A stretch of 64,000 nt of DNA, taken from positions 1 through 64,000 of the forward strand of contig NZ_JTLI01000044.1 in the NCBI RefSeq assembly GCF_000799075.1, given 5' to 3'. This stretch comes from Cetobacterium sp. ZOR0034 (GTDB lineage Bacteria; Fusobacteriota; Fusobacteriia; Fusobacteriales; Fusobacteriaceae). The first letter of the stretch is position 1. Each line of letters starts with the position of its first letter. A program made the position numbers and the translations under genes. Shown in pieces: positions 1 through 64,000 of the stretch. The notes beneath the pieces were generated by a model. That model did no database searches. It saw only the letters and a list, made by a program, of their open reading frames with translations, and was not told the DNA's origin.

Positions 1-112
1 CTCTTCCTTCTTTTACTATTAAGCTCGGATTTGTAGTTACACCACAAATCACCCCCATATCATTAGCTTCTCTTATTTCATTTACATTCGCTGTATCTAT
101 AAATATCTTCAT
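1..112 (-). CDS. Transaldolase-like (TalC/fructose-6-phosphate aldolase type), N-terminal fragment
   Basis: Only the first 37 codons lie in the window; the gene runs off its left edge. The visible start reads [17 protein letters not shown] and continues to [13 protein letters not shown], which is the conserved beginning of the small (about 215 aa) TalC/MipB transaldolase family. These cytosolic enzymes exchange dihydroxyacetone units between sugar phosphates. An AGGAGA ribosome site lies upstream of the ATG. The gene is last in the visible arabinose operon, 10 bp after araA, which suggests it feeds pentose phosphates from arabinose into glycolysis. Family is confident; transaldolase versus fructose-6-phosphate aldolase cannot be decided from the fragment. 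Confidence 0.85.
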
Positions 113-122
113 ATTTTTTCTC

Positions 123-1583
123 CTATAAACTTTTTAATTTAAATAAAAGCTCATTTAACTCCAAATCTCTTTTAAAAGTATTTAAATTTAATGTTTTATC
201 TATCAATACAAATTCAATGTCATAATAATCAGCAAAATCTCTAAGTGTTTCAACACTCACATCATAAGTCATGGCAGTATGGTGCGCTCCTCCAGCAATA
301 ATCCATGCTTCAGACGCAGCTTCTAAAGATGGTTCCGGTCGCCACATAACTCTCGCTACCGGTAAGTTTGGCATATCTCCTACAGGTTTTACCGCATTAC
401 AAACATTTGCTATAAGTCTATATCTTCCCTCTAATTCTATCAAACTTACTTGAATTGCTTTTCCTGTCTTCCCAGAAAATACAATTCTTGCAGGATCTTC
501 TTTTCCACCAATCCCTAGATGATGAACTTCTATCGATGGTTTCCCTTCTGCAATAGATGGACATACCTCTAACATATGTGATCCTAAAACTAAACTTTCA
601 TTATTTATATGATATGTATAATCTTCCATAAAACTTGTTTTACTATTTTCCCCAACCATATTTTTTAGAATTGAAACCATTGCTGCCGTTTTCCAATCTC
701 CCTCTCCTCCGAAACCATATCCATCCATCATTAAGTTTTGTGTTGCAAGCCCTGGAAGTTGATTCATTCCATGTAAGTCTTCAAATGTATCTGTGAACGC
801 CATACACCCTCTATCTTTTAAGAATTTTTTCATGGCTATATTTAATTTTGCTTGATATTTAATTGACTCTAGTTTATCAGTATCTACCGTATATCTATTT
901 TCATACTCTTTTAACTGCTCATCTAATTCTCTTTCTGTAACTGCTTCTATATATCTAACTAAATCTCCTACTGGCCATGTGTTGATCTCCCATCCAAATT
1001 TCATTTGTGCACTTACTTTATTACCCTCTGTTACTGCAACATTTCTCATATTATCTCCAAATCTACAAACTTTTAAGCTGTTTGAAAATCCAATTCCTTT
1101 ACAAAGTGTCATCCAATTATCTACTCTTTCTAAAGTATGAGAATCCTTCCAATACCCATGTATAACTTTTCTTTTTGTTTTTAAATTAGCATGAATAAAT
1201 CCGTGCTCTCTATCCCCGTGAGCAGCTTGATTTAAATTCATAAAATCCATATCTATTTCATTTAAAGGAATTTCACTGTGATATTGCGTATGAAAATGAA
1301 GTAGCGGTTTATTCAGTTGTTTCAATCCATTTATCCACATTTTAGACGGAGAAAATGTATGCATCCAAGTTATAACTCCTCCACATTTGTTATTGAAATT
1401 CACTTCTTTCAATAAATTTTCAATCTCTTCAGAGGTCGTAACAATCCCTTTATTTATTATTTCTAATCCCAATCTCTTTGAATTATTCATATAATCTATA
1501 ATTTCTTCGACTTGCTTCGCCACCTGTTTCAGTGCCTCTTCTCCATAAAGATGTTGACTTCCTGTTACAAACCAAATTTTCAT
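123..1583 (-). CDS. araA: L-arabinose isomerase
   Basis: Converts L-arabinose to L-ribulose in the cytosol, the first step of arabinose catabolism. The 486-aa protein has the usual AraA length and begins [18 protein letters not shown], the family's hallmark start. Further conserved segments are [10 protein letters not shown] near residue 75, [12 protein letters not shown] near 290 and the C-terminal [11 protein letters not shown], which carries a metal-ligand histidine. AGGAGG precedes the ATG. It lies 45 bp after araD and before the transaldolase-like gene, so it is probably cotranscribed with the transporter-araB-araD genes. Confidence 0.97.
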
Positions 1584-1628
1584 TGTAGCCTCCTAGTTAT
1601 TTTTAATTTAATATTTTTCTGATATCCA

Positions 1629-2318
1629 TTATTTTTGTCCATAGTAGGCATTTTTTCCATGCTTCCTATTAAAATGTTTATTTTGTAAAACTTTATTTAT
1701 CGAATCTATTTTTGGATTTAAATCTTCCGTATATTTCGCCATATAAGCAATCTCTTCTAAAACTATAGCCGTGTCAACACTATCGCTAGCTGAAGTCCCC
1801 CAAGTAAATGGTCCATGACTTGAAACTAATACTGCTTTATTTTTTAAAAAATCCTTACCTTTTAAGGTTTCTACAATAACCTTTCCCGTATTCTCTTCAT
1901 AATCTGACGTTATCTCTTCTTCACTCATATCTCTTGAACAAGGTATATATCCCTGAAAATAATCTGCATGAGTTGTTCCGTAATTTGGAATCTCTCTTTT
2001 ACTTTGAGCCCAAATTGTTGCCCATTTCGAATGCGTGTGACAAACTCCGTCTACATTTGAAGCAGCCTTGTATATTTCTAAATGAGTTTTATAATCTGAT
2101 GACGGTTTTAAATCTCCCTCTATAATATTTCCTTGCATATCACAAACTACCATCTTATCAGGAGTAAGCAAGTCATAATCAACACCACTTGGTTTTATAA
2201 CCATATGCTTTCTATCTTGTGTAACTCCACTAACATTTCCCCATGTAAAAATTATAAGTTTTTCATCTTTTAATCTCATATTAGCTTCATATACCTGCTT
2301 TTTTAGCTCTTCTAACAT
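1629..2318 (-). CDS. araD: L-ribulose-5-phosphate 4-epimerase
   Basis: Interconverts L-ribulose 5-phosphate and D-xylulose 5-phosphate, the third step of arabinose use. The 229-aa length and class II aldolase/epimerase fold are typical: TWGNVSGVTQDRKHMVIKPSG at the N-terminus for phosphate binding, THSKWATIWAQ for two metal-binding histidines' region and SSHGPFTWG for the third. A GGAGG site precedes the ATG, and the gene starts 11 bp after araB, indicating one operon. Nothing looks broken. Confidence 0.96.
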   Translation of the reverse strand: MLEELKKQVYEANMRLKDEKLIIFTWGNVSGVTQDRKHMVIKPSGVDYDLLTPDKMVVCDMQGNIIEGDLKPSSDYKTHLEIYKAASNVDGVCHTHSKWATIWAQSKREIPNYGTTHADYFQGYIPCSRDMSEEEITSDYEENTGKVIVETLKGKDFLKNKAVLVSSHGPFTWGTSASDSVDTAIVLEEIAYMAKYTEDLNPKIDSINKVLQNKHFNRKHGKNAYYGQK

Positions 2319-2329
2319 TAAAATCCTCC

Positions 2330-3982
2330 TCAGTTAACTCTATTTTCTATGTGTTTTCCTAGTTGTTTGTACTCTTCATAGTATTTTTTATACACTTCTA
2401 CATTTTCTTCAATAGGGAAGTACTCTCTTTGGAATTTACTTCCTATCACTTCTTGTGCATCCTGAATATTTTCATAAACTCCAGAAACTTTTGCTGCAAA
2501 TATCGCCGCTCCTAAAGCTACTGTTTGAAGTGAGTCTGCAACTTTTATAGGTTTATTCAATACATCTGCCATAACTTGCATTATTAGAGGTGATTTTTTA
2601 GCAACCCCACCAATTCCTATAATCTCATCTATTCTTATATTTTTTTCTATAAACGTATCTACAATTGCCTTAGCTCCATAAGCCGTTCCCTCTATTAAAG
2701 AACGATATATTTTTGGTGCATCAGAATCTAAAGTTAAATTTGAAATTGCTCCCTTTAATTTTTGATTTGCATTAGGAGTTCTTCTTCCATTCATCCAATC
2801 TAAAGAAAATACTGTGCTTTCACTTGCGTTTATCTCAAGAGCCTTTTTTTCTAGCATTGGTAACATTTGATCTCTATACTCTTCAATCTGATCCTCTGTA
2901 AACATATCTAAGCTTTTAATTGGCCATAAAAGTAACTCTCTGAACCACGAGTATATATCACCAAATCCAGATTGTCCTGCTTCAAGTCCAATCATTCCCT
3001 CTACAACAGATCCATCTACTTGCCCACAAATTCCTGGAACAAGAACTCCCACCATCTCATTTTTAGGAATCATCAATATGTCACAAGTTGAAGTCCCCAT
3101 AACTTTCACAAAAGAATATGGTTTTATCTGTCCTCCAACAGCACCCATATGAGCATCAAAAGCACCAATTCCGATTACTACATCCTCTGGAAGTCCTAAC
3201 CTGTTTGCCCACTCCTTCGAAATAACTCCTGCTTTTTCCTCTGAAGTATATGTCTTCGTATACATATTTTTTCTTAAATCTGCTAATCTTGAATCTAAGA
3301 GTCTTAGAAACTCTTCAGATGGAAGTCCTCCAAATTCTTCGTTCCACATAGCTTTATGACCTGCTGAACATCTACTTCTTTTTATCTCCTCAGCTCTATC
3401 TACTCCTGTCAATAAAGCCGGTATCCAATCGCAATGTTCAACCCAACTATAAATTTTTTCAGCAACTTTCGCATCAACTTTTATAATATGAAGCAATTTT
3501 GCCCAAAACCATTCTGATGAATAAACTCCACCAGAATATTTAGTGTAATCCACACCACCCCAGCTTTTAGCTGTTTTATTTATTAAATCCGCTTCCTCTG
3601 TTGATGAATGATCTTTCCATAATACAAACATTGCATTTGGATTTTTTTCAAACTCTTTTAATAATGCTAAAGGAGTTCCTTTTTCGTCAACTGCCACCGG
3701 TGTCGAACCTGTCGTATCAACAGATATTCCTCTTATATTTTCTCTAACCTCCTTTGGTAAATTTTCCAAAGGCTTCTTTATTACAAACTCCAATCCTTCA
3801 ATATAATCTAATGGATGCTGTCTATATATATTTTGCTCTGGAGTACAAAACTCTTTATTCTTCCATCTCGGATAAGCGAATACCTCTCCACCTATCTGCT
3901 CTCCCGTATTTGCATCTACAATTATTGATCTACATGAGTCAGAACCATAATCTATTCCAATAACATAATTTTTTCTTTTCAT
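2330..3982 (-). CDS. araB: Ribulokinase
   Basis: Phosphorylates L-ribulose with ATP. It is a 550-aa FGGY-family kinase of normal ribulokinase length. The N-terminal ATPase fold starts with IGIDYGSDSCRSIIVD, the middle contains GIGAFDAHMGAVGG, and the C-terminal FGGY half contains GIGGVAKKSPLIMQVMADV. GGGGG precedes the ATG. It sits between the ABC permease and araD with 11-12 bp gaps, a clear operon. The araB-araD-araA set completes conversion of arabinose to xylulose 5-phosphate. Confidence 0.97.
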   Translation of the reverse strand: MKRKNYVIGIDYGSDSCRSIIVDANTGEQIGGEVFAYPRWKNKEFCTPEQNIYRQHPLDYIEGLEFVIKKPLENLPKEVRENIRGISVDTTGSTPVAVDEKGTPLALLKEFEKNPNAMFVLWKDHSSTEEADLINKTAKSWGGVDYTKYSGGVYSSEWFWAKLLHIIKVDAKVAEKIYSWVEHCDWIPALLTGVDRAEEIKRSRCSAGHKAMWNEEFGGLPSEEFLRLLDSRLADLRKNMYTKTYTSEEKAGVISKEWANRLGLPEDVVIGIGAFDAHMGAVGGQIKPYSFVKVMGTSTCDILMIPKNEMVGVLVPGICGQVDGSVVEGMIGLEAGQSGFGDIYSWFRELLLWPIKSLDMFTEDQIEEYRDQMLPMLEKKALEINASESTVFSLDWMNGRRTPNANQKLKGAISNLTLDSDAPKIYRSLIEGTAYGAKAIVDTFIEKNIRIDEIIGIGGVAKKSPLIMQVMADVLNKPIKVADSLQTVALGAAIFAAKVSGVYENIQDAQEVIGSKFQREYFPIEENVEVYKKYYEEYKQLGKHIENRVN

Positions 3983-3994
3983 AACTACTTCCCC

Positions 3995-5218
3995 CTATTT
4001 AGTTTCATTATTTCCTGATTTTGTGTAAATATCAAAAATTACTGCAAGAACAAGAACAATCCCTTTAATAGCTTGTTGCCAATCTATTCCTACACCTAAA
4101 ATTGACATTCCGTTGTTCATTACTCCCATAACAAGTCCACCGATTATTGCACCGATTATTGTTCCTACTCCTCCACTTGCTGAAGCTCCTCCGATATAAC
4201 AAGCTGCAATCGCATCTAATTCAAATCCGTTCCCTGCTTTTGGAGTTGCAGCATTTAATCTTGCTGCAAAAGCTATTCCAGATATTGCAGCTAAAATTCC
4301 CATATTTACATAAACCATCAGCAATACTTTTTTTGTTTTTATTCCCGATAGTTTTGCCGCTTTTTCATTTCCACCTATAGCATATATATGACGACCAAAA
4401 ATTGTTTTTCTAGTTATGTAGCTGTATAGAATTGTCAAAATACTTAAAACAACCAATATTGTTGGAACTCCTTTATAAGCTGCTAATGTGTATGTGAATA
4501 AATTTATCATCAATGCAACCATTAACATTTTTATAGCAAATACGTTTATATTTTCTACGCTTAAATTGTACCTTACTTTGTCTCCTCTCTTTTTAAACTC
4601 TACTATTATATATAGTATTGAAAAAACTACACCTATCAATATTGTTGTCATATGTAATGATACCCCTGAAAAAATATCAACTATAAAGTTAGAACTCAAT
4701 GCTCTCAATCCATCTGGAAATGGTGCCAAAGATCTCCCTTGAAGTGTTACCATTGTTAAGCCTCTAAAAACTAACATTCCACCCAAGGTTACTATGAATG
4801 CAGGAACTTTTATATATGCTATTATTGCTCCTTGTAATGCTCCAATTAAAGCTCCAACTCCTATAGAAATTATTATAGCTACTATATAATTCATATTTAA
4901 AGTGATCATCATATATCCCGCTATAGCTCCTATAAATGCTGCCACTGATCCAACAGAAAGATCTATATTTCCTGTTATAATAACCAATAACATTCCTATT
5001 GCTAAAATTAAGATATAACTATTTTGAAGTATCAGATTTGTTATATTTAATGGTCTTAAAGATATTCCATCGGTTAATATTGCAAATAAAACCATTATTA
5101 CAGCTAATGCTATTAACATTCCATATTTTCTAATTCCATTTTTTAAATTAAACTCTTTCTTTATATTTACCTCTTCTGAATTTTCCATTTTTTTATTTTT
5201 CTTAACTAAAGCTTCCAT
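3995..5218 (-). CDS. gguB: Sugar ABC transporter permease (GguB/XylH type)
   Basis: Inner-membrane permease of a CUT2-type sugar importer. The 407-aa protein has about ten hydrophobic segments and the BPD_transp_2 signature region (GNIDLSVGSVAAFIGAIAG near residue 85 and IGGASASGGVGTIIGAIIGG near 345). It is longer than RbsC-type permeases (about 320 aa) and matches the long GguB/XylH class, which has an extra central hydrophobic region. It follows the ATPase and precedes araB, so L-arabinose is the likely substrate; this is inferred from context. AGGAGG-like GGAGG precedes the ATG. Confidence 0.9.
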   Translation of the reverse strand: MEALVKKNKKMENSEEVNIKKEFNLKNGIRKYGMLIALAVIMVLFAILTDGISLRPLNITNLILQNSYILILAIGMLLVIITGNIDLSVGSVAAFIGAIAGYMMITLNMNYIVAIIISIGVGALIGALQGAIIAYIKVPAFIVTLGGMLVFRGLTMVTLQGRSLAPFPDGLRALSSNFIVDIFSGVSLHMTTILIGVVFSILYIIVEFKKRGDKVRYNLSVENINVFAIKMLMVALMINLFTYTLAAYKGVPTILVVLSILTILYSYITRKTIFGRHIYAIGGNEKAAKLSGIKTKKVLLMVYVNMGILAAISGIAFAARLNAATPKAGNGFELDAIAACYIGGASASGGVGTIIGAIIGGLVMGVMNNGMSILGVGIDWQQAIKGIVLVLAVIFDIYTKSGNNETK

Positions 5219-5236
5219 ATAAAACCTCCATTATAT

Positions 5237-6760
5237 TTAAATAGCTAACTCCATTATTTTCTCTTGAGAAAACTCACTTTTATGTATCTCACCGTTTATT
5301 CTCCCTTCGCTCATTACATATATTCTGTCGCTCATTCCTATAAGTTCAGGCATTTCAGAGGAAATTATTATTACCGATTTTTTATTTTCTACAAGTTCAT
5401 TTATAATACTATATATCTCATATTTAGCTCCAACATCTATTCCTCTTGTTGGTTCATCTAATATAAAAACATCTGGATCTGTATATAACCATTTTGCTAA
5501 AAGAACTTTTTGTTGATTTCCTCCACTTAAATTAGTCACATTTTGCTCTATATCATTTGACTTTATCCTCAATTTTTTTCTAAACTCCTCAGCTACTACT
5601 ATCTCTTCCTCATTATTCAATATTCCTTTTTTAGAGATTCCACGCCAATTTGATAAAGTCGTATTAAACTTTATAGATTCATCTAGTATCAAACCATCAC
5701 CTTTTCGATCTTCGGTTATATATGCTATTTTATTATCTATAGCCTTTCCAATTGTACTAATGTCTATTTTTTCTCCATCTTTTAATGCTATTCCCCGAAC
5801 TTTATTTCCAAATGATTCTCCAAAAATACTCAATGCAAGTTCTGTTCTTCCAGAACCCATAAGTCCTGCTATCCCGATTACCTCTCCTTTTTTTACATGG
5901 AAGTTTATATTTGTTAAAATTTCTTTATTTTTATCCGATCTACTATTTACCTGCCATTCTTTTAATTCAAAGAAAACTTCTGAAGGATTTGATTCTCTAG
6001 ATGGATATCTATCAGTTATATCTCTTCCTACCATCCCTCTAATTATTCGATCTTGAGATAGATTCTGATTTTCTACCACTATAGTTTCAATCGTTTTTCC
6101 ATCTCTTATTATCGTCACCGAATCTGCTACTTCTGCAATCTCATTTAATTTATGAGATATCATTATTGAAGTAACCCCCTCCTCTTTTTGTAAATGCTTT
6201 AATAATTTTAATAAATTTTCACTATCATTTTCATTCAATGCTGCTGTTGGTTCATCTAATATTAAAATTTTTACGTCTTTAGCTAATGCTTTGGCTATTT
6301 CAACTAATTGTTGTTTTCCTACGCCAATCTCTTGAATTAATTTTCCTGGATCCTCTTTTAATCCAACTTTTTTAAGGAGAGATATAGCTTCATTCATAGT
6401 TGTGTTCCAATCTATTCCTAATTTATTCTTCTTCTCATTTCCTAAGAATATGTTTTCAGCAATAGTCATATTCGGCATTAAAGCTAATTCTTGATGAATT
6501 ATAACAATCCCCTCTTTTTCACTCTCTTTAATATTATTAAATTTGCAAAGTTTTTCATTAAAGTATATCTCACCTGTAAATGTTCCTGATGGATAAACTC
6601 CACTTAAAACTTTCATTAAAGTTGATTTTCCAGCCCCATTCTCTCCACAAATTGAGTGAATCTCCCCTTTTTTTACTTTTATATTTACATTATCTAAAGC
6701 TTTAATATTATTAAATTTTTTTGTAATATTTTTCATTTCTAGGATAAAATTACTTTTCAT
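5237..6760 (-). CDS. gguA: Sugar ABC transporter ATP-binding protein (GguA/XylG type)
   Basis: Dual-domain ATPase that powers CUT2 sugar import. About 507 aa with two ABC modules. The first has Walker A GENGAGKSTLMK near residue 40 and Walker B LILDEPTAAL; the second has a degenerate Walker A (GLMGSGRTELAL near 300), signature LSGGNQQKV and FILDEPTRGID, as in MglA/RbsA/XylG. A TTG lies one codon upstream of the chosen ATG, but AAGGAGA is better placed for the ATG at 6760. It lies between binding protein and permease genes. Arabinose specificity is inferred from the operon. Confidence 0.93.
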   Translation of the reverse strand: MKSNFILEMKNITKKFNNIKALDNVNIKVKKGEIHSICGENGAGKSTLMKVLSGVYPSGTFTGEIYFNEKLCKFNNIKESEKEGIVIIHQELALMPNMTIAENIFLGNEKKNKLGIDWNTTMNEAISLLKKVGLKEDPGKLIQEIGVGKQQLVEIAKALAKDVKILILDEPTAALNENDSENLLKLLKHLQKEEGVTSIMISHKLNEIAEVADSVTIIRDGKTIETIVVENQNLSQDRIIRGMVGRDITDRYPSRESNPSEVFFELKEWQVNSRSDKNKEILTNINFHVKKGEVIGIAGLMGSGRTELALSIFGESFGNKVRGIALKDGEKIDISTIGKAIDNKIAYITEDRKGDGLILDESIKFNTTLSNWRGISKKGILNNEEEIVVAEEFRKKLRIKSNDIEQNVTNLSGGNQQKVLLAKWLYTDPDVFILDEPTRGIDVGAKYEIYSIINELVENKKSVIIISSEMPELIGMSDRIYVMSEGRINGEIHKSEFSQEKIMELAI

Positions 6761-6793
6761 CAATCTCTCCTTAACTAATTTTATTATTTTTAT

Positions 6794-7879
6794 CTAGTTC
6801 TTTATCTGATCTTCTGTGTAATATCCAGAATCTATTATTGCTTCTTTCCAGTTATTTTTATCTACACTTATCGGTTCTAATAAATATGATGGAACTATTT
6901 TCACGCCATTATTATAAGTTGTTCTATCATTTATTTCAGGCTCTTTTCCTTTCATTATCGAATCAACCATATTTCCTGCTACCTTAGCTAATTTACTAGT
7001 ATCTTTTAATACTGTTTGTGTTTGTTCTCCTGCAATTATAGATTTTATTGCAGCTATTTGTGCATCTTGACCTGTTATAATAGGCATCTTTTTATCACCA
7101 CTTCCAAATCCCATACTTTTTAAAGATGAGACTACTCCTAAAGAGATCCCGTCATATGGTGATAACACTGCATCTAATTTTCCATCTGTATAAAAAGTTC
7201 CTAATAGGTTATCCATTCTAGATTGTGCTAAAGATCCATCCCATCTTAATGTCGCAACCTTATCCATACCCATTTGGTTACTTCTCACAATTAATTTTCC
7301 TGATTTTATATATGGTTCAAGTATTGACATTGCTCCATCGTAAAAGAAATACGCATTATTATCATCTGGTGATCCTCCGAATAATTCAATTGTAAATGGT
7401 CCTGGATTCGTTTTTAATCCTAAAGCATTTTCTATATATTGTCCTTCTAATACACCAACTTTAAAGTTATCAAATGTTGCATAATATTCTATATATGGTG
7501 TGTTCGTTATTAATCTGTCATAAGATATGATTTTTATTCCTTGATCTGCTGCTTTTTTAGTCACATCTGTCAATGCATTTCCATCTATTGAAGCTATTAT
7601 AAGAACCTTAACTCCTCTAGTCATCATATTTTCTATTTGTGAGATTTGATTTTCAACTACATCCTCTGCATATTGTAAGTTTGATGTATAACCTAATTCT
7701 GTCAAGGTTTTTACAACATTATTACCATCATCAATCCAACGTTGTGATGATTTTGTCGGCATAGCAACTCCTACATCAACTCCACTACTATTTGATGATT
7801 GTCCTTCTTTTTTCCCACATCCTAAAAATACTGATGCTACAACTGTTACAAGTAAAGCTATTTTTTTAATTTTAATCAT
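6794..7879 (-). CDS. chvE: Sugar-binding lipoprotein of ABC transporter (ChvE type)
   Basis: First gene of the arabinose operon: a 361-aa substrate-binding protein. The N-terminus is a lipoprotein signal (charged MIKIKK, hydrophobic core, lipobox SVFLGC with the cysteine near residue 21), so it should be anchored outside the cytoplasmic membrane. The body is a periplasmic-binding-protein type I fold ([53 protein letters not shown]), closest to ChvE/XylF multiple-sugar binders. It is divergent from the LacI-family gene with a palindrome-rich gap between them. Arabinose as ligand is inferred from neighbours. Confidence 0.92.
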
Positions 7880-7932
7880 AACTTTTCCTCCTAATATAGT
7901 TTTTTTTGTTTCGTTTTTAACCTCTTAATAGA

Positions 7933-7960
7933 TATATACCACATTATTTCAAAAAATCAA
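7933..7960 (-). promoter_or_regulatory. Promoter of the arabinose operon
   Basis: On the minus strand TTGATT (7955-7960) and TATATA (7933-7938) are separated by 16 bp and point towards the binding-protein gene, whose ATG is about 55 bp downstream. The two palindromes at 7967-8003 lie immediately upstream of the -35 box. The spacing and boxes are seen directly; promoter function is inferred. Confidence 0.65.
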
Positions 7961-7966
7961 TAGCAT

Positions 7967-8003
7967 TTAAGAAAAATTTTTCTTAATAAAGAAAAATTTT
8001 TCG
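7967..8003. promoter_or_regulatory. Tandem palindromic operators between regulator and arabinose operon
   Basis: Two copies of the palindrome GAAAAATTTTTC (7971-7982 and 7991-8002) are spaced 20 bp centre to centre. The first extends to a perfect 20-bp palindrome, 7967-7986. They sit in the gap between the divergent LacI-family gene and the arabinose operon, so they are the best candidates for its binding sites. They lack the CG centre of classical LacI/GalR operators. A TATAAT at 8047-8052 may be the -10 box of the regulator's own promoter. Confidence 0.7.
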
Positions 8004-8082
8004 TTTTGAAATAAATAAATTTGCTTTTTTGTTACTTATGAGCTATTATAATTAATAATCGATATTTTAGTGGAGGAATTTT

Positions 8083-9039
8083 ATGAATTTACAAGAACTT
8101 TCTGATAAATTAAACGTCTCAAAAGCTACTCTTTCTAGAGTAATTAATAATAAACCTGGTGTTAGTGAAAAAAAAAGAGAAGAAATCAAAGCTTTTTTAG
8201 CTAAAAATAATCTTATTAAAATTTCTGATGAAAATAATATCGTTATCATAATTCCTGATTTTGAAAACCCGTTTTTCGGAGAAATAATTAAAGAGATTTC
8301 TAAAGTTTTAAGAGAACAAGGCTATCAAATAACTATTTATGACACTGATGAAAATATTGAAAATGAAAAAATTATTGTCAGAAGTATTATTAAAAATGGA
8401 GCTGCCGGTGTTATTTTTTGTGTAAGCAACGGAATGGAATCCGCAAAAAATGTAAAACTACTACAAGACTCAAAAATTCCTGTTGTTCTTTTTGATAGAG
8501 AGCTTGATTTTCCTTTAGAAGGTGTGTTTTTAAATGATTTTCATGCTGGATTTCTAGCTACAGAACTCCTTATTTCTAAAGGATGTAAAAACATCGCTGT
8601 CATTCCAGGATCATTGGAATTAAAAAATATAAAAAATAGATTTGAAGGGTATCAATACGCCCTTAATCAAAATGCTATTCCCTTTAATTTCGAGCTTATA
8701 TTTCAAGGGGATATGAAAATAGAAAGTGGAACTATTGCTATGAAAAATATTGTTAATTCTGAAATCGATATCGATGGAATTTTAATTTTAAATAATTTTA
8801 TGACCATCGGTGTATTAAATTTTATAAACAATACTGACTCTTCATTGTATGATACATATAAAATTTTAGGATTTGATATTCCTGATTACCTTTTCAAGAT
8901 GACACCAAAAATAAATATAATAACTCGTTCAAGAAAAGAGATGGGAAATCTTACTGCAAATATGATTTTAGATAAAATTCAAGAAAATAAAAAGGAAAAT
9001 TATACAAAAAAAATTATAATTGATCCTATTTTATATTAA
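8083..9039 (+). CDS. LacI-family transcriptional regulator
   Basis: A 318-aa one-component regulator. The N-terminal HTH reads LQELSDKLNVSKATLSRVIN, with the hinge helix following, and the rest is a periplasmic-binding-like effector domain (VIIIPDFENPFFGEI near residue 50, VVLFDRELDFPLEGV near 145, ILGFDIPDYLF near 265). GGAGG precedes the ATG. It is divergent from the arabinose transporter-catabolic operon with tandem palindromes between, so it probably controls that operon and itself, with arabinose or a product as effector. It is not the GntR-LacI hybrid AraR of Bacillus, because the DNA-binding domain is LacI type. Confidence 0.9.
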   Translation: MNLQELSDKLNVSKATLSRVINNKPGVSEKKREEIKAFLAKNNLIKISDENNIVIIIPDFENPFFGEIIKEISKVLREQGYQITIYDTDENIENEKIIVRSIIKNGAAGVIFCVSNGMESAKNVKLLQDSKIPVVLFDRELDFPLEGVFLNDFHAGFLATELLISKGCKNIAVIPGSLELKNIKNRFEGYQYALNQNAIPFNFELIFQGDMKIESGTIAMKNIVNSEIDIDGILILNNFMTIGVLNFINNTDSSLYDTYKILGFDIPDYLFKMTPKINIITRSRKEMGNLTANMILDKIQENKKENYTKKIIIDPILY

Positions 9040-9047
9040 AAAAATAT

Positions 9048-9082
9048 AAAAAAGTGTGGTTCTTTTAAAAACCACACTTTTC
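9048..9082. terminator. Bidirectional terminator
   Basis: AAAAGTGTGGTT and AACCACACTTTT form a strong stem around a short A/T loop, with A- and T-runs on both sides. It lies between the convergent regulator gene and dhaM and can serve both. Confidence 0.9.
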
Positions 9083-9087
9083 CATAT

Positions 9088-9483
9088 CTAAATTTTACTC
9101 ATAACTTTAAAATCCTTCAACTCTTCGATCAATTCATGAACTGTCAACTTTTCATCATTAATAGCCATCGCCATTATAACCCCTTCTACCAAAGGAGCAT
9201 CCATAATCTTTATTTTACTTTTATCATAATCTCCATCTAAAAATTCTATTGCTAATTCTGAGTTCAGTATTGAGCTTCCTAAATCTCCGAAAATCACAAC
9301 ACCATTTTTTGTATATGCTTTTTTTATAGCTTCAACTATTATCAATGGATCTGATCCTAAATGTTCTCCGTTTGTACCACTTCCATTAACAACAGGAAAC
9401 TCATATTTTTTCATTTCATTACACAACTCTATAACTTCATGAGCTAATTTTTTACTATGTGAAACTATTACAAATCCTAACAT
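9088..9483 (-). CDS. dhaM: Dihydroxyacetone kinase phosphotransfer subunit DhaM
   Basis: The 131-aa protein is a single-domain PTS EIIA-Man-like subunit that passes phosphate from HPr to ADP bound on DhaL. The active-site histidine is H9 in FVIVSHSKKLA; GVVIFGDLGSSILNSELA near residue 70 is the typical DhaM core. It lacks the extra HPr and EI domains of E. coli DhaM, as is usual in Gram-positives and fusobacteria. Its start overlaps the end of dhaL by 7 bp, with a GGAGGAG site inside dhaL, indicating translational coupling. Confidence 0.94.
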   Translation of the reverse strand: MLGFVIVSHSKKLAHEVIELCNEMKKYEFPVVNGSGTNGEHLGSDPLIIVEAIKKAYTKNGVVIFGDLGSSILNSELAIEFLDGDYDKSKIKIMDAPLVEGVIMAMAINDEKLTVHELIEELKDFKVMSKI

Positions 9484-10100
9484 TTAAACTCCTCCCTTAA
9501 GTTCTCACATATTGTTTTTACTATTATATACGATGACATTGCCCCTGGATCTATGTGTCCTATACTTCTCTCTCCTAAGTAGCTAGCTCTTCCCTTTGTG
9601 GCAAGCATATCTTTTGTTGACTCCATACCCTCTTGAGCCACTTCCTCTATTTTATCTAAAAATTCACATATAGATAACTCTTTAGATTCTTGAAAAATTT
9701 TTTCTACAGGTTCTAAAGTGTCCAACATCGTTTTTTCTCCTGCTATAGCCTTTCCTCTAAATTTTATCCCCTCAACCATTGCCCCTAAAGCCACTCCAAC
9801 TTTATCTCTATCTAATTCTTCTACTCCTTTTAAACTTTGAGCAACCCTCATCAATCCTGTTCCGTAAATTGCACCAGAAGCCCCACCAACATTAGATATT
9901 AATATCATAGCCATCTTATTTGCTATTTCAGAATAATTCAACTTTGAAAAGCTAGAACTCTCCTCCTTAATTTTTTGAAATCCTCTCGATAGATTCACGC
10001 CATGATCACTATCACCAATAGCTCTATCTAACTCACTCAATTCATCCCTTTTCTCAAATATTTTATCAGCAATACTATCTATTATTTTTATTATATCCAT
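9477..10100 (-). CDS. dhaL: Dihydroxyacetone kinase ADP-binding subunit DhaL
   Basis: About 207 aa. DhaL carries ADP/ATP as a cofactor and hands phosphate to dihydroxyacetone on DhaK. Family features visible are AIGDSDHGVNLSRGF near residue 27 (magnesium-binding aspartates), GGASGAIYGTGLMRVA near 75 and the C-terminal SYLGERSIGHIDPGAMS. Two ATGs are two codons apart; the second (10100) is chosen because AAGGAG lies 9 bp from it but only 3 bp from the first. It is 14 bp after dhaK and overlaps dhaM. Confidence 0.94.
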   Translation of the reverse strand: MDIIKIIDSIADKIFEKRDELSELDRAIGDSDHGVNLSRGFQKIKEESSSFSKLNYSEIANKMAMILISNVGGASGAIYGTGLMRVAQSLKGVEELDRDKVGVALGAMVEGIKFRGKAIAGEKTMLDTLEPVEKIFQESKELSICEFLDKIEEVAQEGMESTKDMLATKGRASYLGERSIGHIDPGAMSSYIIVKTICENLREEFKC

Positions 10101-10113
10101 CCTCATAAACTCC

Positions 10114-11106
10114 TTAAAAAGTTTTTAGTGCAATCGTATCTGATTTTGATTTCAATAACCTTTCACTCTCTTCATCCAATTTTAAAATACTTATCGAAAA
10201 TCCACCCATATCAAGAGAAGTCATATAATTTCCAACTAATGTTTTTTCTACATGAATATTCTTTTCTTTCAGCACATTTGAAACTCTGTTGCTCACTATA
10301 AATAACTCTATCAATGTTGTCTCACCTAATCCGTTTATTAATACAGCAACTTTTTCATTTTGAATATTTGATTCCTCTAAAATTTTATCTAAAATATGAT
10401 CTACATGTACATCTGCATTTTGAAATTTTTCTCTATGCGTTCCTGGTTCACCATGAATCCCCAATCCTACTTCAATTTCATCATCAGCTAAGTCAAAGCT
10501 ACTCTTTCCAGTAGTAAACACAGTACATGACTTTAAGGATATTCCCATTGTTTTTATATTTCTTATAACCCTATCTCCTAACTCTTTTATCTTATCCAGT
10601 GAATATCCTTCTTCTGCTGCTGCACCTAATATTTTATGAACAAAAATAGTTCCTGCTATCCCTCTTCGACCTATCGTATATGTACTATTCTCTACTGCTA
10701 TATCATCATCGACAATAACTTTATTCACTTTTATTCCATCTAATTCAGCCATTTCTGCAGCCATTTCAAAATTCATTACATCTCCACTATAGTTCTTTAT
10801 TATAAGTAAAACTCCCTCTCCATTATCAACAGCCTTAATAGCTTCATAAACTTTATCTGCACTCGGAGATGTGAAAACTTCCCCCGCTATAGCTCCATCT
10901 AACATTCCAAACCCAACAAATCCAGCATGTGAAGGCTCATGCCCACTTCCTCCTCCACTTACTAAAGCTACTTTTCCTTGTTTTTTATTTTTTCTTATAA
11001 TAATAGGCAGTTCATTAACACTTTCAATCTCATTTGGAAAAGCTTTTACCATTCCTTCAACCATTTCTTTTACAATGTCTTCTTTATTGTTGATAAGTTT
11101 TTTCAT
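10114..11106 (-). CDS. dhaK: Dihydroxyacetone kinase substrate-binding subunit DhaK
   Basis: The 330-aa subunit binds dihydroxyacetone covalently as a hemiaminal on a histidine, here in GLGIHGEPGTHRE near residue 217. Other conserved segments are VSGGGSGHEPSHAGFVG near 50 and KNYSGDVMNFEMAAE near 103. It is first in dhaK-dhaL-dhaM and has its own consensus promoter. The operon makes dihydroxyacetone phosphate at the expense of PEP. No glycerol dehydrogenase or facilitator gene is nearby, so the source of dihydroxyacetone is not visible here. Confidence 0.96.
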   Translation of the reverse strand: MKKLINNKEDIVKEMVEGMVKAFPNEIESVNELPIIIRKNKKQGKVALVSGGGSGHEPSHAGFVGFGMLDGAIAGEVFTSPSADKVYEAIKAVDNGEGVLLIIKNYSGDVMNFEMAAEMAELDGIKVNKVIVDDDIAVENSTYTIGRRGIAGTIFVHKILGAAAEEGYSLDKIKELGDRVIRNIKTMGISLKSCTVFTTGKSSFDLADDEIEVGLGIHGEPGTHREKFQNADVHVDHILDKILEESNIQNEKVAVLINGLGETTLIELFIVSNRVSNVLKEKNIHVEKTLVGNYMTSLDMGGFSISILKLDEESERLLKSKSDTIALKTF

Positions 11107-11152
11107 ATCTCCCTCCTAATTTTAAAAACATATTATAGCTACCTACTATGTG

Positions 11153-11181
11153 TATATACTTTACTTTTTTTTCTTTGTCAA
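11153..11181 (-). promoter_or_regulatory. Promoter of dhaKLM
   Basis: Minus-strand TTGACA (11176-11181), 17 bp, TATATA (11153-11158). A near-perfect sigma-70-type promoter about 45 bp upstream of the dhaK start, whose ribosome site is GGAGGGAG. Confidence 0.8.
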
Positions 11182-11193
11182 ATAATTGTTATT

Positions 11194-11223
11194 CAAAAAA
11201 AAGAACTCAAAAATTTGAGTTCT
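11194..11223 (-). terminator. Terminator after alpha/beta hydrolase gene
   Basis: AGAACTCAAA pairs with TTTGAGTTCT, followed on the minus strand by a run of eight T. It lies just after the hydrolase stop codon and just upstream of the dha promoter, separating the two transcripts. Confidence 0.88.
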
Positions 11224-11228
11224 AAATT

Positions 11229-12647
11229 TCAATTATTTTTTTTTAATGTATTTTTTATATCCTCTTCTATATATTCAAAAAATTCGTTATATCTAATTCT
11301 GTAAAGAAGATTTGGTGATAAATAAAGAGCATTATTTTCTCCTTTTAATTTTAAATCTCCTAAAATAGAATGCTTCCCATAAATTGAATTTTCTGGTGAA
11401 ATTGGAATAGATACATGTGACAGTGAAAAATTAGATTCATTCCATTTTAATCCTGTATCCTTCTCTTCGTAAAACTTTCCTTGATAATAATTTAGTATCC
11501 CAACCATATCATCTTTTTTTGTATTATAATTTGAAATAAAAGAGACATTAAATTTAAAATCTAAATCAAGTGCTTCATCTCTTAAATTAAGATTAATTAA
11601 ATTAGGTTTGAAAAACTCTTCAAACTTTCTATTTATATCAAATATAACCAATTTATTTTCTGAATTTTCCATTTTAAAGAAAATATCATATAAATCTTTA
11701 TCTAAAACAGTTGAATCAACAAGAGATGTGTAACTATATATTGGAGGTAACTCCGCTTTCTCTTTTTTACTCAATTTCATAAAATTAATTTTAGCTTTCT
11801 TTATCAGATAATAAACTTGAATTCCAGAATTTTTAGGAAAAGAGTTATATTTTGCTGGATCGTATTCTGGATTTATATCCAACCATTGAAACTTTTTAAA
11901 ATAAGGTATCAAGCTTACCCATGAATCCAAAAATCCAAATTTTGCTGCTGGTGAAACTCCCATTGCAGGAGATAACCAAAATACTTTTTCGGGTTTAGGC
12001 AATTCCTTATCCTCTCGAATACTACTCGTTATATACTGAAGAGTTGCCGCTGCTCCAGTTGAAAACCCCACCATATAAAATTCAGAATTTTTTATATCTT
12101 TCAATTTTTCTTTTATCATTTTTGAACCAAAAATAGCTGCATCCTCAAAATCTTTTTGAGAAACTTTTACAAGTTCTCCTGGGTATGTTCCGTGATACTT
12201 ATATCTCAGACCCAATACATAATATCCGTTCTCATAAAATATTTTGGCAATATCTCTCATCATAAATGGAGAATCTGTTAATCCATGAAGAAGTAAAACA
12301 CCACCCTTTATATTTTCAGGAATCATTTCAAATGAAGAGTTGATATTGTTTCCATCCTTATCTAAAGAGGATAATATTCCATTTTTTGAAAATCTTGTCA
12401 AATTATCTTTTGAATTCACTTCAACTTCTGAAAATACATCTTTCAAAAATCTATTCTCTGCTAATAAATACTCTTCTATAGTTTTAAACTCTTTATAATC
12501 AGGTTCCTTATAACTACTCTTTTCGTGCCATTTTTTTAATTCAGGAGCAACCCTATTATAAATATATGCTCTTAAAAATTGAATAAAAATTATTATGATT
12601 ATCAAAAAGATTATTATCTTTTTTAAAATTTGCATTACTTTCCTCAT
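11229..12647 (-). CDS. Alpha/beta hydrolase, membrane-anchored
   Basis: A 472-aa protein with an N-terminal hydrophobic helix (residues about 8-25) and a serine hydrolase domain. GVLLLHGLTDSPFMM near residue 115 supplies the oxyanion HG motif, LGLRYKYHGTYPGEL follows, and the nucleophile elbow is GFSTG near 195. The closing SHVSIPISPENSIYG resembles the catalytic-histidine region of monoacylglycerol-lipase-like carboxylesterases. The long N-terminal and central insertions make it larger than a typical esterase (250-300 aa). GGAGG precedes the ATG. It is monocistronic. Substrate unknown; esterase or lipase is likely. Confidence 0.75.
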   Translation of the reverse strand: MRKVMQILKKIIIFLIIIIIFIQFLRAYIYNRVAPELKKWHEKSSYKEPDYKEFKTIEEYLLAENRFLKDVFSEVEVNSKDNLTRFSKNGILSSLDKDGNNINSSFEMIPENIKGGVLLLHGLTDSPFMMRDIAKIFYENGYYVLGLRYKYHGTYPGELVKVSQKDFEDAAIFGSKMIKEKLKDIKNSEFYMVGFSTGAAATLQYITSSIREDKELPKPEKVFWLSPAMGVSPAAKFGFLDSWVSLIPYFKKFQWLDINPEYDPAKYNSFPKNSGIQVYYLIKKAKINFMKLSKKEKAELPPIYSYTSLVDSTVLDKDLYDIFFKMENSENKLVIFDINRKFEEFFKPNLINLNLRDEALDLDFKFNVSFISNYNTKKDDMVGILNYYQGKFYEEKDTGLKWNESNFSLSHVSIPISPENSIYGKHSILGDLKLKGENNALYLSPNLLYRIRYNEFFEYIEEDIKNTLKKNN

Positions 12648-12679
12648 TAAATCCTCCCTTTTTCATATTTTTTATTCTT

Positions 12680-12728
12680 TAATTAAAAATAAAAGCCACT
12701 CCAAACTTTTAATCTGGTAGTAGCTTTT
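12680..12728 (-). terminator. Terminator after TSCPD gene
   Basis: AAAAGCTACT and AGTGGCTTTT (minus strand) pair with one G-U wobble around a long loop, followed by a T-rich run. It sits just downstream of the TSCPD gene's stop codon. Confidence 0.7.
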
Positions 12729-12758
12729 CTATTTTTACTTCAATTTTTATATTAATTA

Positions 12759-12998
12759 CTAAACTAGCTCTCTCAATAATTTAGCTAACTGATCTGGGCA
12801 AGATGTTCCTCTAGATGAACAATCGATTCCCTCTAATCTTTTTATAACTTCTTCTATAGACATTCCTTCAACTAATTTTTCGATAGCAACAGTGTTTCCG
12901 TCACATCCTCCAAAAAATTCTATCTTCTCAATAATATCCCCATTTAATTCTATTCCAATCTCTTTTGCACAAACACCTTTAGTTTTTAAAATTTTCAT
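12759..12998 (-). CDS. TSCPD domain protein
   Basis: A 79-aa protein built entirely of a TSCPD domain; the name motif appears as RGTSCPDQLA near the C-terminus. The domain also occurs at the end of some vitamin-B12-dependent ribonucleotide reductases, but its free-standing role is unknown. Cysteines in GVCAKE, GGCDGN, DCSS and TSCPD suggest metal binding or redox sensitivity. The ATG at 12998 is preferred over a TTG two codons upstream because GGGAGA is correctly spaced for it. It follows the Rrf2-family gene by about 40 bp and may be cotranscribed. Confidence 0.8.
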   Translation of the reverse strand: MKILKTKGVCAKEIGIELNGDIIEKIEFFGGCDGNTVAIEKLVEGMSIEEVIKRLEGIDCSSRGTSCPDQLAKLLRELV

Positions 12999-13041
12999 TC
13001 CCAAAATCTCCCTTTTACTTCTTATTCGTATTTTATAAAAT

Positions 13042-13458
13042 TTACGCCGTGTATCCAGAGCAATTCTCTAACTTATCCATAGTTATTTTTTCTAATTCCT
13101 CTTTAATTTTTAAATTTACTTCTTCTAATTTACATCTTAATCCACATAAAGCCATTTTAGAACCCGTGCAACTTGTTTTATCTTCAAAGCATCCATTGAC
13201 CTTTACTCCACCTTCTAAAACTTTCACAACATCATATACACTTATCTCTTCAGGCTTCTTTGCTGCTACATAACCACCTTTGGCACCACGAAATGATTCT
13301 ACTAAATCAGATGAAGTTAATTTTCCAAGAATTTTTAGTGTAAATCTTATAGAAACACCTGAAATTTCAGAAATCTCCTTTGCATCCATTTTTCTATTTG
13401 CTTCACACAGTAAAAGTACAATTCTTACTCCGTAATCAACTTCTCTACTAATTAACAT
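13042..13458 (-). CDS. Rrf2-family transcriptional regulator
   Basis: About 138 aa. The protein starts MLISREVDYGVRIVLLLCE, continues with a winged HTH (AKEISEISGVSIRFTLKILGKL) and the wing FRGAKGGYVAAK, all typical of Rrf2/IscR. Four cysteines near residues 85-105 (CFEDKTSC and LCGLRC) could bind an Fe-S cluster as in IscR or NsrR. An upstream ATG 15 codons earlier is open, but GGAGGAAAA lies just before 13458 and the shorter form matches the family start. A palindrome over its own promoter suggests autoregulation. Fe-S binding and targets are inferred. Confidence 0.9.
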   Translation of the reverse strand: MLISREVDYGVRIVLLLCEANRKMDAKEISEISGVSIRFTLKILGKLTSSDLVESFRGAKGGYVAAKKPEEISVYDVVKVLEGGVKVNGCFEDKTSCTGSKMALCGLRCKLEEVNLKIKEELEKITMDKLENCSGYTA

Positions 13459-13481
13459 TTTTCCTCCAAATTTTAAAATTT

Positions 13482-13520
13482 CAATATTAATATTGTAGAC
13501 CATTTTTCATCATAAATCAA
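13482..13520 (-). promoter_or_regulatory. Promoter and palindromic operator of the Rrf2 gene
   Basis: Minus-strand TTGATT (13515-13520), 17 bp, TACAAT (13492-13497). The perfect 14-bp palindrome CAATATTAATATTG (13482-13495) overlaps the -10 box and start region. Rrf2 proteins often bind such dyads at their own promoters, so this is a candidate autoregulatory operator. Confidence 0.65.
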
Positions 13521-13552
13521 TACATATTTTATATAAATTCAATAAAATCCAT

Positions 13553-13759
13553 CTAATTAAATAATATAAAAAAAAGTATCACTATAAAATCTACAATAAA
13601 AATTTTTGTTAACAAACTTTTTCTATACATCGGATTACTAAATAATTTAATATAATCATTTATTCCTAAATAACCTCTATATTTTTCATTCATAAAAAAA
13701 TATGTAAATGCATCAAAAGTTAGTACGATTAAGTTATATATCATCAACCTCTGTACCAT
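13553..13759 (-). CDS. Small membrane protein of unknown function
   Basis: A 68-aa protein with two hydrophobic stretches (residues about 5-22 and 50-67) separated by a basic, polar segment (NEKYRGYLGIND, NPMYRKSLLTK). No family is recognised. It has a good GGAGGGG ribosome site and its own TTGACA-17-TAATAT promoter, which argues that it is a real gene. It lies between the Rrf2 gene and the divergent coiled-coil gene; it could share control with either, but nothing in the sequence shows this. Confidence 0.6.
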   Translation of the reverse strand: MVQRLMIYNLIVLTFDAFTYFFMNEKYRGYLGINDYIKLFSNPMYRKSLLTKIFIVDFIVILFFILFN

Positions 13760-13792
13760 ATGCCCCTCCTAATTTTTTATTATTATAATAAT

Positions 13793-13821
13793 ATATTACT
13801 TTATGTATTATATAATGTCAA
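13793..13821 (-). promoter_or_regulatory. Promoter of the small membrane protein gene
   Basis: Minus-strand TTGACA (13816-13821), 17-bp spacer, TAATAT (13793-13798), about 35 bp upstream of the ATG. It is back to back with the plus-strand promoter at 13848-13876. Confidence 0.75.
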
Positions 13822-13847
13822 ATATTTGAAGAATCCTATATTTTAAA

Positions 13848-13876
13848 TTGAATTTTTGATTAAAATGAATTATAAT
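13848..13876 (+). promoter_or_regulatory. Promoter of the coiled-coil gene
   Basis: TTGAAT (13848-13853), 17 bp, TATAAT (13871-13876), about 60 bp upstream of the ATG at 13937. It could also transcribe the gene at 14682, because no terminator is apparent between the two. Confidence 0.7.
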
Positions 13877-13936
13877 GTTAGCAGTTAGTATAATATCTAT
13901 ATATAAATAATGTATTAATCTATAAGGGGGAGAGAA

Positions 13937-14629
13937 ATGAGTTTTTTATCTAAACTTTTCAACAATAAGAATATCAAGGAACTCGAGAAAATTAATCTAA
14001 CTTTAAGTGAGCAGTTATTAAATCTTCAGAAAGAGTTACAAGAAAAAGAGATTCTTATTAATAACTACTCTTCTTTGCAATCTAAGCCAAATACTGACTA
14101 TTCTAAACAATGGCAACTTATGGAAAAAAACCTTAGAAATTTACAAGAAGAAAACAAAGTTTTAAAAGAACATCTTATAAAACTAAATAAAATTATTCCT
14201 AAACAACAGTGGCAATACTCTTTTTTAGTTGATTTACACCACTTCTATTCTACTAATAAATTTATTGGAATTAGAGAAAAATTAAATGAATCTGGTATCA
14301 AATATCTACAAGAGATTACAGAGGAAACATTTAATACAACTTTAAAAGATGATCGTTATGTACAAGAGGGGCTTCAAAAATTTTTGGATTATAAACGTGG
14401 AATTATTGATTGGGATGTGAAAACTTTCTTATTGAAAGGTGATAAAGTAACAAAAATATATCAAAAATCTAGAAAGTTTTTAAATATATTAGCTGAAAAA
14501 AATATCGAATTCATGATCGACTTAGAGTCATTTAATTTTCACTCTTTAAAAGACTATGGATTTTCTGATGAAGATATAAGCAGTTTCAAAGAAAAATACG
14601 AATCGTACAATGCCGAAAGAAAAATATAA
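13937..14629 (+). CDS. Coiled-coil protein with C-terminal helical repeats, unknown function
   Basis: A 230-aa protein. Residues about 10-90 are a heptad-rich coiled coil (KELEKINLTLSEQLLNLQK, EKNLRNLQEENKVLKEHL). Residues about 110-225 hold two helix-turn-helix-like units of the form 'I..L..I....F......', GIKYLQEITEETFNTTL and NIEFMIDLESFNFHSLKDYG, each followed by a helix (VQEGLQKFLDYK; EDISSFKEKYESY). Similar units occur in the N-terminal part of the next gene's product. No signal peptide or membrane segment. No family recognised. GGGGGAG precedes the ATG. Possible DNA- or RNA-associated scaffold, which is speculation. Confidence 0.6.
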   Translation: MSFLSKLFNNKNIKELEKINLTLSEQLLNLQKELQEKEILINNYSSLQSKPNTDYSKQWQLMEKNLRNLQEENKVLKEHLIKLNKIIPKQQWQYSFLVDLHHFYSTNKFIGIREKLNESGIKYLQEITEETFNTTLKDDRYVQEGLQKFLDYKRGIIDWDVKTFLLKGDKVTKIYQKSRKFLNILAEKNIEFMIDLESFNFHSLKDYGFSDEDISSFKEKYESYNAERKI

Positions 14630-14681
14630 TAGCTTTTACCTAGTTTAATATTAGGCATAGAGTTTTGGGGAGGGAATTTTG

Positions 14682-16514
14682 ATGAGTACATACAAATTAT
14701 GGTGCAACTACCTTAGAATTGATAGATTTATATATCCTGATGAAAAGAAATTAAAATTTTTGAATTTCTGTGAGGAAAATAATGCTATCTATCTTTCTGA
14801 AATAGATGAGGAGCTTTTATCCAAATACTCCAAAGTACCTGGTGTTGGCCCTGGAAGAATTGCAGACATCAAAAATGATCTGTCTGAAATTATTGAAAGA
14901 TTTTCAAAACAAAAAACCTACAAAAAAATTGTTGACTGTTATTTAGATAAAATAATATTTAATATAAAACATATAGAGGGAATAAGCATCGGAGAATTCT
15001 TAAGTTATACTCAAGATGATATAGATAGATTAAATCTTTCAAATCAAGATTTAGAAAGAATCTATGAAATATGTACAACAACCCTTCCTTTAGAAGAAAC
15101 TTTAAAAAAAATTAAGCATACTCTATCAACTGATGACATTCAGCTTTTAGTTGATAGACTTGAAAATAATAAAACTCTAGAAGAGATTGGTAGCCAAAGA
15201 AATATCAGTCGTGAGAGAACTAGGCAAATAGAGATTAAATTAAAGCAAATTATTGCAAATATCTTCAAAAATACAAATTTGAATATTGCATTAAAAATCG
15301 AAGCTGATTTTAAAGATGAAATCTCTCTTGATGAAATGTATATACTTTTTGGAAACGACTATCGTTTCTTAGTTAGTTTTTTAAAAAGAAATGAGATTTT
15401 CTCAAGACCTTTTTATATAGATTTCTTAGACTTATTCCTTTTTGACAGAAGAGAAAGATTCTTTAAAATATTTTACTCATTAGAGTTTACAAATATCTTA
15501 ACCACTGAAAATGTTAAAACTATTAGAAGCAGTTTCAAAAGTTTTAAGTGGATTACACAAGATGAAATTGAAAAGATTATAACTAAGCTAGGATATGAAA
15601 AACATGGGAAATACTATGTTCAAAACAGCGGATATAAAGATATCTTAGAACTTTATTTTGTTAAATTGGTTTCACATCCTCTAAGAGTTGATGAAAACAC
15701 AATTAAATTGATCATCGAAGATATTAATTCAAAATTAGATTATAATCTTTATGCTGAAGAGATAAAAAATATAAACGATAATACTGCTATCTATTTAGCT
15801 CGTAGATTAGAAGGATTACTTTCTAGAATTGATGGAATCATTATGACTGATTCTAGAACTTATATCCATATTAATAAGATAAAATACAATGTAGAAGAGT
15901 TTTTAAATCTAAAAGACTCAATACTTTCTTTTAACGAAAACTATATTGATAGTATTGCTGTCTATAAGAATTTAGAAAATAATTTAAACGATATCGGAAT
16001 TTATTCTGATCATGTATTCTACTCTTTATTCAAATATCATTTTGCACAGGAATTAAATCTAAGTACAAACGGTAACAGTAGAGTATTAACTATTGGAGAA
16101 CAAGGCTTCAATAGAGTTGAAGAGCTTGAGAAGTTCATTGAAGGAGAAGGAAAAATTCTTGAAAAAAGTTACATTCAAGAAAAACTTAACTACTCAAACG
16201 TATCTTTAAATAATGCTATAGATAATTCAAATAAAATTATTAGTTTTGACAGATCTTTCATCGGATTAATTAACTTTGTTAATATGAGTAAGGTTGAGAT
16301 TGAACTATTCAAAACTATGGTGCTTGCAAATGATGACGACGGAAATATATCTATTCCAGAACTTATAAGTAGAATTAATCTAAATAAAGGTTTTAAAACT
16401 TTTATTAAGAGAAATGAAATAAATAAATACTTTATTGCGTCTTTAGTTAGATACTATTTCCCTGAATATAAAGGTGGATGTAACCTGCTGAGCAAAAAAA
16501 ATATTACTAAATAG
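14682..16514 (+). CDS. HhH and sigma-region-4-like HTH protein, unknown function
   Basis: About 610 aa. Near residues 52-67 VPGVGPGRIADIKNDL looks like a helix-hairpin-helix, and a second similar unit is ISIGEFLSYTQDDIDRLNL near 105. Residues about 165-190, LEEIGSQRNISRERTRQI, match the HTH of sigma-70 region 4, as found in sigma factors and in standalone region-4-like proteins. The remaining 400 residues are helical, charged and unrecognised; no region 2 is visible, so it is not a complete sigma factor. Start is the ATG at 14682 with GGGAGGGAA upstream; a TTG one codon earlier is less likely. A terminator follows. Confidence 0.65.
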   Translation: MSTYKLWCNYLRIDRFIYPDEKKLKFLNFCEENNAIYLSEIDEELLSKYSKVPGVGPGRIADIKNDLSEIIERFSKQKTYKKIVDCYLDKIIFNIKHIEGISIGEFLSYTQDDIDRLNLSNQDLERIYEICTTTLPLEETLKKIKHTLSTDDIQLLVDRLENNKTLEEIGSQRNISRERTRQIEIKLKQIIANIFKNTNLNIALKIEADFKDEISLDEMYILFGNDYRFLVSFLKRNEIFSRPFYIDFLDLFLFDRRERFFKIFYSLEFTNILTTENVKTIRSSFKSFKWITQDEIEKIITKLGYEKHGKYYVQNSGYKDILELYFVKLVSHPLRVDENTIKLIIEDINSKLDYNLYAEEIKNINDNTAIYLARRLEGLLSRIDGIIMTDSRTYIHINKIKYNVEEFLNLKDSILSFNENYIDSIAVYKNLENNLNDIGIYSDHVFYSLFKYHFAQELNLSTNGNSRVLTIGEQGFNRVEELEKFIEGEGKILEKSYIQEKLNYSNVSLNNAIDNSNKIISFDRSFIGLINFVNMSKVEIELFKTMVLANDDDGNISIPELISRINLNKGFKTFIKRNEINKYFIASLVRYYFPEYKGGCNLLSKKNITK

Positions 16515-16516
16515 TC

Positions 16517-16545
16517 AGAACCTGGTTAAATCCAGGTTCTTTTTT
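16517..16545 (+). terminator. Terminator
   Basis: AGAACCTGG-TTAAAT-CCAGGTTCT stem followed by six T, directly after the stop codon of the HTH gene. It separates that gene from the helicase gene at 16625, which must then have its own promoter; TTGAAA at 16566 with a nearby TATAAT is a possible but badly spaced candidate. Confidence 0.9.
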
Positions 16546-16624
16546 GTTAATTATAACTAAATAACTTGAAAATTTAACTAAAATAATATAATATCTAATT
16601 AAGTCTTATTTTGGGAGTATACCT

Positions 16625-19486
16625 ATGAAATTTTTGATTACAGATTATTTTTTTAAAAGTATCCCCTTAGAAAAAAATGATAAAATTCTTGATAGATTAC
16701 ACTTTTTTTATAATCTAATAAAAAGTAATAATAGCTTATCTGGAAAACTACCAAATGGATTCTGGATAAAAAAAATAAATGGCGCTAACTCTCTATACGA
16801 ATTTCGAGTTGATAGTGGCGATAGAATATTTTTCCTATTCAATACTATTTCTAGAGAAAGCTCTGAGGGTGTTATTATATTTCTTATATACTCTTCTCAC
16901 GATATGGCTATAAAAAAAGCTAAAAGAAAAGAGGTTTTCGAAAGTAATCTAAAAGATTTTATCATCTTTGATCAAGAGGATAATATCGAAACAATTGATG
17001 AAACTTTCTTTAACTATAATAACCTAATCACTTATGAAATTCTTGATGATTCTGATTTCATTAGTAATTTTCATAATAAAAAATATAAATACTACTATTT
17101 AAATGATGAACAATACTCTTGCTTAGTAGATGCACCACCACATTTTATTGCTGGAAGTGCTGGGAGTGGAAAAAGTACAATCACTCTTAGAAAACTTTTA
17201 AATTTAGAGGAGCATGCTGATTTTTATAACTTCTCTAATATATTGTATCTTACATCTAATAGATATTTAAAAGATAACTCATTTGAACAATATAAAGAGT
17301 TTAGAAAAGATGGAGAAAAAATTGCTGATTTTTTCACGCTAAAAGAATTTTTATCCAAGTCTCTAAATATTCCTACTAGAAATATCGTTGATTTTAACCG
17401 TTTTAAAGAGTTTTTTAGATTTTCTTATCCCAATAGAAAAAAATTTACTCTTTCTATTGAAGAAATATATTCTGAAATCAATGGAATAATCAAAGGTTTA
17501 ATGATTAAAGACAATGCCGATAACTGGAACAGAGATTTATCTCAAAACATAATGCCTTTATCTGATTATTTAAAATTAAGTTCTAAATACTCAACACTCG
17601 AAAGTGAAATACGAAAATCTCTTTATGAAGTTTGTTTGAAGTATAACTCTTGGCTTAAAGAAAATAATTTATATGATTTAAATGATCTTTCGATAGCTCT
17701 TACTGAAAAAAAACTTTCTTTTGATTATATTATTATTGATGAAGTTCAAGATTTAACTGAAATTGAAATCTTCGCTCTTACATCTCTGGTAAAAAGTAAA
17801 GAAAATCTTTTTTTAGCTGGTGATATCCACCAAATGATAAATGCTACATTCTTTAATTTTGAAAGAATGAAAAATCTTTTCTATACAAAATATAATCAAA
17901 GAGTAAACCTTAAAATTTTATCAAAAAATTATAGAAGTTGTAAAAAAATTGTCGATTTAGCAAACTATTTCGCAGATCTTAGAAGTACCTATATAGGAAA
18001 CCTTGGAAGTGACGACTATAAAGAGATAGCTATTCAAAAAGATGGTGAGGTCAACCTGACTCCAGTAAATCTCTCTCTTTTACAAAAAGCACAGGAAAGT
18101 GCTAACTCAGCTATCGTTGTTCCTGATGATTCTGTAAAATTAGAACTTTTAGATAAACTTGAAAATAAGCATCGTGTCTTTACAATTCAAGAGATTAAAG
18201 GACTTGAATATAGTAATATTATTTGCTATAACTTATCATCAAACTACCAAGAGAAATGGGAAAAAATTTTTGCTAAAGAAACAAAATATGATCAACGTTA
18301 TAGAAAGTATTTTAATATTTTTTATGTCGGAATAACTAGAGCCCAAGAAAATCTAATTATTATGGAAAGTAACATCGAAAATAATAACGTTCTAAAAGAA
18401 CTGAGATCATTCTTGACTCCAAATAACAACATTATTATTAATAAAAAAAATGAAAATTTAGCTCTCGAAAAAGAAGATTGGTTAAAAGAGGGTATAAAAC
18501 TATATAAACTAGAGCAAATAGAGGAAGCTCAATATGCTTTTGAAAAAGCTGGCGAGCCCACTTGGATTCTAGAAAAAGAATTAGAACAAAATATTCTATC
18601 TCTTGATTTCAAAAATGCTATTTTAAAAGTATCTTTAAAAGCTCTAAAAAGTAAAGAGGTATTCTATAGAAAACTTATTATCGATACCGCTATAGACAAC
18701 AATCTCTATTTTATAGCTGCAGAATGTAATCGTACATTTGGAATATCTTATAAAGATAAAGAAATCAAAGAAGGTATCAAAAATGGGATTTCAGAAAACA
18801 TCTTCACTCAAAAAGAATTGCAAAAAATTATTCAATTTTATAAAGAAAAAAAAGACTCCAACTTTGTCGGAGATCTACTCTTAAAAATGAAGAGATTTAA
18901 CGAAGCACTTATTTTTTACCAAAATTTAAATAATCCTGTTGGAATTAAATTGGCACGTTGTGGAATTTTAGAACCTTATTTTAAATCTGTTTCGAATTTT
19001 AAAGAGAAAGTAGATCAACTTGATGAATTGATCACAAATAAAAATATCAATACATTTGATAAAAAAGAAAAGTTAACTCCTTTGCACAGAGCACTTCTTA
19101 TAAAAAAAGATCCAATTCTTTTTGAAATGATTCTGTACTTAGGAGGAAATATCAATACATATGTGGAAGGAAAGGAGTTTGTTCCATTCTACATTATGCT
19201 CAGAATGAATGAACCTAAAGAAATCATCTATAATTTCCTAGACATATGTATAAAGCATAATTTTAATTTTAACAACAATAACAATTTATATATTTATGTA
19301 GCTAAAGTTAAGTACTTTAAATATCTCTTGTATAAAGAGGTTATAAATCTTGAAATCTTCGAAGATTATGTAAATAAGCTTCTCGAAGCTTTATTAGAAA
19401 CTCCAGATAGTAAAATCGAAATAAGAAAATCAACTTTATGTAAGAATATAATTAAAAACTACAAAAAGAAAAAGGAGAATTTATGA
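16625..19486 (+). CDS. Superfamily 1 (UvrD/Rep-like) helicase with RelE-like N-terminus and ankyrin-like C-terminus
   Basis: 953 aa. Helicase motifs are visible in order: [13 protein letters not shown] (about 176-185), [13 protein letters not shown] (about 370), [58 protein letters not shown] (about 570). The first 110 residues ([36 protein letters not shown]) resemble the RelE/HigB toxin fold. After the motor come TPR-like helices (about 620-800) and ankyrin-like repeats ([20 protein letters not shown] near 820). It therefore differs from housekeeping UvrD. GGGAG precedes the ATG. Its last 4 bp (ATGA) overlap the hydrogenase gene. Motor assignment is firm; end domains are tentative. Confidence 0.8.
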
Positions 19487-21414
19487 ACAAGAAACAAAAT
19501 TTACTTAGAACATCTTTAGGTTCTGTCTTTAGTGAAAGTGACCTTATGGGAGGACTTATTGGAGAAAACAGACTTATCACTATCTCAGGAAAAGTAAACA
19601 ACCCTGGAATATATGAAATTCCTGAAAATGCGACTCTAAAAGATATCTTAGATATTGCTGGTGGAATGAAAAACGGAAAAGATTTCAAAGCTGCACAATT
19701 TGGATTACCATTTGGTGGCTTCGCTACAAAAGAGTCATTAAATGAAGTTGTTGATTTTGAACATTTCTTTGATTCTAATCACCCAAAAGCTTTAATTATC
19801 TTATCAGGTGAAAGTTGTATTGTTCAATTTGCTAAGTACTATATCGAATTCATTTTAGGAAAACTTTCTAAAGGAGAGTATAGAGAATATTTAATCGCAA
19901 AATTTGAAATTGAAAGATCTTGGAGAGTTTTAGATAGAATTTCTAAAGGAAAGGGAAATATGAGAGATCTTTATCTTTTAAGACAACTTTCTCAAAACAT
20001 AAAAGAGAGCACTGGTCAAAAACACAATCTTATTGATGAAGCTATTGAAGCATTCTATCATGAATTTGAAGAACACATCGAAGAACATAGATGTTATACA
20101 GGTGAGTGTCCTCAACTTGTTAAATTTAGAATAACAAGCAAGTGTATTGGATGTACTGCTTGTGCTAGAGTTTGTCCTGTTCATTGTATCGAAGGAAAAA
20201 TTAAAGAAAGACATCGTATCGATATAGAAAGATGTACTCACTGTGGTCAATGTGTTGCTGCCTGCCCAGTTAATGCAATCAACGAAGGAGATAACAGCTT
20301 AAAATTCTTAAGAGATTTAGGAACTCCTGGTAAAATTGTTATAACTCAAATGGCACCTGCTGTTAGAGTTGCTCTTGGTGAAGCTTTCGGATTTGAAGCT
20401 GGAACTAATATCGAAAAGAAAATAAATGGTGCTCTTAGAATGCTTGGTGTAGATTATGTTTTCGATACAGCTTGGGCTGCAGACTTAACTATCATGGAAG
20501 AAGCAACTGAATTCCAACAAAGATTAGAAGCATTCTTTAAAGGTGATGACAATGTTAGATTACCTATTCTAACATCTTGTTGCCCAGCGTGGGTTAAGTT
20601 CATCGAACAAAGTTATCCTGATATGCTAGATGTTCCATCAACAGTTAAATCTCCAATGCAAATCTTCTCTACAATAGCTAAAGATATTTGGGCTAAAGAA
20701 AAGGGATATAAAAGAGACCAAGTTACTGCTGTTGCAATCATGCCATGCTTAGCGAAAAAATATGAAGCGGCAAGAGAGGAGTTCTCAAGAGGAGATAACT
20801 ATGATACAGACTATGTTATAACAACTAGAGAACTTATTAAAATCTTAAAAGAAACTGAAATTGATTTAAATAAAGTAGAAGAGGAAGAGTTCGACAATCC
20901 ATTAGGAGAATACTCTGGAGCAGGTATTATATTTGGTAGAACTGGAGGAGTTATTGAAGCTGCAACAAGATCTACTATTGAAATGATTACAGGTGAAAGA
21001 ATTGAAAATATTGAGTTTGAAGCTTTAAGAGGATGGGACGGTTTCAGAAGTTGTGATTTAACTATAGGACATATTGAACTTAGAATTGGAATCGCACACG
21101 GACTTGAAGAAGCTAAAAAGATGCTAGATAAAATAAGAAGTGGTGAAGAGTTCTATCACGCTATCGAAATTATGGCTTGTAAAGGTGGATGTATCGGTGG
21201 TGGTGGTCAACCGAAAGCGATAAAAAAACAAGAAACTCTTGAAAAAAGAGCCGAAGGATTAAATAATATCGATAAAATATCTGAGCTTAGAAGATCTCAT
21301 GAAAATCCTCAAGTTCAAGCTATCTATGATAAATATTTAGACTACCCTTTAAGTAGAAAAGCTCATGAGCTTCTTCATACTAAATATTTCCCTAAAATTA
21401 AAACACACAGATAA
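19483..21414 (+). CDS. [FeFe] hydrogenase with NuoF-like N-terminal module
   Basis: 643 aa. Residues about 28-80 are an SLBB domain ([19 protein letters not shown]); about 80-195 follow the C-terminal part of NuoF/HydB ([33 protein letters not shown]) but without its four-cysteine Fe-S motif. Two [4Fe-4S] motifs follow ([15 protein letters not shown] near 220, [12 protein letters not shown] near 250). The H-cluster domain has TSCCPAW (near 365), MPCLAKK (near 421) and [14 protein letters not shown] (near 564), giving all cluster cysteines. Makes or uses H2 in the cytosol, probably with ferredoxin. AAGGAGA lies inside the helicase gene. Maturases are at 28783-32407. Confidence 0.93.
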
Positions 21415-21422
21415 TTCTACTA

Positions 21423-21458
21423 AATATAGAAGCCTTTAAAAGGCTTCTATATTTTTAT
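21423..21458 (+). terminator. Terminator after hydrogenase gene
   Basis: AATATAGAAGCCTTT pairs perfectly with AAAGGCTTCTATATT around a single A, followed by TTT-A-TT. It lies 9 bp after the hydrogenase stop codon. Confidence 0.9.
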
Positions 21459-21490
21459 TCTATTTTAAACTCTATCTTATGGAGGTTTTT

Positions 21491-22936
21491 ATGAAATTTA
21501 ATAAATTCATTATATTTATCACTGCTTTAAATATAGTCACTAATAACATAATATATTCAGAAGAAAACTTATCAAAATTAGATATAAATATCTCTTTGAA
21601 AAAATCGATTGTTGAAAATATAATCAATTCTCAACTTCCATATACAATAGAAGATACTGGTTCTGGCAGTGAAATTTTCAACGGAAATAAAAATAATATT
21701 CTTGAAACAGGTTTAAATCTTCTAGGAGCTATCGATAAAAAATTTGCTCAATCTTCAGAATCATTTATATGGGCATATAAAATTGAACGTTCTCCTATCG
21801 TCTTTAATGCCAATGGGCAAGAGATAGGAGCTACAACAAACATAGATGGACAATTCAAAGCTAGTTGGAATAGAGATAAACAAGGAACTGAAATGAAGTT
21901 AAATGGAACTGCCGGAATTAAAAGTATAATAAGTATTTCTCCTGATTGGAAACTTGTTGCCAACAGTTCTCCATTTTTGAATATTTCTAATAAAAATATT
22001 CCTTTAGATTTAAATCTTTATGGATTAAAATTTAAAACAGATATAAATATTGGAGATAGTTTAGAAAAAAGTATATCATCCAAACTTAGAAAAGCTACTA
22101 AAGAGATTGACTCTAAAATCGAATCTTTCAATCTTAGAGAATTAATTGAAAAATATTGGAGCAATTTAAAAGAACCTATATTAGTTAACAAAGATTATAA
22201 TCTATGGTTAACAATAAACCCAAAATCAGCTCGTTATTCTGATTTAATCAGTTTTGATGATGATTTAGGAATTAAGGTTGGAGCTGATGCAAATCTTCAT
22301 CTATACATTGGAGATAAACCTGCTAATCAAAACTTGAACTCTCTTCCTGAAATGAATTTTGGTTTTGTTAATGATTCATTTAATATAAATTTGCCCATCT
22401 CTACAACTTACGGAAACTTAAATGAAATTATTAATAAAAATATAGAAAATAAAGAGTTTGATATATATACTGGAATTAAATCAACATTACAAAAAGTTAT
22501 TTTGAGCTCTGAAAATTCAAATTTAAACTTTGAAACTGGGTTTAATCTATCTATATTTGGTTTTTTAAATCCTACTGGAACTATAAAAGGAAGTTTTAAA
22601 CCATCATTTGATCAAAATACTGGAATTTTCATCGGTGAAAATTTTGATTACTCCTTAGAAAGTGATAGCTTTATCTTAAATATATTCAATAAAATTTTTA
22701 AAAATAGTATCAAAAATAATATTATAAAAAATTATCTCTCTTTTGATCCTAACAAAGAGATTGATTTAGCTAAAAACTTTATTCAATCTAAAGTTGAAAA
22801 CGTTGAACTTGATAAAAATATACATCTTGTTTCTACAGTTGATATATTTAAAGTCGCTGATTTTAAAATAGATAATAATACAATATCTTTAACAGTCAAT
22901 ACAATTGGGAAATCTACAATTGAAATAAAAGAATAA
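21491..22936 (+). CDS. Secreted DUF4403-like protein
   Basis: About 481 aa. Begins with a signal peptide (MKFNKFIIFITALNIVTNNIIYS), so it should be exported. The rest is beta-rich with repeated segments typical of the DUF4403 family: LDINISLKKSIVENIINSQLP, an early FIWAYKIERSPIVFNANGQEI stretch, and a repeat-like second half ending VDIFKVADFKIDNNTISL. The fold of these proteins is related to lipid-binding (BPI/SMP-like) tubes in some predictions, but function is unknown. An ATG four codons upstream is inside the GGAGG and is rejected; the ATG at 21491 is correctly spaced. Monocistronic between two terminators. Confidence 0.7.
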   Translation: MKFNKFIIFITALNIVTNNIIYSEENLSKLDINISLKKSIVENIINSQLPYTIEDTGSGSEIFNGNKNNILETGLNLLGAIDKKFAQSSESFIWAYKIERSPIVFNANGQEIGATTNIDGQFKASWNRDKQGTEMKLNGTAGIKSIISISPDWKLVANSSPFLNISNKNIPLDLNLYGLKFKTDINIGDSLEKSISSKLRKATKEIDSKIESFNLRELIEKYWSNLKEPILVNKDYNLWLTINPKSARYSDLISFDDDLGIKVGADANLHLYIGDKPANQNLNSLPEMNFGFVNDSFNINLPISTTYGNLNEIINKNIENKEFDIYTGIKSTLQKVILSSENSNLNFETGFNLSIFGFLNPTGTIKGSFKPSFDQNTGIFIGENFDYSLESDSFILNIFNKIFKNSIKNNIIKNYLSFDPNKEIDLAKNFIQSKVENVELDKNIHLVSTVDIFKVADFKIDNNTISLTVNTIGKSTIEIKE

Positions 22937-22965
22937 AAAATGAGGGTCTAATTGACCCTCATTTT
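22937..22965. terminator. Bidirectional terminator
   Basis: AAAATGAGGGTC-TAATT-GACCCTCATTTT between the convergent DUF4403-like gene and the cyclodeaminase gene. Perfect stem with A/T tails on both strands. Confidence 0.92.
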
Positions 22966-22970
22966 AAATT

Positions 22971-23609
22971 TTATAACGACTTGTTTACAACTTCCATAAT
23001 TTCGTCTCTTTCAATTCTCGATTTTTTTATTACTCTATCTAGCTCCTCTAAAGTCTCTTTTTTAAATATCTCATCACTCAATCCACCTAAATTCACTTTC
23101 ACATTTAAAACTCCACCTTCAATTCCAGAATACAGTAAAATAGCAGCTACTCCTAAATCTGTAATAGCATTTTTATTTCCATTTTTCAATATACTCTTTA
23201 ATAGTATCAATGCTTTTTCTGAAATTTGACAAATACTCATAGGTGTATCTATTGCTAACTTTAAATTCTTTTCGATAGTTTCTTTTCTTAATAATTTTTC
23301 CTCTTCAGTTTCTTTCGGTAGTTTATATGCTGCCATAACTAAATTATACGCTTCAGTGTCCTTATCAATTAACTCCTCTAAAAGATATCTATACTTCTCT
23401 AACTCTTCAAAACTTTTTGTAAAATTCTCTTGTTCATCCAAAGGAAGTTCTTTATATTTTTTTTTATCAAAAGTTAAATGAGCTACCATTCTTCCTAAAG
23501 TACACCCTAAAGTTGAAACTAAAGCAGAAACAGACCCACCACCGGGTGCTGGACTTTTCGAATCAACTATATTTAAAAAATCTTCAACTGATAAATCTAC
23601 TAATTTCAT
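22971..23609 (-). CDS. fchA: Formiminotetrahydrofolate cyclodeaminase
   Basis: A 212-aa FTCD_C family protein. It converts 5-formimino-THF to 5,10-methenyl-THF and ammonia. The start VDLSVEDFLNIVDSKSPAPGG carries the conserved APGGGSVSAL nucleating the folate site (near residues 22-31), and ITDLGVAAILLYSGIEGG near 155 is also typical. It is last in the histidine-degradation operon, 8 bp after hutI, and completes disposal of the formimino group produced by FtcD. AGGAGG precedes the ATG. Confidence 0.93.
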   Translation of the reverse strand: MKLVDLSVEDFLNIVDSKSPAPGGGSVSALVSTLGCTLGRMVAHLTFDKKKYKELPLDEQENFTKSFEELEKYRYLLEELIDKDTEAYNLVMAAYKLPKETEEEKLLRKETIEKNLKLAIDTPMSICQISEKALILLKSILKNGNKNAITDLGVAAILLYSGIEGGVLNVKVNLGGLSDEIFKKETLEELDRVIKKSRIERDEIMEVVNKSL

Positions 23610-23617
23610 TATACCTC

Positions 23618-24865
23618 CTACTTTTTATAAACCAAACATCCATTTTTAAAAACTTTACTTGTATGATTTACTCCAAAATGATATAAGATATACTCAATAT
23701 TTTTTGAATCAAAAATTACGAAATCTGCTTTTTTTCCCTCTTCTATTGACCCAACTCTTTTCTCTCTTCCTAAAGATTTAGCAGCATTAATTGTGACAGC
23801 TTTAAAAATTTCCTTTGGTTTCATCTTTAATTTTAAAGCAGCAATTTGCATTATCAATTGTAAATTTTCTGTTGGACAAGACCCAGGGTTATAATCCGTA
23901 GAAAGTGCTACTTGTACACCATTATCTATCATCTTACGAGCAGGAGCATACTCTTTTCCTAAGCTAAACGATGTTCCTGGAAGAAGATTCGCAATCACAT
24001 TACTATTTTTTAATGCTTCAATCCCTTCATCACTTATAGCCATTAGATGGTCTGCAGAATACATTTGAAACTCTTTTGCTAATTCAGCTCCTTTAGTATT
24101 TTTAATCTCATCTGCATGAATTCTCAATTTAAACCCATATTTTTGAGCTTCACTATACATTTTTCTACTCTCTTCGTTTGAAAATACACCCTCTTCACAA
24201 AATACATCAAAAAATTCTGCTAACTCTCTCTCTTTTATAACTGGTAAAAGATCTATAACTTTTTGTATAAAGCCATCTCTATCATTTTTATACTCTTCTG
24301 GTAGTGCATGAGCTCCCATAAATGTAGAAACTATATCAATCTCTTGCTCTAATTTCAATCTTTCATTAACTCTCAGCTGTTTTAATTCTGTTTCATTATC
24401 TAATCCATAACCACTTTTGGATTCTACAGTTGTCACTCCATATGATAGCATTCTTCTCAGACTTTTTTTTGCTTTATCTAAAAGTTCCTCCTCTGTTGCT
24501 TCTACAGTAGCTTTAACGCTACTTAAAATTCCACCACCTCTTTTTAAAATATCTAAGTAGGGAACACCCTGTATCTTATCTAAAAACTCATTCTCTCTAG
24601 AGCCACCATGAACAAGGTGAGTATGAGAATCAATCATTCCAGGAGTCACCACAAGCCCCTCTGCATCTATCAACTTTGTTGTAAACTTTATTAACTTAGA
24701 TGGCACCTCTCCAGATCCTACTGCCATTATCTCGTTTCCTGAGACTGCAACATATCCATTTATCAATACCTCAATATTTTCCATCTGAGTTTCTCCATCT
24801 TTCACTGGCAACTCTCTTCCTGTAACTAACTGCCCTATGTTGTAAATTATCAAATCTGCATTCAT
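23618..24865 (-). CDS. hutI: Imidazolonepropionase
   Basis: Hydrolyses imidazolonepropionate to N-formimino-L-glutamate. The 415-aa amidohydrolase has the metal-binding MIDSHTHLVHGGSRENEF near residue 80, TVESKSGYGLD near 150, LRIHADEIKNTKGAELA near 250 and STDYNPGSCPTENL near 325. Length matches the family (about 400-420). It lies 20 bp after ftcD and before the cyclodeaminase. GAGGTGAG is the ribosome site. Confidence 0.97.
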   Translation of the reverse strand: MNADLIIYNIGQLVTGRELPVKDGETQMENIEVLINGYVAVSGNEIMAVGSGEVPSKLIKFTTKLIDAEGLVVTPGMIDSHTHLVHGGSRENEFLDKIQGVPYLDILKRGGGILSSVKATVEATEEELLDKAKKSLRRMLSYGVTTVESKSGYGLDNETELKQLRVNERLKLEQEIDIVSTFMGAHALPEEYKNDRDGFIQKVIDLLPVIKERELAEFFDVFCEEGVFSNEESRKMYSEAQKYGFKLRIHADEIKNTKGAELAKEFQMYSADHLMAISDEGIEALKNSNVIANLLPGTSFSLGKEYAPARKMIDNGVQVALSTDYNPGSCPTENLQLIMQIAALKLKMKPKEIFKAVTINAAKSLGREKRVGSIEEGKKADFVIFDSKNIEYILYHFGVNHTSKVFKNGCLVYKK

Positions 24866-24885
24866 ATACTCACCTCATAAAAAAT

Positions 24886-25782
24886 CTACTTTAGTAATTC
24901 ATTTTCAATTATTTTTTCAACACTAAACCCTTCTAAGCCTAAATAGTATTCAATCGAATCTGAAAGTGCTTCCATAGGAACTGCTCCTATGATTTCACTT
25001 CCTATTACATTGACACCATATCTTTTAGCTTCCATTTTTACAGTTTCAAAAACTCTATAGATTGGATTCTTTTTAAAATCTTTTATATTCATAGTAACTT
25101 GAACAAAGCCTTTTTCTTTTATCTCTGCTGGTCCAGCTTGAATAAATTTGAATCCACCACTTGAAAATCTGATAGCTTTTGAAATCTCTTTAGCTATATT
25201 CATATTAGTTGTGTCTAGATTAATATTATACGCAATAAGTGGCATTCTTCCTCCTACTGCTGTAACTCCTGCTGTAGGATGTGGTGCTCTTTCCCCAAAA
25301 TCTGGTGCCCACTCTTCTAATTTTAATTTTTCTGCCATTCCTTCAAACTCACCTTTTCTTATACTAGGCAACGATACTCTATTTGGAGCTGTTGCCGATT
25401 CTTCATACAAGAAAATAGGTATATTAAACTTTGAAGATATTTTTTCTGCTACAATTTTTGAAATCTCAACACACTCTGCCATCGTAATTCCTTTAATTGG
25501 AATAAATGGAACCACATCAGTGGCTCCCATTCTCAAATGCTCTCCTCTTTGTACATTCATATCAATTAACTCTGCAGCTATTCCAACTGATTCTACAACA
25601 GCTTCTATTATATCCTCTGGTTCCCCTATAACAGTTATAACAGTTCTGTTATAATCTGCATCAGGTTCACATCCCATAAATTTTATATTTTTATTTTTTT
25701 TAAATGGTGCAGCTATTTTTTCTATTTTCTCTAAATCTTTTCCTTCACTATAATTTGGAACACACTGAACTAACTTTTTCAT
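24886..25782 (-). CDS. ftcD: Glutamate formimidoyltransferase
   Basis: 298-aa stand-alone formiminotransferase domain. It transfers the formimino group of formiminoglutamate to tetrahydrofolate, giving glutamate. It begins QCVPNYSEGKDLEKIEKI, the family signature, with the catalytic histidine region RGEHLRMGATDVVPF near residue 80 and the folate-site PTAGVTAVGGRMPLIAYN near 170. In mammals this domain is fused to the cyclodeaminase; here the two are separate genes flanking hutI. GGGGGG precedes the ATG, 14 bp after hutH. Confidence 0.96.
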   Translation of the reverse strand: MKKLVQCVPNYSEGKDLEKIEKIAAPFKKNKNIKFMGCEPDADYNRTVITVIGEPEDIIEAVVESVGIAAELIDMNVQRGEHLRMGATDVVPFIPIKGITMAECVEISKIVAEKISSKFNIPIFLYEESATAPNRVSLPSIRKGEFEGMAEKLKLEEWAPDFGERAPHPTAGVTAVGGRMPLIAYNINLDTTNMNIAKEISKAIRFSSGGFKFIQAGPAEIKEKGFVQVTMNIKDFKKNPIYRVFETVKMEAKRYGVNVIGSEIIGAVPMEALSDSIEYYLGLEGFSVEKIIENELLK

Positions 25783-25796
25783 TTCTATCCCCCCAA

Positions 25797-27329
25797 TTAT
25801 ATCTTCAATTTACCTACATTTTCCTCTACTTTTTCTACAATCTTATTCGTTTTAATCAATTCCTCTACTTTTTCTATGTCAACATACATAACTCTATCTT
25901 TGTCATAATATTCCACAACTTCACGTACTAAAGTATGTGCTTCATTTGTTCCTTTTCCTAATTTTTGAACATCTCTTAAATCTATTCCTTGACATGCTGC
26001 TAATATCTCCATCGCAACAACCTTTCTTACATTCCCTAGTATCTCTGCAGCTTTTCTTGCAGCTATTGTTCCCATCGATACATGATCCTCTTGATTTGCT
26101 GACGATGGTATAGAATCTACAGATGCCGGATGAGCTAAAACTTTATTCTCTGAAACTAATGATGCGGCACTATACTGAACTATCATAAATCCAGAATTTA
26201 CTCCTCCATTCTCTACTAAAAATGCTGGTAATCCATTATTTAATGATGGATTAACCAATCTTTCGAGTCTTCTTTCAGAGATATTTGCCATCTCTGCTAG
26301 AGCTATTCCTAAAAAATCGAAAGGTAATGCCATCGGTTGCCCATGGAAATTTCCACCTGATAAAACTTCATTTTCTGTAGGGAAAATAATTGGATTATCT
26401 GTAACCGCATTCATTTCTATCTCAACCTTTTCTCTTATATAATTCAATGCATCTTTGCTCGCACCGTGAACTTGGGGCGTACATCTAAGAGCATAAGGAT
26501 CTTGAACTCTTAATTCTCCCTGCTTAGTTATTGAACTACTATTTTTTAAAATTTTATTTATATTTTTAGCTGTATTAATCTGTCCTAAATGACCTCTTAC
26601 ATCTTGAATTTTTGGATCAAACGCACAAATTATTCCTCTAAGAGCTTCCATTGATAAACTTGCTGCAATGTCTAGATGTTTCATCAAATTTATTCCATCA
26701 TAAATTGCATGAGCTCCTACAGATGTCATAACTTGCGTTCCATTAATTAAAGCTAATCCCTCTTTTGATGATAACTCCTTTATTGGTTTTAATTTAGCTT
26801 TTTTTAAAGCTACATCTCCCTCATAAAGAGTATCTTTATAATATGCTTTTCCAAGACCTAACATAACTAAAACCATATGAGATAATGGTGCTAAATCTCC
26901 AGATGCCCCTAAAGAACCTTTTTCAGGTATATAGGGAGTTACTCCTTTATTTATCATATCCACCAATAAATCAATAACCTTTTGACGTATTCCCGAGTGT
27001 CCTTGAATCAAGTTATTTACTCTTAAGACCATAATCCCTTTAGCTATATCTATCGGCAGTGGATTACCAACTCCACAAGCATGACTGATTATTAAATTTC
27101 TTTGTAATATTGCTGTTTCTTCTTTAGATATAACCTCATCTGAAAATTTTCCAAATCCTGTGGTTATTCCATAAGATACTTTTCCCTCTTCAACATAGTT
27201 ATCCACTAATTTTCTAGCTATAGCAACCTTCTCTTTAGCTTCATCTGAGATCTTTACTTCATATCCCTTTCTTGTTACATTGATTAAATCCTCTAAAGTT
27301 AGTTTTCTGTTCCCCATTAGTAGTTCCAA
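25797..27329 (-). CDS. hutH: Histidine ammonia-lyase
   Basis: About 510 aa. Deaminates histidine to urocanate with the self-made MIO cofactor from Ala-Ser-Gly in GSLGASGDLAPLSH (near residues 140-142). Other family marks are YGITTGFGKFSD near 55 and SSANQEDHVSMGT near 410. I choose a TTG start at 27329: AAAGGAGGCAGGATTAATTTG puts GGAGG 9 bp before it and gives the usual 510-aa length. The frame is open 30 codons further upstream, but that would overlap the transporter gene and has no ribosome site. Second gene of the hut operon. Confidence 0.95.
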   Translation of the reverse strand: MELLMGNRKLTLEDLINVTRKGYEVKISDEAKEKVAIARKLVDNYVEEGKVSYGITTGFGKFSDEVISKEETAILQRNLIISHACGVGNPLPIDIAKGIMVLRVNNLIQGHSGIRQKVIDLLVDMINKGVTPYIPEKGSLGASGDLAPLSHMVLVMLGLGKAYYKDTLYEGDVALKKAKLKPIKELSSKEGLALINGTQVMTSVGAHAIYDGINLMKHLDIAASLSMEALRGIICAFDPKIQDVRGHLGQINTAKNINKILKNSSSITKQGELRVQDPYALRCTPQVHGASKDALNYIREKVEIEMNAVTDNPIIFPTENEVLSGGNFHGQPMALPFDFLGIALAEMANISERRLERLVNPSLNNGLPAFLVENGGVNSGFMIVQYSAASLVSENKVLAHPASVDSIPSSANQEDHVSMGTIAARKAAEILGNVRKVVAMEILAACQGIDLRDVQKLGKGTNEAHTLVREVVEYYDKDRVMYVDIEKVEELIKTNKIVEKVEENVGKLKI

Positions 27330-27346
27330 ATTAATCCTGCCTCCTT

Positions 27347-28645
27347 TTAGAATAGTACTCCTCCGATAACCCCTGCGATTATCAACGGTATATTGTAGTG
27401 TATGAATGTAGGAATACATGTATCCCTTATATGATCATGCTGTCCGTCAGCATTTAATCCAGCTGTTGGTCCTAAAGTTGAGTCTGATGCTGGTGACCCT
27501 GCATCCCCTAGAGCTCCTGCACATGCTATCAAAACGATAGTTCCTAAAGGAGATATCCCTAATTCTATACATAGTGGCACATAAATAGCTGCTAATATAG
27601 GTACTGTTCCGAATGATGTCCCTATTCCCATTGTTACAAAGAGTCCAACTAAAAGCATAACAAACGATCCTAAAAATTTGCTTCCACCTACTACTCCTAC
27701 TACTCCTTGAACCAATGGCGCTATCGCTCCGGTTTGTCTAATTACACTTCCATATCCTGCTGCTACAAGCATAATAAAAGCTATAAGCCCCATTATTCCA
27801 ATTCCACCGCTAACTAATCCATCTATCTCATCCCATTTAATAACTTTTGTCGCTACCATAAACGCAATCGCTACGATTGCTCCTAACGGTAAAGAACCTG
27901 TATATAACTGAATTCCAAATGCTATAATTGCTGAAACCAATGTGTACCAATGCTTTAATTCCATTTTTTCAGGAATATCCTCTGTCATTCCTCCAACTGT
28001 TAAATTTTTATATTCTCTAGGTTTACTATATGATACAAAAACAGCTATCAAAAGTCCTACAAACATAGCTATCCCTAAAATCCAAGTTGATTGCCACACT
28101 TGGCTTAATTCTACATTCATTCCATTACTTACAATCTGGTCTCTTATTATTCCATGGAAGATTAATCCAAATCCAACTGGAAGAACAATATATGGCATTT
28201 TTAATCCAAATGTTAACGAACAAGCCATCGCTCTTCTATCCATTTTCAACTCATCCATTAACTTTAATAATGGAGGAATTAAAATTGGAATAAATGCTAT
28301 ATGAACTGGGATTAAATTTTGAGAAAATGATGCTATTACAGCTACAATAAGTGCTAAAATCCATTTTTTCCCACTAACTATCTTAGATATCTTTTTAGAT
28401 AAAAGTGCTGCAACTCCTGTGCTATTTATAGCCACCGCTAAAGTTCCTAAAAGAATGTAACTCAAAGCTGTCTCTGAATTTCCTCCCATTCCACCAATCA
28501 ATGTTTGCATGGTTTCTCCTATACCTATTCCCGAAGTTACACCTGCCACCAAAGCTGCCACTAATATTGCTAGAATTACATTCAACTTTAATAAACTAAG
28601 TACAATCATAGTAGTAACTGAAAGTATTACTGGATTAAAAATCAT
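27347..28645 (-). CDS. NhaC-like transporter of the YuiF type, probable histidine permease
   Basis: A 432-aa membrane protein with about eleven hydrophobic segments and the Na+/H+ antiporter-like (NhaC/YuiF) fold. Visible family segments are SQNLIPVHIAFIPILIPPLL near residue 110, GIGTSFGTVPILAAIYVPL near 335 and ACAGALGDAGSPASDSTLGP near 370. It is first in the operon with hutH, ftcD, hutI and the cyclodeaminase, which supports histidine uptake; the substrate is inferred from that position, and family members are often annotated only as Na+/H+ antiporters. GGGAGGG precedes the ATG. Confidence 0.8.
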   Translation of the reverse strand: MIFNPVILSVTTMIVLSLLKLNVILAILVAALVAGVTSGIGIGETMQTLIGGMGGNSETALSYILLGTLAVAINSTGVAALLSKKISKIVSGKKWILALIVAVIASFSQNLIPVHIAFIPILIPPLLKLMDELKMDRRAMACSLTFGLKMPYIVLPVGFGLIFHGIIRDQIVSNGMNVELSQVWQSTWILGIAMFVGLLIAVFVSYSKPREYKNLTVGGMTEDIPEKMELKHWYTLVSAIIAFGIQLYTGSLPLGAIVAIAFMVATKVIKWDEIDGLVSGGIGIMGLIAFIMLVAAGYGSVIRQTGAIAPLVQGVVGVVGGSKFLGSFVMLLVGLFVTMGIGTSFGTVPILAAIYVPLCIELGISPLGTIVLIACAGALGDAGSPASDSTLGPTAGLNADGQHDHIRDTCIPTFIHYNIPLIIAGVIGGVLF

Positions 28646-28695
28646 ATTGGCCCTCCCATTTTAATTTTTTAACTTCAATATTCTAAGTGGTACTA

Positions 28696-28724
28696 ATATT
28701 ACCTCACAGATATAATGAAGTCAA
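28696..28724 (-). promoter_or_regulatory. Promoter of the histidine-degradation operon
   Basis: Minus-strand TTGACT (28719-28724), 17 bp, TAATAT (28696-28701), about 50 bp upstream of the transporter ATG. It starts directly downstream of the hydF terminator. No clear HutC-type operator was recognised. Confidence 0.7.
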
Positions 28725-28730
28725 TAGCAA

Positions 28731-28773
28731 TATAAAAAAAATCCCTCACCAATATAGAAAATATTAGTAAGGG
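28731..28773 (-). terminator. Terminator after hydF
   Basis: CCCTTACTAATAT and ATATTGGTGAGGG (minus strand) pair with two G-U wobbles around a short loop, followed by a run of eight T. It ends the hydEGF transcript. Confidence 0.88.
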
Positions 28774-28782
28774 TGTATAAAA

Positions 28783-29970
28783 CTATTTGAATATTTCTAA
28801 GGATTTATCTAAAATCCCTGTAACTTCTGCTATAACTAAACCATAATTTGTAATTGGTACATTTGAACCCATCGATTCATCTATTCTACTTTGCATAAGT
28901 TTTTTATTTATCATGCAAGCACCACAGTGAATAACTAAAGAGTATTTCGATAAATCCTCTGGGAAGTCTTTTCCACCCATAAAATCAAACTCAATCTCTT
29001 TGCCACAATAGTTTCTTACTAACTTTGGAATCTTTACTCTTCCAATGTCCTCATGAGATGTATTGTGTGTACAAGTTTCCGCTATCAGTATTTTATCTCC
29101 ATGATTTAAAGCTTTTAACTTCTTAACGCCTCTAACCAAATCTTCTAAATCTCCCTTTTGTCTTGCAAAAAGTATTGAGAAACTTGTCAACTTAGCTCGA
29201 TTATTTAAAATTTTATCTACATTTTTAAAAGCTTGAGAATCAGTTACTACTAAGTCTATATCCTTTATATCTTCTAATGCACTTTCAAGTTCTGTGTCTC
29301 TAACCACATAACTTTTTATCCCATGATCAAGACACTCTCTTATCACTTGAACTTGAGGAAGAATTAGTCTCCCTTTCGGCGCTTCAGAATCCACTGGAAC
29401 TACCATTACAACTTTTCCATTATAAGGAACTAAGTCTCCTAAAAGTTTCGGTTCTTCTTGCTCTTTTTGAATCTCTTTCAAAATTTCATTTTTTAAATTC
29501 AAAATACTACTTCTATCTTTTGTTGAAACAAAAATAGATTTAGGAAAAATCTTTTTTATTGTAGATTTTACTTCATCTGTTAATAGTTCTGATTTATTTA
29601 GTATCAATCGAAATGGAATATTATATTTTTTAAATTGAATCTCTTGATCTTTATAAAATGCCATATCAATTTTTGTTGCATCCATAACTAATAACGCAAA
29701 ATCTGTTCTTTTTAACTCTTCTAAACTTTTCTTTACTCTTAATCTACCTAAAGGAGTATTATCCTCTAATCCAGCTGTATCTATAAATAAAACTGGACCA
29801 AATGGCAAAAATTCCATAGCTTTTGTCACAGAATCAGTGGTTGTTCCCTCTATATCTGAAACGATAGATATCTCTTGCTCTGTTATAGCATTCAGTAATG
29901 AAGATTTTCCAGAGTTTGTTTTACCAAAAATTCCTATATGTAACCTATTTGAATTGGGTGTATTTTTCAT
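28783..29970 (-). CDS. hydF: [FeFe] hydrogenase H-cluster maturation GTPase HydF
   Basis: 395-aa scaffold that carries the 2Fe precursor and delivers it to apo-hydrogenase. The N-terminal GTPase has P-loop GIFGKTNSGKSSLLN (near residue 15), DIEGTTTD, DTAGLED and NKSE. The C-terminal domain has HNTSHEDIGRVKIP and a CxHx(~45)HCGxC-like cluster set, here CTHN near 300 and HCGAC near 350. It is last in hydE-hydG-hydF, 14 bp after hydG. It presumably serves the hydrogenase at 19483-21414, the only one in the window. Confidence 0.96.
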   Translation of the reverse strand: MKNTPNSNRLHIGIFGKTNSGKSSLLNAITEQEISIVSDIEGTTTDSVTKAMEFLPFGPVLFIDTAGLEDNTPLGRLRVKKSLEELKRTDFALLVMDATKIDMAFYKDQEIQFKKYNIPFRLILNKSELLTDEVKSTIKKIFPKSIFVSTKDRSSILNLKNEILKEIQKEQEEPKLLGDLVPYNGKVVMVVPVDSEAPKGRLILPQVQVIRECLDHGIKSYVVRDTELESALEDIKDIDLVVTDSQAFKNVDKILNNRAKLTSFSILFARQKGDLEDLVRGVKKLKALNHGDKILIAETCTHNTSHEDIGRVKIPKLVRNYCGKEIEFDFMGGKDFPEDLSKYSLVIHCGACMINKKLMQSRIDESMGSNVPITNYGLVIAEVTGILDKSLEIFK

Positions 29971-29984
29971 AATAAACTCCTTCT

Positions 29985-31376
29985 TTAAAGATATAAATCT
30001 CTCTCTCCATTTTTTATTTTTTCTAATTTTTCTACTGTCAGTTTTTTTATATCCTCTCTAACAATTGTTTGAATCTCTCTTTCTATAACCTCTTCAACTT
30101 TTTCTGTCAGTTCTTTATCGCCATAGTCCATTGCATACTCCATTAAAGTTAAAAGTGCATTTGGTGAACATACATTCTGAATATTTCCACTTTTAGCAAG
30201 TTGCATAAATCTATCTCCAGTTCTTCCCATTCTATAGCAAGCTGTACAATAACTCGGAACACAATCTTGATCTAATAGTTCTTTTAAAACCTCTAAAGGG
30301 GTTCTGTGATCAGCTAATTCAAACTGAGTTCTAGTTTTTCCTTCTTCTCTATCTGTGTATCCTCCAACATCAGCTGATGATCCTGCACTTATTTGTGATA
30401 TTCCATATTTTATAAGCTCTCTTCTAAGCTCTGCAGTTTCTCTAGTTGATAAAATCATTCCTGTAAAAGGGACTGCCAATCTTATAATAGCAACTATATT
30501 TCTAAAAGTATCGTCATCTATTTGATGTGGATATTCTTCTAAACTCATTCCCTCTGCTTTCTTTATTCTCGGAACCGAAATCGTGTGGAATCCTACCCCA
30601 TACTCTTTTTCCAAATACTCATTATGTAACATAAGTGCTATTATTTCATATCTATAATCCGCCAATCCAAATAACACACCAGCACCTACATCATCAATAC
30701 CAGCTTTCATGGCTCGAGAAAAAGCATTTAAATGATATTCATAATCACCTTTTAAAGATTTCGGATGAACTCTTTCATATGTTGGCTTATGATAAGTTTC
30801 TTGGAAAAGAATATATGTACCTATCTCTGCATCTTTTAATTTTTTATAATTTTCTACAGTTGTTGCAGCTATATTAACATTTATTCTTCTAATAGATCCA
30901 TTTTCAAATTTTGTACTGTAAACAGCATCAATAGCCTCTAAGGTATATTCAATTGGGACATTTACAGGATCTTCACCTAGCTCTAATGCAAGTCTTTTAT
31001 GACCCATCTTTTCTAAAAGCCTAACCTCATTTTGAATTTGTTCTCTTGAAAGCTTTTTTCTTTCAAACTTATTATCTCTTTTATAACCACAATAAGTGCA
31101 GTTGTTTACACAATAATCACTCACATATAACGGTGCAAAAACAACTATTCTATTTCCATATATAGACTTTTTTAACTCACCTGCAATTTCATAAAGTCTT
31201 TTTTTCTGCTTCTCATCTTTTATTTCTAAAAGTGAAGCAACCTCACTGTGAGTTAATCCCTCTTTATTTTTTGCTTTATTTAGAACTCTTTCAATCTCTT
31301 CATAACTAGTATTTTTAGAATTTTTCAATAGGTTTTCAATATAATTTTGATCAATAAAATTTATTTCCTTTTCCAT
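29985..31376 (-). CDS. hydG: [FeFe] hydrogenase maturase HydG (tyrosine lyase)
   Basis: 463-aa radical SAM enzyme that cleaves tyrosine to make the CO and CN ligands of the H-cluster. The radical SAM CX3CX2C motif is CVNNCTYCGYKRDN near residue 90, and the C-terminal auxiliary cluster motif is YCTACYRMGRTGDRFM near 385. Both match HydG rather than ThiH, which lacks the second cluster. The start overlaps the end of hydE by 16 bp, with AGAGGAG inside hydE. Confidence 0.97.
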   Translation of the reverse strand: MEKEINFIDQNYIENLLKNSKNTSYEEIERVLNKAKNKEGLTHSEVASLLEIKDEKQKKRLYEIAGELKKSIYGNRIVVFAPLYVSDYCVNNCTYCGYKRDNKFERKKLSREQIQNEVRLLEKMGHKRLALELGEDPVNVPIEYTLEAIDAVYSTKFENGSIRRINVNIAATTVENYKKLKDAEIGTYILFQETYHKPTYERVHPKSLKGDYEYHLNAFSRAMKAGIDDVGAGVLFGLADYRYEIIALMLHNEYLEKEYGVGFHTISVPRIKKAEGMSLEEYPHQIDDDTFRNIVAIIRLAVPFTGMILSTRETAELRRELIKYGISQISAGSSADVGGYTDREEGKTRTQFELADHRTPLEVLKELLDQDCVPSYCTACYRMGRTGDRFMQLAKSGNIQNVCSPNALLTLMEYAMDYGDKELTEKVEEVIEREIQTIVREDIKKLTVEKLEKIKNGERDLYL

Positions 31377-32407
31377 CTGATATTATCTCCTCTTGTTAGT
31401 ATTGGTTCAAATCCTGCTTCTATAACTCCACTTTCTATTTTTAGCTTTTCCTCTGCTGATTCCTTTCCAGAAAAAACTTTTCCATTATAAAGAGCATATT
31501 TTTTTCTATATTCCATAGGAGACAAGTTTGGCATTATAACATTTGCACCAGCCTTGAATCCTTTTTCTCTTCCTTTTGGATCAATTGTTCCTAAAGCTGT
31601 TGTTGCCGGCAATAATACATCTGGCAGTAATAATCTTATTATTGCTAACAGTGTAATTGTATCATATGCAGTTCCACCTTTTTCAGATTTTAAAGGTGTG
31701 TCTTCGTGTGGTATAAAAGGTCCAATTCCTACCATGTGAGGTTTTAACTTCTTTAAGAAAATTAAATCTTTAGCATAATCCTTCATTTGCAAACCAGGCA
31801 AACCTATCAAAAATCCACTTCCTACTTGATAGCCAATCTCTTTAAGGGCCTCTAAGCATTTCTTCCTATTTTCCAAAGACATTTTTGGATGTAACCTATT
31901 ATAAAGATTTTCATCCACAGTCTCGTGTCTTAAAAGATATCTATCAGCACCAGCTTCATAAAGTCTTCTAAATGATTTCTCACCTCTCTCTCCTAAAGAA
32001 AGAGTAATAGCTATATCAGAGTATTCTCTTTTTAAAGTTTTTATTATATCCTCTAAAAGCTCATCTGTAAAATAACTATCCTCTCCTCCTTGGAAAACAA
32101 AGGTTCTGTATCCTAACGAATATCCTCTGTGACAAGAATCCAATATCTCATCTTTAGATAATCTATATCTACTAGCCTTGCAGTTAGATGCCCTAATTCC
32201 ACAGTAAAAACAATCACATTTACAGATATTAGATATCTCTATCAATCCTCTAAAAAAAACTGTTTTACCATAACTTCTCTGTCTAACTTCATAGGCTTTA
32301 TCTATTAGATAATCTCTATCCTCTTCACTTAAATTGCAGAGTAACTCCTCTAACTCAAATTGAGTTAATTCATTATTTTCATACAATTTATCTATTAAAT
32401 ACCTCAT
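31361..32407 (-). CDS. hydE: [FeFe] hydrogenase maturase HydE
   Basis: 348-aa radical SAM protein that works on the HydG-made iron-cysteine complex towards the dithiomethylamine-bridged 2Fe cluster. CX3CX2C is ISNICKCDCFYCGIRASN near residue 62; FQGGEDSYFTDELL near 105 and GFLIGLPGLQMKDY near 198 are typical of HydE/BioB-like TIM barrels. GGAGGTGGGAG precedes the ATG. It is the first gene of the maturation operon; a TATAAT about 40 bp upstream may be its -10 box, but the -35 is weak. Confidence 0.96.
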   Translation of the reverse strand: MRYLIDKLYENNELTQFELEELLCNLSEEDRDYLIDKAYEVRQRSYGKTVFFRGLIEISNICKCDCFYCGIRASNCKASRYRLSKDEILDSCHRGYSLGYRTFVFQGGEDSYFTDELLEDIIKTLKREYSDIAITLSLGERGEKSFRRLYEAGADRYLLRHETVDENLYNRLHPKMSLENRKKCLEALKEIGYQVGSGFLIGLPGLQMKDYAKDLIFLKKLKPHMVGIGPFIPHEDTPLKSEKGGTAYDTITLLAIIRLLLPDVLLPATTALGTIDPKGREKGFKAGANVIMPNLSPMEYRKKYALYNGKVFSGKESAEEKLKIESGVIEAGFEPILTRGDNIRWKRK

Positions 32408-32481
32408 CTCCCACCTCCAAAAGTATATAACATCTCAATTATATACCTTTTTGCTCCAGAAATGAAGTTATATTTTGTTTT

Positions 32482-33462
32482 TTATAGTAATGGAATATCC
32501 TTTGCTTTACACTCTTCTAAAACTTCCTCTGGCCATAAAGATGCTTGAACTTCACCTATATGAAGTTTATCTAAGAAGAATAAACATATTCTAGATTGTC
32601 CTATTCCTCCACCTATTGTATATGGCAATTCTCCTGCTAAAAGTCTTTTATGGAAATCTAAAGTTTTTCTATCTTCCGCTCCCGCAATCTCTAACTGTTT
32701 GGCTAAAGATTCCTCTGATACACGAATTCCCATCGAAGAAAGTTCTAATCCTATTTTTAACGGTTCATAATATACAGTTATATCTCCATTTAAATCCCAA
32801 TCATCGTAATCTGGGGCTCTTCCATCATGCTTCTCTCCTGAAGCTAAAGCCTTTCCGATTTGGCTTATAAATATTGCACCATGTTTCTCTGCATGTTTAT
32901 GCTCTCTTTCCTTTGGAGTCAGTTCAGGATAAAGTGTTTCTAACTCTTGAGAAGTTACAAACGAAATCTCCTCTGGTAATTTTTTTGATAACTGTGGATA
33001 ACTTTCTCTTATATGTTCCTCAGTATCTTTTAGCGAAGTGTATATCTTTTTTACAGTTTCATGTAATTTATCTGTTGTTCTTTCTGATTTATCTAAAACC
33101 TTTTCCCAATCCCATTGATCTACATAATATGAATGTATTGGGCTCAAGTCCTCATCTCTTCTTATAGCGTTCATATCTGTATAAAGCCCTTTACCTGTAT
33201 GGAATCCATATTTATGAAGTGCCATTCTTTTCCATTTTGCTAACGAATGAACAATTACGGCATCCTGTTTACATTTCGTATCAAATGCAACGGCTCTTTC
33301 AATTCCATTTAAATCATCGTTTAATCCACTTTCTGGTGTTACAAACAGTGGTGCTGAAACTCTTGTTAAATCCAATTTTTTAGCTAAATCTCTTTCGAAA
33401 AAGTCTTTTACCTTCTTAATTGCTACCTCTGTTTCCATAATATCTAGTTTTGCCTTATACAT
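32482..33462 (-). CDS. asnA: Aspartate--ammonia ligase (asparagine synthetase A)
   Basis: About 326 aa. Makes L-asparagine from aspartate, ammonia and ATP in the cytosol; it has the class II aminoacyl-tRNA synthetase fold. Recognisable segments are [22 protein letters not shown] near residue 35, [12 protein letters not shown] near 110, [10 protein letters not shown] near 215 and [17 protein letters not shown] near 295. An ATG five codons upstream is part of the GGAGG and is rejected; the ATG at 33462 gives the normal family length. It is preceded by a strong terminator and an Asn-rich leader peptide, indicating control by asparagine supply. Confidence 0.97.
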
Positions 33463-33483
33463 AATTCCTACCTCCATATTTTT

Positions 33484-33538
33484 TTATAAAATAAAAAAGC
33501 TCTCAACATCTCCATCAATGGAAATAGTTAAGAGCTTT
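33484..33538 (-). terminator. Attenuator terminator in the asnA leader
   Basis: On the minus strand AAAGCTCTTAAC and its downstream TATTTCCAT pair with ATGGAGAT and GTTGAGAGCTTT, giving a stem of about 20 bp with one bulge and two G-U pairs, followed by TTTTTTATTTT. It ends about 22 nt before the asnA start, so readthrough is required to express asnA. The 9-nt sequence ATTTCCATT of its left arm (forward 33517-33525) also occurs inside the leader peptide gene (33628-33636), offering a competing pairing partner. Confidence 0.85.
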
Positions 33539-33586
33539 AATTTAACAAAATATAATATACCTATTTTTAGATATACTTATACCAAA

Positions 33587-33736
33587 TTATTTACAGTCAA
33601 ATTTAAATTCTTTATTATTTTCAAAGTAATGGAAATTACACAATACAAATTTCAATAGATTATTATTATTGTTGTTATTATTATTATTCATATTATTAAC
33701 ACAATTATAATTATTATTATTGAAATTTATAAACAT
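33587..33736 (-). CDS. Asparagine-rich leader peptide upstream of asnA
   Basis: A 49-codon reading frame with a perfect ribosome site (AAAAAGGAGG, 5 bp before ATG). Of its 49 residues 21 are asparagine: single or clustered Asn in the first 15 codons, then Met, then ten Asn in a row (codons 17-26; AAT except two AAC), and three more later. It ends with TAA at 33587, about 50 nt before the terminator stem. The arrangement promoter, leader peptide rich in the end product, terminator, biosynthetic gene is the classic layout of transcription attenuation. I infer that ribosome stalling at Asn codons when charged tRNA-Asn is scarce favours readthrough into asnA. It is too short and too repetitive for ordinary gene callers. 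Confidence 0.82.
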   Translation of the reverse strand: MFINFNNNNYNCVNNMNNNNNNNNNNLLKFVLCNFHYFENNKEFKFDCK

Positions 33737-33776
33737 AACTTCCTCCTTTTTAAAAATTTATTTTTACTATGGGGTA

Positions 33777-33805
33777 ATAATAAAACTTTTTTGTATAAAT
33801 GTCAA
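33777..33805 (-). promoter_or_regulatory. Promoter of the asnA leader
   Basis: Minus-strand TTGACA (33800-33805), 17 bp, TATTAT (33777-33782). Expected start is near 33770, giving a 5' UTR of about 34 nt before the leader-peptide ATG and about 300 nt before asnA. It starts right after the stop codon of the HAD phosphatase gene. Confidence 0.85.
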
Positions 33806-33813
33806 GATTTTTT

Positions 33814-34530
33814 TTATAAAATTTCTACATCAGATGAAATTTTATAAATTACATCTTTTCTTTCAACAAAGATTTCTGTTTTATTTCTCAGATGTTCCTC
33901 TGATTTTATTTTTAAAAGTAACTCTCTTGAAGGATTGATAGCTCTAGGGTTTCCAACTAAAGTCAGCATACTATAATCTCCATTTGTGTCTCCATACGCA
34001 TAGCTTTCACTTAAATCTATATCATATTTCTCACAGAAATTATTTATCGCTTTCATTTTATTTTTTGAGTCCCACATTGGAGAAATATCTCCAGATAATT
34101 TTCCATCCTCATAGTGATAGATAGAACCACAATAATCATCAGCACCCCATTTTTTAGCCATTCTAGAAACTAGAAAATCTGGACTTCCAGAAATAAATAT
34201 AACTTTATGACCTTGCTCTTTGTGCCATTTTATCATATCTCTTGTAAATTTATAAACTCTATTTCCTTTAAGTTCTAAAACTTGGTCTGAAATAAAATCG
34301 TTATATTGTAGTGATAACCCTTTTATAGCTTCAACATATGTTGTCGTTATATCTTCTAGATATTTATCGTAATCTCCTACTCTTTCATCCCATTCTTTAA
34401 AAGCATCCTTTACCTTTAGCTCGTACTCTCTAATATCTAAAAGTTCGTATTTTATAAGCTTTTTAAAATGCTCTGTCAATAATGAATTTCTATAAATTGT
34501 TCCATCAATATCAAAAAATGCTGCTTTCAT
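33814..34530 (-). CDS. HAD-superfamily phosphatase (HAD-IB/SerB-like)
   Basis: 238 aa. HAD motif I is FFDIDGTIYRN at the N-terminus (nucleophile D7 and acid D9), motif II VIFISGSPDFLV near residue 115, motif III around K in SKNKMKAI and motif IV YAYGDTNGDYSML near 180. This arrangement matches HAD-IB hydrolases annotated as phosphoserine-phosphatase-like, but the substrate is not evident. AGGAGG precedes the ATG. It lies 23 bp after punA and is likely cotranscribed with it. Confidence 0.85.
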   Translation of the reverse strand: MKAAFFDIDGTIYRNSLLTEHFKKLIKYELLDIREYELKVKDAFKEWDERVGDYDKYLEDITTTYVEAIKGLSLQYNDFISDQVLELKGNRVYKFTRDMIKWHKEQGHKVIFISGSPDFLVSRMAKKWGADDYCGSIYHYEDGKLSGDISPMWDSKNKMKAINNFCEKYDIDLSESYAYGDTNGDYSMLTLVGNPRAINPSRELLLKIKSEEHLRNKTEIFVERKDVIYKISSDVEIL

Positions 34531-34553
34531 AAATCATTACCTCCTATGAGTTA

Positions 34554-35366
34554 TTATAACTCTTTTACTGTTTCAGCAATCCACTTACAGAATCTCTCTC
34601 CTGTCTGATTTGCTATCTCTACAACCTCTTCATGTGAATGTGGCTTCGTTGCAATTCCAGTAGCCATATTTGTGATACAAGATATTCCTAATATTTTCAT
34701 TCCAAGGTAGTTTGCTACAATTGATTCTGGAACTGTTGACATCCCTACTGCTGATGCACCCATTCCCATCATCATGCTCACTTCTGCTGCCGTTTCATAA
34801 GTTGGTCCAGATGATCCTAAGTATATTCCTTCTTCAAACTCTATATTTAATCTATTTGCAACAGATTTTGCTTTTTCTATTAAAGCCTTACTGTAAGTTT
34901 CTGACATATCTGGGAATCTTGGTCCAAATCTCTCATCATTTTTTCCGATTAAAGGATTTGTTCCAAAGAAGTTGATATGATCATTTATAATCATAAGTGT
35001 TCCTGGTTTAAAACTTCTATTAGCTCCACCAGCAGCGTTACTTACAATCATAGTTTCTATTCCAAATTTCTTAAATACATATTGAGGATAAGTAACCTCT
35101 TTCATATTATACCCTTCGTAATAGTGGAATCTTCCTTTCATAACTAAAACTTCAACACCATTTATTGTTCCAAATACAAGTTCTCCTGCATGACCAGCTA
35201 CTGTTGAAACTGGGAAGTTTGGTATCTCTTCATATGGTATAATTATTTTATTCTCCACATACTCTACTAAACCACCAAGTCCAGAACCCAATATTATAGC
35301 TATTTTAGGTCTATTTGTAACTTTTGAATTTAAAAACTCTACAGTTTCCATTACTTTATTATACAT
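34554..35366 (-). CDS. punA: Purine-nucleoside phosphorylase
   Basis: 270-aa trimeric-type PNP. It phosphorolyses inosine and guanosine to free base and ribose 1-phosphate. Conserved parts: AIILGSGLGGLVEYV near residue 25 (phosphate loop), FPVSTVAGHAGELVFG near 55, KGRFHYYEGY near 82, SNAAGGANRSFKPG near 115 and GASAVGMSTVPESIVANYLG near 205, followed by the base-specificity region ISCITNMATG. The Asn in ITNMATG fits a 6-oxopurine enzyme. GGGAG precedes the ATG. Confidence 0.95.
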   Translation of the reverse strand: MYNKVMETVEFLNSKVTNRPKIAIILGSGLGGLVEYVENKIIIPYEEIPNFPVSTVAGHAGELVFGTINGVEVLVMKGRFHYYEGYNMKEVTYPQYVFKKFGIETMIVSNAAGGANRSFKPGTLMIINDHINFFGTNPLIGKNDERFGPRFPDMSETYSKALIEKAKSVANRLNIEFEEGIYLGSSGPTYETAAEVSMMMGMGASAVGMSTVPESIVANYLGMKILGISCITNMATGIATKPHSHEEVVEIANQTGERFCKWIAETVKEL

Positions 35367-35390
35367 AACACTTCTCCCTTATTTTTTTAG

Positions 35391-35417
35391 ATAAAAAGGG
35401 CAGATTACTCTACCCTT
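35391..35417 (-). terminator. Terminator after fabK
   Basis: AAGGGTAGA-GTAA-TCTGCCCTT (one G-U pair) followed by TTTTATC on the minus strand, between fabK and punA. Transcripts from the fabK side should end here, so punA needs its own promoter, which I do not see clearly. Confidence 0.8.
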
Positions 35418-35423
35418 CCATTG

Positions 35424-36380
35424 TTAAAAAGTTATTGTTGAAAATCTTTGATCTAGTTTTACTTTTTCCTCTTTTAACTCGTTCATTAACTTATCTACAA
35501 TCTCTTGGCAGCTTAAAGCTTCTTTAACTAATCCTGCAACTTGTCCTGACATTACACTTCCGTTTTGAACGTCTCCATCTACAACTGCTAGTCTTAATTT
35601 TCCTTTTCCTAACTCTTCAATCTCCTCTTTTGGAGCTCCTTTTTCCTCTAGCTCTAAAATAGTTTTTGAGAATTTGTTATTTAAAACTCTAACTGGATGT
35701 CCTGTATAGTTCCCAGTTGTTACTGTTGATCTATCTTTTGCTTTTAATACTAAGTTTTTATAGTTCTCATGAACATCACACTCGTGAGCAACTATGAATA
35801 TAGTTCCTACTTGAATTGCTTCTCCACCTAATGCTAATGCCGCTAAAAATTGCTCTCCTGAAGCAATTCCTCCAGCAACGATAACAGGAATTGAAACCTC
35901 TCTTGCAACTTGAGTAGCAAGTGCCATTGTTGTTATTTCACCAATGTGTCCTCCTGCTTCTAGTCCTTCAGCTACTACTGCATCGGCTCCTATTTTTTCC
36001 ATTCTTTTTGCTAATGCAACTGATGCAACTACTGGTATAACTTTAATTCCTGCAGCTTTTAATTTTTCCATGTATATTCCTGGATTTCCTGCTCCAGTTG
36101 TAACAACTTTTACTCCCTCTTCTATACATACATCTATTTGCTCAGCAACACTTTCCATCATTAACATTAAGTTAACTCCAAATGGATTTTCAGTAATTGA
36201 CTTTGCTTTTCTAATCTCTTGTCTTAAAATTTCAGGCGGCATTCCTCCACCAGCAATTATTCCTAATCCACCAGCTTTAGACACATGTCCTGCTAAGTTT
36301 CCATTTGATATCCACGCCATTGCACCTTGGATAATTGGGTATTTAATCCCTAATAATTCACAAATTCTATTTTTTTGCAT
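35424..36380 (-). CDS. fabK: Enoyl-[acyl-carrier-protein] reductase II (FabK)
   Basis: 318-aa FMN-dependent TIM-barrel protein that reduces enoyl-ACP in fatty acid elongation. It follows pneumococcal FabK closely by memory: [20 protein letters not shown] at the N-terminus, [12 protein letters not shown] near residue 35, [20 protein letters not shown] near 88, [15 protein letters not shown] near 122, [13 protein letters not shown] near 140 and VPVIVAGGI-like [15 protein letters not shown] near 170. The alternative, nitronate monooxygenase, is a relative, but the GLEAGGHIG motif and overall match favour FabK. It follows the PHP gene by 19 bp. Confidence 0.88.
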
Positions 36381-36399
36381 TCTTCTTTTCCTCCCAAAA

Positions 36400-37149
36400 T
36401 TAAGAGTCTACTTTTTTACTTCTTAACTCTTGTCTCAGTTTTAAAAATTCTTCAAAAGTTTCTTTTGAACTATTTATAATTAGCTCTTTTGGATAATCAA
36501 CCTCATCTAAAAGCTCAATCGCTCTTTGAAACTCTCCAATATGACCAGAATAGTGCGCATCTGTACCTAAAGCTATATAACATCTCTCCTCTTTAGCTAA
36601 CTCTAACATTGCTTTACAATTCTTTTTAGAACCAACTCTTGTTATTGTTCCTAGAGATGTATTATTTACCTCTAAGGCCACTTTATTTTCTTTTGCTGCT
36701 TTAACTATTCTTTTATAATCTACTGGGAAAATTGGATTACCCAGATGAACTATTATATCAGCTTTTTGCTTTTTTATCAAACTCAATATAGCTGTTGTAT
36801 TTTTCTCCATATCATCAATAACACCATACTCATCAACTACATGGAATCCTGCTAAAACTAACTCCATATGATCGTACACTCTTTGATTGATATCTAACTT
36901 CCCATCTGTATCTAGTATATTAGCTTCTACACCTTTAATTACTCTAACTCCGTCAATAACTTCTGGTAAAATTGCTATATTTACCAAATGCCACCAATGT
37001 GGAGTATCTTGTAAAGCTGGTCCATGATTTGTAATAGCTATAACTTCCATTCCTTTTTTTGCTGCTGCAGCTATATTCTCCTCTAAAGTACTAAATGCGT
37101 GAGGATTTACATTTGTATGAATATGTAAATCAATCTTATACTCTTTCAT
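36400..37149 (-). CDS. PHP-domain phosphoesterase (YcdX-like)
   Basis: About 249 aa. Metal-binding motifs of the PHP family are in order: [15 protein letters not shown] (near residue 6), [16 protein letters not shown] (near 40), GVEANILD (near 75), VHLGNP (near 135) and [13 protein letters not shown] (near 205). This pattern matches YcdX-type trinuclear-zinc phosphatases; substrate unknown. A start four codons upstream lies within the GGGGG ribosome site, so ATG 37149 is chosen. It lies between the membrane nucleoside-recognition gene and fabK, all closely spaced. Confidence 0.85.
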
Positions 37150-37183
37150 TTTTACCCCCATAAATTTATATAATTTTATTTAA

Positions 37184-38344
37184 TTACATGAAAAGTGTAT
37201 ATAATATATTTGTTACTACTCCTGCTACGATTCCACCAATTGTATGACTAAATATAGCTTTTCCTGTCAACTTTCTATATCCTAAACTATCCATCATTGC
37301 AACGTGTGTGCTTAAATATCCACTCCAAGTCATACCCATAGCTGTAAATACAGCAATCTCTCTAGATGTAATAGCCTTATCAGCTATAAATTGTGGAACA
37401 AGTCCTAAAGCCGCTCCTACTGCTCCTAATGATGTGATTGGAAACGCCAATGCTTTTGCACTTGTAAATCCAAACAGTGGTTTTAGAATAAATTGTAGCT
37501 TCTCTCCCACATATGGTAAAAGAGCAATCCCTTCGTAAGCTGCTCCAGTATATCCATTTTCTCCAGCACCATTTGTCAATAATAAAACTGTTGTACAAAT
37601 TATTAGAACTCCAGGAATAATTTCCATTCCCATTTGAACTCCGTTTTTTCCACCTTCTAGAAGCGCTTCTAATAATCTTTCTAAAACATTTCCATCTCTT
37701 ATATCTCTATACTCAAAAAAACTTAATGTTGAATCATCTTTTTCTACTAAATCTCCCTTTTCATGGAAAATTTTCTTAGTAAAATTAATCATCAAATTTA
37801 CACTCACAACACTTCCTATAAATGCCCCTAAATTCCCTAAAACAACTGGAAATACAAGATTTTCATTCATACTTCCACTTTGAGCAATCATAAATGTAGA
37901 CACTATGAATCCCATTCCAAACGACGTCCCTAAATTTGTTAATGCTGGCAATTGATATTTTTTAAAATATTTTGTGAATCCTTTATCTGCTGATAAACTT
38001 AAAATTGCTGGATTATCCGAAATATATGTTGTTAAAACTCCTATTGCTGCTGCTCCAGGTAATCTATATAACGGCTTCATAAGTGGTGATAACAACTTAT
38101 TCAAAATAGCTATAACTCCAAACTCAGATAAAATTCCTGCAAATGCCCCTGCTATAACTGAAACTCCCATTATAAAAAACACTGTATTTAATAGTAAATC
38201 ATGTGCTGTTTTTATAATTGTATTTATCATATTTATTCCACCCATCTTACTAGATAAAAGATAGATTAATGTTGATAATATTACTATGCAAACTATTCCT
38301 TCTAGCCCCATAGCTTTTTTTCTTCTCGAGTGATTCGTATCCAT
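37184..38344 (-). CDS. Nucleoside-recognition (Gate) domain membrane protein, YjiH-like
   Basis: 386 aa with about nine hydrophobic segments. Two Gate-like domains can be seen: VFFIMGVSVIAGAFAGILSEFG followed by LPGAAAIGVLTTYISDNPAI in the first half, and LIICTTVLLLTNGAGENGYTG followed by SLGAVGAALGLVPQF in the second, reminiscent of SpmA/SpmB and YjiH. Transport of a nucleoside or related compound is possible but unproven for this class. AAAGGAG precedes the ATG. First gene of the group running through the PHP gene to fabK. Confidence 0.7.
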   Translation of the reverse strand: MDTNHSRRKKAMGLEGIVCIVILSTLIYLLSSKMGGINMINTIIKTAHDLLLNTVFFIMGVSVIAGAFAGILSEFGVIAILNKLLSPLMKPLYRLPGAAAIGVLTTYISDNPAILSLSADKGFTKYFKKYQLPALTNLGTSFGMGFIVSTFMIAQSGSMNENLVFPVVLGNLGAFIGSVVSVNLMINFTKKIFHEKGDLVEKDDSTLSFFEYRDIRDGNVLERLLEALLEGGKNGVQMGMEIIPGVLIICTTVLLLTNGAGENGYTGAAYEGIALLPYVGEKLQFILKPLFGFTSAKALAFPITSLGAVGAALGLVPQFIADKAITSREIAVFTAMGMTWSGYLSTHVAMMDSLGYRKLTGKAIFSHTIGGIVAGVVTNILYTLFM

Positions 38345-38396
38345 ATTTTTTATTTCTCCTTTTTCTATAATACTACACTATAGAGTATCCTAATTT

Positions 38397-39221
38397 TTAA
38401 AATTTTTCAATTTTTTTTACAGGAATATATATATCAATAATTCCTCCAAACCCATTTTCAAGAGGAACAACAACTTCATTTCCAATCTCTATCGAATCTC
38501 CAACAACTTCAAAATTATTCTCTTTAATAAATCTATGAAGATTTTCATAGGTTAACTTTATCATATCAAAAGTCGTTTTATGTCTTAGCATAACACAATA
38601 TTTATTTTCTATAAACTCCTCTCCTAAAATACTATACTCTTCTGGAACCAAGAGTCCTATCTCACTTATAGGAATTTCTGAATTTTCATATATATCCTTT
38701 TGCTTAACTTTCGTAATATATAGAATCTCCTTTATTCCATTTTTATTTCCTAACCTCTGTAATTTATCATATGTTTCTGCTATCTCTTTCTCATCAACAG
38801 GATCTTTTATCTTTATAAAATAAACCTTCATAGCTTTTAACTCTACTAACTGAACTTTTTCTTCTAAATTTGAAGACATCTCTTTTATACATAAAATTTT
38901 CTCTTGAATTGTATCTCTACTTTTTTTTAATTCTTCTATTTTTTTATCAATATCATCTACCTTTTCCTCTAAAAATTCTAAACTTTTTAAGGGCGTTTTT
39001 ACCTTTGTATATTCTTTTATCTCTTCTAATGAAAATCCAGCTTCTTTTAAAGTTATAATAAAAAACAAATCCCAAATTTGAGAATTAGAATAAAATCTAT
39101 ACCCATTATTCTCATCAATATATTCTGGTATCAAGATACCTTTTTTATGATAAAAAATCAATGTTTGCTTTGAAATATCTGCTATTTTTGCTAACTCTGA
39201 AATCTTATATCTATTTTTCAT
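38397..39221 (-). CDS. MerR-family transcriptional regulator
   Basis: 274 aa. The N-terminal winged HTH reads YKISELAKIADISKQTLIFYHKKGIL, followed by the family's YRFYSNSQIWDLFFI and a long dimerisation coiled coil (EKVDDIDKKIEELKKSRDTIQEKI, residues about 85-120). The C-terminal half (about 125-270) resembles the GyrI/BmrR effector-binding fold (VYFIKIKDPVDEKEIAETYDKL; ending GFGGIIDIYIPVKKIEKF). It diverges from a MATE pump gene whose promoter has the long spacer typical of MerR targets, so it probably activates the pump on drug binding. Confidence 0.88.
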   Translation of the reverse strand: MKNRYKISELAKIADISKQTLIFYHKKGILIPEYIDENNGYRFYSNSQIWDLFFIITLKEAGFSLEEIKEYTKVKTPLKSLEFLEEKVDDIDKKIEELKKSRDTIQEKILCIKEMSSNLEEKVQLVELKAMKVYFIKIKDPVDEKEIAETYDKLQRLGNKNGIKEILYITKVKQKDIYENSEIPISEIGLLVPEEYSILGEEFIENKYCVMLRHKTTFDMIKLTYENLHRFIKENNFEVVGDSIEIGNEVVVPLENGFGGIIDIYIPVKKIEKF

Positions 39222-39230
39222 AATTCCTCC

Positions 39231-39262
39231 TTGACATTATAGTTAAGTATATAGTTTATAAT
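39231..39262 (+). promoter_or_regulatory. Long-spacer promoter of the MATE gene, MerR target
   Basis: TTGACA (39231-39236) and TATAAT (39257-39262) are both perfect but separated by 20 bp. Over-long 19-20 bp spacers are the hallmark of promoters activated by MerR proteins, which twist the DNA. The spacer contains AT-rich near-dyads (ATAGTTAAGTATATAG). The -35 box overlaps the ribosome site of the divergent MerR gene. Confidence 0.8.
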
Positions 39263-39311
39263 ATCATATATCGTGAAGTTAATAAAATTTTAATTTATAG
39301 AGGAGAGGAAA

Positions 39312-40628
39312 ATGTCACAAAATATTACCCTTGAAAATGGGTGTGTAAAAAAACTATTTTTTAAATTTGCAATACCTAGTATCTTAGGAATGCTTATTGT
39401 ATCACTACAAATTATGGTAGATGGATTATTTTTGAGTAAAGGTGTTGGACCATTGGGACTAGCTGCTGTAAACCTATCTATGCCTCTTATCAATCTTTTA
39501 CTAAGTATCGCTTTAATGATTTGTATTGGTGGAGGAGTTTTAGTAGGAATCGCTTCTGGAAATGGAGAAAAAGAAAGAGCAAAAAGTCTTACAAGCTTGA
39601 CTTTAATTTTACTTTTAGGAGTTCTTCTTTTTATCTCAATATTTTTACTTCTTAATTTTGATGCTGTTATGAAGCTTTTAGGTACAAACTTAGAAACATA
39701 TGAGCTTGTTAAGAAATATTTAGCTATTCTGATTCCAGGTTCTATATTCTTCAGTATGCCTATTTTTACTGAAACATTCGTTAGAATTATTGGTAAACCT
39801 AATCAGGTTTTCGTGAGTGGCGCTATTTGTTTTTTAACAAATGTATTTCTAGATTATATCTTTGTTATTAAGCTAGGAATGGGAATGGAAGGGGCTGCTG
39901 TTGCATCATGTTTTGCTAATATGTTTGGTGCTCTTAGCTTATTTTATCACGTACAATTTGGTAAAATATCTGGAACATTAAAAGATATTAAAGAAATTTT
40001 CTATAATGGTAGTTCAGAGATGCTAACTGTTATTTCTAGTGCTGTTACAACTTATATTTTCAATATCATTATTATGAAAAACATTGGTGTTTTAGGAGTG
40101 TCAGCATTAACAATAGTATTTTATATTAATTCTATCGTAAATATCTCTCTATATGGTTTATCTCAAGCACTACAACCTATTATCTCTTATAATTTAGGAG
40201 CTAAAAGAGGTGATAAAATCAAAGATGTTTTAAAAGTAGCTTTAAAATCTGGAGCTGCAATTGGGATTATTACTTTTATATCTATGCATCTTTTTGGAGA
40301 TAAAATTATTGGACTTTTCTCAAATGGAAACAAAGAACTCCAAGATTTAACTAATAGAGCAATATTTTTCTTTACTTTTGCATACTTATTATCGTTTATC
40401 AATATTATCTCAAGCAGTTTCCATACATCTATTGAAAAACCTTTTGAGTCTGCTTTTATATCTTGTGGAAGAGCTATAATATTTGTATTAATTCCACTAT
40501 TTACATTACCAATAATAATTGGAGAAACTGGAATTTGGTTAGCTATACCTATTGCAGAGCTTATCTGTCTTACAGTTAGTATTCCACTTATGAAAAACTC
40601 TTTAAAAAAACTTCCTCTTAAATGTTAA
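39312..40628 (+). CDS. MATE-family efflux transporter
   Basis: 438 aa with twelve predicted membrane segments in two MatE halves. Typical parts: LFFKFAIPSILGMLIVSLQIMVDGLFLS at the N-terminus, PLGLAAVNLSMPLINLLLS near residue 45 and GLSQALQPIISYNLGAKRGDK near 280 (the mirrored half). It uses an ion gradient to export cations or drugs across the cytoplasmic membrane; the substrate is unknown. It is divergent from, and probably activated by, the MerR regulator. GAGGAGAGG precedes the ATG. Confidence 0.93.
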   Translation: MSQNITLENGCVKKLFFKFAIPSILGMLIVSLQIMVDGLFLSKGVGPLGLAAVNLSMPLINLLLSIALMICIGGGVLVGIASGNGEKERAKSLTSLTLILLLGVLLFISIFLLLNFDAVMKLLGTNLETYELVKKYLAILIPGSIFFSMPIFTETFVRIIGKPNQVFVSGAICFLTNVFLDYIFVIKLGMGMEGAAVASCFANMFGALSLFYHVQFGKISGTLKDIKEIFYNGSSEMLTVISSAVTTYIFNIIIMKNIGVLGVSALTIVFYINSIVNISLYGLSQALQPIISYNLGAKRGDKIKDVLKVALKSGAAIGIITFISMHLFGDKIIGLFSNGNKELQDLTNRAIFFFTFAYLLSFINIISSSFHTSIEKPFESAFISCGRAIIFVLIPLFTLPIIIGETGIWLAIPIAELICLTVSIPLMKNSLKKLPLKC

Positions 40629-40642
40629 GAGGAGGTTTTTTA
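40607..40642 (+). terminator. Terminator overlapping the MATE gene's stop codon
   Basis: AAACTTCCTCTTA and TAAGAGGAGGTTT (one wobble) around AATGT, then TTTTT. The left arm encodes the last residues of the pump and the stop codon lies at the loop, a compact arrangement. Confidence 0.9.
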
Positions 40643-40727
40643 TTTAGAAAAAATATTTCTTTTGTAATTTAAAAGAATATATGGTAATAATAGTAACAAT
40701 ACTATTAATAAAAAAGGGGTGTTTAAA

Positions 40728-41783
40728 ATGAGCAGAGACGGTTTTCGTGTAACACTTGATAAAAATAATATTATACATAATTTCAACTATATTAAAAACT
40801 CTACAAAGAAAGAGGTTATCTCAGTTGTAAAAGCTAATGCTTATGGTCATGGTTTAAAAGAAGTAGTCCCTATTCTAGATGAAGCTGGTTGCACATATTT
40901 TGCTGTTGCCAGAGAATCTGAAGCTATTGAAATCTTATCTTTAAATCTATCTAATATAAGAATTCTTGTTTTTGAAACAATTGAAAATCTTTCTCTTTTG
41001 AAAACTCATGATAATCTAGAGATGTGTATAAATAGTCTTTCAGAACTTAAAGAATTGATTGAAAAAGATATAGATTTCTCTCAACTTCATCTGAAATTCG
41101 ACTTCGGGTTTGCTCGAAATGGATTTACAAAAGATGAGTTAAATGAAATTAAAAATATTATCATAAAAAATGATCTTCATTTCAAAGGTGCTATGACTCA
41201 TTTTTTTAGTTCAAATCCTGAGGAGATAATTTTAATTCAAAAAGAATTTATTAATTGGATTAATTTTTTAGGTAAGGAACGTTTTGAAATTATTCACTCT
41301 CAAAATAGTGCAGCTACAATTCTTGGATTGGGAGAAGGATCGACTCATGTAAGATGTGGAATTAGTCTCTTAGGTATGCTCGATCCTGGAATCGAAGACG
41401 AAAATATCAAGCGATCTTGGACTTTGTCAGGACCAATCTACAATATCAAAGATTTTTCCTCTTTAGATTTCATCGGCTATACAAGAAAAGATAACATTGA
41501 TACTCAAACCTTTAATAAAGTCGGAAAAATTAAAATTGGTTATGGAGATGGATTTGCTAAAAATAATACAAATATTATGTGTCACATAAATAACAAAGAG
41601 TTCCCTATCGTTCACATTAGTATGGACACATCTTTTGTTCTTATTGACGACTCTGTACAACAGGGAGATTCTGTTGAAATTTATCGTGATTTTAATAGAT
41701 GTAACTCTTTCCTTAATATGGATCACTATGAATATACCACTTTACTAAATTCAAGAATTCCTAGAATTATTGTTGAAGAATAA
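40728..41783 (+). CDS. alr: Alanine racemase
   Basis: About 351 aa. PLP-dependent racemisation of L- to D-alanine for peptidoglycan. The PLP lysine is in VVKANAYGHGLKEV near residue 33; HLKFDFGFARNGF and MTHFFSS are barrel segments; the C-terminal domain has the catalytic-tyrosine region DFIGYTRKDN and IKIGYGDGFAKNN, then HISMDTSFV. It is somewhat shorter and more divergent than standard Alr (about 370 aa). A GTG three codons upstream overlaps the GGGG ribosome site; the ATG at 40728 is preferred. Monocistronic or followed by the nitroreductase gene. Confidence 0.85.
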   Translation: MSRDGFRVTLDKNNIIHNFNYIKNSTKKEVISVVKANAYGHGLKEVVPILDEAGCTYFAVARESEAIEILSLNLSNIRILVFETIENLSLLKTHDNLEMCINSLSELKELIEKDIDFSQLHLKFDFGFARNGFTKDELNEIKNIIIKNDLHFKGAMTHFFSSNPEEIILIQKEFINWINFLGKERFEIIHSQNSAATILGLGEGSTHVRCGISLLGMLDPGIEDENIKRSWTLSGPIYNIKDFSSLDFIGYTRKDNIDTQTFNKVGKIKIGYGDGFAKNNTNIMCHINNKEFPIVHISMDTSFVLIDDSVQQGDSVEIYRDFNRCNSFLNMDHYEYTTLLNSRIPRIIVEE

Positions 41784-41839
41784 AAGGTTTTTTACAGCTT
41801 TTAAGTATAATACATATAGTATCTTTTGGAGGTGTTTAT

Positions 41840-42451
41840 ATGAATTTTAAAGATGTTGTATCTAACAGAAGAAGCGTGAATTTTTTTGATCAAAATAAAG
41901 ATTTAGATTTAAAACTTTTTAAAGAGATTATCAACGAAGCTGTTTTAGCTCCGTCAGCGTTCAATTTGCAACCTTGGCAAATTATAGCTGTTCACTCTGC
42001 TGAAGCTAAAGAAAAACTGTTTTCAGCATGTACTCAACCTAAAATAAAAGAAGCTGCAATGACTCTTATAATGGTTGGAGACACTTTTGGATATGGACGT
42101 GATAACCCTATGTGGAATGCTAAAATTGATTTAGGAATGAGCGAAGAAAAAGTTAATCAACTTATTAATATGTGTGAAACTGTTTTATATCCAACAGAGG
42201 TTAAAAGAAATGCCATGGCTGTTAGAGACGTTTCTCTTTTCGCTATGAATATAATGCTTTGTGCTAAAAATGTTGGAGTTGATACTCATCCAATGATTGG
42301 TTTTAATGAAGATAAGGTTAAAGAACTCTTCGAAATTGATGAGGATAAAACTGTTGTAATGTTGCTTTCGATAGGATATTTTGACGAAACTAAAACACTT
42401 AATCCTCGTGAGAGAAGACTTCAATTTGATGAAATCTGTGAAATAGTTTAA
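41840..42451 (+). CDS. Nitroreductase-family protein
   Basis: 203-aa FMN-dependent oxidoreductase. The N-terminal VVSNRRSVNFFD is the FMN phosphate-binding signature, AVLAPSAFNLQPWQIIAV near residue 35 the active-site region, and MNIMLCAKNVGVDTHPMIGF near 140 the conserved C-terminal FMN segment. Such NfsA/NfnB-like enzymes reduce quinones, flavins or nitroaromatics with NAD(P)H; the physiological substrate is unknown. GGAGG precedes the ATG. Confidence 0.9.
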   Translation: MNFKDVVSNRRSVNFFDQNKDLDLKLFKEIINEAVLAPSAFNLQPWQIIAVHSAEAKEKLFSACTQPKIKEAAMTLIMVGDTFGYGRDNPMWNAKIDLGMSEEKVNQLINMCETVLYPTEVKRNAMAVRDVSLFAMNIMLCAKNVGVDTHPMIGFNEDKVKELFEIDEDKTVVMLLSIGYFDETKTLNPRERRLQFDEICEIV

Positions 42452-42455
42452 ATAA

Positions 42456-42484
42456 AAAAACGCAAGGAATCTTGCGTTTTTTTA
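42456..42484. terminator. Bidirectional terminator
   Basis: AAAACGCAAG-GAAT-CTTGCGTTTT with long A and T tails, between the convergent nitroreductase and GNAT genes. Confidence 0.93.
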
Positions 42485-43057
42485 TTTAATCCCAAATTCT
42501 GGGGCATATTCAACTATTCCATTTATATTTTTTAATGAATCTGGATATAACTCAATAGCCATAAAGTTTTCATCCGGAACTTCTAATGGACATTTTATAT
42601 TCCACTTTGAAGCTGGTTCATAACCAAATTTTTTATAGTACTCAGCATGTCCTAAAACAACAATTCCTTTGTAGCCTAAATCTTTAGCTATTTTATGTCC
42701 TTTTTCAATTAAGCTTTTTCCAATTCCTTTCTTCTGGAATCTTGGTAGTACTGCTAGTGATGCAAGTGTTAAAAGAGTTTCATCTCCAACTTTAACTTTA
42801 GTAAATAGAATATATCCCACTATCATCCCTTTAAATTTTGCAGTTAATGATAAATCTTTTATAAAGGCATCACTTTTCAATAAAGCTCTAACTAAGTTAT
42901 GTTCATTATGATCTGATAGCTTCTCTTTCAAAAATGCTTTTTGAACAACCTCACAAACAAAATCTTCCTCTGTCATTTTTTTAAATCTTTTCTTTTGGAA
43001 TATATAAACAGCTAAACTTCCTAATATAAAAAATGATATCCCTAATATTACGTTCAT
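42482..43057 (-). CDS. GNAT-family N-acetyltransferase with N-terminal membrane anchor
   Basis: About 191 aa. The first 20 residues (VILGISFFILGSLAVYIF) form a membrane helix followed by basic residues KKRFKK, so the enzyme probably faces the cytosol at the membrane. The GNAT fold shows in SLAVLPRFQKKGIGKSLIEKG (acetyl-CoA loop, near residue 105) and VVLGHAEYYKKFGYEPAS, a signature of YhbS-like acetyltransferases. The start at 43057 follows GGAGGGG; longer upstream frames lack a ribosome site. Substrate unknown; the anchor is unusual for this family. Confidence 0.82.
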   Translation of the reverse strand: MNVILGISFFILGSLAVYIFQKKRFKKMTEEDFVCEVVQKAFLKEKLSDHNEHNLVRALLKSDAFIKDLSLTAKFKGMIVGYILFTKVKVGDETLLTLASLAVLPRFQKKGIGKSLIEKGHKIAKDLGYKGIVVLGHAEYYKKFGYEPASKWNIKCPLEVPDENFMAIELYPDSLKNINGIVEYAPEFGIK

Positions 43058-43196
43058 ATTCCCCTCCTCATATATTTGTTTCATATCTCTATATACAATA
43101 ATAACAAATAGAATTCCTTTTTCCAAGTTGTTTTTAATTTACATTTCATTTTTTTACTGTTATACTATTCAAAATAAATTTATAGTGGAGGAACTA

Positions 43197-43814
43197 ATGA
43201 AAGCACTTATTGTTGTTGATATTCAAAATGATTTTTGTGAAGGTGGTAGTCTTGAAGTTAAAAATTCAAATGAAATTATTCCTGTAACAAATAAACTTAT
43301 TGATTATTTTTATAGAAATAATCTTCTAGTTATTGGAACAAAAGATTGGCATCCAAGTAATCACAAAAGCTTTGCTATAAACTCTGGTGGTAATATTGGA
43401 GAAATTGGAATTTTAAATAATCTTCCTCAAATTTGGTGGCCTCAGCATTGTGTTCAAAATAGTTTTGGTTCTGAATTTCATTCTGACCTTATAGAAATAA
43501 AAAATATTATTTATAAAGGAACTGATCCTGAAATTGATTCTTACAGTGGATTTTTCGACAATGGAAAATTAAAAAAAACTGACCTCTTTCATCTTCTAAA
43601 AACACACAATATAACCGAACTATTTATATTGGGATTAGCTACAGATTATTGTGTTAAATATACTGTTTTAGATGCCCTTGATCTAAAATTTAAGGTTAAT
43701 GTTATTGAAGATGCTTGTAGAGGAGTTAATTTATCTTCTGACGATTCAAAACTTGCATTTGATGAGATGAAACAAAAAGGAGCTCATATAATTAAAAGTG
43801 AAGATCTTATATGA
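43197..43814 (+). CDS. pncA: Nicotinamidase / isochorismatase-family hydrolase
   Basis: About 205 aa. Converts nicotinamide to nicotinate in NAD salvage. Catalytic triad and metal residues are visible: aspartate in VVDIQNDFCEGG (residue 8), lysine and zinc ligands in GTKDWHPSNHKSF (near 53), and the nucleophilic cysteine in LATDYCVKYTVLDA (near 155). IWWPQHCVQNSFGSEF matches bacterial PncA. An upstream ATG 23 codons earlier lacks a ribosome site; GGAGG supports 43197. Confidence 0.92.
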   Translation: MKALIVVDIQNDFCEGGSLEVKNSNEIIPVTNKLIDYFYRNNLLVIGTKDWHPSNHKSFAINSGGNIGEIGILNNLPQIWWPQHCVQNSFGSEFHSDLIEIKNIIYKGTDPEIDSYSGFFDNGKLKKTDLFHLLKTHNITELFILGLATDYCVKYTVLDALDLKFKVNVIEDACRGVNLSSDDSKLAFDEMKQKGAHIIKSEDLI

Positions 43815-43818
43815 TCTT

Positions 43819-43871
43819 CTTTATTTTATCATTTTAATAAATTTTAAATTTATTAAAATGATAAAATAAAG
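43819..43871. repeat. 53-bp perfect palindrome (26-bp arms)
   Basis: A perfect inverted repeat of 26 bp on each side of one central base, made almost only of A and T. It starts 5 bp after the pncA-like stop codon and ends 2 bp before the -35 box of the next gene. The transcript would form a very long hairpin that could stop transcription from either side even without a classical U-tail; it could also extrude as a cruciform. Function is inferred. Confidence 0.85.
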
Positions 43872-43872
43872 T

Positions 43873-43901
43873 TTGACTTTAATAAATATTTGTTGTATAT
43901 T
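43873..43901 (+). promoter_or_regulatory. Promoter of the D-threonine-aldolase-like gene
   Basis: TTGACT (43873-43878), 17 bp, TATATT (43896-43901), 30 bp before the ATG. It abuts the 53-bp palindrome. Confidence 0.75.
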
Positions 43902-43930
43902 TCTATTAGAAATTTAATTGGAGGTTCAAA

Positions 43931-46746
<2,816 letters not shown>

Positions 46747-46789
46747 TTATTTTTTCTCCTTGGATATATTTATTTTATTTTGATATTTG

Positions 46790-46818
46790 ATTATATTATT
46801 ATTTTAATTTTTTGTCAA
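46790..46818 (-). promoter_or_regulatory. Promoter of pyrG
   Basis: Minus-strand TTGACA (46813-46818), 17 bp, TATAAT (46790-46795): full consensus. The -35 box lies inside the last codons of the upstream lipoprotein gene. The leader to the pyrG ATG is about 130 nt. Confidence 0.88.
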
Positions 46819-47209
46819 CCATTTTATTTTCTTTAAATTTTAAACTAGTTCCATCTTTCAGGTTTAATGTTAAAATATCATTTTCTACAGTAAATGATTG
46901 TACTAAATCTAATTTTTCTAAGTACTCACTTTCCATTTTCATAACTTTATCTGAACCTGCCATCAATGTTGCTCCAAGTTTTTCAAACTTTATTCTATTC
47001 CCTTTTTTCTCATATCTTCCAAAATAGTTATTCAATCCTGAGAAGCCGTAGAAGTTATGTTCATCAAAACCTATTAAAACATTAGGAATAGAATTCTCTT
47101 GAATAAGTATATATTCTCTTCCTACTAATCTTTTATTTTTAGTTGTTAAACTTGAACATCCTCCAAATAAAACTGTAAACATCAATAGTATTCCTAAAAT
47201 TTTTTTCAT
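46799..47209 (-). CDS. Small META/HslJ-like lipoprotein
   Basis: 136 aa. Lipoprotein signal MKKILGILLMFTVLFGGC with the lipobox cysteine near residue 18. The mature part (LVGREYILIQ, FYGFSGLNNYFGRYEKKGNRIKF, MKMESEYLEKL, LTLNLKDGTSLKF) has the layout of META-domain proteins such as HslJ, which are small beta folds on the cell surface or in the periplasm. Function unknown. Its start overlaps the lgt stop by 4 bp; lgt is the enzyme that would lipidate it. Confidence 0.8.
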   Translation of the reverse strand: MKKILGILLMFTVLFGGCSSLTTKNKRLVGREYILIQENSIPNVLIGFDEHNFYGFSGLNNYFGRYEKKGNRIKFEKLGATLMAGSDKVMKMESEYLEKLDLVQSFTVENDILTLNLKDGTSLKFKENKMVDKKLK

Positions 47210-48081
47210 TTTTTATCACTCCTTGACTTTTTATTAATAACTATTATAATTACTGCCGCAATCATCAACATCACAAAACTCACTATATGTGGTGCTCTAA
47301 CTCCTAGCAACATTAAATCTTCAGCTCTAAAAAAGCTTACTACTATTCTATTTATACTATAAATTATTATATATGTCCACCAGATTGTTCCCGTTGCATA
47401 ATTTTTATTTCTCATATAAAAATATAAAAATATAAATCCTGCAAAATTTAATCCTGCTTCATACAGCATTGCGGGATGTAATGGCAAATTCGGAAATTCA
47501 GAACCTGCTGGTGAGCTTGTTGGAAATACCAGTCCCCAGGGAACTAACTCCTTGTATCCTGCTTTATCTGATAAACTTAGAGTATTATAGTAACTATACC
47601 ATTCATTAAAACTAGGTTTTAGCTTAAAAATTATATTTAGCGGAGTAAACGTTGGAACTCCATGAACTTCTCCATTTGCTAAATTTCCAAACCGTCCTAT
47701 ACCTTGTCCCAATAAAAGCAATGGTGCTACCATATCACCTAATAAAAAGGCATTTAGCTTCTTTCTATGTGCGTATATCAGTGTTCCTATAAATCCACCT
47801 AAGATTCCTCCATGAATAGCCATTCCACCCTTCCAAACAGCTAAAATATCCATAGGATAATCTAAATAGTAAGAGAAGTTAAATAAAACATAATATAATC
47901 TTCCACCTAAAAGTCCTGAAATCATAGCAACAAAAGCATAATCTTCTACTAATGCCTTAGATAAACCTTTTTTTTCAGCCTCTTTTTTTAAAAGCTCTAT
48001 TCCTACAAAAAAAGCTATTGCATAACACAATCCATAGTAGCTCAATTTGAAACTTCCTATCTGTAAAAATATTGGATTCAT
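47206..48081 (-). CDS. lgt: Prolipoprotein diacylglyceryl transferase
   Basis: 291-aa integral membrane enzyme that transfers diacylglycerol from phosphatidylglycerol to the lipobox cysteine of prolipoproteins. Seven hydrophobic segments; signature parts MISGLLGGRLYYVLFN near residue 55, GGMAIHGGILGGFIG near 85 and the Lgt motif GRFGNLANGEVHGVPT near 130. Length is normal. GGAGG precedes the ATG. Translationally coupled to the META-like lipoprotein gene downstream. Confidence 0.96.
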   Translation of the reverse strand: MNPIFLQIGSFKLSYYGLCYAIAFFVGIELLKKEAEKKGLSKALVEDYAFVAMISGLLGGRLYYVLFNFSYYLDYPMDILAVWKGGMAIHGGILGGFIGTLIYAHRKKLNAFLLGDMVAPLLLLGQGIGRFGNLANGEVHGVPTFTPLNIIFKLKPSFNEWYSYYNTLSLSDKAGYKELVPWGLVFPTSSPAGSEFPNLPLHPAMLYEAGLNFAGFIFLYFYMRNKNYATGTIWWTYIIIYSINRIVVSFFRAEDLMLLGVRAPHIVSFVMLMIAAVIIIVINKKSRSDKK

Positions 48082-48357
48082 TTAGTCCTCCTTGATAATA
48101 AATATTTATAATAAATTATAAATACATATCACTTCTAACTTTTACTTGATTATATCACCACTTCTTATTTTCGTAAAACTTTTTTTACTTTTTCTAAATT
48201 TTTAATATCTTTCTATGTACTTTTTATATTTTTTTTGTATAGTTTTTGTTAACCTATATTTAATTATTGTTTATTTTTACAAATATAGTTGAATTTTTAG
48301 CAGTTTTAGATTAGAATATAATCACTTAATATAGACTAAAATATCAAGGAGGAAAAT
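48082..48357. other. 276-bp AT-rich intergenic region
   Basis: Lies between divergent lgt and the flavodiiron gene. It holds an A/T-rich tract and a TATAAT at 48317-48322 facing the flavodiiron gene, about 36 bp before its ATG, without a good -35 box. No small gene or convincing palindrome was seen. Confidence 0.5.
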
Positions 48358-49569
48358 ATGCATTATCATGCGCCTATTACAGAAAAAGTTTTCTGGATTG
48401 GAACTAACGATAGAAAAACTGAAAGATTTGAAAATTATTTGCCATTACCGCAAGGTGTTGCTTATAACTCATATCTAATAAACGACGAGAAAACTTGTAT
48501 TATAGATACAGTTGATTTCTCTACTGCTGGATTATTTATCGAAAAAATAAATGGAATTTTAAAAGGAAAATCACTTGATTACATTATTGTTAATCACATG
48601 GAACCTGATCACTCTGGATCTCTTGGTGAAGTTATGGCATACTTCCCAGAAGCAAAAGTTATCGGTAACGTAATCACTTTAAAAATGATTAAAGCTTTTA
48701 TACCTGATTTTGATGAAACAAAATTCATATGCATAAAAGAAGGAGATACACTGAGCTTAGGACATCATACTTTAACATTCGCTATGGTACCTATGGTTCA
48801 CTGGCCTGAATCAATGGTTACATATGATATCACAGATAAAATTTTATTCTCAAATGATGCCTTTGGAAGTTTCGGAACTTTAGATGGTGGAATCTTTGAC
48901 GATGAAATCAACTTCTCTTTCTATGAGGATGAAATGAGAAGATACTATGCTAACATCGTTGGTAAATACGGTCCTCAAGTTTTAAATGCAATCAAAAAAT
49001 TGGGTGGACTTGAAATAAAATATATATGTCCTTCTCATGGTATTCTATGGAGAAAAGATATCTCTGTAGTTATAAACCACTTTGCTAACTGGGCTAGCTT
49101 TACTCCTGAAGAAGAGGGAGTTGTTATTGTTTATGGAACACTTTATGGTACAACAGCTAAAATGGCAAACGTTATTGCAAGAGAACTTTCTTGGAACGGA
49201 ATCAAAAATATAAAAATCTATGATGCTTCAAAAACTGATCACTCTTACATTATTAGCGATATTTGGAAGTACAAAGGGCTTATTATTGGATCTGCAGCAC
49301 ATAACAATGATGTTTATCCTGTTTTACAAGGACTTTTACATAAATTAAAAAACTACGGTTTAAAAAATAGATATCTTGGAATTTTTGGAAATATGTTATG
49401 GAGCGGTGGTGGAGTAAGAGGTATCCAATCTTTTGCTGACGCTCTTCCAGGACTAGAAATTATTGCTGAATCTGTAGAAGCTAAAGGAGAGCCTACTCCA
49501 GAGGATCAAAAAAGATTAGAAAATATTGCAAAAGCTATGGCTGAAAAGTTAAAAAGCGAAAGACAATAG
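48358..49569 (+). CDS. Flavodiiron protein (FprA-type A flavoprotein)
   Basis: 403 aa. Detoxifies O2 or NO by reduction to water or N2O. The N-terminal metallo-beta-lactamase-like domain carries the diiron ligands in VNHMEPDHSG (HxExD, near residue 80), MVPMVHWPESMV (near 145), SNDAFGSFG (near 165) and CPSHGILWR (near 225). The C-terminal flavodoxin domain (about 255-400) begins VIVYGTLYGTTAKMANVI for FMN. It suits an obligate anaerobe. Single gene with its own terminator; GGAGG precedes the ATG. Confidence 0.95.
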   Translation: MHYHAPITEKVFWIGTNDRKTERFENYLPLPQGVAYNSYLINDEKTCIIDTVDFSTAGLFIEKINGILKGKSLDYIIVNHMEPDHSGSLGEVMAYFPEAKVIGNVITLKMIKAFIPDFDETKFICIKEGDTLSLGHHTLTFAMVPMVHWPESMVTYDITDKILFSNDAFGSFGTLDGGIFDDEINFSFYEDEMRRYYANIVGKYGPQVLNAIKKLGGLEIKYICPSHGILWRKDISVVINHFANWASFTPEEEGVVIVYGTLYGTTAKMANVIARELSWNGIKNIKIYDASKTDHSYIISDIWKYKGLIIGSAAHNNDVYPVLQGLLHKLKNYGLKNRYLGIFGNMLWSGGGVRGIQSFADALPGLEIIAESVEAKGEPTPEDQKRLENIAKAMAEKLKSERQ

Positions 49570-49575
49570 TTATCT

Positions 49576-49603
49576 AAGAGAGCATTATGTGCTCTCTTTT
49601 TTT
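49576..49603 (+). terminator. Terminator after flavodiiron gene
   Basis: AAGAGAGCA-TTATG-TGCTCTCTTTTTTT, directly after the stop codon. Confidence 0.93.
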
Positions 49604-49636
49604 ATATTATTTATTTTTTATAGGGAGGTTTTTATA

Positions 49637-49870
49637 ATGAGAAAAAATATTAGTCAAATCAACAAAGAAGCTCTTATTACTGTTCTTCTTTATGTCTTTT
49701 ATTTTTGCTGGTGGTATTATTTTGCTTATATTTACAAAGCAGAAAATAACAAATTTATTTTAGGATTACCTAGTTGGTTTTTCTATTCATGTGTTTTAGG
49801 ATTGGTTGTAATTAACATTCTAGTTTTTATAGCCGTAAAGTGCTTTTTCAAAGACGTTGATTTAGATTAG
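49637..49870 (+). CDS. yhdT: YhdT-family small membrane protein
   Basis: 77 aa with two membrane helices (EALITVLLYVFYFCWWYYFAY and SCVLGLVVINILVFIAVKCFF), matching the YhdT (DUF997) family, which is almost always encoded directly before panF. GGGAGG supports the ATG at 49637; an in-frame ATG 16 codons upstream falls in the preceding terminator and is rejected. It lies 11 bp before panF, so the two form an operon. A role as accessory part of pantothenate uptake is inferred from this linkage. Confidence 0.9.
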   Translation: MRKNISQINKEALITVLLYVFYFCWWYYFAYIYKAENNKFILGLPSWFFYSCVLGLVVINILVFIAVKCFFKDVDLD

Positions 49871-49881
49871 GAGGGTTTTTA

Positions 49882-51330
49882 ATGCTTATACTTTTACCGA
49901 TTATTTTGTATCTTTGTTTAATGTTGGGGGTTGCTTGGAAAGTTAATAAAATAAAAAATAGTGGTAGTGTTGATTTTATGGAAGAATATTTCATCGGAAG
50001 TAGAAATATGGGTGGTTTTGTCTTAGCAATGACAATCATAGCTACTTATATCGGAGCTAGTTCGTTTATCGGTGGACCTGGAGTTGCCTACAAAATGGGA
50101 TTAGGATGGGTTCTTTTAGCTTGTATCCAAACTCCTACAGCTTTTCTTACTTTAGGTATTTTAGGAAAGCGTCTAGCTATAATCTCAAGAAAAATTGGTG
50201 GTCTAACTATTACTGATTTATTAAGAGCTAGATACAAAAATGATATCGTCGTTATTTTAGGTTCAGTTATTATGCTTATATTTTTCATAGGAACAATTGT
50301 AGCTAACTTTGTTGGAGGAGCAAGATTGTTTGAAAGTGTTACTGGTCTACCATATATGGTCGGATTAATTATATTCTCTGTGGTTATAATCACATACACT
50401 ACTATTGGTGGTTTTAGAGCTGTTGCTTTAACCGATGCCATACAAGGCGGGGTTATGCTTATTGCTTCAGCTATATTGTTCTTTACTATGCTTAAAGTTG
50501 GGGGTGGGATGGAAAATATTATGAGAACTATCGAACAAACTAATCCAGCTCTTTTAACTCCTGATGCTGGTGGGGCAATTGCTAAGCCGTTCATCCTATC
50601 TTTCTGGATGCTTGTTGGAGTAGCTATTCTTGGTCTCCCTGCTACATCAGTTAGATGTATGGGATTTAAAGATAGTAAATCTATGCATAATGCTATGATT
50701 ATTGGAACATCTGTTGTTGGAATTCTTATGTTGATTATGCATCTTATAGGAGTTATGGGAGCCGCTATTCTTCCTGGAGTACAAATTGGAGATAAAATTA
50801 TTCCAACTTTGGCTATTTCTAATTTACATCCTATCTTAGCCGGTGTATTTATAGGTGGACCTCTTGCTGCTATTATGTCAACTGTTGATTCATTCTTAAT
50901 TCTTTCATCAGCTACTATTGTAAAAGATTTATATATTAACTACATCAATCCAAATCCTAGTGATATTAAAGTGAAAAAACTTTCACTGTTCACATCACTA
51001 TTTGTTGGAATTATTGTTTTCCTATTAGCACTTGATCCACCTGAGTTACTTGTTTGGATAAATCTATTTGCTCTTGCTGGCCAAGAAGCCGCCTTCTTCT
51101 GTCCTATTATTATGGGATTATATTGGAAAAGAGCCAATGCGATTGGTGCTATTTCATCTATGATATTCGGAGTTGCTTCATTTATATACTTCTCTGTTTT
51201 CAAAATATCTTTCTCTGGCTTACATCAAATTGTTCCTGTTATTTTTATGAGCTTAATTATTTTTATAATAGGTTCTTATTTGGGAGAAAAACCAGATGAT
51301 GAAACAATAGATATATTCTTCAATATTTAA
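49882..51330 (+). CDS. panF: Sodium/pantothenate symporter
   Basis: 482-aa sodium:solute symporter with about thirteen membrane helices. PanF-like segments are EEYFIGSRNMGGFVLAMT near residue 33, YIGASSFIGGPGVAYKMGLG near 55, GGFRAVALTDAIQGGVML near 172 and AIMSTVDSFLILSSATIVKDL near 335. Imports pantothenate for coenzyme A synthesis. Follows yhdT; GGAGGG precedes the ATG. The yhdT linkage strengthens PanF over other SSS transporters. Confidence 0.94.
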   Translation: MLILLPIILYLCLMLGVAWKVNKIKNSGSVDFMEEYFIGSRNMGGFVLAMTIIATYIGASSFIGGPGVAYKMGLGWVLLACIQTPTAFLTLGILGKRLAIISRKIGGLTITDLLRARYKNDIVVILGSVIMLIFFIGTIVANFVGGARLFESVTGLPYMVGLIIFSVVIITYTTIGGFRAVALTDAIQGGVMLIASAILFFTMLKVGGGMENIMRTIEQTNPALLTPDAGGAIAKPFILSFWMLVGVAILGLPATSVRCMGFKDSKSMHNAMIIGTSVVGILMLIMHLIGVMGAAILPGVQIGDKIIPTLAISNLHPILAGVFIGGPLAAIMSTVDSFLILSSATIVKDLYINYINPNPSDIKVKKLSLFTSLFVGIIVFLLALDPPELLVWINLFALAGQEAAFFCPIIMGLYWKRANAIGAISSMIFGVASFIYFSVFKISFSGLHQIVPVIFMSLIIFIIGSYLGEKPDDETIDIFFNI

Positions 51331-51342
51331 TATTTATTTTTT

Positions 51343-51379
51343 AAAATACCTCATCAATTTGCTTGAGGTATTTTTTTTT
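51343..51379 (+). terminator. Terminator after panF
   Basis: AAAATACCTCA and TGAGGTATTTT around a ten-base loop, then a T-run. Confidence 0.92.
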
Positions 51380-51391
51380 ATGGATTTTACT

Positions 51392-51420
51392 TTGATATTT
51401 TTCATTTTTTTATATATAAT
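51392..51420 (+). promoter_or_regulatory. Promoter of the aromatic-acid exporter gene
   Basis: TTGATA (51392-51397), 17 bp, TATAAT (51415-51420), about 34 bp before the ATG at 51454. Probably also transcribes moaA and the MOSC-CutC gene, since no terminator separates them. Confidence 0.75.
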
Positions 51421-51453
51421 TTATATATGAACAACAAACTGCGGGAGGATTTA

Positions 51454-52416
51454 ATGTTTAAATATTTTGATCATAAAGTTTTAAAAACAGCTTTGGCTTC
51501 TTTCTTATCCTATTATCTTGCTGATTATTTCGGAATAAAATATGGATTGACTGCAAGTATAATTGCTATTATTTCTATTCAAGCAACTAAAAATGATAGT
51601 ATCAAAATCACTATCGAAAGATTTTTAGCAGTAATATTAGGAATGTCTCTATTTATTTTACTTTCATCTTTTTTAGGATATCAGTATATCACACTGGGGG
51701 TATTCATTCTCCTTTTCATGCCTCTTTGTATGAAATTTAGAATAGTTCAAGGTTTTCTAGTGACTACTGTTTTAGCCACTCATATTTTAAGTGAAAAATC
51801 GATTTCGATTGATTTTTTATTAAATGAATTTTATGTATTAATACTTGGTTTATCTGTTGGAAATTTACTTAACCTTTATATGCCTACAAATTCTAAAGCT
51901 ATCGACTCTATAAAATTAAAAGTTGATAATATTATTAAAACAATTTTAATTGATATTGCAGAAAGCTTAAGATGTAGTTGTGTTTCTGTTAATGAAGATA
52001 AAAATTTCCGTACTTTAAAAGCTACAATAGAAGAGGGAAGAAAATTTTCTTTATTGGATTATGACAACTCTCTTTTTGATAAATGTAATGAAAATCTAAA
52101 TTTTTTCTCTATGAGAAGAAGACAATATAGAATACTAACAAGAATGAGAACGTGCTTTAAAAGATTATATATCACTCATGAATACAGTCTTATTATTGCA
52201 GAGTTTGTTTCAAAGGTTGCTGAGAATATTGAGATTGATAAAAACACAACTCCTCTTATCAAAGAACATAAAGAGTTGAAAGAACTTTTTTCAAATTTTC
52301 CACTACCAAAAACTAGAGCTGAATTTGAAAATAGAGCTACTTTATTCCAACTTTTACAAGAAATGGAAGAGTTTCTAAATGCTAAAATTGAGTTCAAAAA
52401 ATCTTACGAAAATTAA
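51454..52416 (+). CDS. Aromatic acid exporter family protein (ArAE_1/FUSC-like)
   Basis: 320 aa. The N-terminal third has about five membrane helices (VLKTALASFLSYYLADYFG, FLAVILGMSLFILLSSFLGY, FYVLILGLSVGNLLNLYMP), matching the ArAE_1 membrane domain; the C-terminal half is a cytosolic helical domain (LKATIEEGRKFSLLDYDNSLF, KEHKELKELFSNFPLPKTR). Members are annotated as aromatic-acid exporters by distant relation to AaeB, with little direct evidence. GGGAGGA supports ATG 51454 over one nine codons upstream. It lies 21 bp before moaA. Confidence 0.8.
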   Translation: MFKYFDHKVLKTALASFLSYYLADYFGIKYGLTASIIAIISIQATKNDSIKITIERFLAVILGMSLFILLSSFLGYQYITLGVFILLFMPLCMKFRIVQGFLVTTVLATHILSEKSISIDFLLNEFYVLILGLSVGNLLNLYMPTNSKAIDSIKLKVDNIIKTILIDIAESLRCSCVSVNEDKNFRTLKATIEEGRKFSLLDYDNSLFDKCNENLNFFSMRRRQYRILTRMRTCFKRLYITHEYSLIIAEFVSKVAENIEIDKNTTPLIKEHKELKELFSNFPLPKTRAEFENRATLFQLLQEMEEFLNAKIEFKKSYEN

Positions 52417-52437
52417 TATTTTAAGGAGTAGAGAGCC

Positions 52438-53418
52438 ATGTTAGATAGAAGTAACAGACGAATCAATTATTTAAGACTTTCTATTACAGATAACTGTAAT
52501 TTAAGATGTCAATACTGCCTTCCTGAAAACCCTAATAGTTTTTCAAAGTCTTCAACTCTGCTTAGTAGTGATGACATTCAAAAAATTGTTGAGGCATTTT
52601 CTTTAATTGGAATTAAAAAAATTAGAATCACAGGTGGAGAACCTTTAGTCAGAAAAGATTTTCCTGAAATTTTAAAAAAAATTAATAAAATCCAAGGAAT
52701 AGAAAAAATAGCTATCACTACAAACGGATTCAACCTTTTAGAAAATCTAAACGAGTTTGAAGAGAACGGACTCAATAGAATCAATATAAGTCTAGATAGT
52801 TTGAATAAAAAAAAATATAGTGAAATAACTCGTGGAGGAGATTTCGATAAAGTTTTTGAAACCATAAAAAAAATTTCCGAAATGAATTTTGAAAGAGTTC
52901 GATTGAATGTTGTTATTATGAAGGGAATTAATGACGATGAAATTTTAGATTTTGTCAATTTAACTAGAAATTTAAATATTGGAGTTAGATTTATTGAACT
53001 AATGCCTATAGGTGAAGGTAAAAAATTCACCTCTATGAAGAACTCTGAAATTATATCATTTATAAAACAGACCTATGAACTTCTAGTAAACTCAAACGAA
53101 TCTACAGATGGACCTGCAACATACTATAAAATTCCTAATTTTTTAGGAGAAATCGGCTTTATAAGTCCTCTATCAAATAGATTCTGTGATAAATGCAATC
53201 GTATCAGAGTCACATCTAGTGGATTTTTAAAACTTTGTTTACATTATAACGAGGGCATTGATTTGCTTCAATACCTTAGAAAAAATATATCTATCAAAGA
53301 ATTGGCCGAAATTATAGAAGCAGCTATTTATAGTAAAAAACCTAAGGAACATAAAATGAACTCTCTAGAAACTGTTGAAAATATTGAAACAAAAGGGATG
53401 AACGAAATAGGAGGATAA
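52438..53418 (+). CDS. moaA: GTP 3',8-cyclase (molybdenum cofactor synthesis)
   Basis: 326-aa radical SAM enzyme that starts molybdopterin synthesis from GTP. First cluster CX3CX2C: DNCNLRCQYCLPEN near residue 20; IRITGGEPLVRKDF near 62; second cluster C-X2-C-X13-C: FCDKCNRIRVTSSGFLKLC near 255. The C-terminal Gly-Gly pair needed for activity is present (NEIGG). AAGGAG precedes the ATG. It is 1 bp before the MOSC-CutC gene. No moaC, moeA or mogA gene is in the window. Confidence 0.96.
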   Translation: MLDRSNRRINYLRLSITDNCNLRCQYCLPENPNSFSKSSTLLSSDDIQKIVEAFSLIGIKKIRITGGEPLVRKDFPEILKKINKIQGIEKIAITTNGFNLLENLNEFEENGLNRINISLDSLNKKKYSEITRGGDFDKVFETIKKISEMNFERVRLNVVIMKGINDDEILDFVNLTRNLNIGVRFIELMPIGEGKKFTSMKNSEIISFIKQTYELLVNSNESTDGPATYYKIPNFLGEIGFISPLSNRFCDKCNRIRVTSSGFLKLCLHYNEGIDLLQYLRKNISIKELAEIIEAAIYSKKPKEHKMNSLETVENIETKGMNEIGG

Positions 53419-53419
53419 A

Positions 53420-54460
53420 ATGGGAAAGCTTATTGCTATTTGTATTAGCGAAAACAAGGGAACTGAAAAAAAAATCGTTGAGAAAGGAGTTCTAATTGAA
53501 AATTTTGGACTAGAAAAAGATGCTCATGCTGGAAATTGGCATAGACAAATTAGTTTATTAGAAATCGAAAAAATTGAAGATTTTAATAAAAAAGGGGGAA
53601 ATGTTGATTTTGGAGCTTTTGGAGAAAATTTAATTATTCAAGATATTGATTTAAAAAATCTAGCCGTTGGATCTATTTTAAAAATTGGAGAATCTTTATT
53701 AGAAATAACTCAAAAAGGTAAACAATGTCATCATCACTGTAAAATCTATTATAGAGTTGGTGATTGTATTATGCCTCGTGAAGGTGTCTTTGCAAAAGTA
53801 ATAAAAGGAGGAGAAATTTCTCCTAATGATAAAATAGAGATTTTAAAGTCTCCTGTTATTTTAGAGGCCTGTGTAGGATCTTATTCAGAAGCTGTCATTG
53901 CAATAAAGAATGGTGCTAATAGAATCGAACTTTGTGAAAATCTTTATGAAGGTGGAACAACTCCATCTTATGGAACCATTAAAAAAATTAGAGAGTTAGC
54001 AATTCCTAGCTTTGTTATGATTAGACCTAGAGGTGGTAATTTTGTGTATTCTTGTGATGAAATTGAAATCATGAAAGAAGATATCAAAATATGCAAAGAA
54101 CTTGGAGTTCTTGGAGTAGTTTTTGGAGTTCTTACCGAGGATAATAAAATCGATTACAAACTTTTAGAAGAACTTGTGACTTTAGCGAAACCTATGAGTG
54201 TAACTTTTCATAAAGCTATCGATGAAATAGAAAATCCTGAAAATGAAATTCTAAATTTAGCTAAATTAGGGGTTGATAGAATTTTAACATCTGGTAAAAA
54301 AGCGACAGCACATGAAGGTGCTTTGCTTTTGAATTCACTTATTAAAATCGCTGAAGACAAAATTAAAATTATCGTTTGCGGTGGTGTTACAAAAGATAAT
54401 TTTAATTATATAAATAACTTAATACCAAATACTGAATACCATGGAAAAAAAATAGTTTAA
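53420..54460 (+). CDS. MOSC domain - CutC fusion protein
   Basis: 346 aa. Residues 1 to about 143 are a MOSC domain of the small moaA/moaC-linked type: GLEKDAHAGNWHRQISLL, FGAFGENLIIQ, GKQCHHHCKIYYRVGDCIMPRE (shown in parts) with its conserved cysteines, ending GVFAKVIKGGEI. Residues about 146-346 are CutC: ILEACVGSYSEAVIAIKNGA, GANRIELCENLYEGGTTPS, FVMIRPRGGNFVYS, VTFHKAIDEI, ILTSGKKATA. The CutC part lacks about 40 C-terminal residues of E. coli CutC. The frame is continuous with no stop or frameshift. Cofactor sulfur handling (MOSC) is linked to moaA by position; CutC's role (copper, disputed) is unclear. Confidence 0.88.
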   Translation: MGKLIAICISENKGTEKKIVEKGVLIENFGLEKDAHAGNWHRQISLLEIEKIEDFNKKGGNVDFGAFGENLIIQDIDLKNLAVGSILKIGESLLEITQKGKQCHHHCKIYYRVGDCIMPREGVFAKVIKGGEISPNDKIEILKSPVILEACVGSYSEAVIAIKNGANRIELCENLYEGGTTPSYGTIKKIRELAIPSFVMIRPRGGNFVYSCDEIEIMKEDIKICKELGVLGVVFGVLTEDNKIDYKLLEELVTLAKPMSVTFHKAIDEIENPENEILNLAKLGVDRILTSGKKATAHEGALLLNSLIKIAEDKIKIIVCGGVTKDNFNYINNLIPNTEYHGKKIV

Positions 54461-54466
54461 ACAAAA

Positions 54467-54500
54467 AAAATGACGAAATATGTACTTTTCGTCATTTTTT
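54467..54500 (+). terminator. Terminator after MOSC-CutC gene
   Basis: AAAATGACGAAA and TTTCGTCATTTTTT around a short loop. Confidence 0.92.
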
Positions 54501-54512
54501 ATTATATATAAC

Positions 54513-54541
54513 TTGATTTTTAATCACTTATACTTTACAAT
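54513..54541 (+). promoter_or_regulatory. Promoter of the flavoprotein reductase gene
   Basis: TTGATT (54513-54518), 17 bp, TACAAT (54536-54541), about 55 bp before the ATG. Confidence 0.7.
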
Positions 54542-54596
54542 ATAACTACTGTATATTAGTATTATTACACAAATGAATAATTAGGAGGGGTGTTTT

Positions 54597-56294
54597 ATGA
54601 AATTTTTTAACAAAAAATATATTAGTCTTTTAACTTCTTTATTTCTAACAACAACATTAACTTACGGAAAAGAATTTATTTCTACAGCAAAAGGTTATAA
54701 TGGAGATATTAAAGTCAAAGTAAATATTATTGACAATGAAATTAAAAATATTGAAGTTTTAGAGGAGAAAGAAAGTAGCTTTACAAAAGATGGAATGAAC
54801 TCAATTATTGCAGATATTATTGAAACTCAATCTATCAAAGTAGATAATGTAGCAGGAGCTACTTCTACTAGTGTTGGTTTAAAAAGAGCCATTGACAGAG
54901 CTGTCAAAGAATCGGGAGCAAAGCTTACTAGTAGAGAAAAGAAAGTTATTACATATAATGATGTTACAACTGATGTTGTAGTAATTGGTGGTGGAGGTGC
55001 TGGTCTTACTGCTGCTATCGCTGCTAAAGATAATGGAGCAGAAGTTATTTTAGTAGAAAAAGCCGCTATTTTAGGTGGAAATACTAATTATGCAACTGGA
55101 GGACTTAATGCTGCTGAGACTTCTATCCAAAAAAATAAAGGTATCAAAGATTCTGTTAATATCTTTATAGAAGATACTATGAAAGGTGGAAAAAATACTA
55201 ACAATAAAAATTTAGTTACAAAAATGGCTAACTCTTCTGCTGAAATTGTAGATTGGCTAATTTCTAAAGGTGCTGATTTAACAGATCTTGGTAGAATGGG
55301 TGGACAGAGTGTTGATAGAACTCATAGACCAACTGGAGGCGCACCTGTAGGACCTGATATGATTGCTGCACTTTCTAAAACTGCTAAAAATTCTGGTGTA
55401 GATATCAGACTTTCAACTTTTGCAGAATCTCTGGTATATGACGGTGAAGCTATTAGAGGAATTATCGTTAAAGCTACAAATGGAGAAAAGTATACTATTA
55501 ATTCAAAATCTGTTGTAATTGCTACTGGAGGTTTTGGTGCAAACTCTGATATGATTGTTGAATATGTTCAATCTCTAGAAGGATTTGGAACAACAAATCA
55601 TAAGGGAGCTACTGGTGACGGTATTACTATGGCTAAAGAATTAAATGTTGACTTTGTTGATATGGATCAAATTCAAACTCACCCAACTGTTATTCCTACT
55701 AACAGTGTTATGATAACAGAAGCTGTTAGAGGTAATGGTGCTATTCTTGTCAATAGAGATGGTAAAAGATTTGTTAATGAATTAGATACTAGAGATGTTG
55801 TTTCTAAAGCTGAACTTGATCAAAAGGGTGGAAGTGCTTTCCTTATGTTTGATGAAACTGTTAAAAATAGTTTAAAAGCTATTGATAGTTATGATAAAAA
55901 AGGTTACTTAGTTAAAGGAGATTCTCTGAAAGAACTTGCTGAAAAGTTGGATATTTCAGCCAAAGAATTAGAGAAAACATTCACTAAATATAACGAAAGT
56001 GTAAAAAAAGCAAACGATTCTGAATTCAATAGACAAAGTTTACCAACTGTATTAAATCAAGGTCCTTTCTATAGTGTTGAGGTGGCTCCTGCTGTTCATC
56101 ATACTATGGGTGGAATCAAAATAAATGATAAAGCTGAAGTTCTATCTAATAACGAGCCAATTCCTGGACTTTTTGCTGCAGGTGAAGTTACTGGTGGAGT
56201 ACACGGAAGCAATAGATTAGGTGGAAATGCTGTGGTTGACATTACTGTTTTTGGTAAGATTGCAGGTGAAAACGCTAGCCTTTTTTCTAAATAA
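54597..56294 (+). CDS. Exported FMN-binding/FAD fumarate-reductase-like flavoprotein
   Basis: 565 aa. Signal peptide MKFFNKKYISLLTSLFLTTTLTYG (shown as 24 residues in this count; core LLTSLFLTTTL). Residues about 28-95 are an FMN_bind domain whose VAGATSTS contains the covalent FMN site used by ApbE. From about 120, DVVVIGGGGAGLTAAIAA binds FAD. The active site follows fumarate reductase: IQTHPTVIPTNSVMITEAVR, FVNELDTRD, AVHHTMGG and GSNRLGGNAVVDI. No heme motifs. Likely an extracytoplasmic fumarate- or similar ene-reductase fed by electrons from the membrane. GGAGGGG precedes the ATG. Confidence 0.87.
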   Translation: MKFFNKKYISLLTSLFLTTTLTYGKEFISTAKGYNGDIKVKVNIIDNEIKNIEVLEEKESSFTKDGMNSIIADIIETQSIKVDNVAGATSTSVGLKRAIDRAVKESGAKLTSREKKVITYNDVTTDVVVIGGGGAGLTAAIAAKDNGAEVILVEKAAILGGNTNYATGGLNAAETSIQKNKGIKDSVNIFIEDTMKGGKNTNNKNLVTKMANSSAEIVDWLISKGADLTDLGRMGGQSVDRTHRPTGGAPVGPDMIAALSKTAKNSGVDIRLSTFAESLVYDGEAIRGIIVKATNGEKYTINSKSVVIATGGFGANSDMIVEYVQSLEGFGTTNHKGATGDGITMAKELNVDFVDMDQIQTHPTVIPTNSVMITEAVRGNGAILVNRDGKRFVNELDTRDVVSKAELDQKGGSAFLMFDETVKNSLKAIDSYDKKGYLVKGDSLKELAEKLDISAKELEKTFTKYNESVKKANDSEFNRQSLPTVLNQGPFYSVEVAPAVHHTMGGIKINDKAEVLSNNEPIPGLFAAGEVTGGVHGSNRLGGNAVVDITVFGKIAGENASLFSK

Positions 56295-56322
56295 TTGTTT
56301 TATTTATAAACTTATAGTTTTT

Positions 56323-56358
56323 AAAACGCATCTATTTTTTAAAATAAATGCGTTTTTT
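56323..56358 (+). terminator. Terminator after flavoprotein reductase gene
   Basis: AAAACGCAT-C-TATTTT and AAAATA-A-ATGCGTTTT form a long stem with one mismatch, then TTT. Confidence 0.9.
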
Positions 56359-56375
56359 TAATTTTTTTTGAAAAA

Positions 56376-56398
56376 ATTGTATTGATTTATAATACAAT
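56376..56398. promoter_or_regulatory. Inverted repeat upstream of the AbgT gene
   Basis: ATTGTATT and AATACAAT are 8-bp inverted arms around 7 bp, overlapping a TATAAT-like element (56388-56393). A second complex dyad, TGGAAATTGT paired with ACAATTATTCCA, lies at about 56454-56496. Either could be an operator or leader structure for abgT; no promoter with good spacing was found. Confidence 0.4.
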
Positions 56399-56528
56399 CT
56401 ATGTTAAAATCAGTTGAGCCTATACCACATCAATAGACTCAATATATTTCATAAATGGAAATTGTGAAAAAAAATTTTCAATTTATACAATTATTCCATT
56501 ATGACACTTTATTATTAGGGAGGAAAAA

Positions 56529-58136
56529 ATGTCTACAAATTCTACAAAAAAAATGAGCTTTTTTGAAAAATTCCTAAACTTTGTTGAAGTTACAGGAAAC
56601 AAGTTACCTCATCCAGTTGCGATGTTCTTCGGTTTCTTTGTGGTAACAATTATCTTTTCTATGATTCTTTCGTCAATGGGGGTTTCTGTTAACTATAAAG
56701 AAATCTCAAGAGCAACAGGTCAAGTTATTGAAAAAACGACTTATGTTCAAAACCTTCTAACTAGAAGCGGTATTAGAGCAATTTTTGGTACAACAGTTAC
56801 TAACTTTACAGGTCATGCTGCACTTGGTTCAATCGTTGTTGCTATGCTTGGAGTTGGATTAGCCGAAGGAACAGGTTTACTAAACTCTATTATTAAAAAG
56901 ATTGTTATTTCGACTCCTAGACAACTAGTTTCTGCTATTGTTGTTTTTGCTGGAGTTATGTCAAATATTGCATCAGATGCAGGATACGTTGTTCTTATTC
57001 CACTTGGTGCTGTTATCTTCTTATCATTCGGAAGACATCCACTTGCTGGAATAGCCGCTGCATTTGCCGGAGTTTCTGGTGGATTCTCAGCTAATCTTTT
57101 GATAGGAACTACTGATCCACTACTTGGAGGAATTACTACTACGGCTGCGCAGATCGTTTTACCAGGATATTCAGTTACTCCTACAGCTAACTTCTTCTTC
57201 ATGTTTGCTTCTACATTCTTAATTACATTTGTTGGAGCATGGATTACTGATAAAATTGTTGAACCTAGATTAGGTGAATACAAAGGACCAAAAGATGATG
57301 TTAATTTAAATGATCAAATTACCCCTGAAGAGAAAAAAGGGTTAAGAGCTGCTGGTTTTGCTACAATTGCTTTTATAGCTTTAATACTTGCAATGGTACT
57401 ACCTGAAAATGCAGTATTCAGATTAACTTCAGAAGAGGTTACAAAGTTTATAGCTGCTAACAACAGAGAACCTGGTACAATGGAAATTTTAAAACCATTC
57501 TTCAGTGATTCTATCGTATATATCTTAATGCTTGCATTCTTTATTCCAGGATTAGCTTACGGTATTGCTGCTAAAACAGTTAAATCACACAAAGATGTTA
57601 TCAAAGCTATGACTAAAGCTATGGCTTCTTGTGGACAAGTTTTAGTTATCATATTCGTTTCTGCACAATTCGTTTATGTTTTCTCAAAATCAAACATCGG
57701 AATTGTTATAGCTGTTAAGCTTGCTGATGTATTAAAAGATTTAGGAATTTCTGGAATCTGGGCTGCGGTTGGATTAATCTTCTTAACTGCGTTTGTTAAC
57801 CTATTTATCGGAGGAGCTTCTTCTAAATGGTTAATGCTATCTCCAGTATTCATTCCTATGTTTGTTGAACTAGGATTAACTCCTGAATATACTCAATTAG
57901 CATACAGAATTGGAGATTCGACTACTAACATTATATCTCCATTAATGTCTTACTTCCCAATCATAGTTGGTTTTGCTTCTAAATATGAGGAAAAAGAGGG
58001 ATCAATGGGAATTGGAACTATCATTGCTATGATGCTACCATACTCTATTGTATTCTTAATTGGATGGACAATAATGTTCGTTGCATGGACTTATTTAGGA
58101 TTACCAATTGGACCTGGAGTAAGCATGTTTATGTAA
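56529..58136 (+). CDS. abgT: AbgT-family transporter
   Basis: 535-aa membrane protein with about eleven helices. Family segments are LNFVEVTGNKLPHPVAMFF at the N-terminus, GVMSNIASDAGYVVLIPLGA near residue 140, ANLLIGTTDPLLGGITTTAA near 190 and the repeat-half RIGDSTTNIISPLMSYFPI near 460. AbgT proteins import p-aminobenzoyl-glutamate, a folate breakdown product, or export sulfonamides (MtrF-type). No abgA or abgB hydrolase is adjacent, so substrate is open. GGGAGG precedes the ATG; terminator follows. Confidence 0.92.
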   Translation: MSTNSTKKMSFFEKFLNFVEVTGNKLPHPVAMFFGFFVVTIIFSMILSSMGVSVNYKEISRATGQVIEKTTYVQNLLTRSGIRAIFGTTVTNFTGHAALGSIVVAMLGVGLAEGTGLLNSIIKKIVISTPRQLVSAIVVFAGVMSNIASDAGYVVLIPLGAVIFLSFGRHPLAGIAAAFAGVSGGFSANLLIGTTDPLLGGITTTAAQIVLPGYSVTPTANFFFMFASTFLITFVGAWITDKIVEPRLGEYKGPKDDVNLNDQITPEEKKGLRAAGFATIAFIALILAMVLPENAVFRLTSEEVTKFIAANNREPGTMEILKPFFSDSIVYILMLAFFIPGLAYGIAAKTVKSHKDVIKAMTKAMASCGQVLVIIFVSAQFVYVFSKSNIGIVIAVKLADVLKDLGISGIWAAVGLIFLTAFVNLFIGGASSKWLMLSPVFIPMFVELGLTPEYTQLAYRIGDSTTNIISPLMSYFPIIVGFASKYEEKEGSMGIGTIIAMMLPYSIVFLIGWTIMFVAWTYLGLPIGPGVSMFM

Positions 58137-58143
58137 AAAAACT

Positions 58144-58174
58144 AAAGGATGAAGAAAATTTCTTCATCCTTTTT
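58144..58174. terminator. Bidirectional terminator
   Basis: AAAGGATGAAGAAA and TTTCTTCATCCTTT, perfect stem, between the convergent abgT-like and MBL-like genes; its edge touches the latter's stop codon. Confidence 0.92.
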
Positions 58175-58895
58175 ATATATCCTTTTCTTCTCCTACTTCT
58201 ATTATATCAATATATTTTTTCATCTCTTTTCGAGCAGCTTCTCCCTTAGAAAAAATTGTAATTACATTTTCTGGATTTAAGGTTCTAATAAAACTATTTA
58301 ACATAACTAAATCCATAGTCTTATCGTCACTGAAATAACTATTTTTTATTCTTCCTATATTTGCAATCATCAAATCTATTGGATAATATATAAGATTTTT
58401 TATTATGTTTTCAGCATATATAGTATCCGCTGTTATGTATATTCGTTTCACTTTCCCTTCTCCATCAATTATTGTCAAAAAATAACCATTAGCCTTCCCC
58501 AAAATTGGATTTGATAAAAATCCACCACCTTTATAGGTCGGTATTACTTCTATTATTATTTTATACCCTTTTATCTCTATCTCTCTTTTTTTAAACCATT
58601 CGACAAAATCTATATTTGAGTTTTTTTTATCTCTCAAAAGTTTTCCAGATTCTTTTCTAGTTATAATTCTAGCGTTTTCTTCTATAATTTTAGCACCCTC
58701 TTCATCAAAATGATTTAAAGAACACTCTGTTATCAACCATAATTTTATATTTTTAAAACTTTCATCTTCCGATCCAACAAATCTAATATCCTCTCCTTTT
58801 TTATTTAAAAACGATGGATTACATCCTATTTTAAATTTTTTATCTATCTCCAATATCCAACAAGTTTTTCCTAAAAATTTAAATTTCAACTCCAT
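58173..58895 (-). CDS. Degenerate metallo-beta-lactamase-fold protein
   Basis: About 240 aa. The pattern (FLGKTCWILEIDKKFKIGCNPS; LWLITECSLNHFDEEGAKII; KGYKIIIEVIPTYKGGG; RIYITADTIYA; NPENVITIFSKGEAA) follows UlaG/YtnP-like MBL-fold hydrolases. However, the HxHxDH metal motif is reduced to LNHFDEEGA, with only one histidine and the aspartate, and the later histidine positions are also missing or replaced (TADT). It may bind one metal or none. The ATG at 58895 with GGAGGG is preferred over a TTG four codons upstream. No function can be assigned. Confidence 0.6.
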   Translation of the reverse strand: MELKFKFLGKTCWILEIDKKFKIGCNPSFLNKKGEDIRFVGSEDESFKNIKLWLITECSLNHFDEEGAKIIEENARIITRKESGKLLRDKKNSNIDFVEWFKKREIEIKGYKIIIEVIPTYKGGGFLSNPILGKANGYFLTIIDGEGKVKRIYITADTIYAENIIKNLIYYPIDLMIANIGRIKNSYFSDDKTMDLVMLNSFIRTLNPENVITIFSKGEAARKEMKKYIDIIEVGEEKDI

Positions 58896-58957
58896 AGTTC
58901 CCTCCAAAACTTAAATTCAATGATATAAGTCTTTTCTGCAAACATCTGTATCTTCCT

Positions 58958-58991
58958 TTAAAAAAAAGTATCCTTACTATGGATACTTTTC
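58958..58991 (-). terminator. Terminator after small lipoprotein gene
   Basis: AAAAGTATCC and GGATACTTTT around a short loop, followed by TTTT-AAA on the minus strand. Confidence 0.85.
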
Positions 58992-58996
58992 TTCAT

Positions 58997-59209
58997 CTAT
59001 TTCTCAGTTTTTATAACTCCTTTTGTATACTCAATTTTTATAACTTTATCCGTAAAAGGAACCTCTTGAGTTACATATCCATCAAACAATTTCCCTTTAT
59101 AATATAATTTAGTTCCCTTCAACTCTAAGTTTTCATCTCCAAATTTAACCTCTTGTTTACTGCAAGCAACCAAAGATAAAATTGCTATCCCTAATAATAT
59201 TTTTCTCAT
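58997..59209 (-). CDS. Small lipoprotein, unknown function
   Basis: 70 aa. Signal MRKILLGIAILSLVAC with lipobox LVAC (cysteine 16). The mature part has a short beta-like repeat (LELKGTKLYYKGKLFDGYVT), similar to the MORN-like 'YxGxLFDG' units found in antitoxin-like or surface repeat proteins, but only one copy is present. GGAG precedes the ATG; a terminator follows. Anchoring is confident, function unknown. Confidence 0.75.
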   Translation of the reverse strand: MRKILLGIAILSLVACSKQEVKFGDENLELKGTKLYYKGKLFDGYVTQEVPFTDKVIKIEYTKGVIKTEK

Positions 59210-59341
59210 ACCTTATTACTCCTAACTAAATTTAATTAAAAATATTATAGCATATATTTTTTAACTTTTTCTATTTATTAAAGGATTTTCTTTTTTTTAT
59301 AGTACTTATCTTTATACAAACTATTATCTATAGGTGGTGTT

Positions 59342-60049
59342 ATGAGTACTGACTTTGCAATCTTAGCTTTTTTCAGTTTAATGTTAGCTTATCTTTTAAT
59401 CTGTGAAATTTTCACTATTCTTTTTAGATTAACCGGCTTAACGGAAGAAACAGCACGTTTTCAAGTTATCTCTATGTTAACAACATGTGGTTTTACAACA
59501 GTTGAAAGTGAACTTATTACCTCTTCTAGAAAAAGAAAAAAACTTGCTTTTATAACTATCCTTTTTGGTTATATTTTCTCAGTTACAATAGTCTCTATGG
59601 TTATAAATTTCTTTATGCGTTTAAGTGATGAAAATAGCCTACAAATTATTCTAAAAGCTATTTTAGCTATAATTTTTATTATTATCATCTGGTATATTCT
59701 TCTAAAAGTAAATTTTGTTAAAACTCGATTTGATAAAATAATTAGTAGATTCGGAGTAAAAGCTATGTTTAAAAACCAAAATAATCCTATTATGGTTTTA
59801 GCAATTTTTAAGTCTGAAGTTATTGCAGAAGTTACAATTACTAATTTACCTGAAGAACTTATAGATACAAAGTTGAAGGATTCTTATATTAGATTACACT
59901 ACAATCTTCAAATTTTAACTGTAATAAAACCTAATGATGAAAGCACTCCAGTAACCGGAGATACAATACTTGAAAACAATGATAAAGTTATTATTTTTGG
60001 AACATTAAAAAATATAAAAAAACTTTTTATCAGAGAAAAGAAATTTTAA
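59342..60049 (+). CDS. Membrane protein with TrkA-C-type domain
   Basis: 235 aa. Three hydrophobic segments (residues about 5-30, 70-95, 105-125) are followed by a cytosolic domain whose AEVTITNLPEELIDTKLKD and TGDTILENNDKVIIFGTLKNI match TrkA_C, the ligand-binding (often cyclic di-AMP) half of K+-channel regulators. Between the first two helices SMLTTCGFTTVESELI resembles a Trk/Ktr selectivity-filter loop, but only one such loop is present where transporters have four. Likely a small-ion transport or sensing protein; function unproven. Confidence 0.7.
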   Translation: MSTDFAILAFFSLMLAYLLICEIFTILFRLTGLTEETARFQVISMLTTCGFTTVESELITSSRKRKKLAFITILFGYIFSVTIVSMVINFFMRLSDENSLQIILKAILAIIFIIIIWYILLKVNFVKTRFDKIISRFGVKAMFKNQNNPIMVLAIFKSEVIAEVTITNLPEELIDTKLKDSYIRLHYNLQILTVIKPNDESTPVTGDTILENNDKVIIFGTLKNIKKLFIREKKF

Positions 60050-60052
60050 ATA

Positions 60053-60079
60053 AAGAGACTTACCAGTCTCTTTTTTTTA
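60053..60079 (+). terminator. Terminator after TrkA-C gene
   Basis: AGAGACT-TACC-AGTCTCT followed by eight T, directly after the stop codon. Confidence 0.93.
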
Positions 60080-60122
60080 TGTTATAATCTACCTCGGCGT
60101 AAAAATTTTAAAGGAGTAGATA

Positions 60123-61454
60123 ATGAAACTTGGATCAATTGATTTAGAAAAAGATTCTATAAGTAAGCTATTTTTTAACTTTTCTTTTCCAGCTGTAATG
60201 GGAATGTTAATCTCAGCTTTTTATGTTATTATTGATGGTATTTTTATAGGTAGAGGTATCGGTGGAGATGGTTTAGCAGCAATTAATGTTGCATACCCTG
60301 TAATCACTTTAACTATTGCTTTGAGTCTTATGTTTGGAACTGGAGGAGCCACAGTTATCTCTATAAAACAGGGAGAAGGAAAATCTGAAGAAGTTAATAA
60401 ATATTTTTCACATATGATTATTTTAAATATTATTTCCTATATTATCATATGTTCGTTAACACTTATATTCCAAAATAAAATTATCTATTTTTTAGGAAGT
60501 AGTGATAAATTATTTGACTTAACAAAAGCTTATTTAATTCCAGGAGTTATTTTCAGTATATTTTTTATGTTATCTATATCTTTAAATGCTGTGGTTAGAA
60601 ATAACAATAGCCCTAATTTTGCTATGGCATCTATGGGAATTGGAGCCATCGTAAACATTTTATTAGATGCACTTTTCATTCTTAAGTTTAAATGGGGAAT
60701 GTATGGTGCAGCATATGCTACCGGTATAGCCCAGATGTCATCTGCATTATTTTTGCTTTCTTATTTTTTAAGGAAGGATTGTAATATAAAATTTATACAA
60801 AACACACTAGATATTAAAGCTATTAAAAGAATTTGCTTGAATGGATTCCCATCTTTTATTCTAGAATTTGCGGTTGCTGTAATTACAATTTTATTCAATT
60901 CAACTTTAATGGTTTTAACTGGTGAGATTGGAGTAGCAGCTTTTAGTATAATCGCTTATATATTTTATGTTTTTAGAATGATTTTCAATGGTTTGGCACA
61001 AGGGATTCAACCTATTATCAGTTATAACTTTGGTGCTAAACAATGGAGTAGAATAAAAGACACCTTAGTTTTAGGTCATAAGATATCTTTAGTTGTTTCT
61101 TTACTAATTCTTTCACTTGTGTATTTCGAAAGAGATTTTATCATCGAATTTTTCAACGGAGATTTAGAATTAATCAAATTGGCTTCTAGAGGTTTACTTA
61201 TATACTCATCAGCAGTTATATTTTTAGGAGCTAATTTTATTCATATATCTTATTTACAGTCTATGGAGAAAGCTACTATCGCTAATTTTTTATCTTTTGG
61301 TAGAAGTTTTGTATTTATTATTATTGGTATCTTTACTTTACCAAGTTTTATTGGTATAGATGGTGTTTGGCTCTCTCTTCCCTTTGCTGACTTCATGACA
61401 TTTATTACTGGAGCGGCTATTGGATTAAAAAATAGAAACAACAAAACTACATAA
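60123..61454 (+). CDS. MATE-family efflux transporter (second)
   Basis: 443 aa, twelve hydrophobic segments, two MatE halves. Segments LFFNFSFPAVMGMLISAFYVIIDGIFIGRG, GLAAINVAYPVITLTIALSL and the mirrored GLAQGIQPIISYNFGAKQWSR parallel the pump at 39312, with which it shares the GDGLAA/GPLGLAA-type loop and length. Substrate unknown. No regulator gene is adjacent. AAAGGAG precedes the ATG. A TATAAT at about 60083 may be its -10 box. Confidence 0.92.
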   Translation: MKLGSIDLEKDSISKLFFNFSFPAVMGMLISAFYVIIDGIFIGRGIGGDGLAAINVAYPVITLTIALSLMFGTGGATVISIKQGEGKSEEVNKYFSHMIILNIISYIIICSLTLIFQNKIIYFLGSSDKLFDLTKAYLIPGVIFSIFFMLSISLNAVVRNNNSPNFAMASMGIGAIVNILLDALFILKFKWGMYGAAYATGIAQMSSALFLLSYFLRKDCNIKFIQNTLDIKAIKRICLNGFPSFILEFAVAVITILFNSTLMVLTGEIGVAAFSIIAYIFYVFRMIFNGLAQGIQPIISYNFGAKQWSRIKDTLVLGHKISLVVSLLILSLVYFERDFIIEFFNGDLELIKLASRGLLIYSSAVIFLGANFIHISYLQSMEKATIANFLSFGRSFVFIIIGIFTLPSFIGIDGVWLSLPFADFMTFITGAAIGLKNRNNKTT

Positions 61455-61537
61455 TTTTTTTTCTTGAGAGAAAAAGAAATCAACTTTTATTTCGTATATA
61501 AATAACATAATACTTTTGACAAAAGGAGGGAAGTCTT

Positions 61538-61777
61538 ATGTTGCATTTTGTACACGATTATGAATTTTTAGGTCTAGCTAAGAAAAATTTTACTGATGAT
61601 TATGGTAATGAGATGTGTCAGCTTTACTATATATATAAATGTAAAAAATGTCATAAAATTAAAATAAAAGAGTTTATGGTTTCTAAAGCTGATGAATCGG
61701 ATGGAATCCCTACTGTTTTAGGTCTATATCGCAACGCTTTAGATTGTGATGTTCTTAGAGCTATTGAAATTTCTTAA
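61538..61777 (+). CDS. Small CxxC protein, unknown function
   Basis: 79 aa. Contains YKCKKCHKIKIKEF (one CxxC pair, residues about 34-37) and further single cysteines at MCQL and DCDVL. The KCKKCH segment resembles half of a zinc ribbon; a second CxxC pair is lacking. No signal peptide. AGGAGGG precedes the ATG, supporting a real gene. It lies 36 bp before mscL and may be cotranscribed. No family recognised. Confidence 0.6.
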   Translation: MLHFVHDYEFLGLAKKNFTDDYGNEMCQLYYIYKCKKCHKIKIKEFMVSKADESDGIPTVLGLYRNALDCDVLRAIEIS

Positions 61778-61812
61778 CATTTATAAGTTTTAAATTATAA
61801 GGAGGGGTACAG

Positions 61813-62208
61813 ATGTTTTTAAAAGAGTTTAAAGAGTTTGCTATCAAAGGAAATGCTATTGATTTAGCTGTCGGTGTTATAATTGGAGGGGCTTTTGGGA
61901 AAATTGTAACCTCTATTGTCAATGATCTTTTGATGCCTATTGTTGGTATTTTATTAGGTGGAATCAATTTCTCAGACCTTAAATATGTTATAAAGCCCGC
62001 TGAAGGAACTATTCCTGAAGCTGCAATAAGATATGGTAATTTTATTCAGTCAGTTGTTGATTTTACAATCATCGCCTTTTGTATCTTTTTGATGGTAAAA
62101 GCTATTAATCAATTACGAAAGAAAGATGAAGTTCCTGCTGCACCACCAGCTCCTACAAATGAGGAAAATCTTTTAACTGAAATCAGAGATTTATTAGCTA
62201 AAAAATAG
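61813..62208 (+). CDS. mscL: Large-conductance mechanosensitive channel
   Basis: 131 aa, normal MscL length. N-terminal amphipathic helix [20 protein letters not shown], then pore helix [21 protein letters not shown], an extracellular loop, TM2 ([18 protein letters not shown]) and a charged C-terminal helix. It releases solutes on hypo-osmotic shock. AAGGAGGGG precedes the ATG; a terminator follows. Confidence 0.97.
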
Positions 62209-62210
62209 AT

Positions 62211-62253
62211 AAAAGAGTGTATCGATTATTTTTAATCAATACACTCTTTTTAT
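62211..62253. terminator. Bidirectional terminator
   Basis: AAAAGAGTGTAT and ATACACTCTTTT with inner GATT/AATC pairs, between convergent mscL and the beta-glucuronidase gene. Confidence 0.92.
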
Positions 62254-62261
62254 TTTTAACT

Positions 62262-64000
62262 TTATTTTTTATAATTAAAATCTGGAATTTGCTCCCATCT
62301 TTTCTTTAATGTATATGCTGCCATTTTAGGTTTTCTCTCTCTTGTAAAGATTCCTTTTTTATTTCCTCCAACTCTCATTATACTATCATATCTTGTTGCA
62401 AAGTCTGCAAAGTTCCAAACTTGTTCACCTATAAAATATTCCATCTTATCAAAGGCTCTTCCATGAACTTCATAATAAAGCTGTTGATAATCTTCACTAT
62501 AAATAACAGGGGTCGTCTCTTTTAAACCATTTACCGTATCAGCACCAAACTCTGTATACATCATTGGTTTTTTATGATGCTCCCACCACATCTCTAACTC
62601 TTTAACAATCACACCTTCAACTAATTCAACTTCACCAACACCCCAGTACCAACCGTAATATCTATTAAAGCATAGTACATCTAACTCAGCACAAACTTTA
62701 TGAGCTTCCTCTGTATTTAAAGGGTATGCTATATGAGAAACCAATGTAATTGGTCTCTTTTGAGCATCTAAACCTCTTGCTAAATCTATTATTGGCTTAA
62801 AGTATGCATACGATCCTTCCTCTTCTAAGGCTGTTTCATTTGCAACACACCACATAACTACACATGGATGATTTTTATCTCTTTTTATAAGTTCTCTTAT
62901 ATCTTTTTCATGTTGCTCTTTTGTTTTTAAAACTTCCCAGGTTGACTGAGAAGATTTTATTCCCATATAAGTATTCATAAAGTTTACATGAAGCCCTACA
63001 GCTGGAACCTCATCAATTACAACAATCCCTTCTTCATCCGCTAATCTCATAATCTCCTCTGAGTAAGGATAGTGTGATGTTCTAAATGAGTTAGCTCCAA
63101 TCCATTTCATCAAGCTAAAATCTTTTCTATTGATAACTTCATTTAATCCTCTACCGTTTGAATTTGAATCCTCATGTTTTCCGAATCCTTTGAAATAGAA
63201 TGGTTTTCCATTGATTAAAAACTTTCCAGCTTCAACTTTCACTGTTCTTACTCCACATTTTTCATAATAAACATCTAATATTTTATCTCCATCTTTTAAA
63301 GTAACTTTAATCTCATAAAGATATGCTGCACCTGGCTCCCAAAGTTTAGCATTCTCTATTTCAATCCTATTATTTTTTCCAGTTGCAGTCGCTATATTTT
63401 TCCCCTCTTTATCTATAACTTCTACGAACACATCCCCATCAAAAGATGCTTGTACACTGTAATCTATAATCCCTTTTTCTTCTACTATATCTGTGATTAA
63501 AGTTATATCTTTTATAAACTCTTTAGGAGTTGTATATATTTTTACAGGTCTGTGGATACCACTATAATTGAAGAAATCTACGCAATATGCTATATGTCTT
63601 TTAACTTTAGGTATCATTAGCTCCTCTAAACCTTTTGAAACATTATCCAACTCTTTAACTCCACCAACTGGTAAAGTTGTATTATCTAAAGTATTATCAA
63701 CCAAAATCGTCAGTCTATTTCTATTCACTAGCATATCTTTCTCTAAAACTACTTCAAAAGGAAGAAACCCACCTTTATTTCTACAAATCTCTTTTCCATT
63801 TAAAAAGACAACTGCCTTATGCGTTACACTTCCAAATCTTAAAACAACTCTATCTTCATTTAAAATTCCTTTTGAAAGTTCAAACTCTTTTTCATACCAT
63901 ACTGCACCAACGTGCTCTCTTACTTCTTTATCCTCTATTAAATCATTAAAACTTGAAGGAACTGGCATATTATACACTTTGCCATACAATCTATCTTTAA
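62262..64000 (-). CDS. uidA: Beta-glucuronidase, N-terminus cut by window end
   Basis: About 579 codons lie in the window; the frame stays open to the right edge and by comparison with E. coli UidA roughly 20 residues are missing, so the internal TTG at 63989 is not the start. GH2 order is visible: sugar-binding domain (VPSSFNDLIEDK, AVWYEKEFEL), Ig-like middle, TIM barrel with acid/base Glu in WCVANETALEE and nucleophile Glu in MYTEFGADTVNG. The NxK glucuronate-recognition motif is present in RVGGNKKGIFTRERKPK. A loop near VNFMNTYMGIKSS corresponds to the active-site 'loop 1' of gut glucuronidases. Releases glucuronate from conjugates or glycans. Confidence 0.93.
   Translation of the reverse strand, partial: KDRLYGKVYNMPVPSSFNDLIEDKEVREHVGAVWYEKEFELSKGILNEDRVVLRFGSVTHKAVVFLNGKEICRNKGGFLPFEVVLEKDMLVNRNRLTILVDNTLDNTTLPVGGVKELDNVSKGLEELMIPKVKRHIAYCVDFFNYSGIHRPVKIYTTPKEFIKDITLITDIVEEKGIIDYSVQASFDGDVFVEVIDKEGKNIATATGKNNRIEIENAKLWEPGAAYLYEIKVTLKDGDKILDVYYEKCGVRTVKVEAGKFLINGKPFYFKGFGKHEDSNSNGRGLNEVINRKDFSLMKWIGANSFRTSHYPYSEEIMRLADEEGIVVIDEVPAVGLHVNFMNTYMGIKSSQSTWEVLKTKEQHEKDIRELIKRDKNHPCVVMWCVANETALEEEGSYAYFKPIIDLARGLDAQKRPITLVSHIAYPLNTEEAHKVCAELDVLCFNRYYGWYWGVGEVELVEGVIVKELEMWWEHHKKPMMYTEFGADTVNGLKETTPVIYSEDYQQLYYEVHGRAFDKMEYFIGEQVWNFADFATRYDSIMRVGGNKKGIFTRERKPKMAAYTLKKRWEQIPDFNYKK

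Follow-up and report, generated by a model that had tools for sequence, protein, structure and literature searches.

Leader-peptide attenuation senses His, Trp, Phe, Thr, Leu, Ile, Val and Cys, and the his, thr, phe, leu and trp attenuators belong to Proteobacteria; we know of none that senses asparagine. The Proteobacterial systems have been treated as a class, Bacilli have His leaders upstream of hisZ and hisS* (PMC2965389), and leader peptides are also known in Actinobacteria (PMC1262725). Neither of these papers mentions an asparagine leader, and the searchable open-access literature, outside which most subscription papers lie, yielded neither an asparagine leader peptide or attenuator nor a study of leader peptides in Fusobacteria.

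The region described here lies upstream of asnA in a stretch of 64,000 nucleotides from Cetobacterium sp. ZOR0034 (the window), whose nearest relatives by genome comparison are Cetobacterium, at 84–94% protein identity. Its organization resembles that of the Proteobacterial attenuators in having a promoter, a short ORF rich in codons for the end product, predicted mutually exclusive hairpins, and an intrinsic terminator before the structural gene, but the residue sensed would be asparagine, the first regulated gene is asnA, and the phylum is Fusobacteriota. With the leaders of Bacilli (PMC2965389) and Actinobacteria (PMC1262725) it would share leader-peptide attenuation, which sometimes replaces T-boxes for one gene between lineages, although the amino acids and phyla are different. 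The T-box of Firmicutes asnA (RF00230) is likewise placed before asnA and senses uncharged tRNA, but does so through direct binding of the tRNA by an RNA structure, without a leader peptide. We infer that the Fusobacteriota leaders represent the classical leader-peptide attenuator in an asparagine-specific form, which is retained by part of the phylum and is undescribed in the literature searched.

The asnA upstream region of Cetobacterium sp. ZOR0034

The asnA gene, encoding an ammonia-dependent asparagine synthetase (PF03590, E 7.3e-106, above the curated cut-off), occupies positions 32482–33462 of the minus strand, on which all of the features of its upstream region also lie. Its probable start is the ATG at 33462, preceded by a GGAGG Shine-Dalgarno (SD) sequence at 33475–33471; an alternative ATG at 33477 overlaps this GGAGG. 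Two radical-SAM genes (HydE-like and HydG/ThiH-like by eye) follow on the same strand about 75 nt after asnA, at 29985–32407.

An earlier note on this DNA had proposed that a consensus promoter, an asparagine-rich leader frame and a terminator precede asnA, and these elements can each be recognized. The promoter is of the sigma-70 type, TTGACA-17-TATTAT at 33805–33777, and matches the consensus at 11 of 12 positions; it is the top scorer among the 15 hits of the promoter scan, although shuffled sequences yield an equal number of hits, and Cetobacterium relatives have a similar pair of hexamers at the same distance. Between this promoter and the structural gene sits a short ORF with a ribosome site and predicted translation, at 33736–33587, encoding the 49-residue peptide MFINFNNNNYNCVNNMNNNNNNNNNNLLKFVLCNFHYFENNKEFKFDCK; its GGAGG (33746–33742) is kept in Cetobacterium relatives. 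The asparagine content of the frame is as had been claimed, in that 21 of its 49 codons specify Asn, the product of the downstream gene, with ten of them consecutive (codons 17–26, 33688–33659), and these ten form the predicted stall region. Elsewhere in the window, SD-preceded ORFs with residue runs are limited to two short plus-strand frames with Leu runs. We also note that the Cetobacterium codons flanking the Asn run, ATAAATTTCAATA and TATTGAAATTTGT (approximately 33718–33731 and 33643–33656 in the window), are complementary and in folds form a hairpin with the Asn codons in its loop; it may serve as a pause hairpin or a protector.

The terminator is a stem-loop at 33538–33498, with its left arm at 33538–33519 and its right arm at approximately 33515–33498, followed by a tract of six U residues at 33498–33493. 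It is evident by eye and in folds, though not listed by a simple consensus terminator scan, and in Cetobacterium it shows compensatory changes, with 99% of cells paired. The terminator (33538–33493) is thus present as proposed, but because the likely start of asnA is the ATG at 33462 its U-tract ends about 30 nt before the gene rather than the 22 nt or so first given. A smaller hairpin at 33577–33554 is seen in folds within the loop of the predicted antiterminator.

Control of asnA by some other regulator, with the leader ORF incidental, is a further reading to be weighed. T-boxes precede seven of the 14 asnA loci included in an Rfam scan (few of them from Fusobacteriota, most from other phyla), all seven lying outside Fusobacteriota, and the earlier statement that Gram-positive asnA is under T-box control often holds in the sampled Firmicutes loci; E. 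coli asnA, moreover, adjoins asnC, so that either a T-box-like RNA or an AsnC-type repressor could be imagined. Within the 64-kb window, however, there is no match to RF00230 or to any other Rfam family at the gathering threshold, with the same tool that finds T-boxes before asnA in other phyla. Neither asnC nor another regulator gene adjoins asnA in the window, where the neighbours, named by eye from their translations, are a HAD-type phosphatase upstream and the radical-SAM genes downstream. We regard control of this kind as very improbable.

Distribution and conservation of asparagine leaders

The asnA gene is present in 78 of 98 Fusobacteriota genomes, and the upstream regions of all of these were read. 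Of these 78 genomes, 33 carry an Asn-run leader with an SD sequence upstream of asnA, at a total of 35 loci; they comprise ten of genus g1 (Cetobacterium), G002 and G049, six of g4, seven of g5, six of g14, G053 and G097; one g1 genome (G005) could not be judged, its contig ending 249 nt upstream of asnA. Two of the seven g5 genomes, G034 (L138, L129) and G031 (L141, L144), have duplicated asnA, with a separate Asn leader and terminator before each copy. More than half of the asnA-bearing Fusobacteriota genomes, including all of the Leptotrichiaceae, have no Asn leader before asnA, and none was found before non-Fusobacteriota asnA (among 80 loci from genome contigs) or before asnS at 30 Fusobacteriota loci.

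The leaders fall into two forms of which the Asn run is the common feature: a long one of the Cetobacterium type, with 30–49 residues and several Asn stretches, and a short one, mostly of 20–25 residues, such as MKIFSIKYTAQFNNNNNMSRFGLK. The short form of the Fusobacteriaceae resembles the his leader in its arrangement of a residue run, a few codons and a stop, with a his-like ending of the form ...NNNNNMSRFGL*. Depending on the lineage, the run comprises 3 to 12 Asn codons, and the leader of G097, a member of another family in the class, is MKTVVTSIANNNNL, with only four Asn codons.

Comparison of the asnA upstream regions shows that the Asn frame and the terminator are kept together, the opposite of a pattern in which the frame is lost and the terminator persists. 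The two are jointly retained in Cetobacterium, in a second genus of Cetobacterium type, in further genera of the Fusobacteriaceae and in another family of the class, in leaders that differ greatly in length and sequence. This joint conservation across lineages supports the asparagine leader-peptide attenuation proposed in the earlier note.

Leader occurrence tracks the clades of asnA in a protein tree. Genus g4 is split by asnA type, one type having the leader and the other lacking it; the members without an Asn leader are G024–G029 (L117, L124, L125, L128, L131 and L133), whose asnA belongs to a different clade, and judging from these sequences replacement of asnA and loss of leader control seem to be linked. 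Two loci depart from the usual layout. In G056 (L145) an Asn leader, MFKLITIFNNNNNT, lies close to asnA and the switch region and terminator are absent, an apparent natural deletion or an assembly error. At G018:C8:119000-121300 (L224) the leader and terminator are intact, but the terminator is separated from asnA by several hundred additional bases, some of them masked, which may represent the insertion of a mobile element.

Could the Asn codons simply be an (AAT)n microsatellite, or a chance product of AT-rich sequence in a long 5′ UTR followed by a constitutive terminator? Such an origin would suit an AT-rich genome like this one, in which AAT is the predominant codon of the runs, but the runs are read as Asn from an SD-preceded ATG and are broken by synonymous AAC codons. 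The run codons of 34 leaders comprise 252 AAT and 35 AAC with the reading frame kept, a mixture that fits selection on the encoded residue. When the 350 nt upstream of asnA were dinucleotide-shuffled 5000 times, SD-preceded ORFs had Asn runs of no more than 3, as against the ten observed, and across the phylum runs of at least 4 occur at 31 of 80 loci and in none of 7900 shuffles. No residue other than Asn has a run of at least 4 in SD-preceded ORFs upstream of these 80 asnA loci, and several asnA clades have the Asn runs within unrelated flanking sequence. We consider an origin by microsatellite or chance to be of negligible probability, the least likely of the alternatives.

We also scanned all 98 Fusobacteriota genomes with the pattern GGAG-ATG-Asn5, and asnA leaders make up the majority of the matches; the long run of the window leader itself falls slightly beyond the spacing of the pattern. 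The other matches include several protein starts in Ile or Gln frames and one start of an Asn-rich protein (G052), and the clear exception to asnA specificity is genus g25, discussed below.

Predicted mutually exclusive pairings in the two leader forms

Two strands of the Cetobacterium leader are candidates for an antiterminator. The first is the segment AATTTCCATTAC (codons 34–37, 33637–33626), which can pair with the terminator in its loop and right arm; in both Cetobacterium and G002 it comes out as the right arm's best partner, from the same place in the leader. The earlier note had observed that a terminator left-arm sequence is repeated within the leader, and ATTTCCATT is indeed present both there (33636–33628) and in the left arm. 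The pairing of the leader with the right arm has a Fisher combined p of 4e-5 over 8 lineages, with L140, L148 and G049 individually unsupported, and in G002 both strands have changed yet are complementary, with 13–14 pairs and one bulge in a duplex fold. The second strand is formed by the last leader codons (ENNKEFKFD, 33622–33596), which fold energies predict to be the 5′ strand of an antiterminator against the terminator left arm. When terminator pairs are penalised, Cetobacterium leaders form one long nested helix in which the last codons are paired to the left arm and the segment to the right arm. The right-arm pairing suggested at the outset is supported in most Cetobacterium-type lineages and survives sequence replacement in G002, but it is probably just the end portion of a longer antiterminator in which the left arm is taken up as well. 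We think it fairly probable, from these folds, that the exact antiterminator is this single nested helix; left-arm antiterminator energies are close to those of shuffled AU-rich sequence and at best weakly better (z from -1.9 to +0.6).

Folding with a ribosome in place, as the earlier note had recommended, gives mutually exclusive pairings that are clear in the short form. In Cetobacterium the terminator state is still better than the antiterminator by about 3–10 kcal/mol at equilibrium when a stalled ribosome is included; the Cetobacterium switch must therefore be kinetic.

The short form can be described from an alignment of 13 g4 and g5 leaders, in which the Asn run is followed by segments A (the end of the ORF, GGATTTGGACTT), B (GGTACAAATCC), C (GATTTGTACCCGA), D (within the terminator's left arm and loop, TCGGGTAC) and E (the right arm). 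A:B, C:D and D:E are paired in 95, 93 and 98% of cells respectively, and in no more than 55% after sliding by 1 to 3 columns. The terminator, D:E, is conserved with strong compensatory changes, 13 cells having changed on both sides, a number reached in none of 500 shuffles; for C:D a single pair has changed on both sides, a level not above that of a letter shuffle. In several folded sequences (for example L014, L113, L138 and L129), a ribosome at the first Asn codon leads to formation of A:B and C:D before E is made, L119 being an exception in which B:C is retained; moving the ribosome to the stop codon allows B:C to form and leaves D largely unpaired. Because the position of the ribosome sets which hairpins form in the folds, stalling would correspond to antitermination and completion of the leader to termination. 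This differs from the Proteobacterial attenuators in that the switching segment comes after the codon run, so that a stall at the first Asn codons would free rather than mask it; the Cetobacterium form would differ in that its predicted antiterminator is a single long helix using leader codons directly.

We propose that asnA is, with high probability, controlled through ribosome-mediated attenuation of transcription, with charged tRNA-Asn as the signal. In the window, transcription would begin at the promoter and a ribosome would start on the leader. With ample asparagine the ribosome would pass the Asn codons and reach the leader end, covering its 3′ part; the terminator hairpin would then form, and transcription would end before asnA. 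With scarce charged tRNA-Asn the ribosome would stall within the Asn run, codons 34–47 would stay free, and these would pair first with the left arm of the terminator and then with the right arm, such that no terminator forms and asnA is transcribed. Translation of the leader, stalling that depends on asparagine, and this direction of regulation are predicted from the arrangement of the sequences. AsnRS exceeds its family cut-off in 91 of the 98 genomes, G000 among them, and free asparagine would therefore charge tRNA-Asn directly and set its charging level.

The same architecture might instead report a general slowdown of translation, or arrest by the poly-Asn nascent peptide, rather than the charging of tRNA-Asn: long homopolymeric runs alone could slow ribosomes, and a simple sensor would need far fewer Asn codons than the Cetobacterium leader holds. 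Asn is, however, the product of the downstream gene, and a run length that changes by lineage, with so few Asn codons in G097, also speaks against this reading, which we judge unlikely, though less remote than the other alternatives.

A second asparagine leader and its possible meaning for nitrogen control

The exception in genus g25, of the Leptotrichiaceae, is a leader in G090, MTIYKINKFDNNNNNNNYTRLGVF, which with hairpins and a terminator precedes amtB (G090:C1:614500-617500, L222, leader at approximately 360–434); the ORF downstream of amtB is glnK (PII)-like as read from its sequence. In folds of this leader, placing the ribosome at the first Asn codon leaves the left arm of the terminator sequestered, and placing it at the stop codon releases that arm. 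No Asn leader was found before amtB outside genus g25. In G088 (G088:C46:19800-22800, L223, minus strand) the leader and terminator are retained without amtB, together with a short tail like the end of glnK, and from its sequence we take this locus to be a decayed copy of the amtB locus.

Asn-leader attenuators have perhaps formed more than once in Fusobacteriota. We lean slightly towards the view that these bacteria use the charging of tRNA-Asn as a nitrogen signal, with such attenuators controlling asnA and, in one genus of Leptotrichiaceae, the amtB-glnK genes of ammonium uptake. If the proposed control of asnA is correct, asparagine would join the short list of residues sensed by leader-peptide attenuation, and this type of control would reach a phylum without a described case in the literature searched. 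A T-box and a leader peptide would then serve one job, the control of asnA, in different phyla, and the natural series of leaders, with 3 to 12 consecutive Asn codons, two RNA architectures and one apparent natural deletion, would provide material on the evolution of attenuators.
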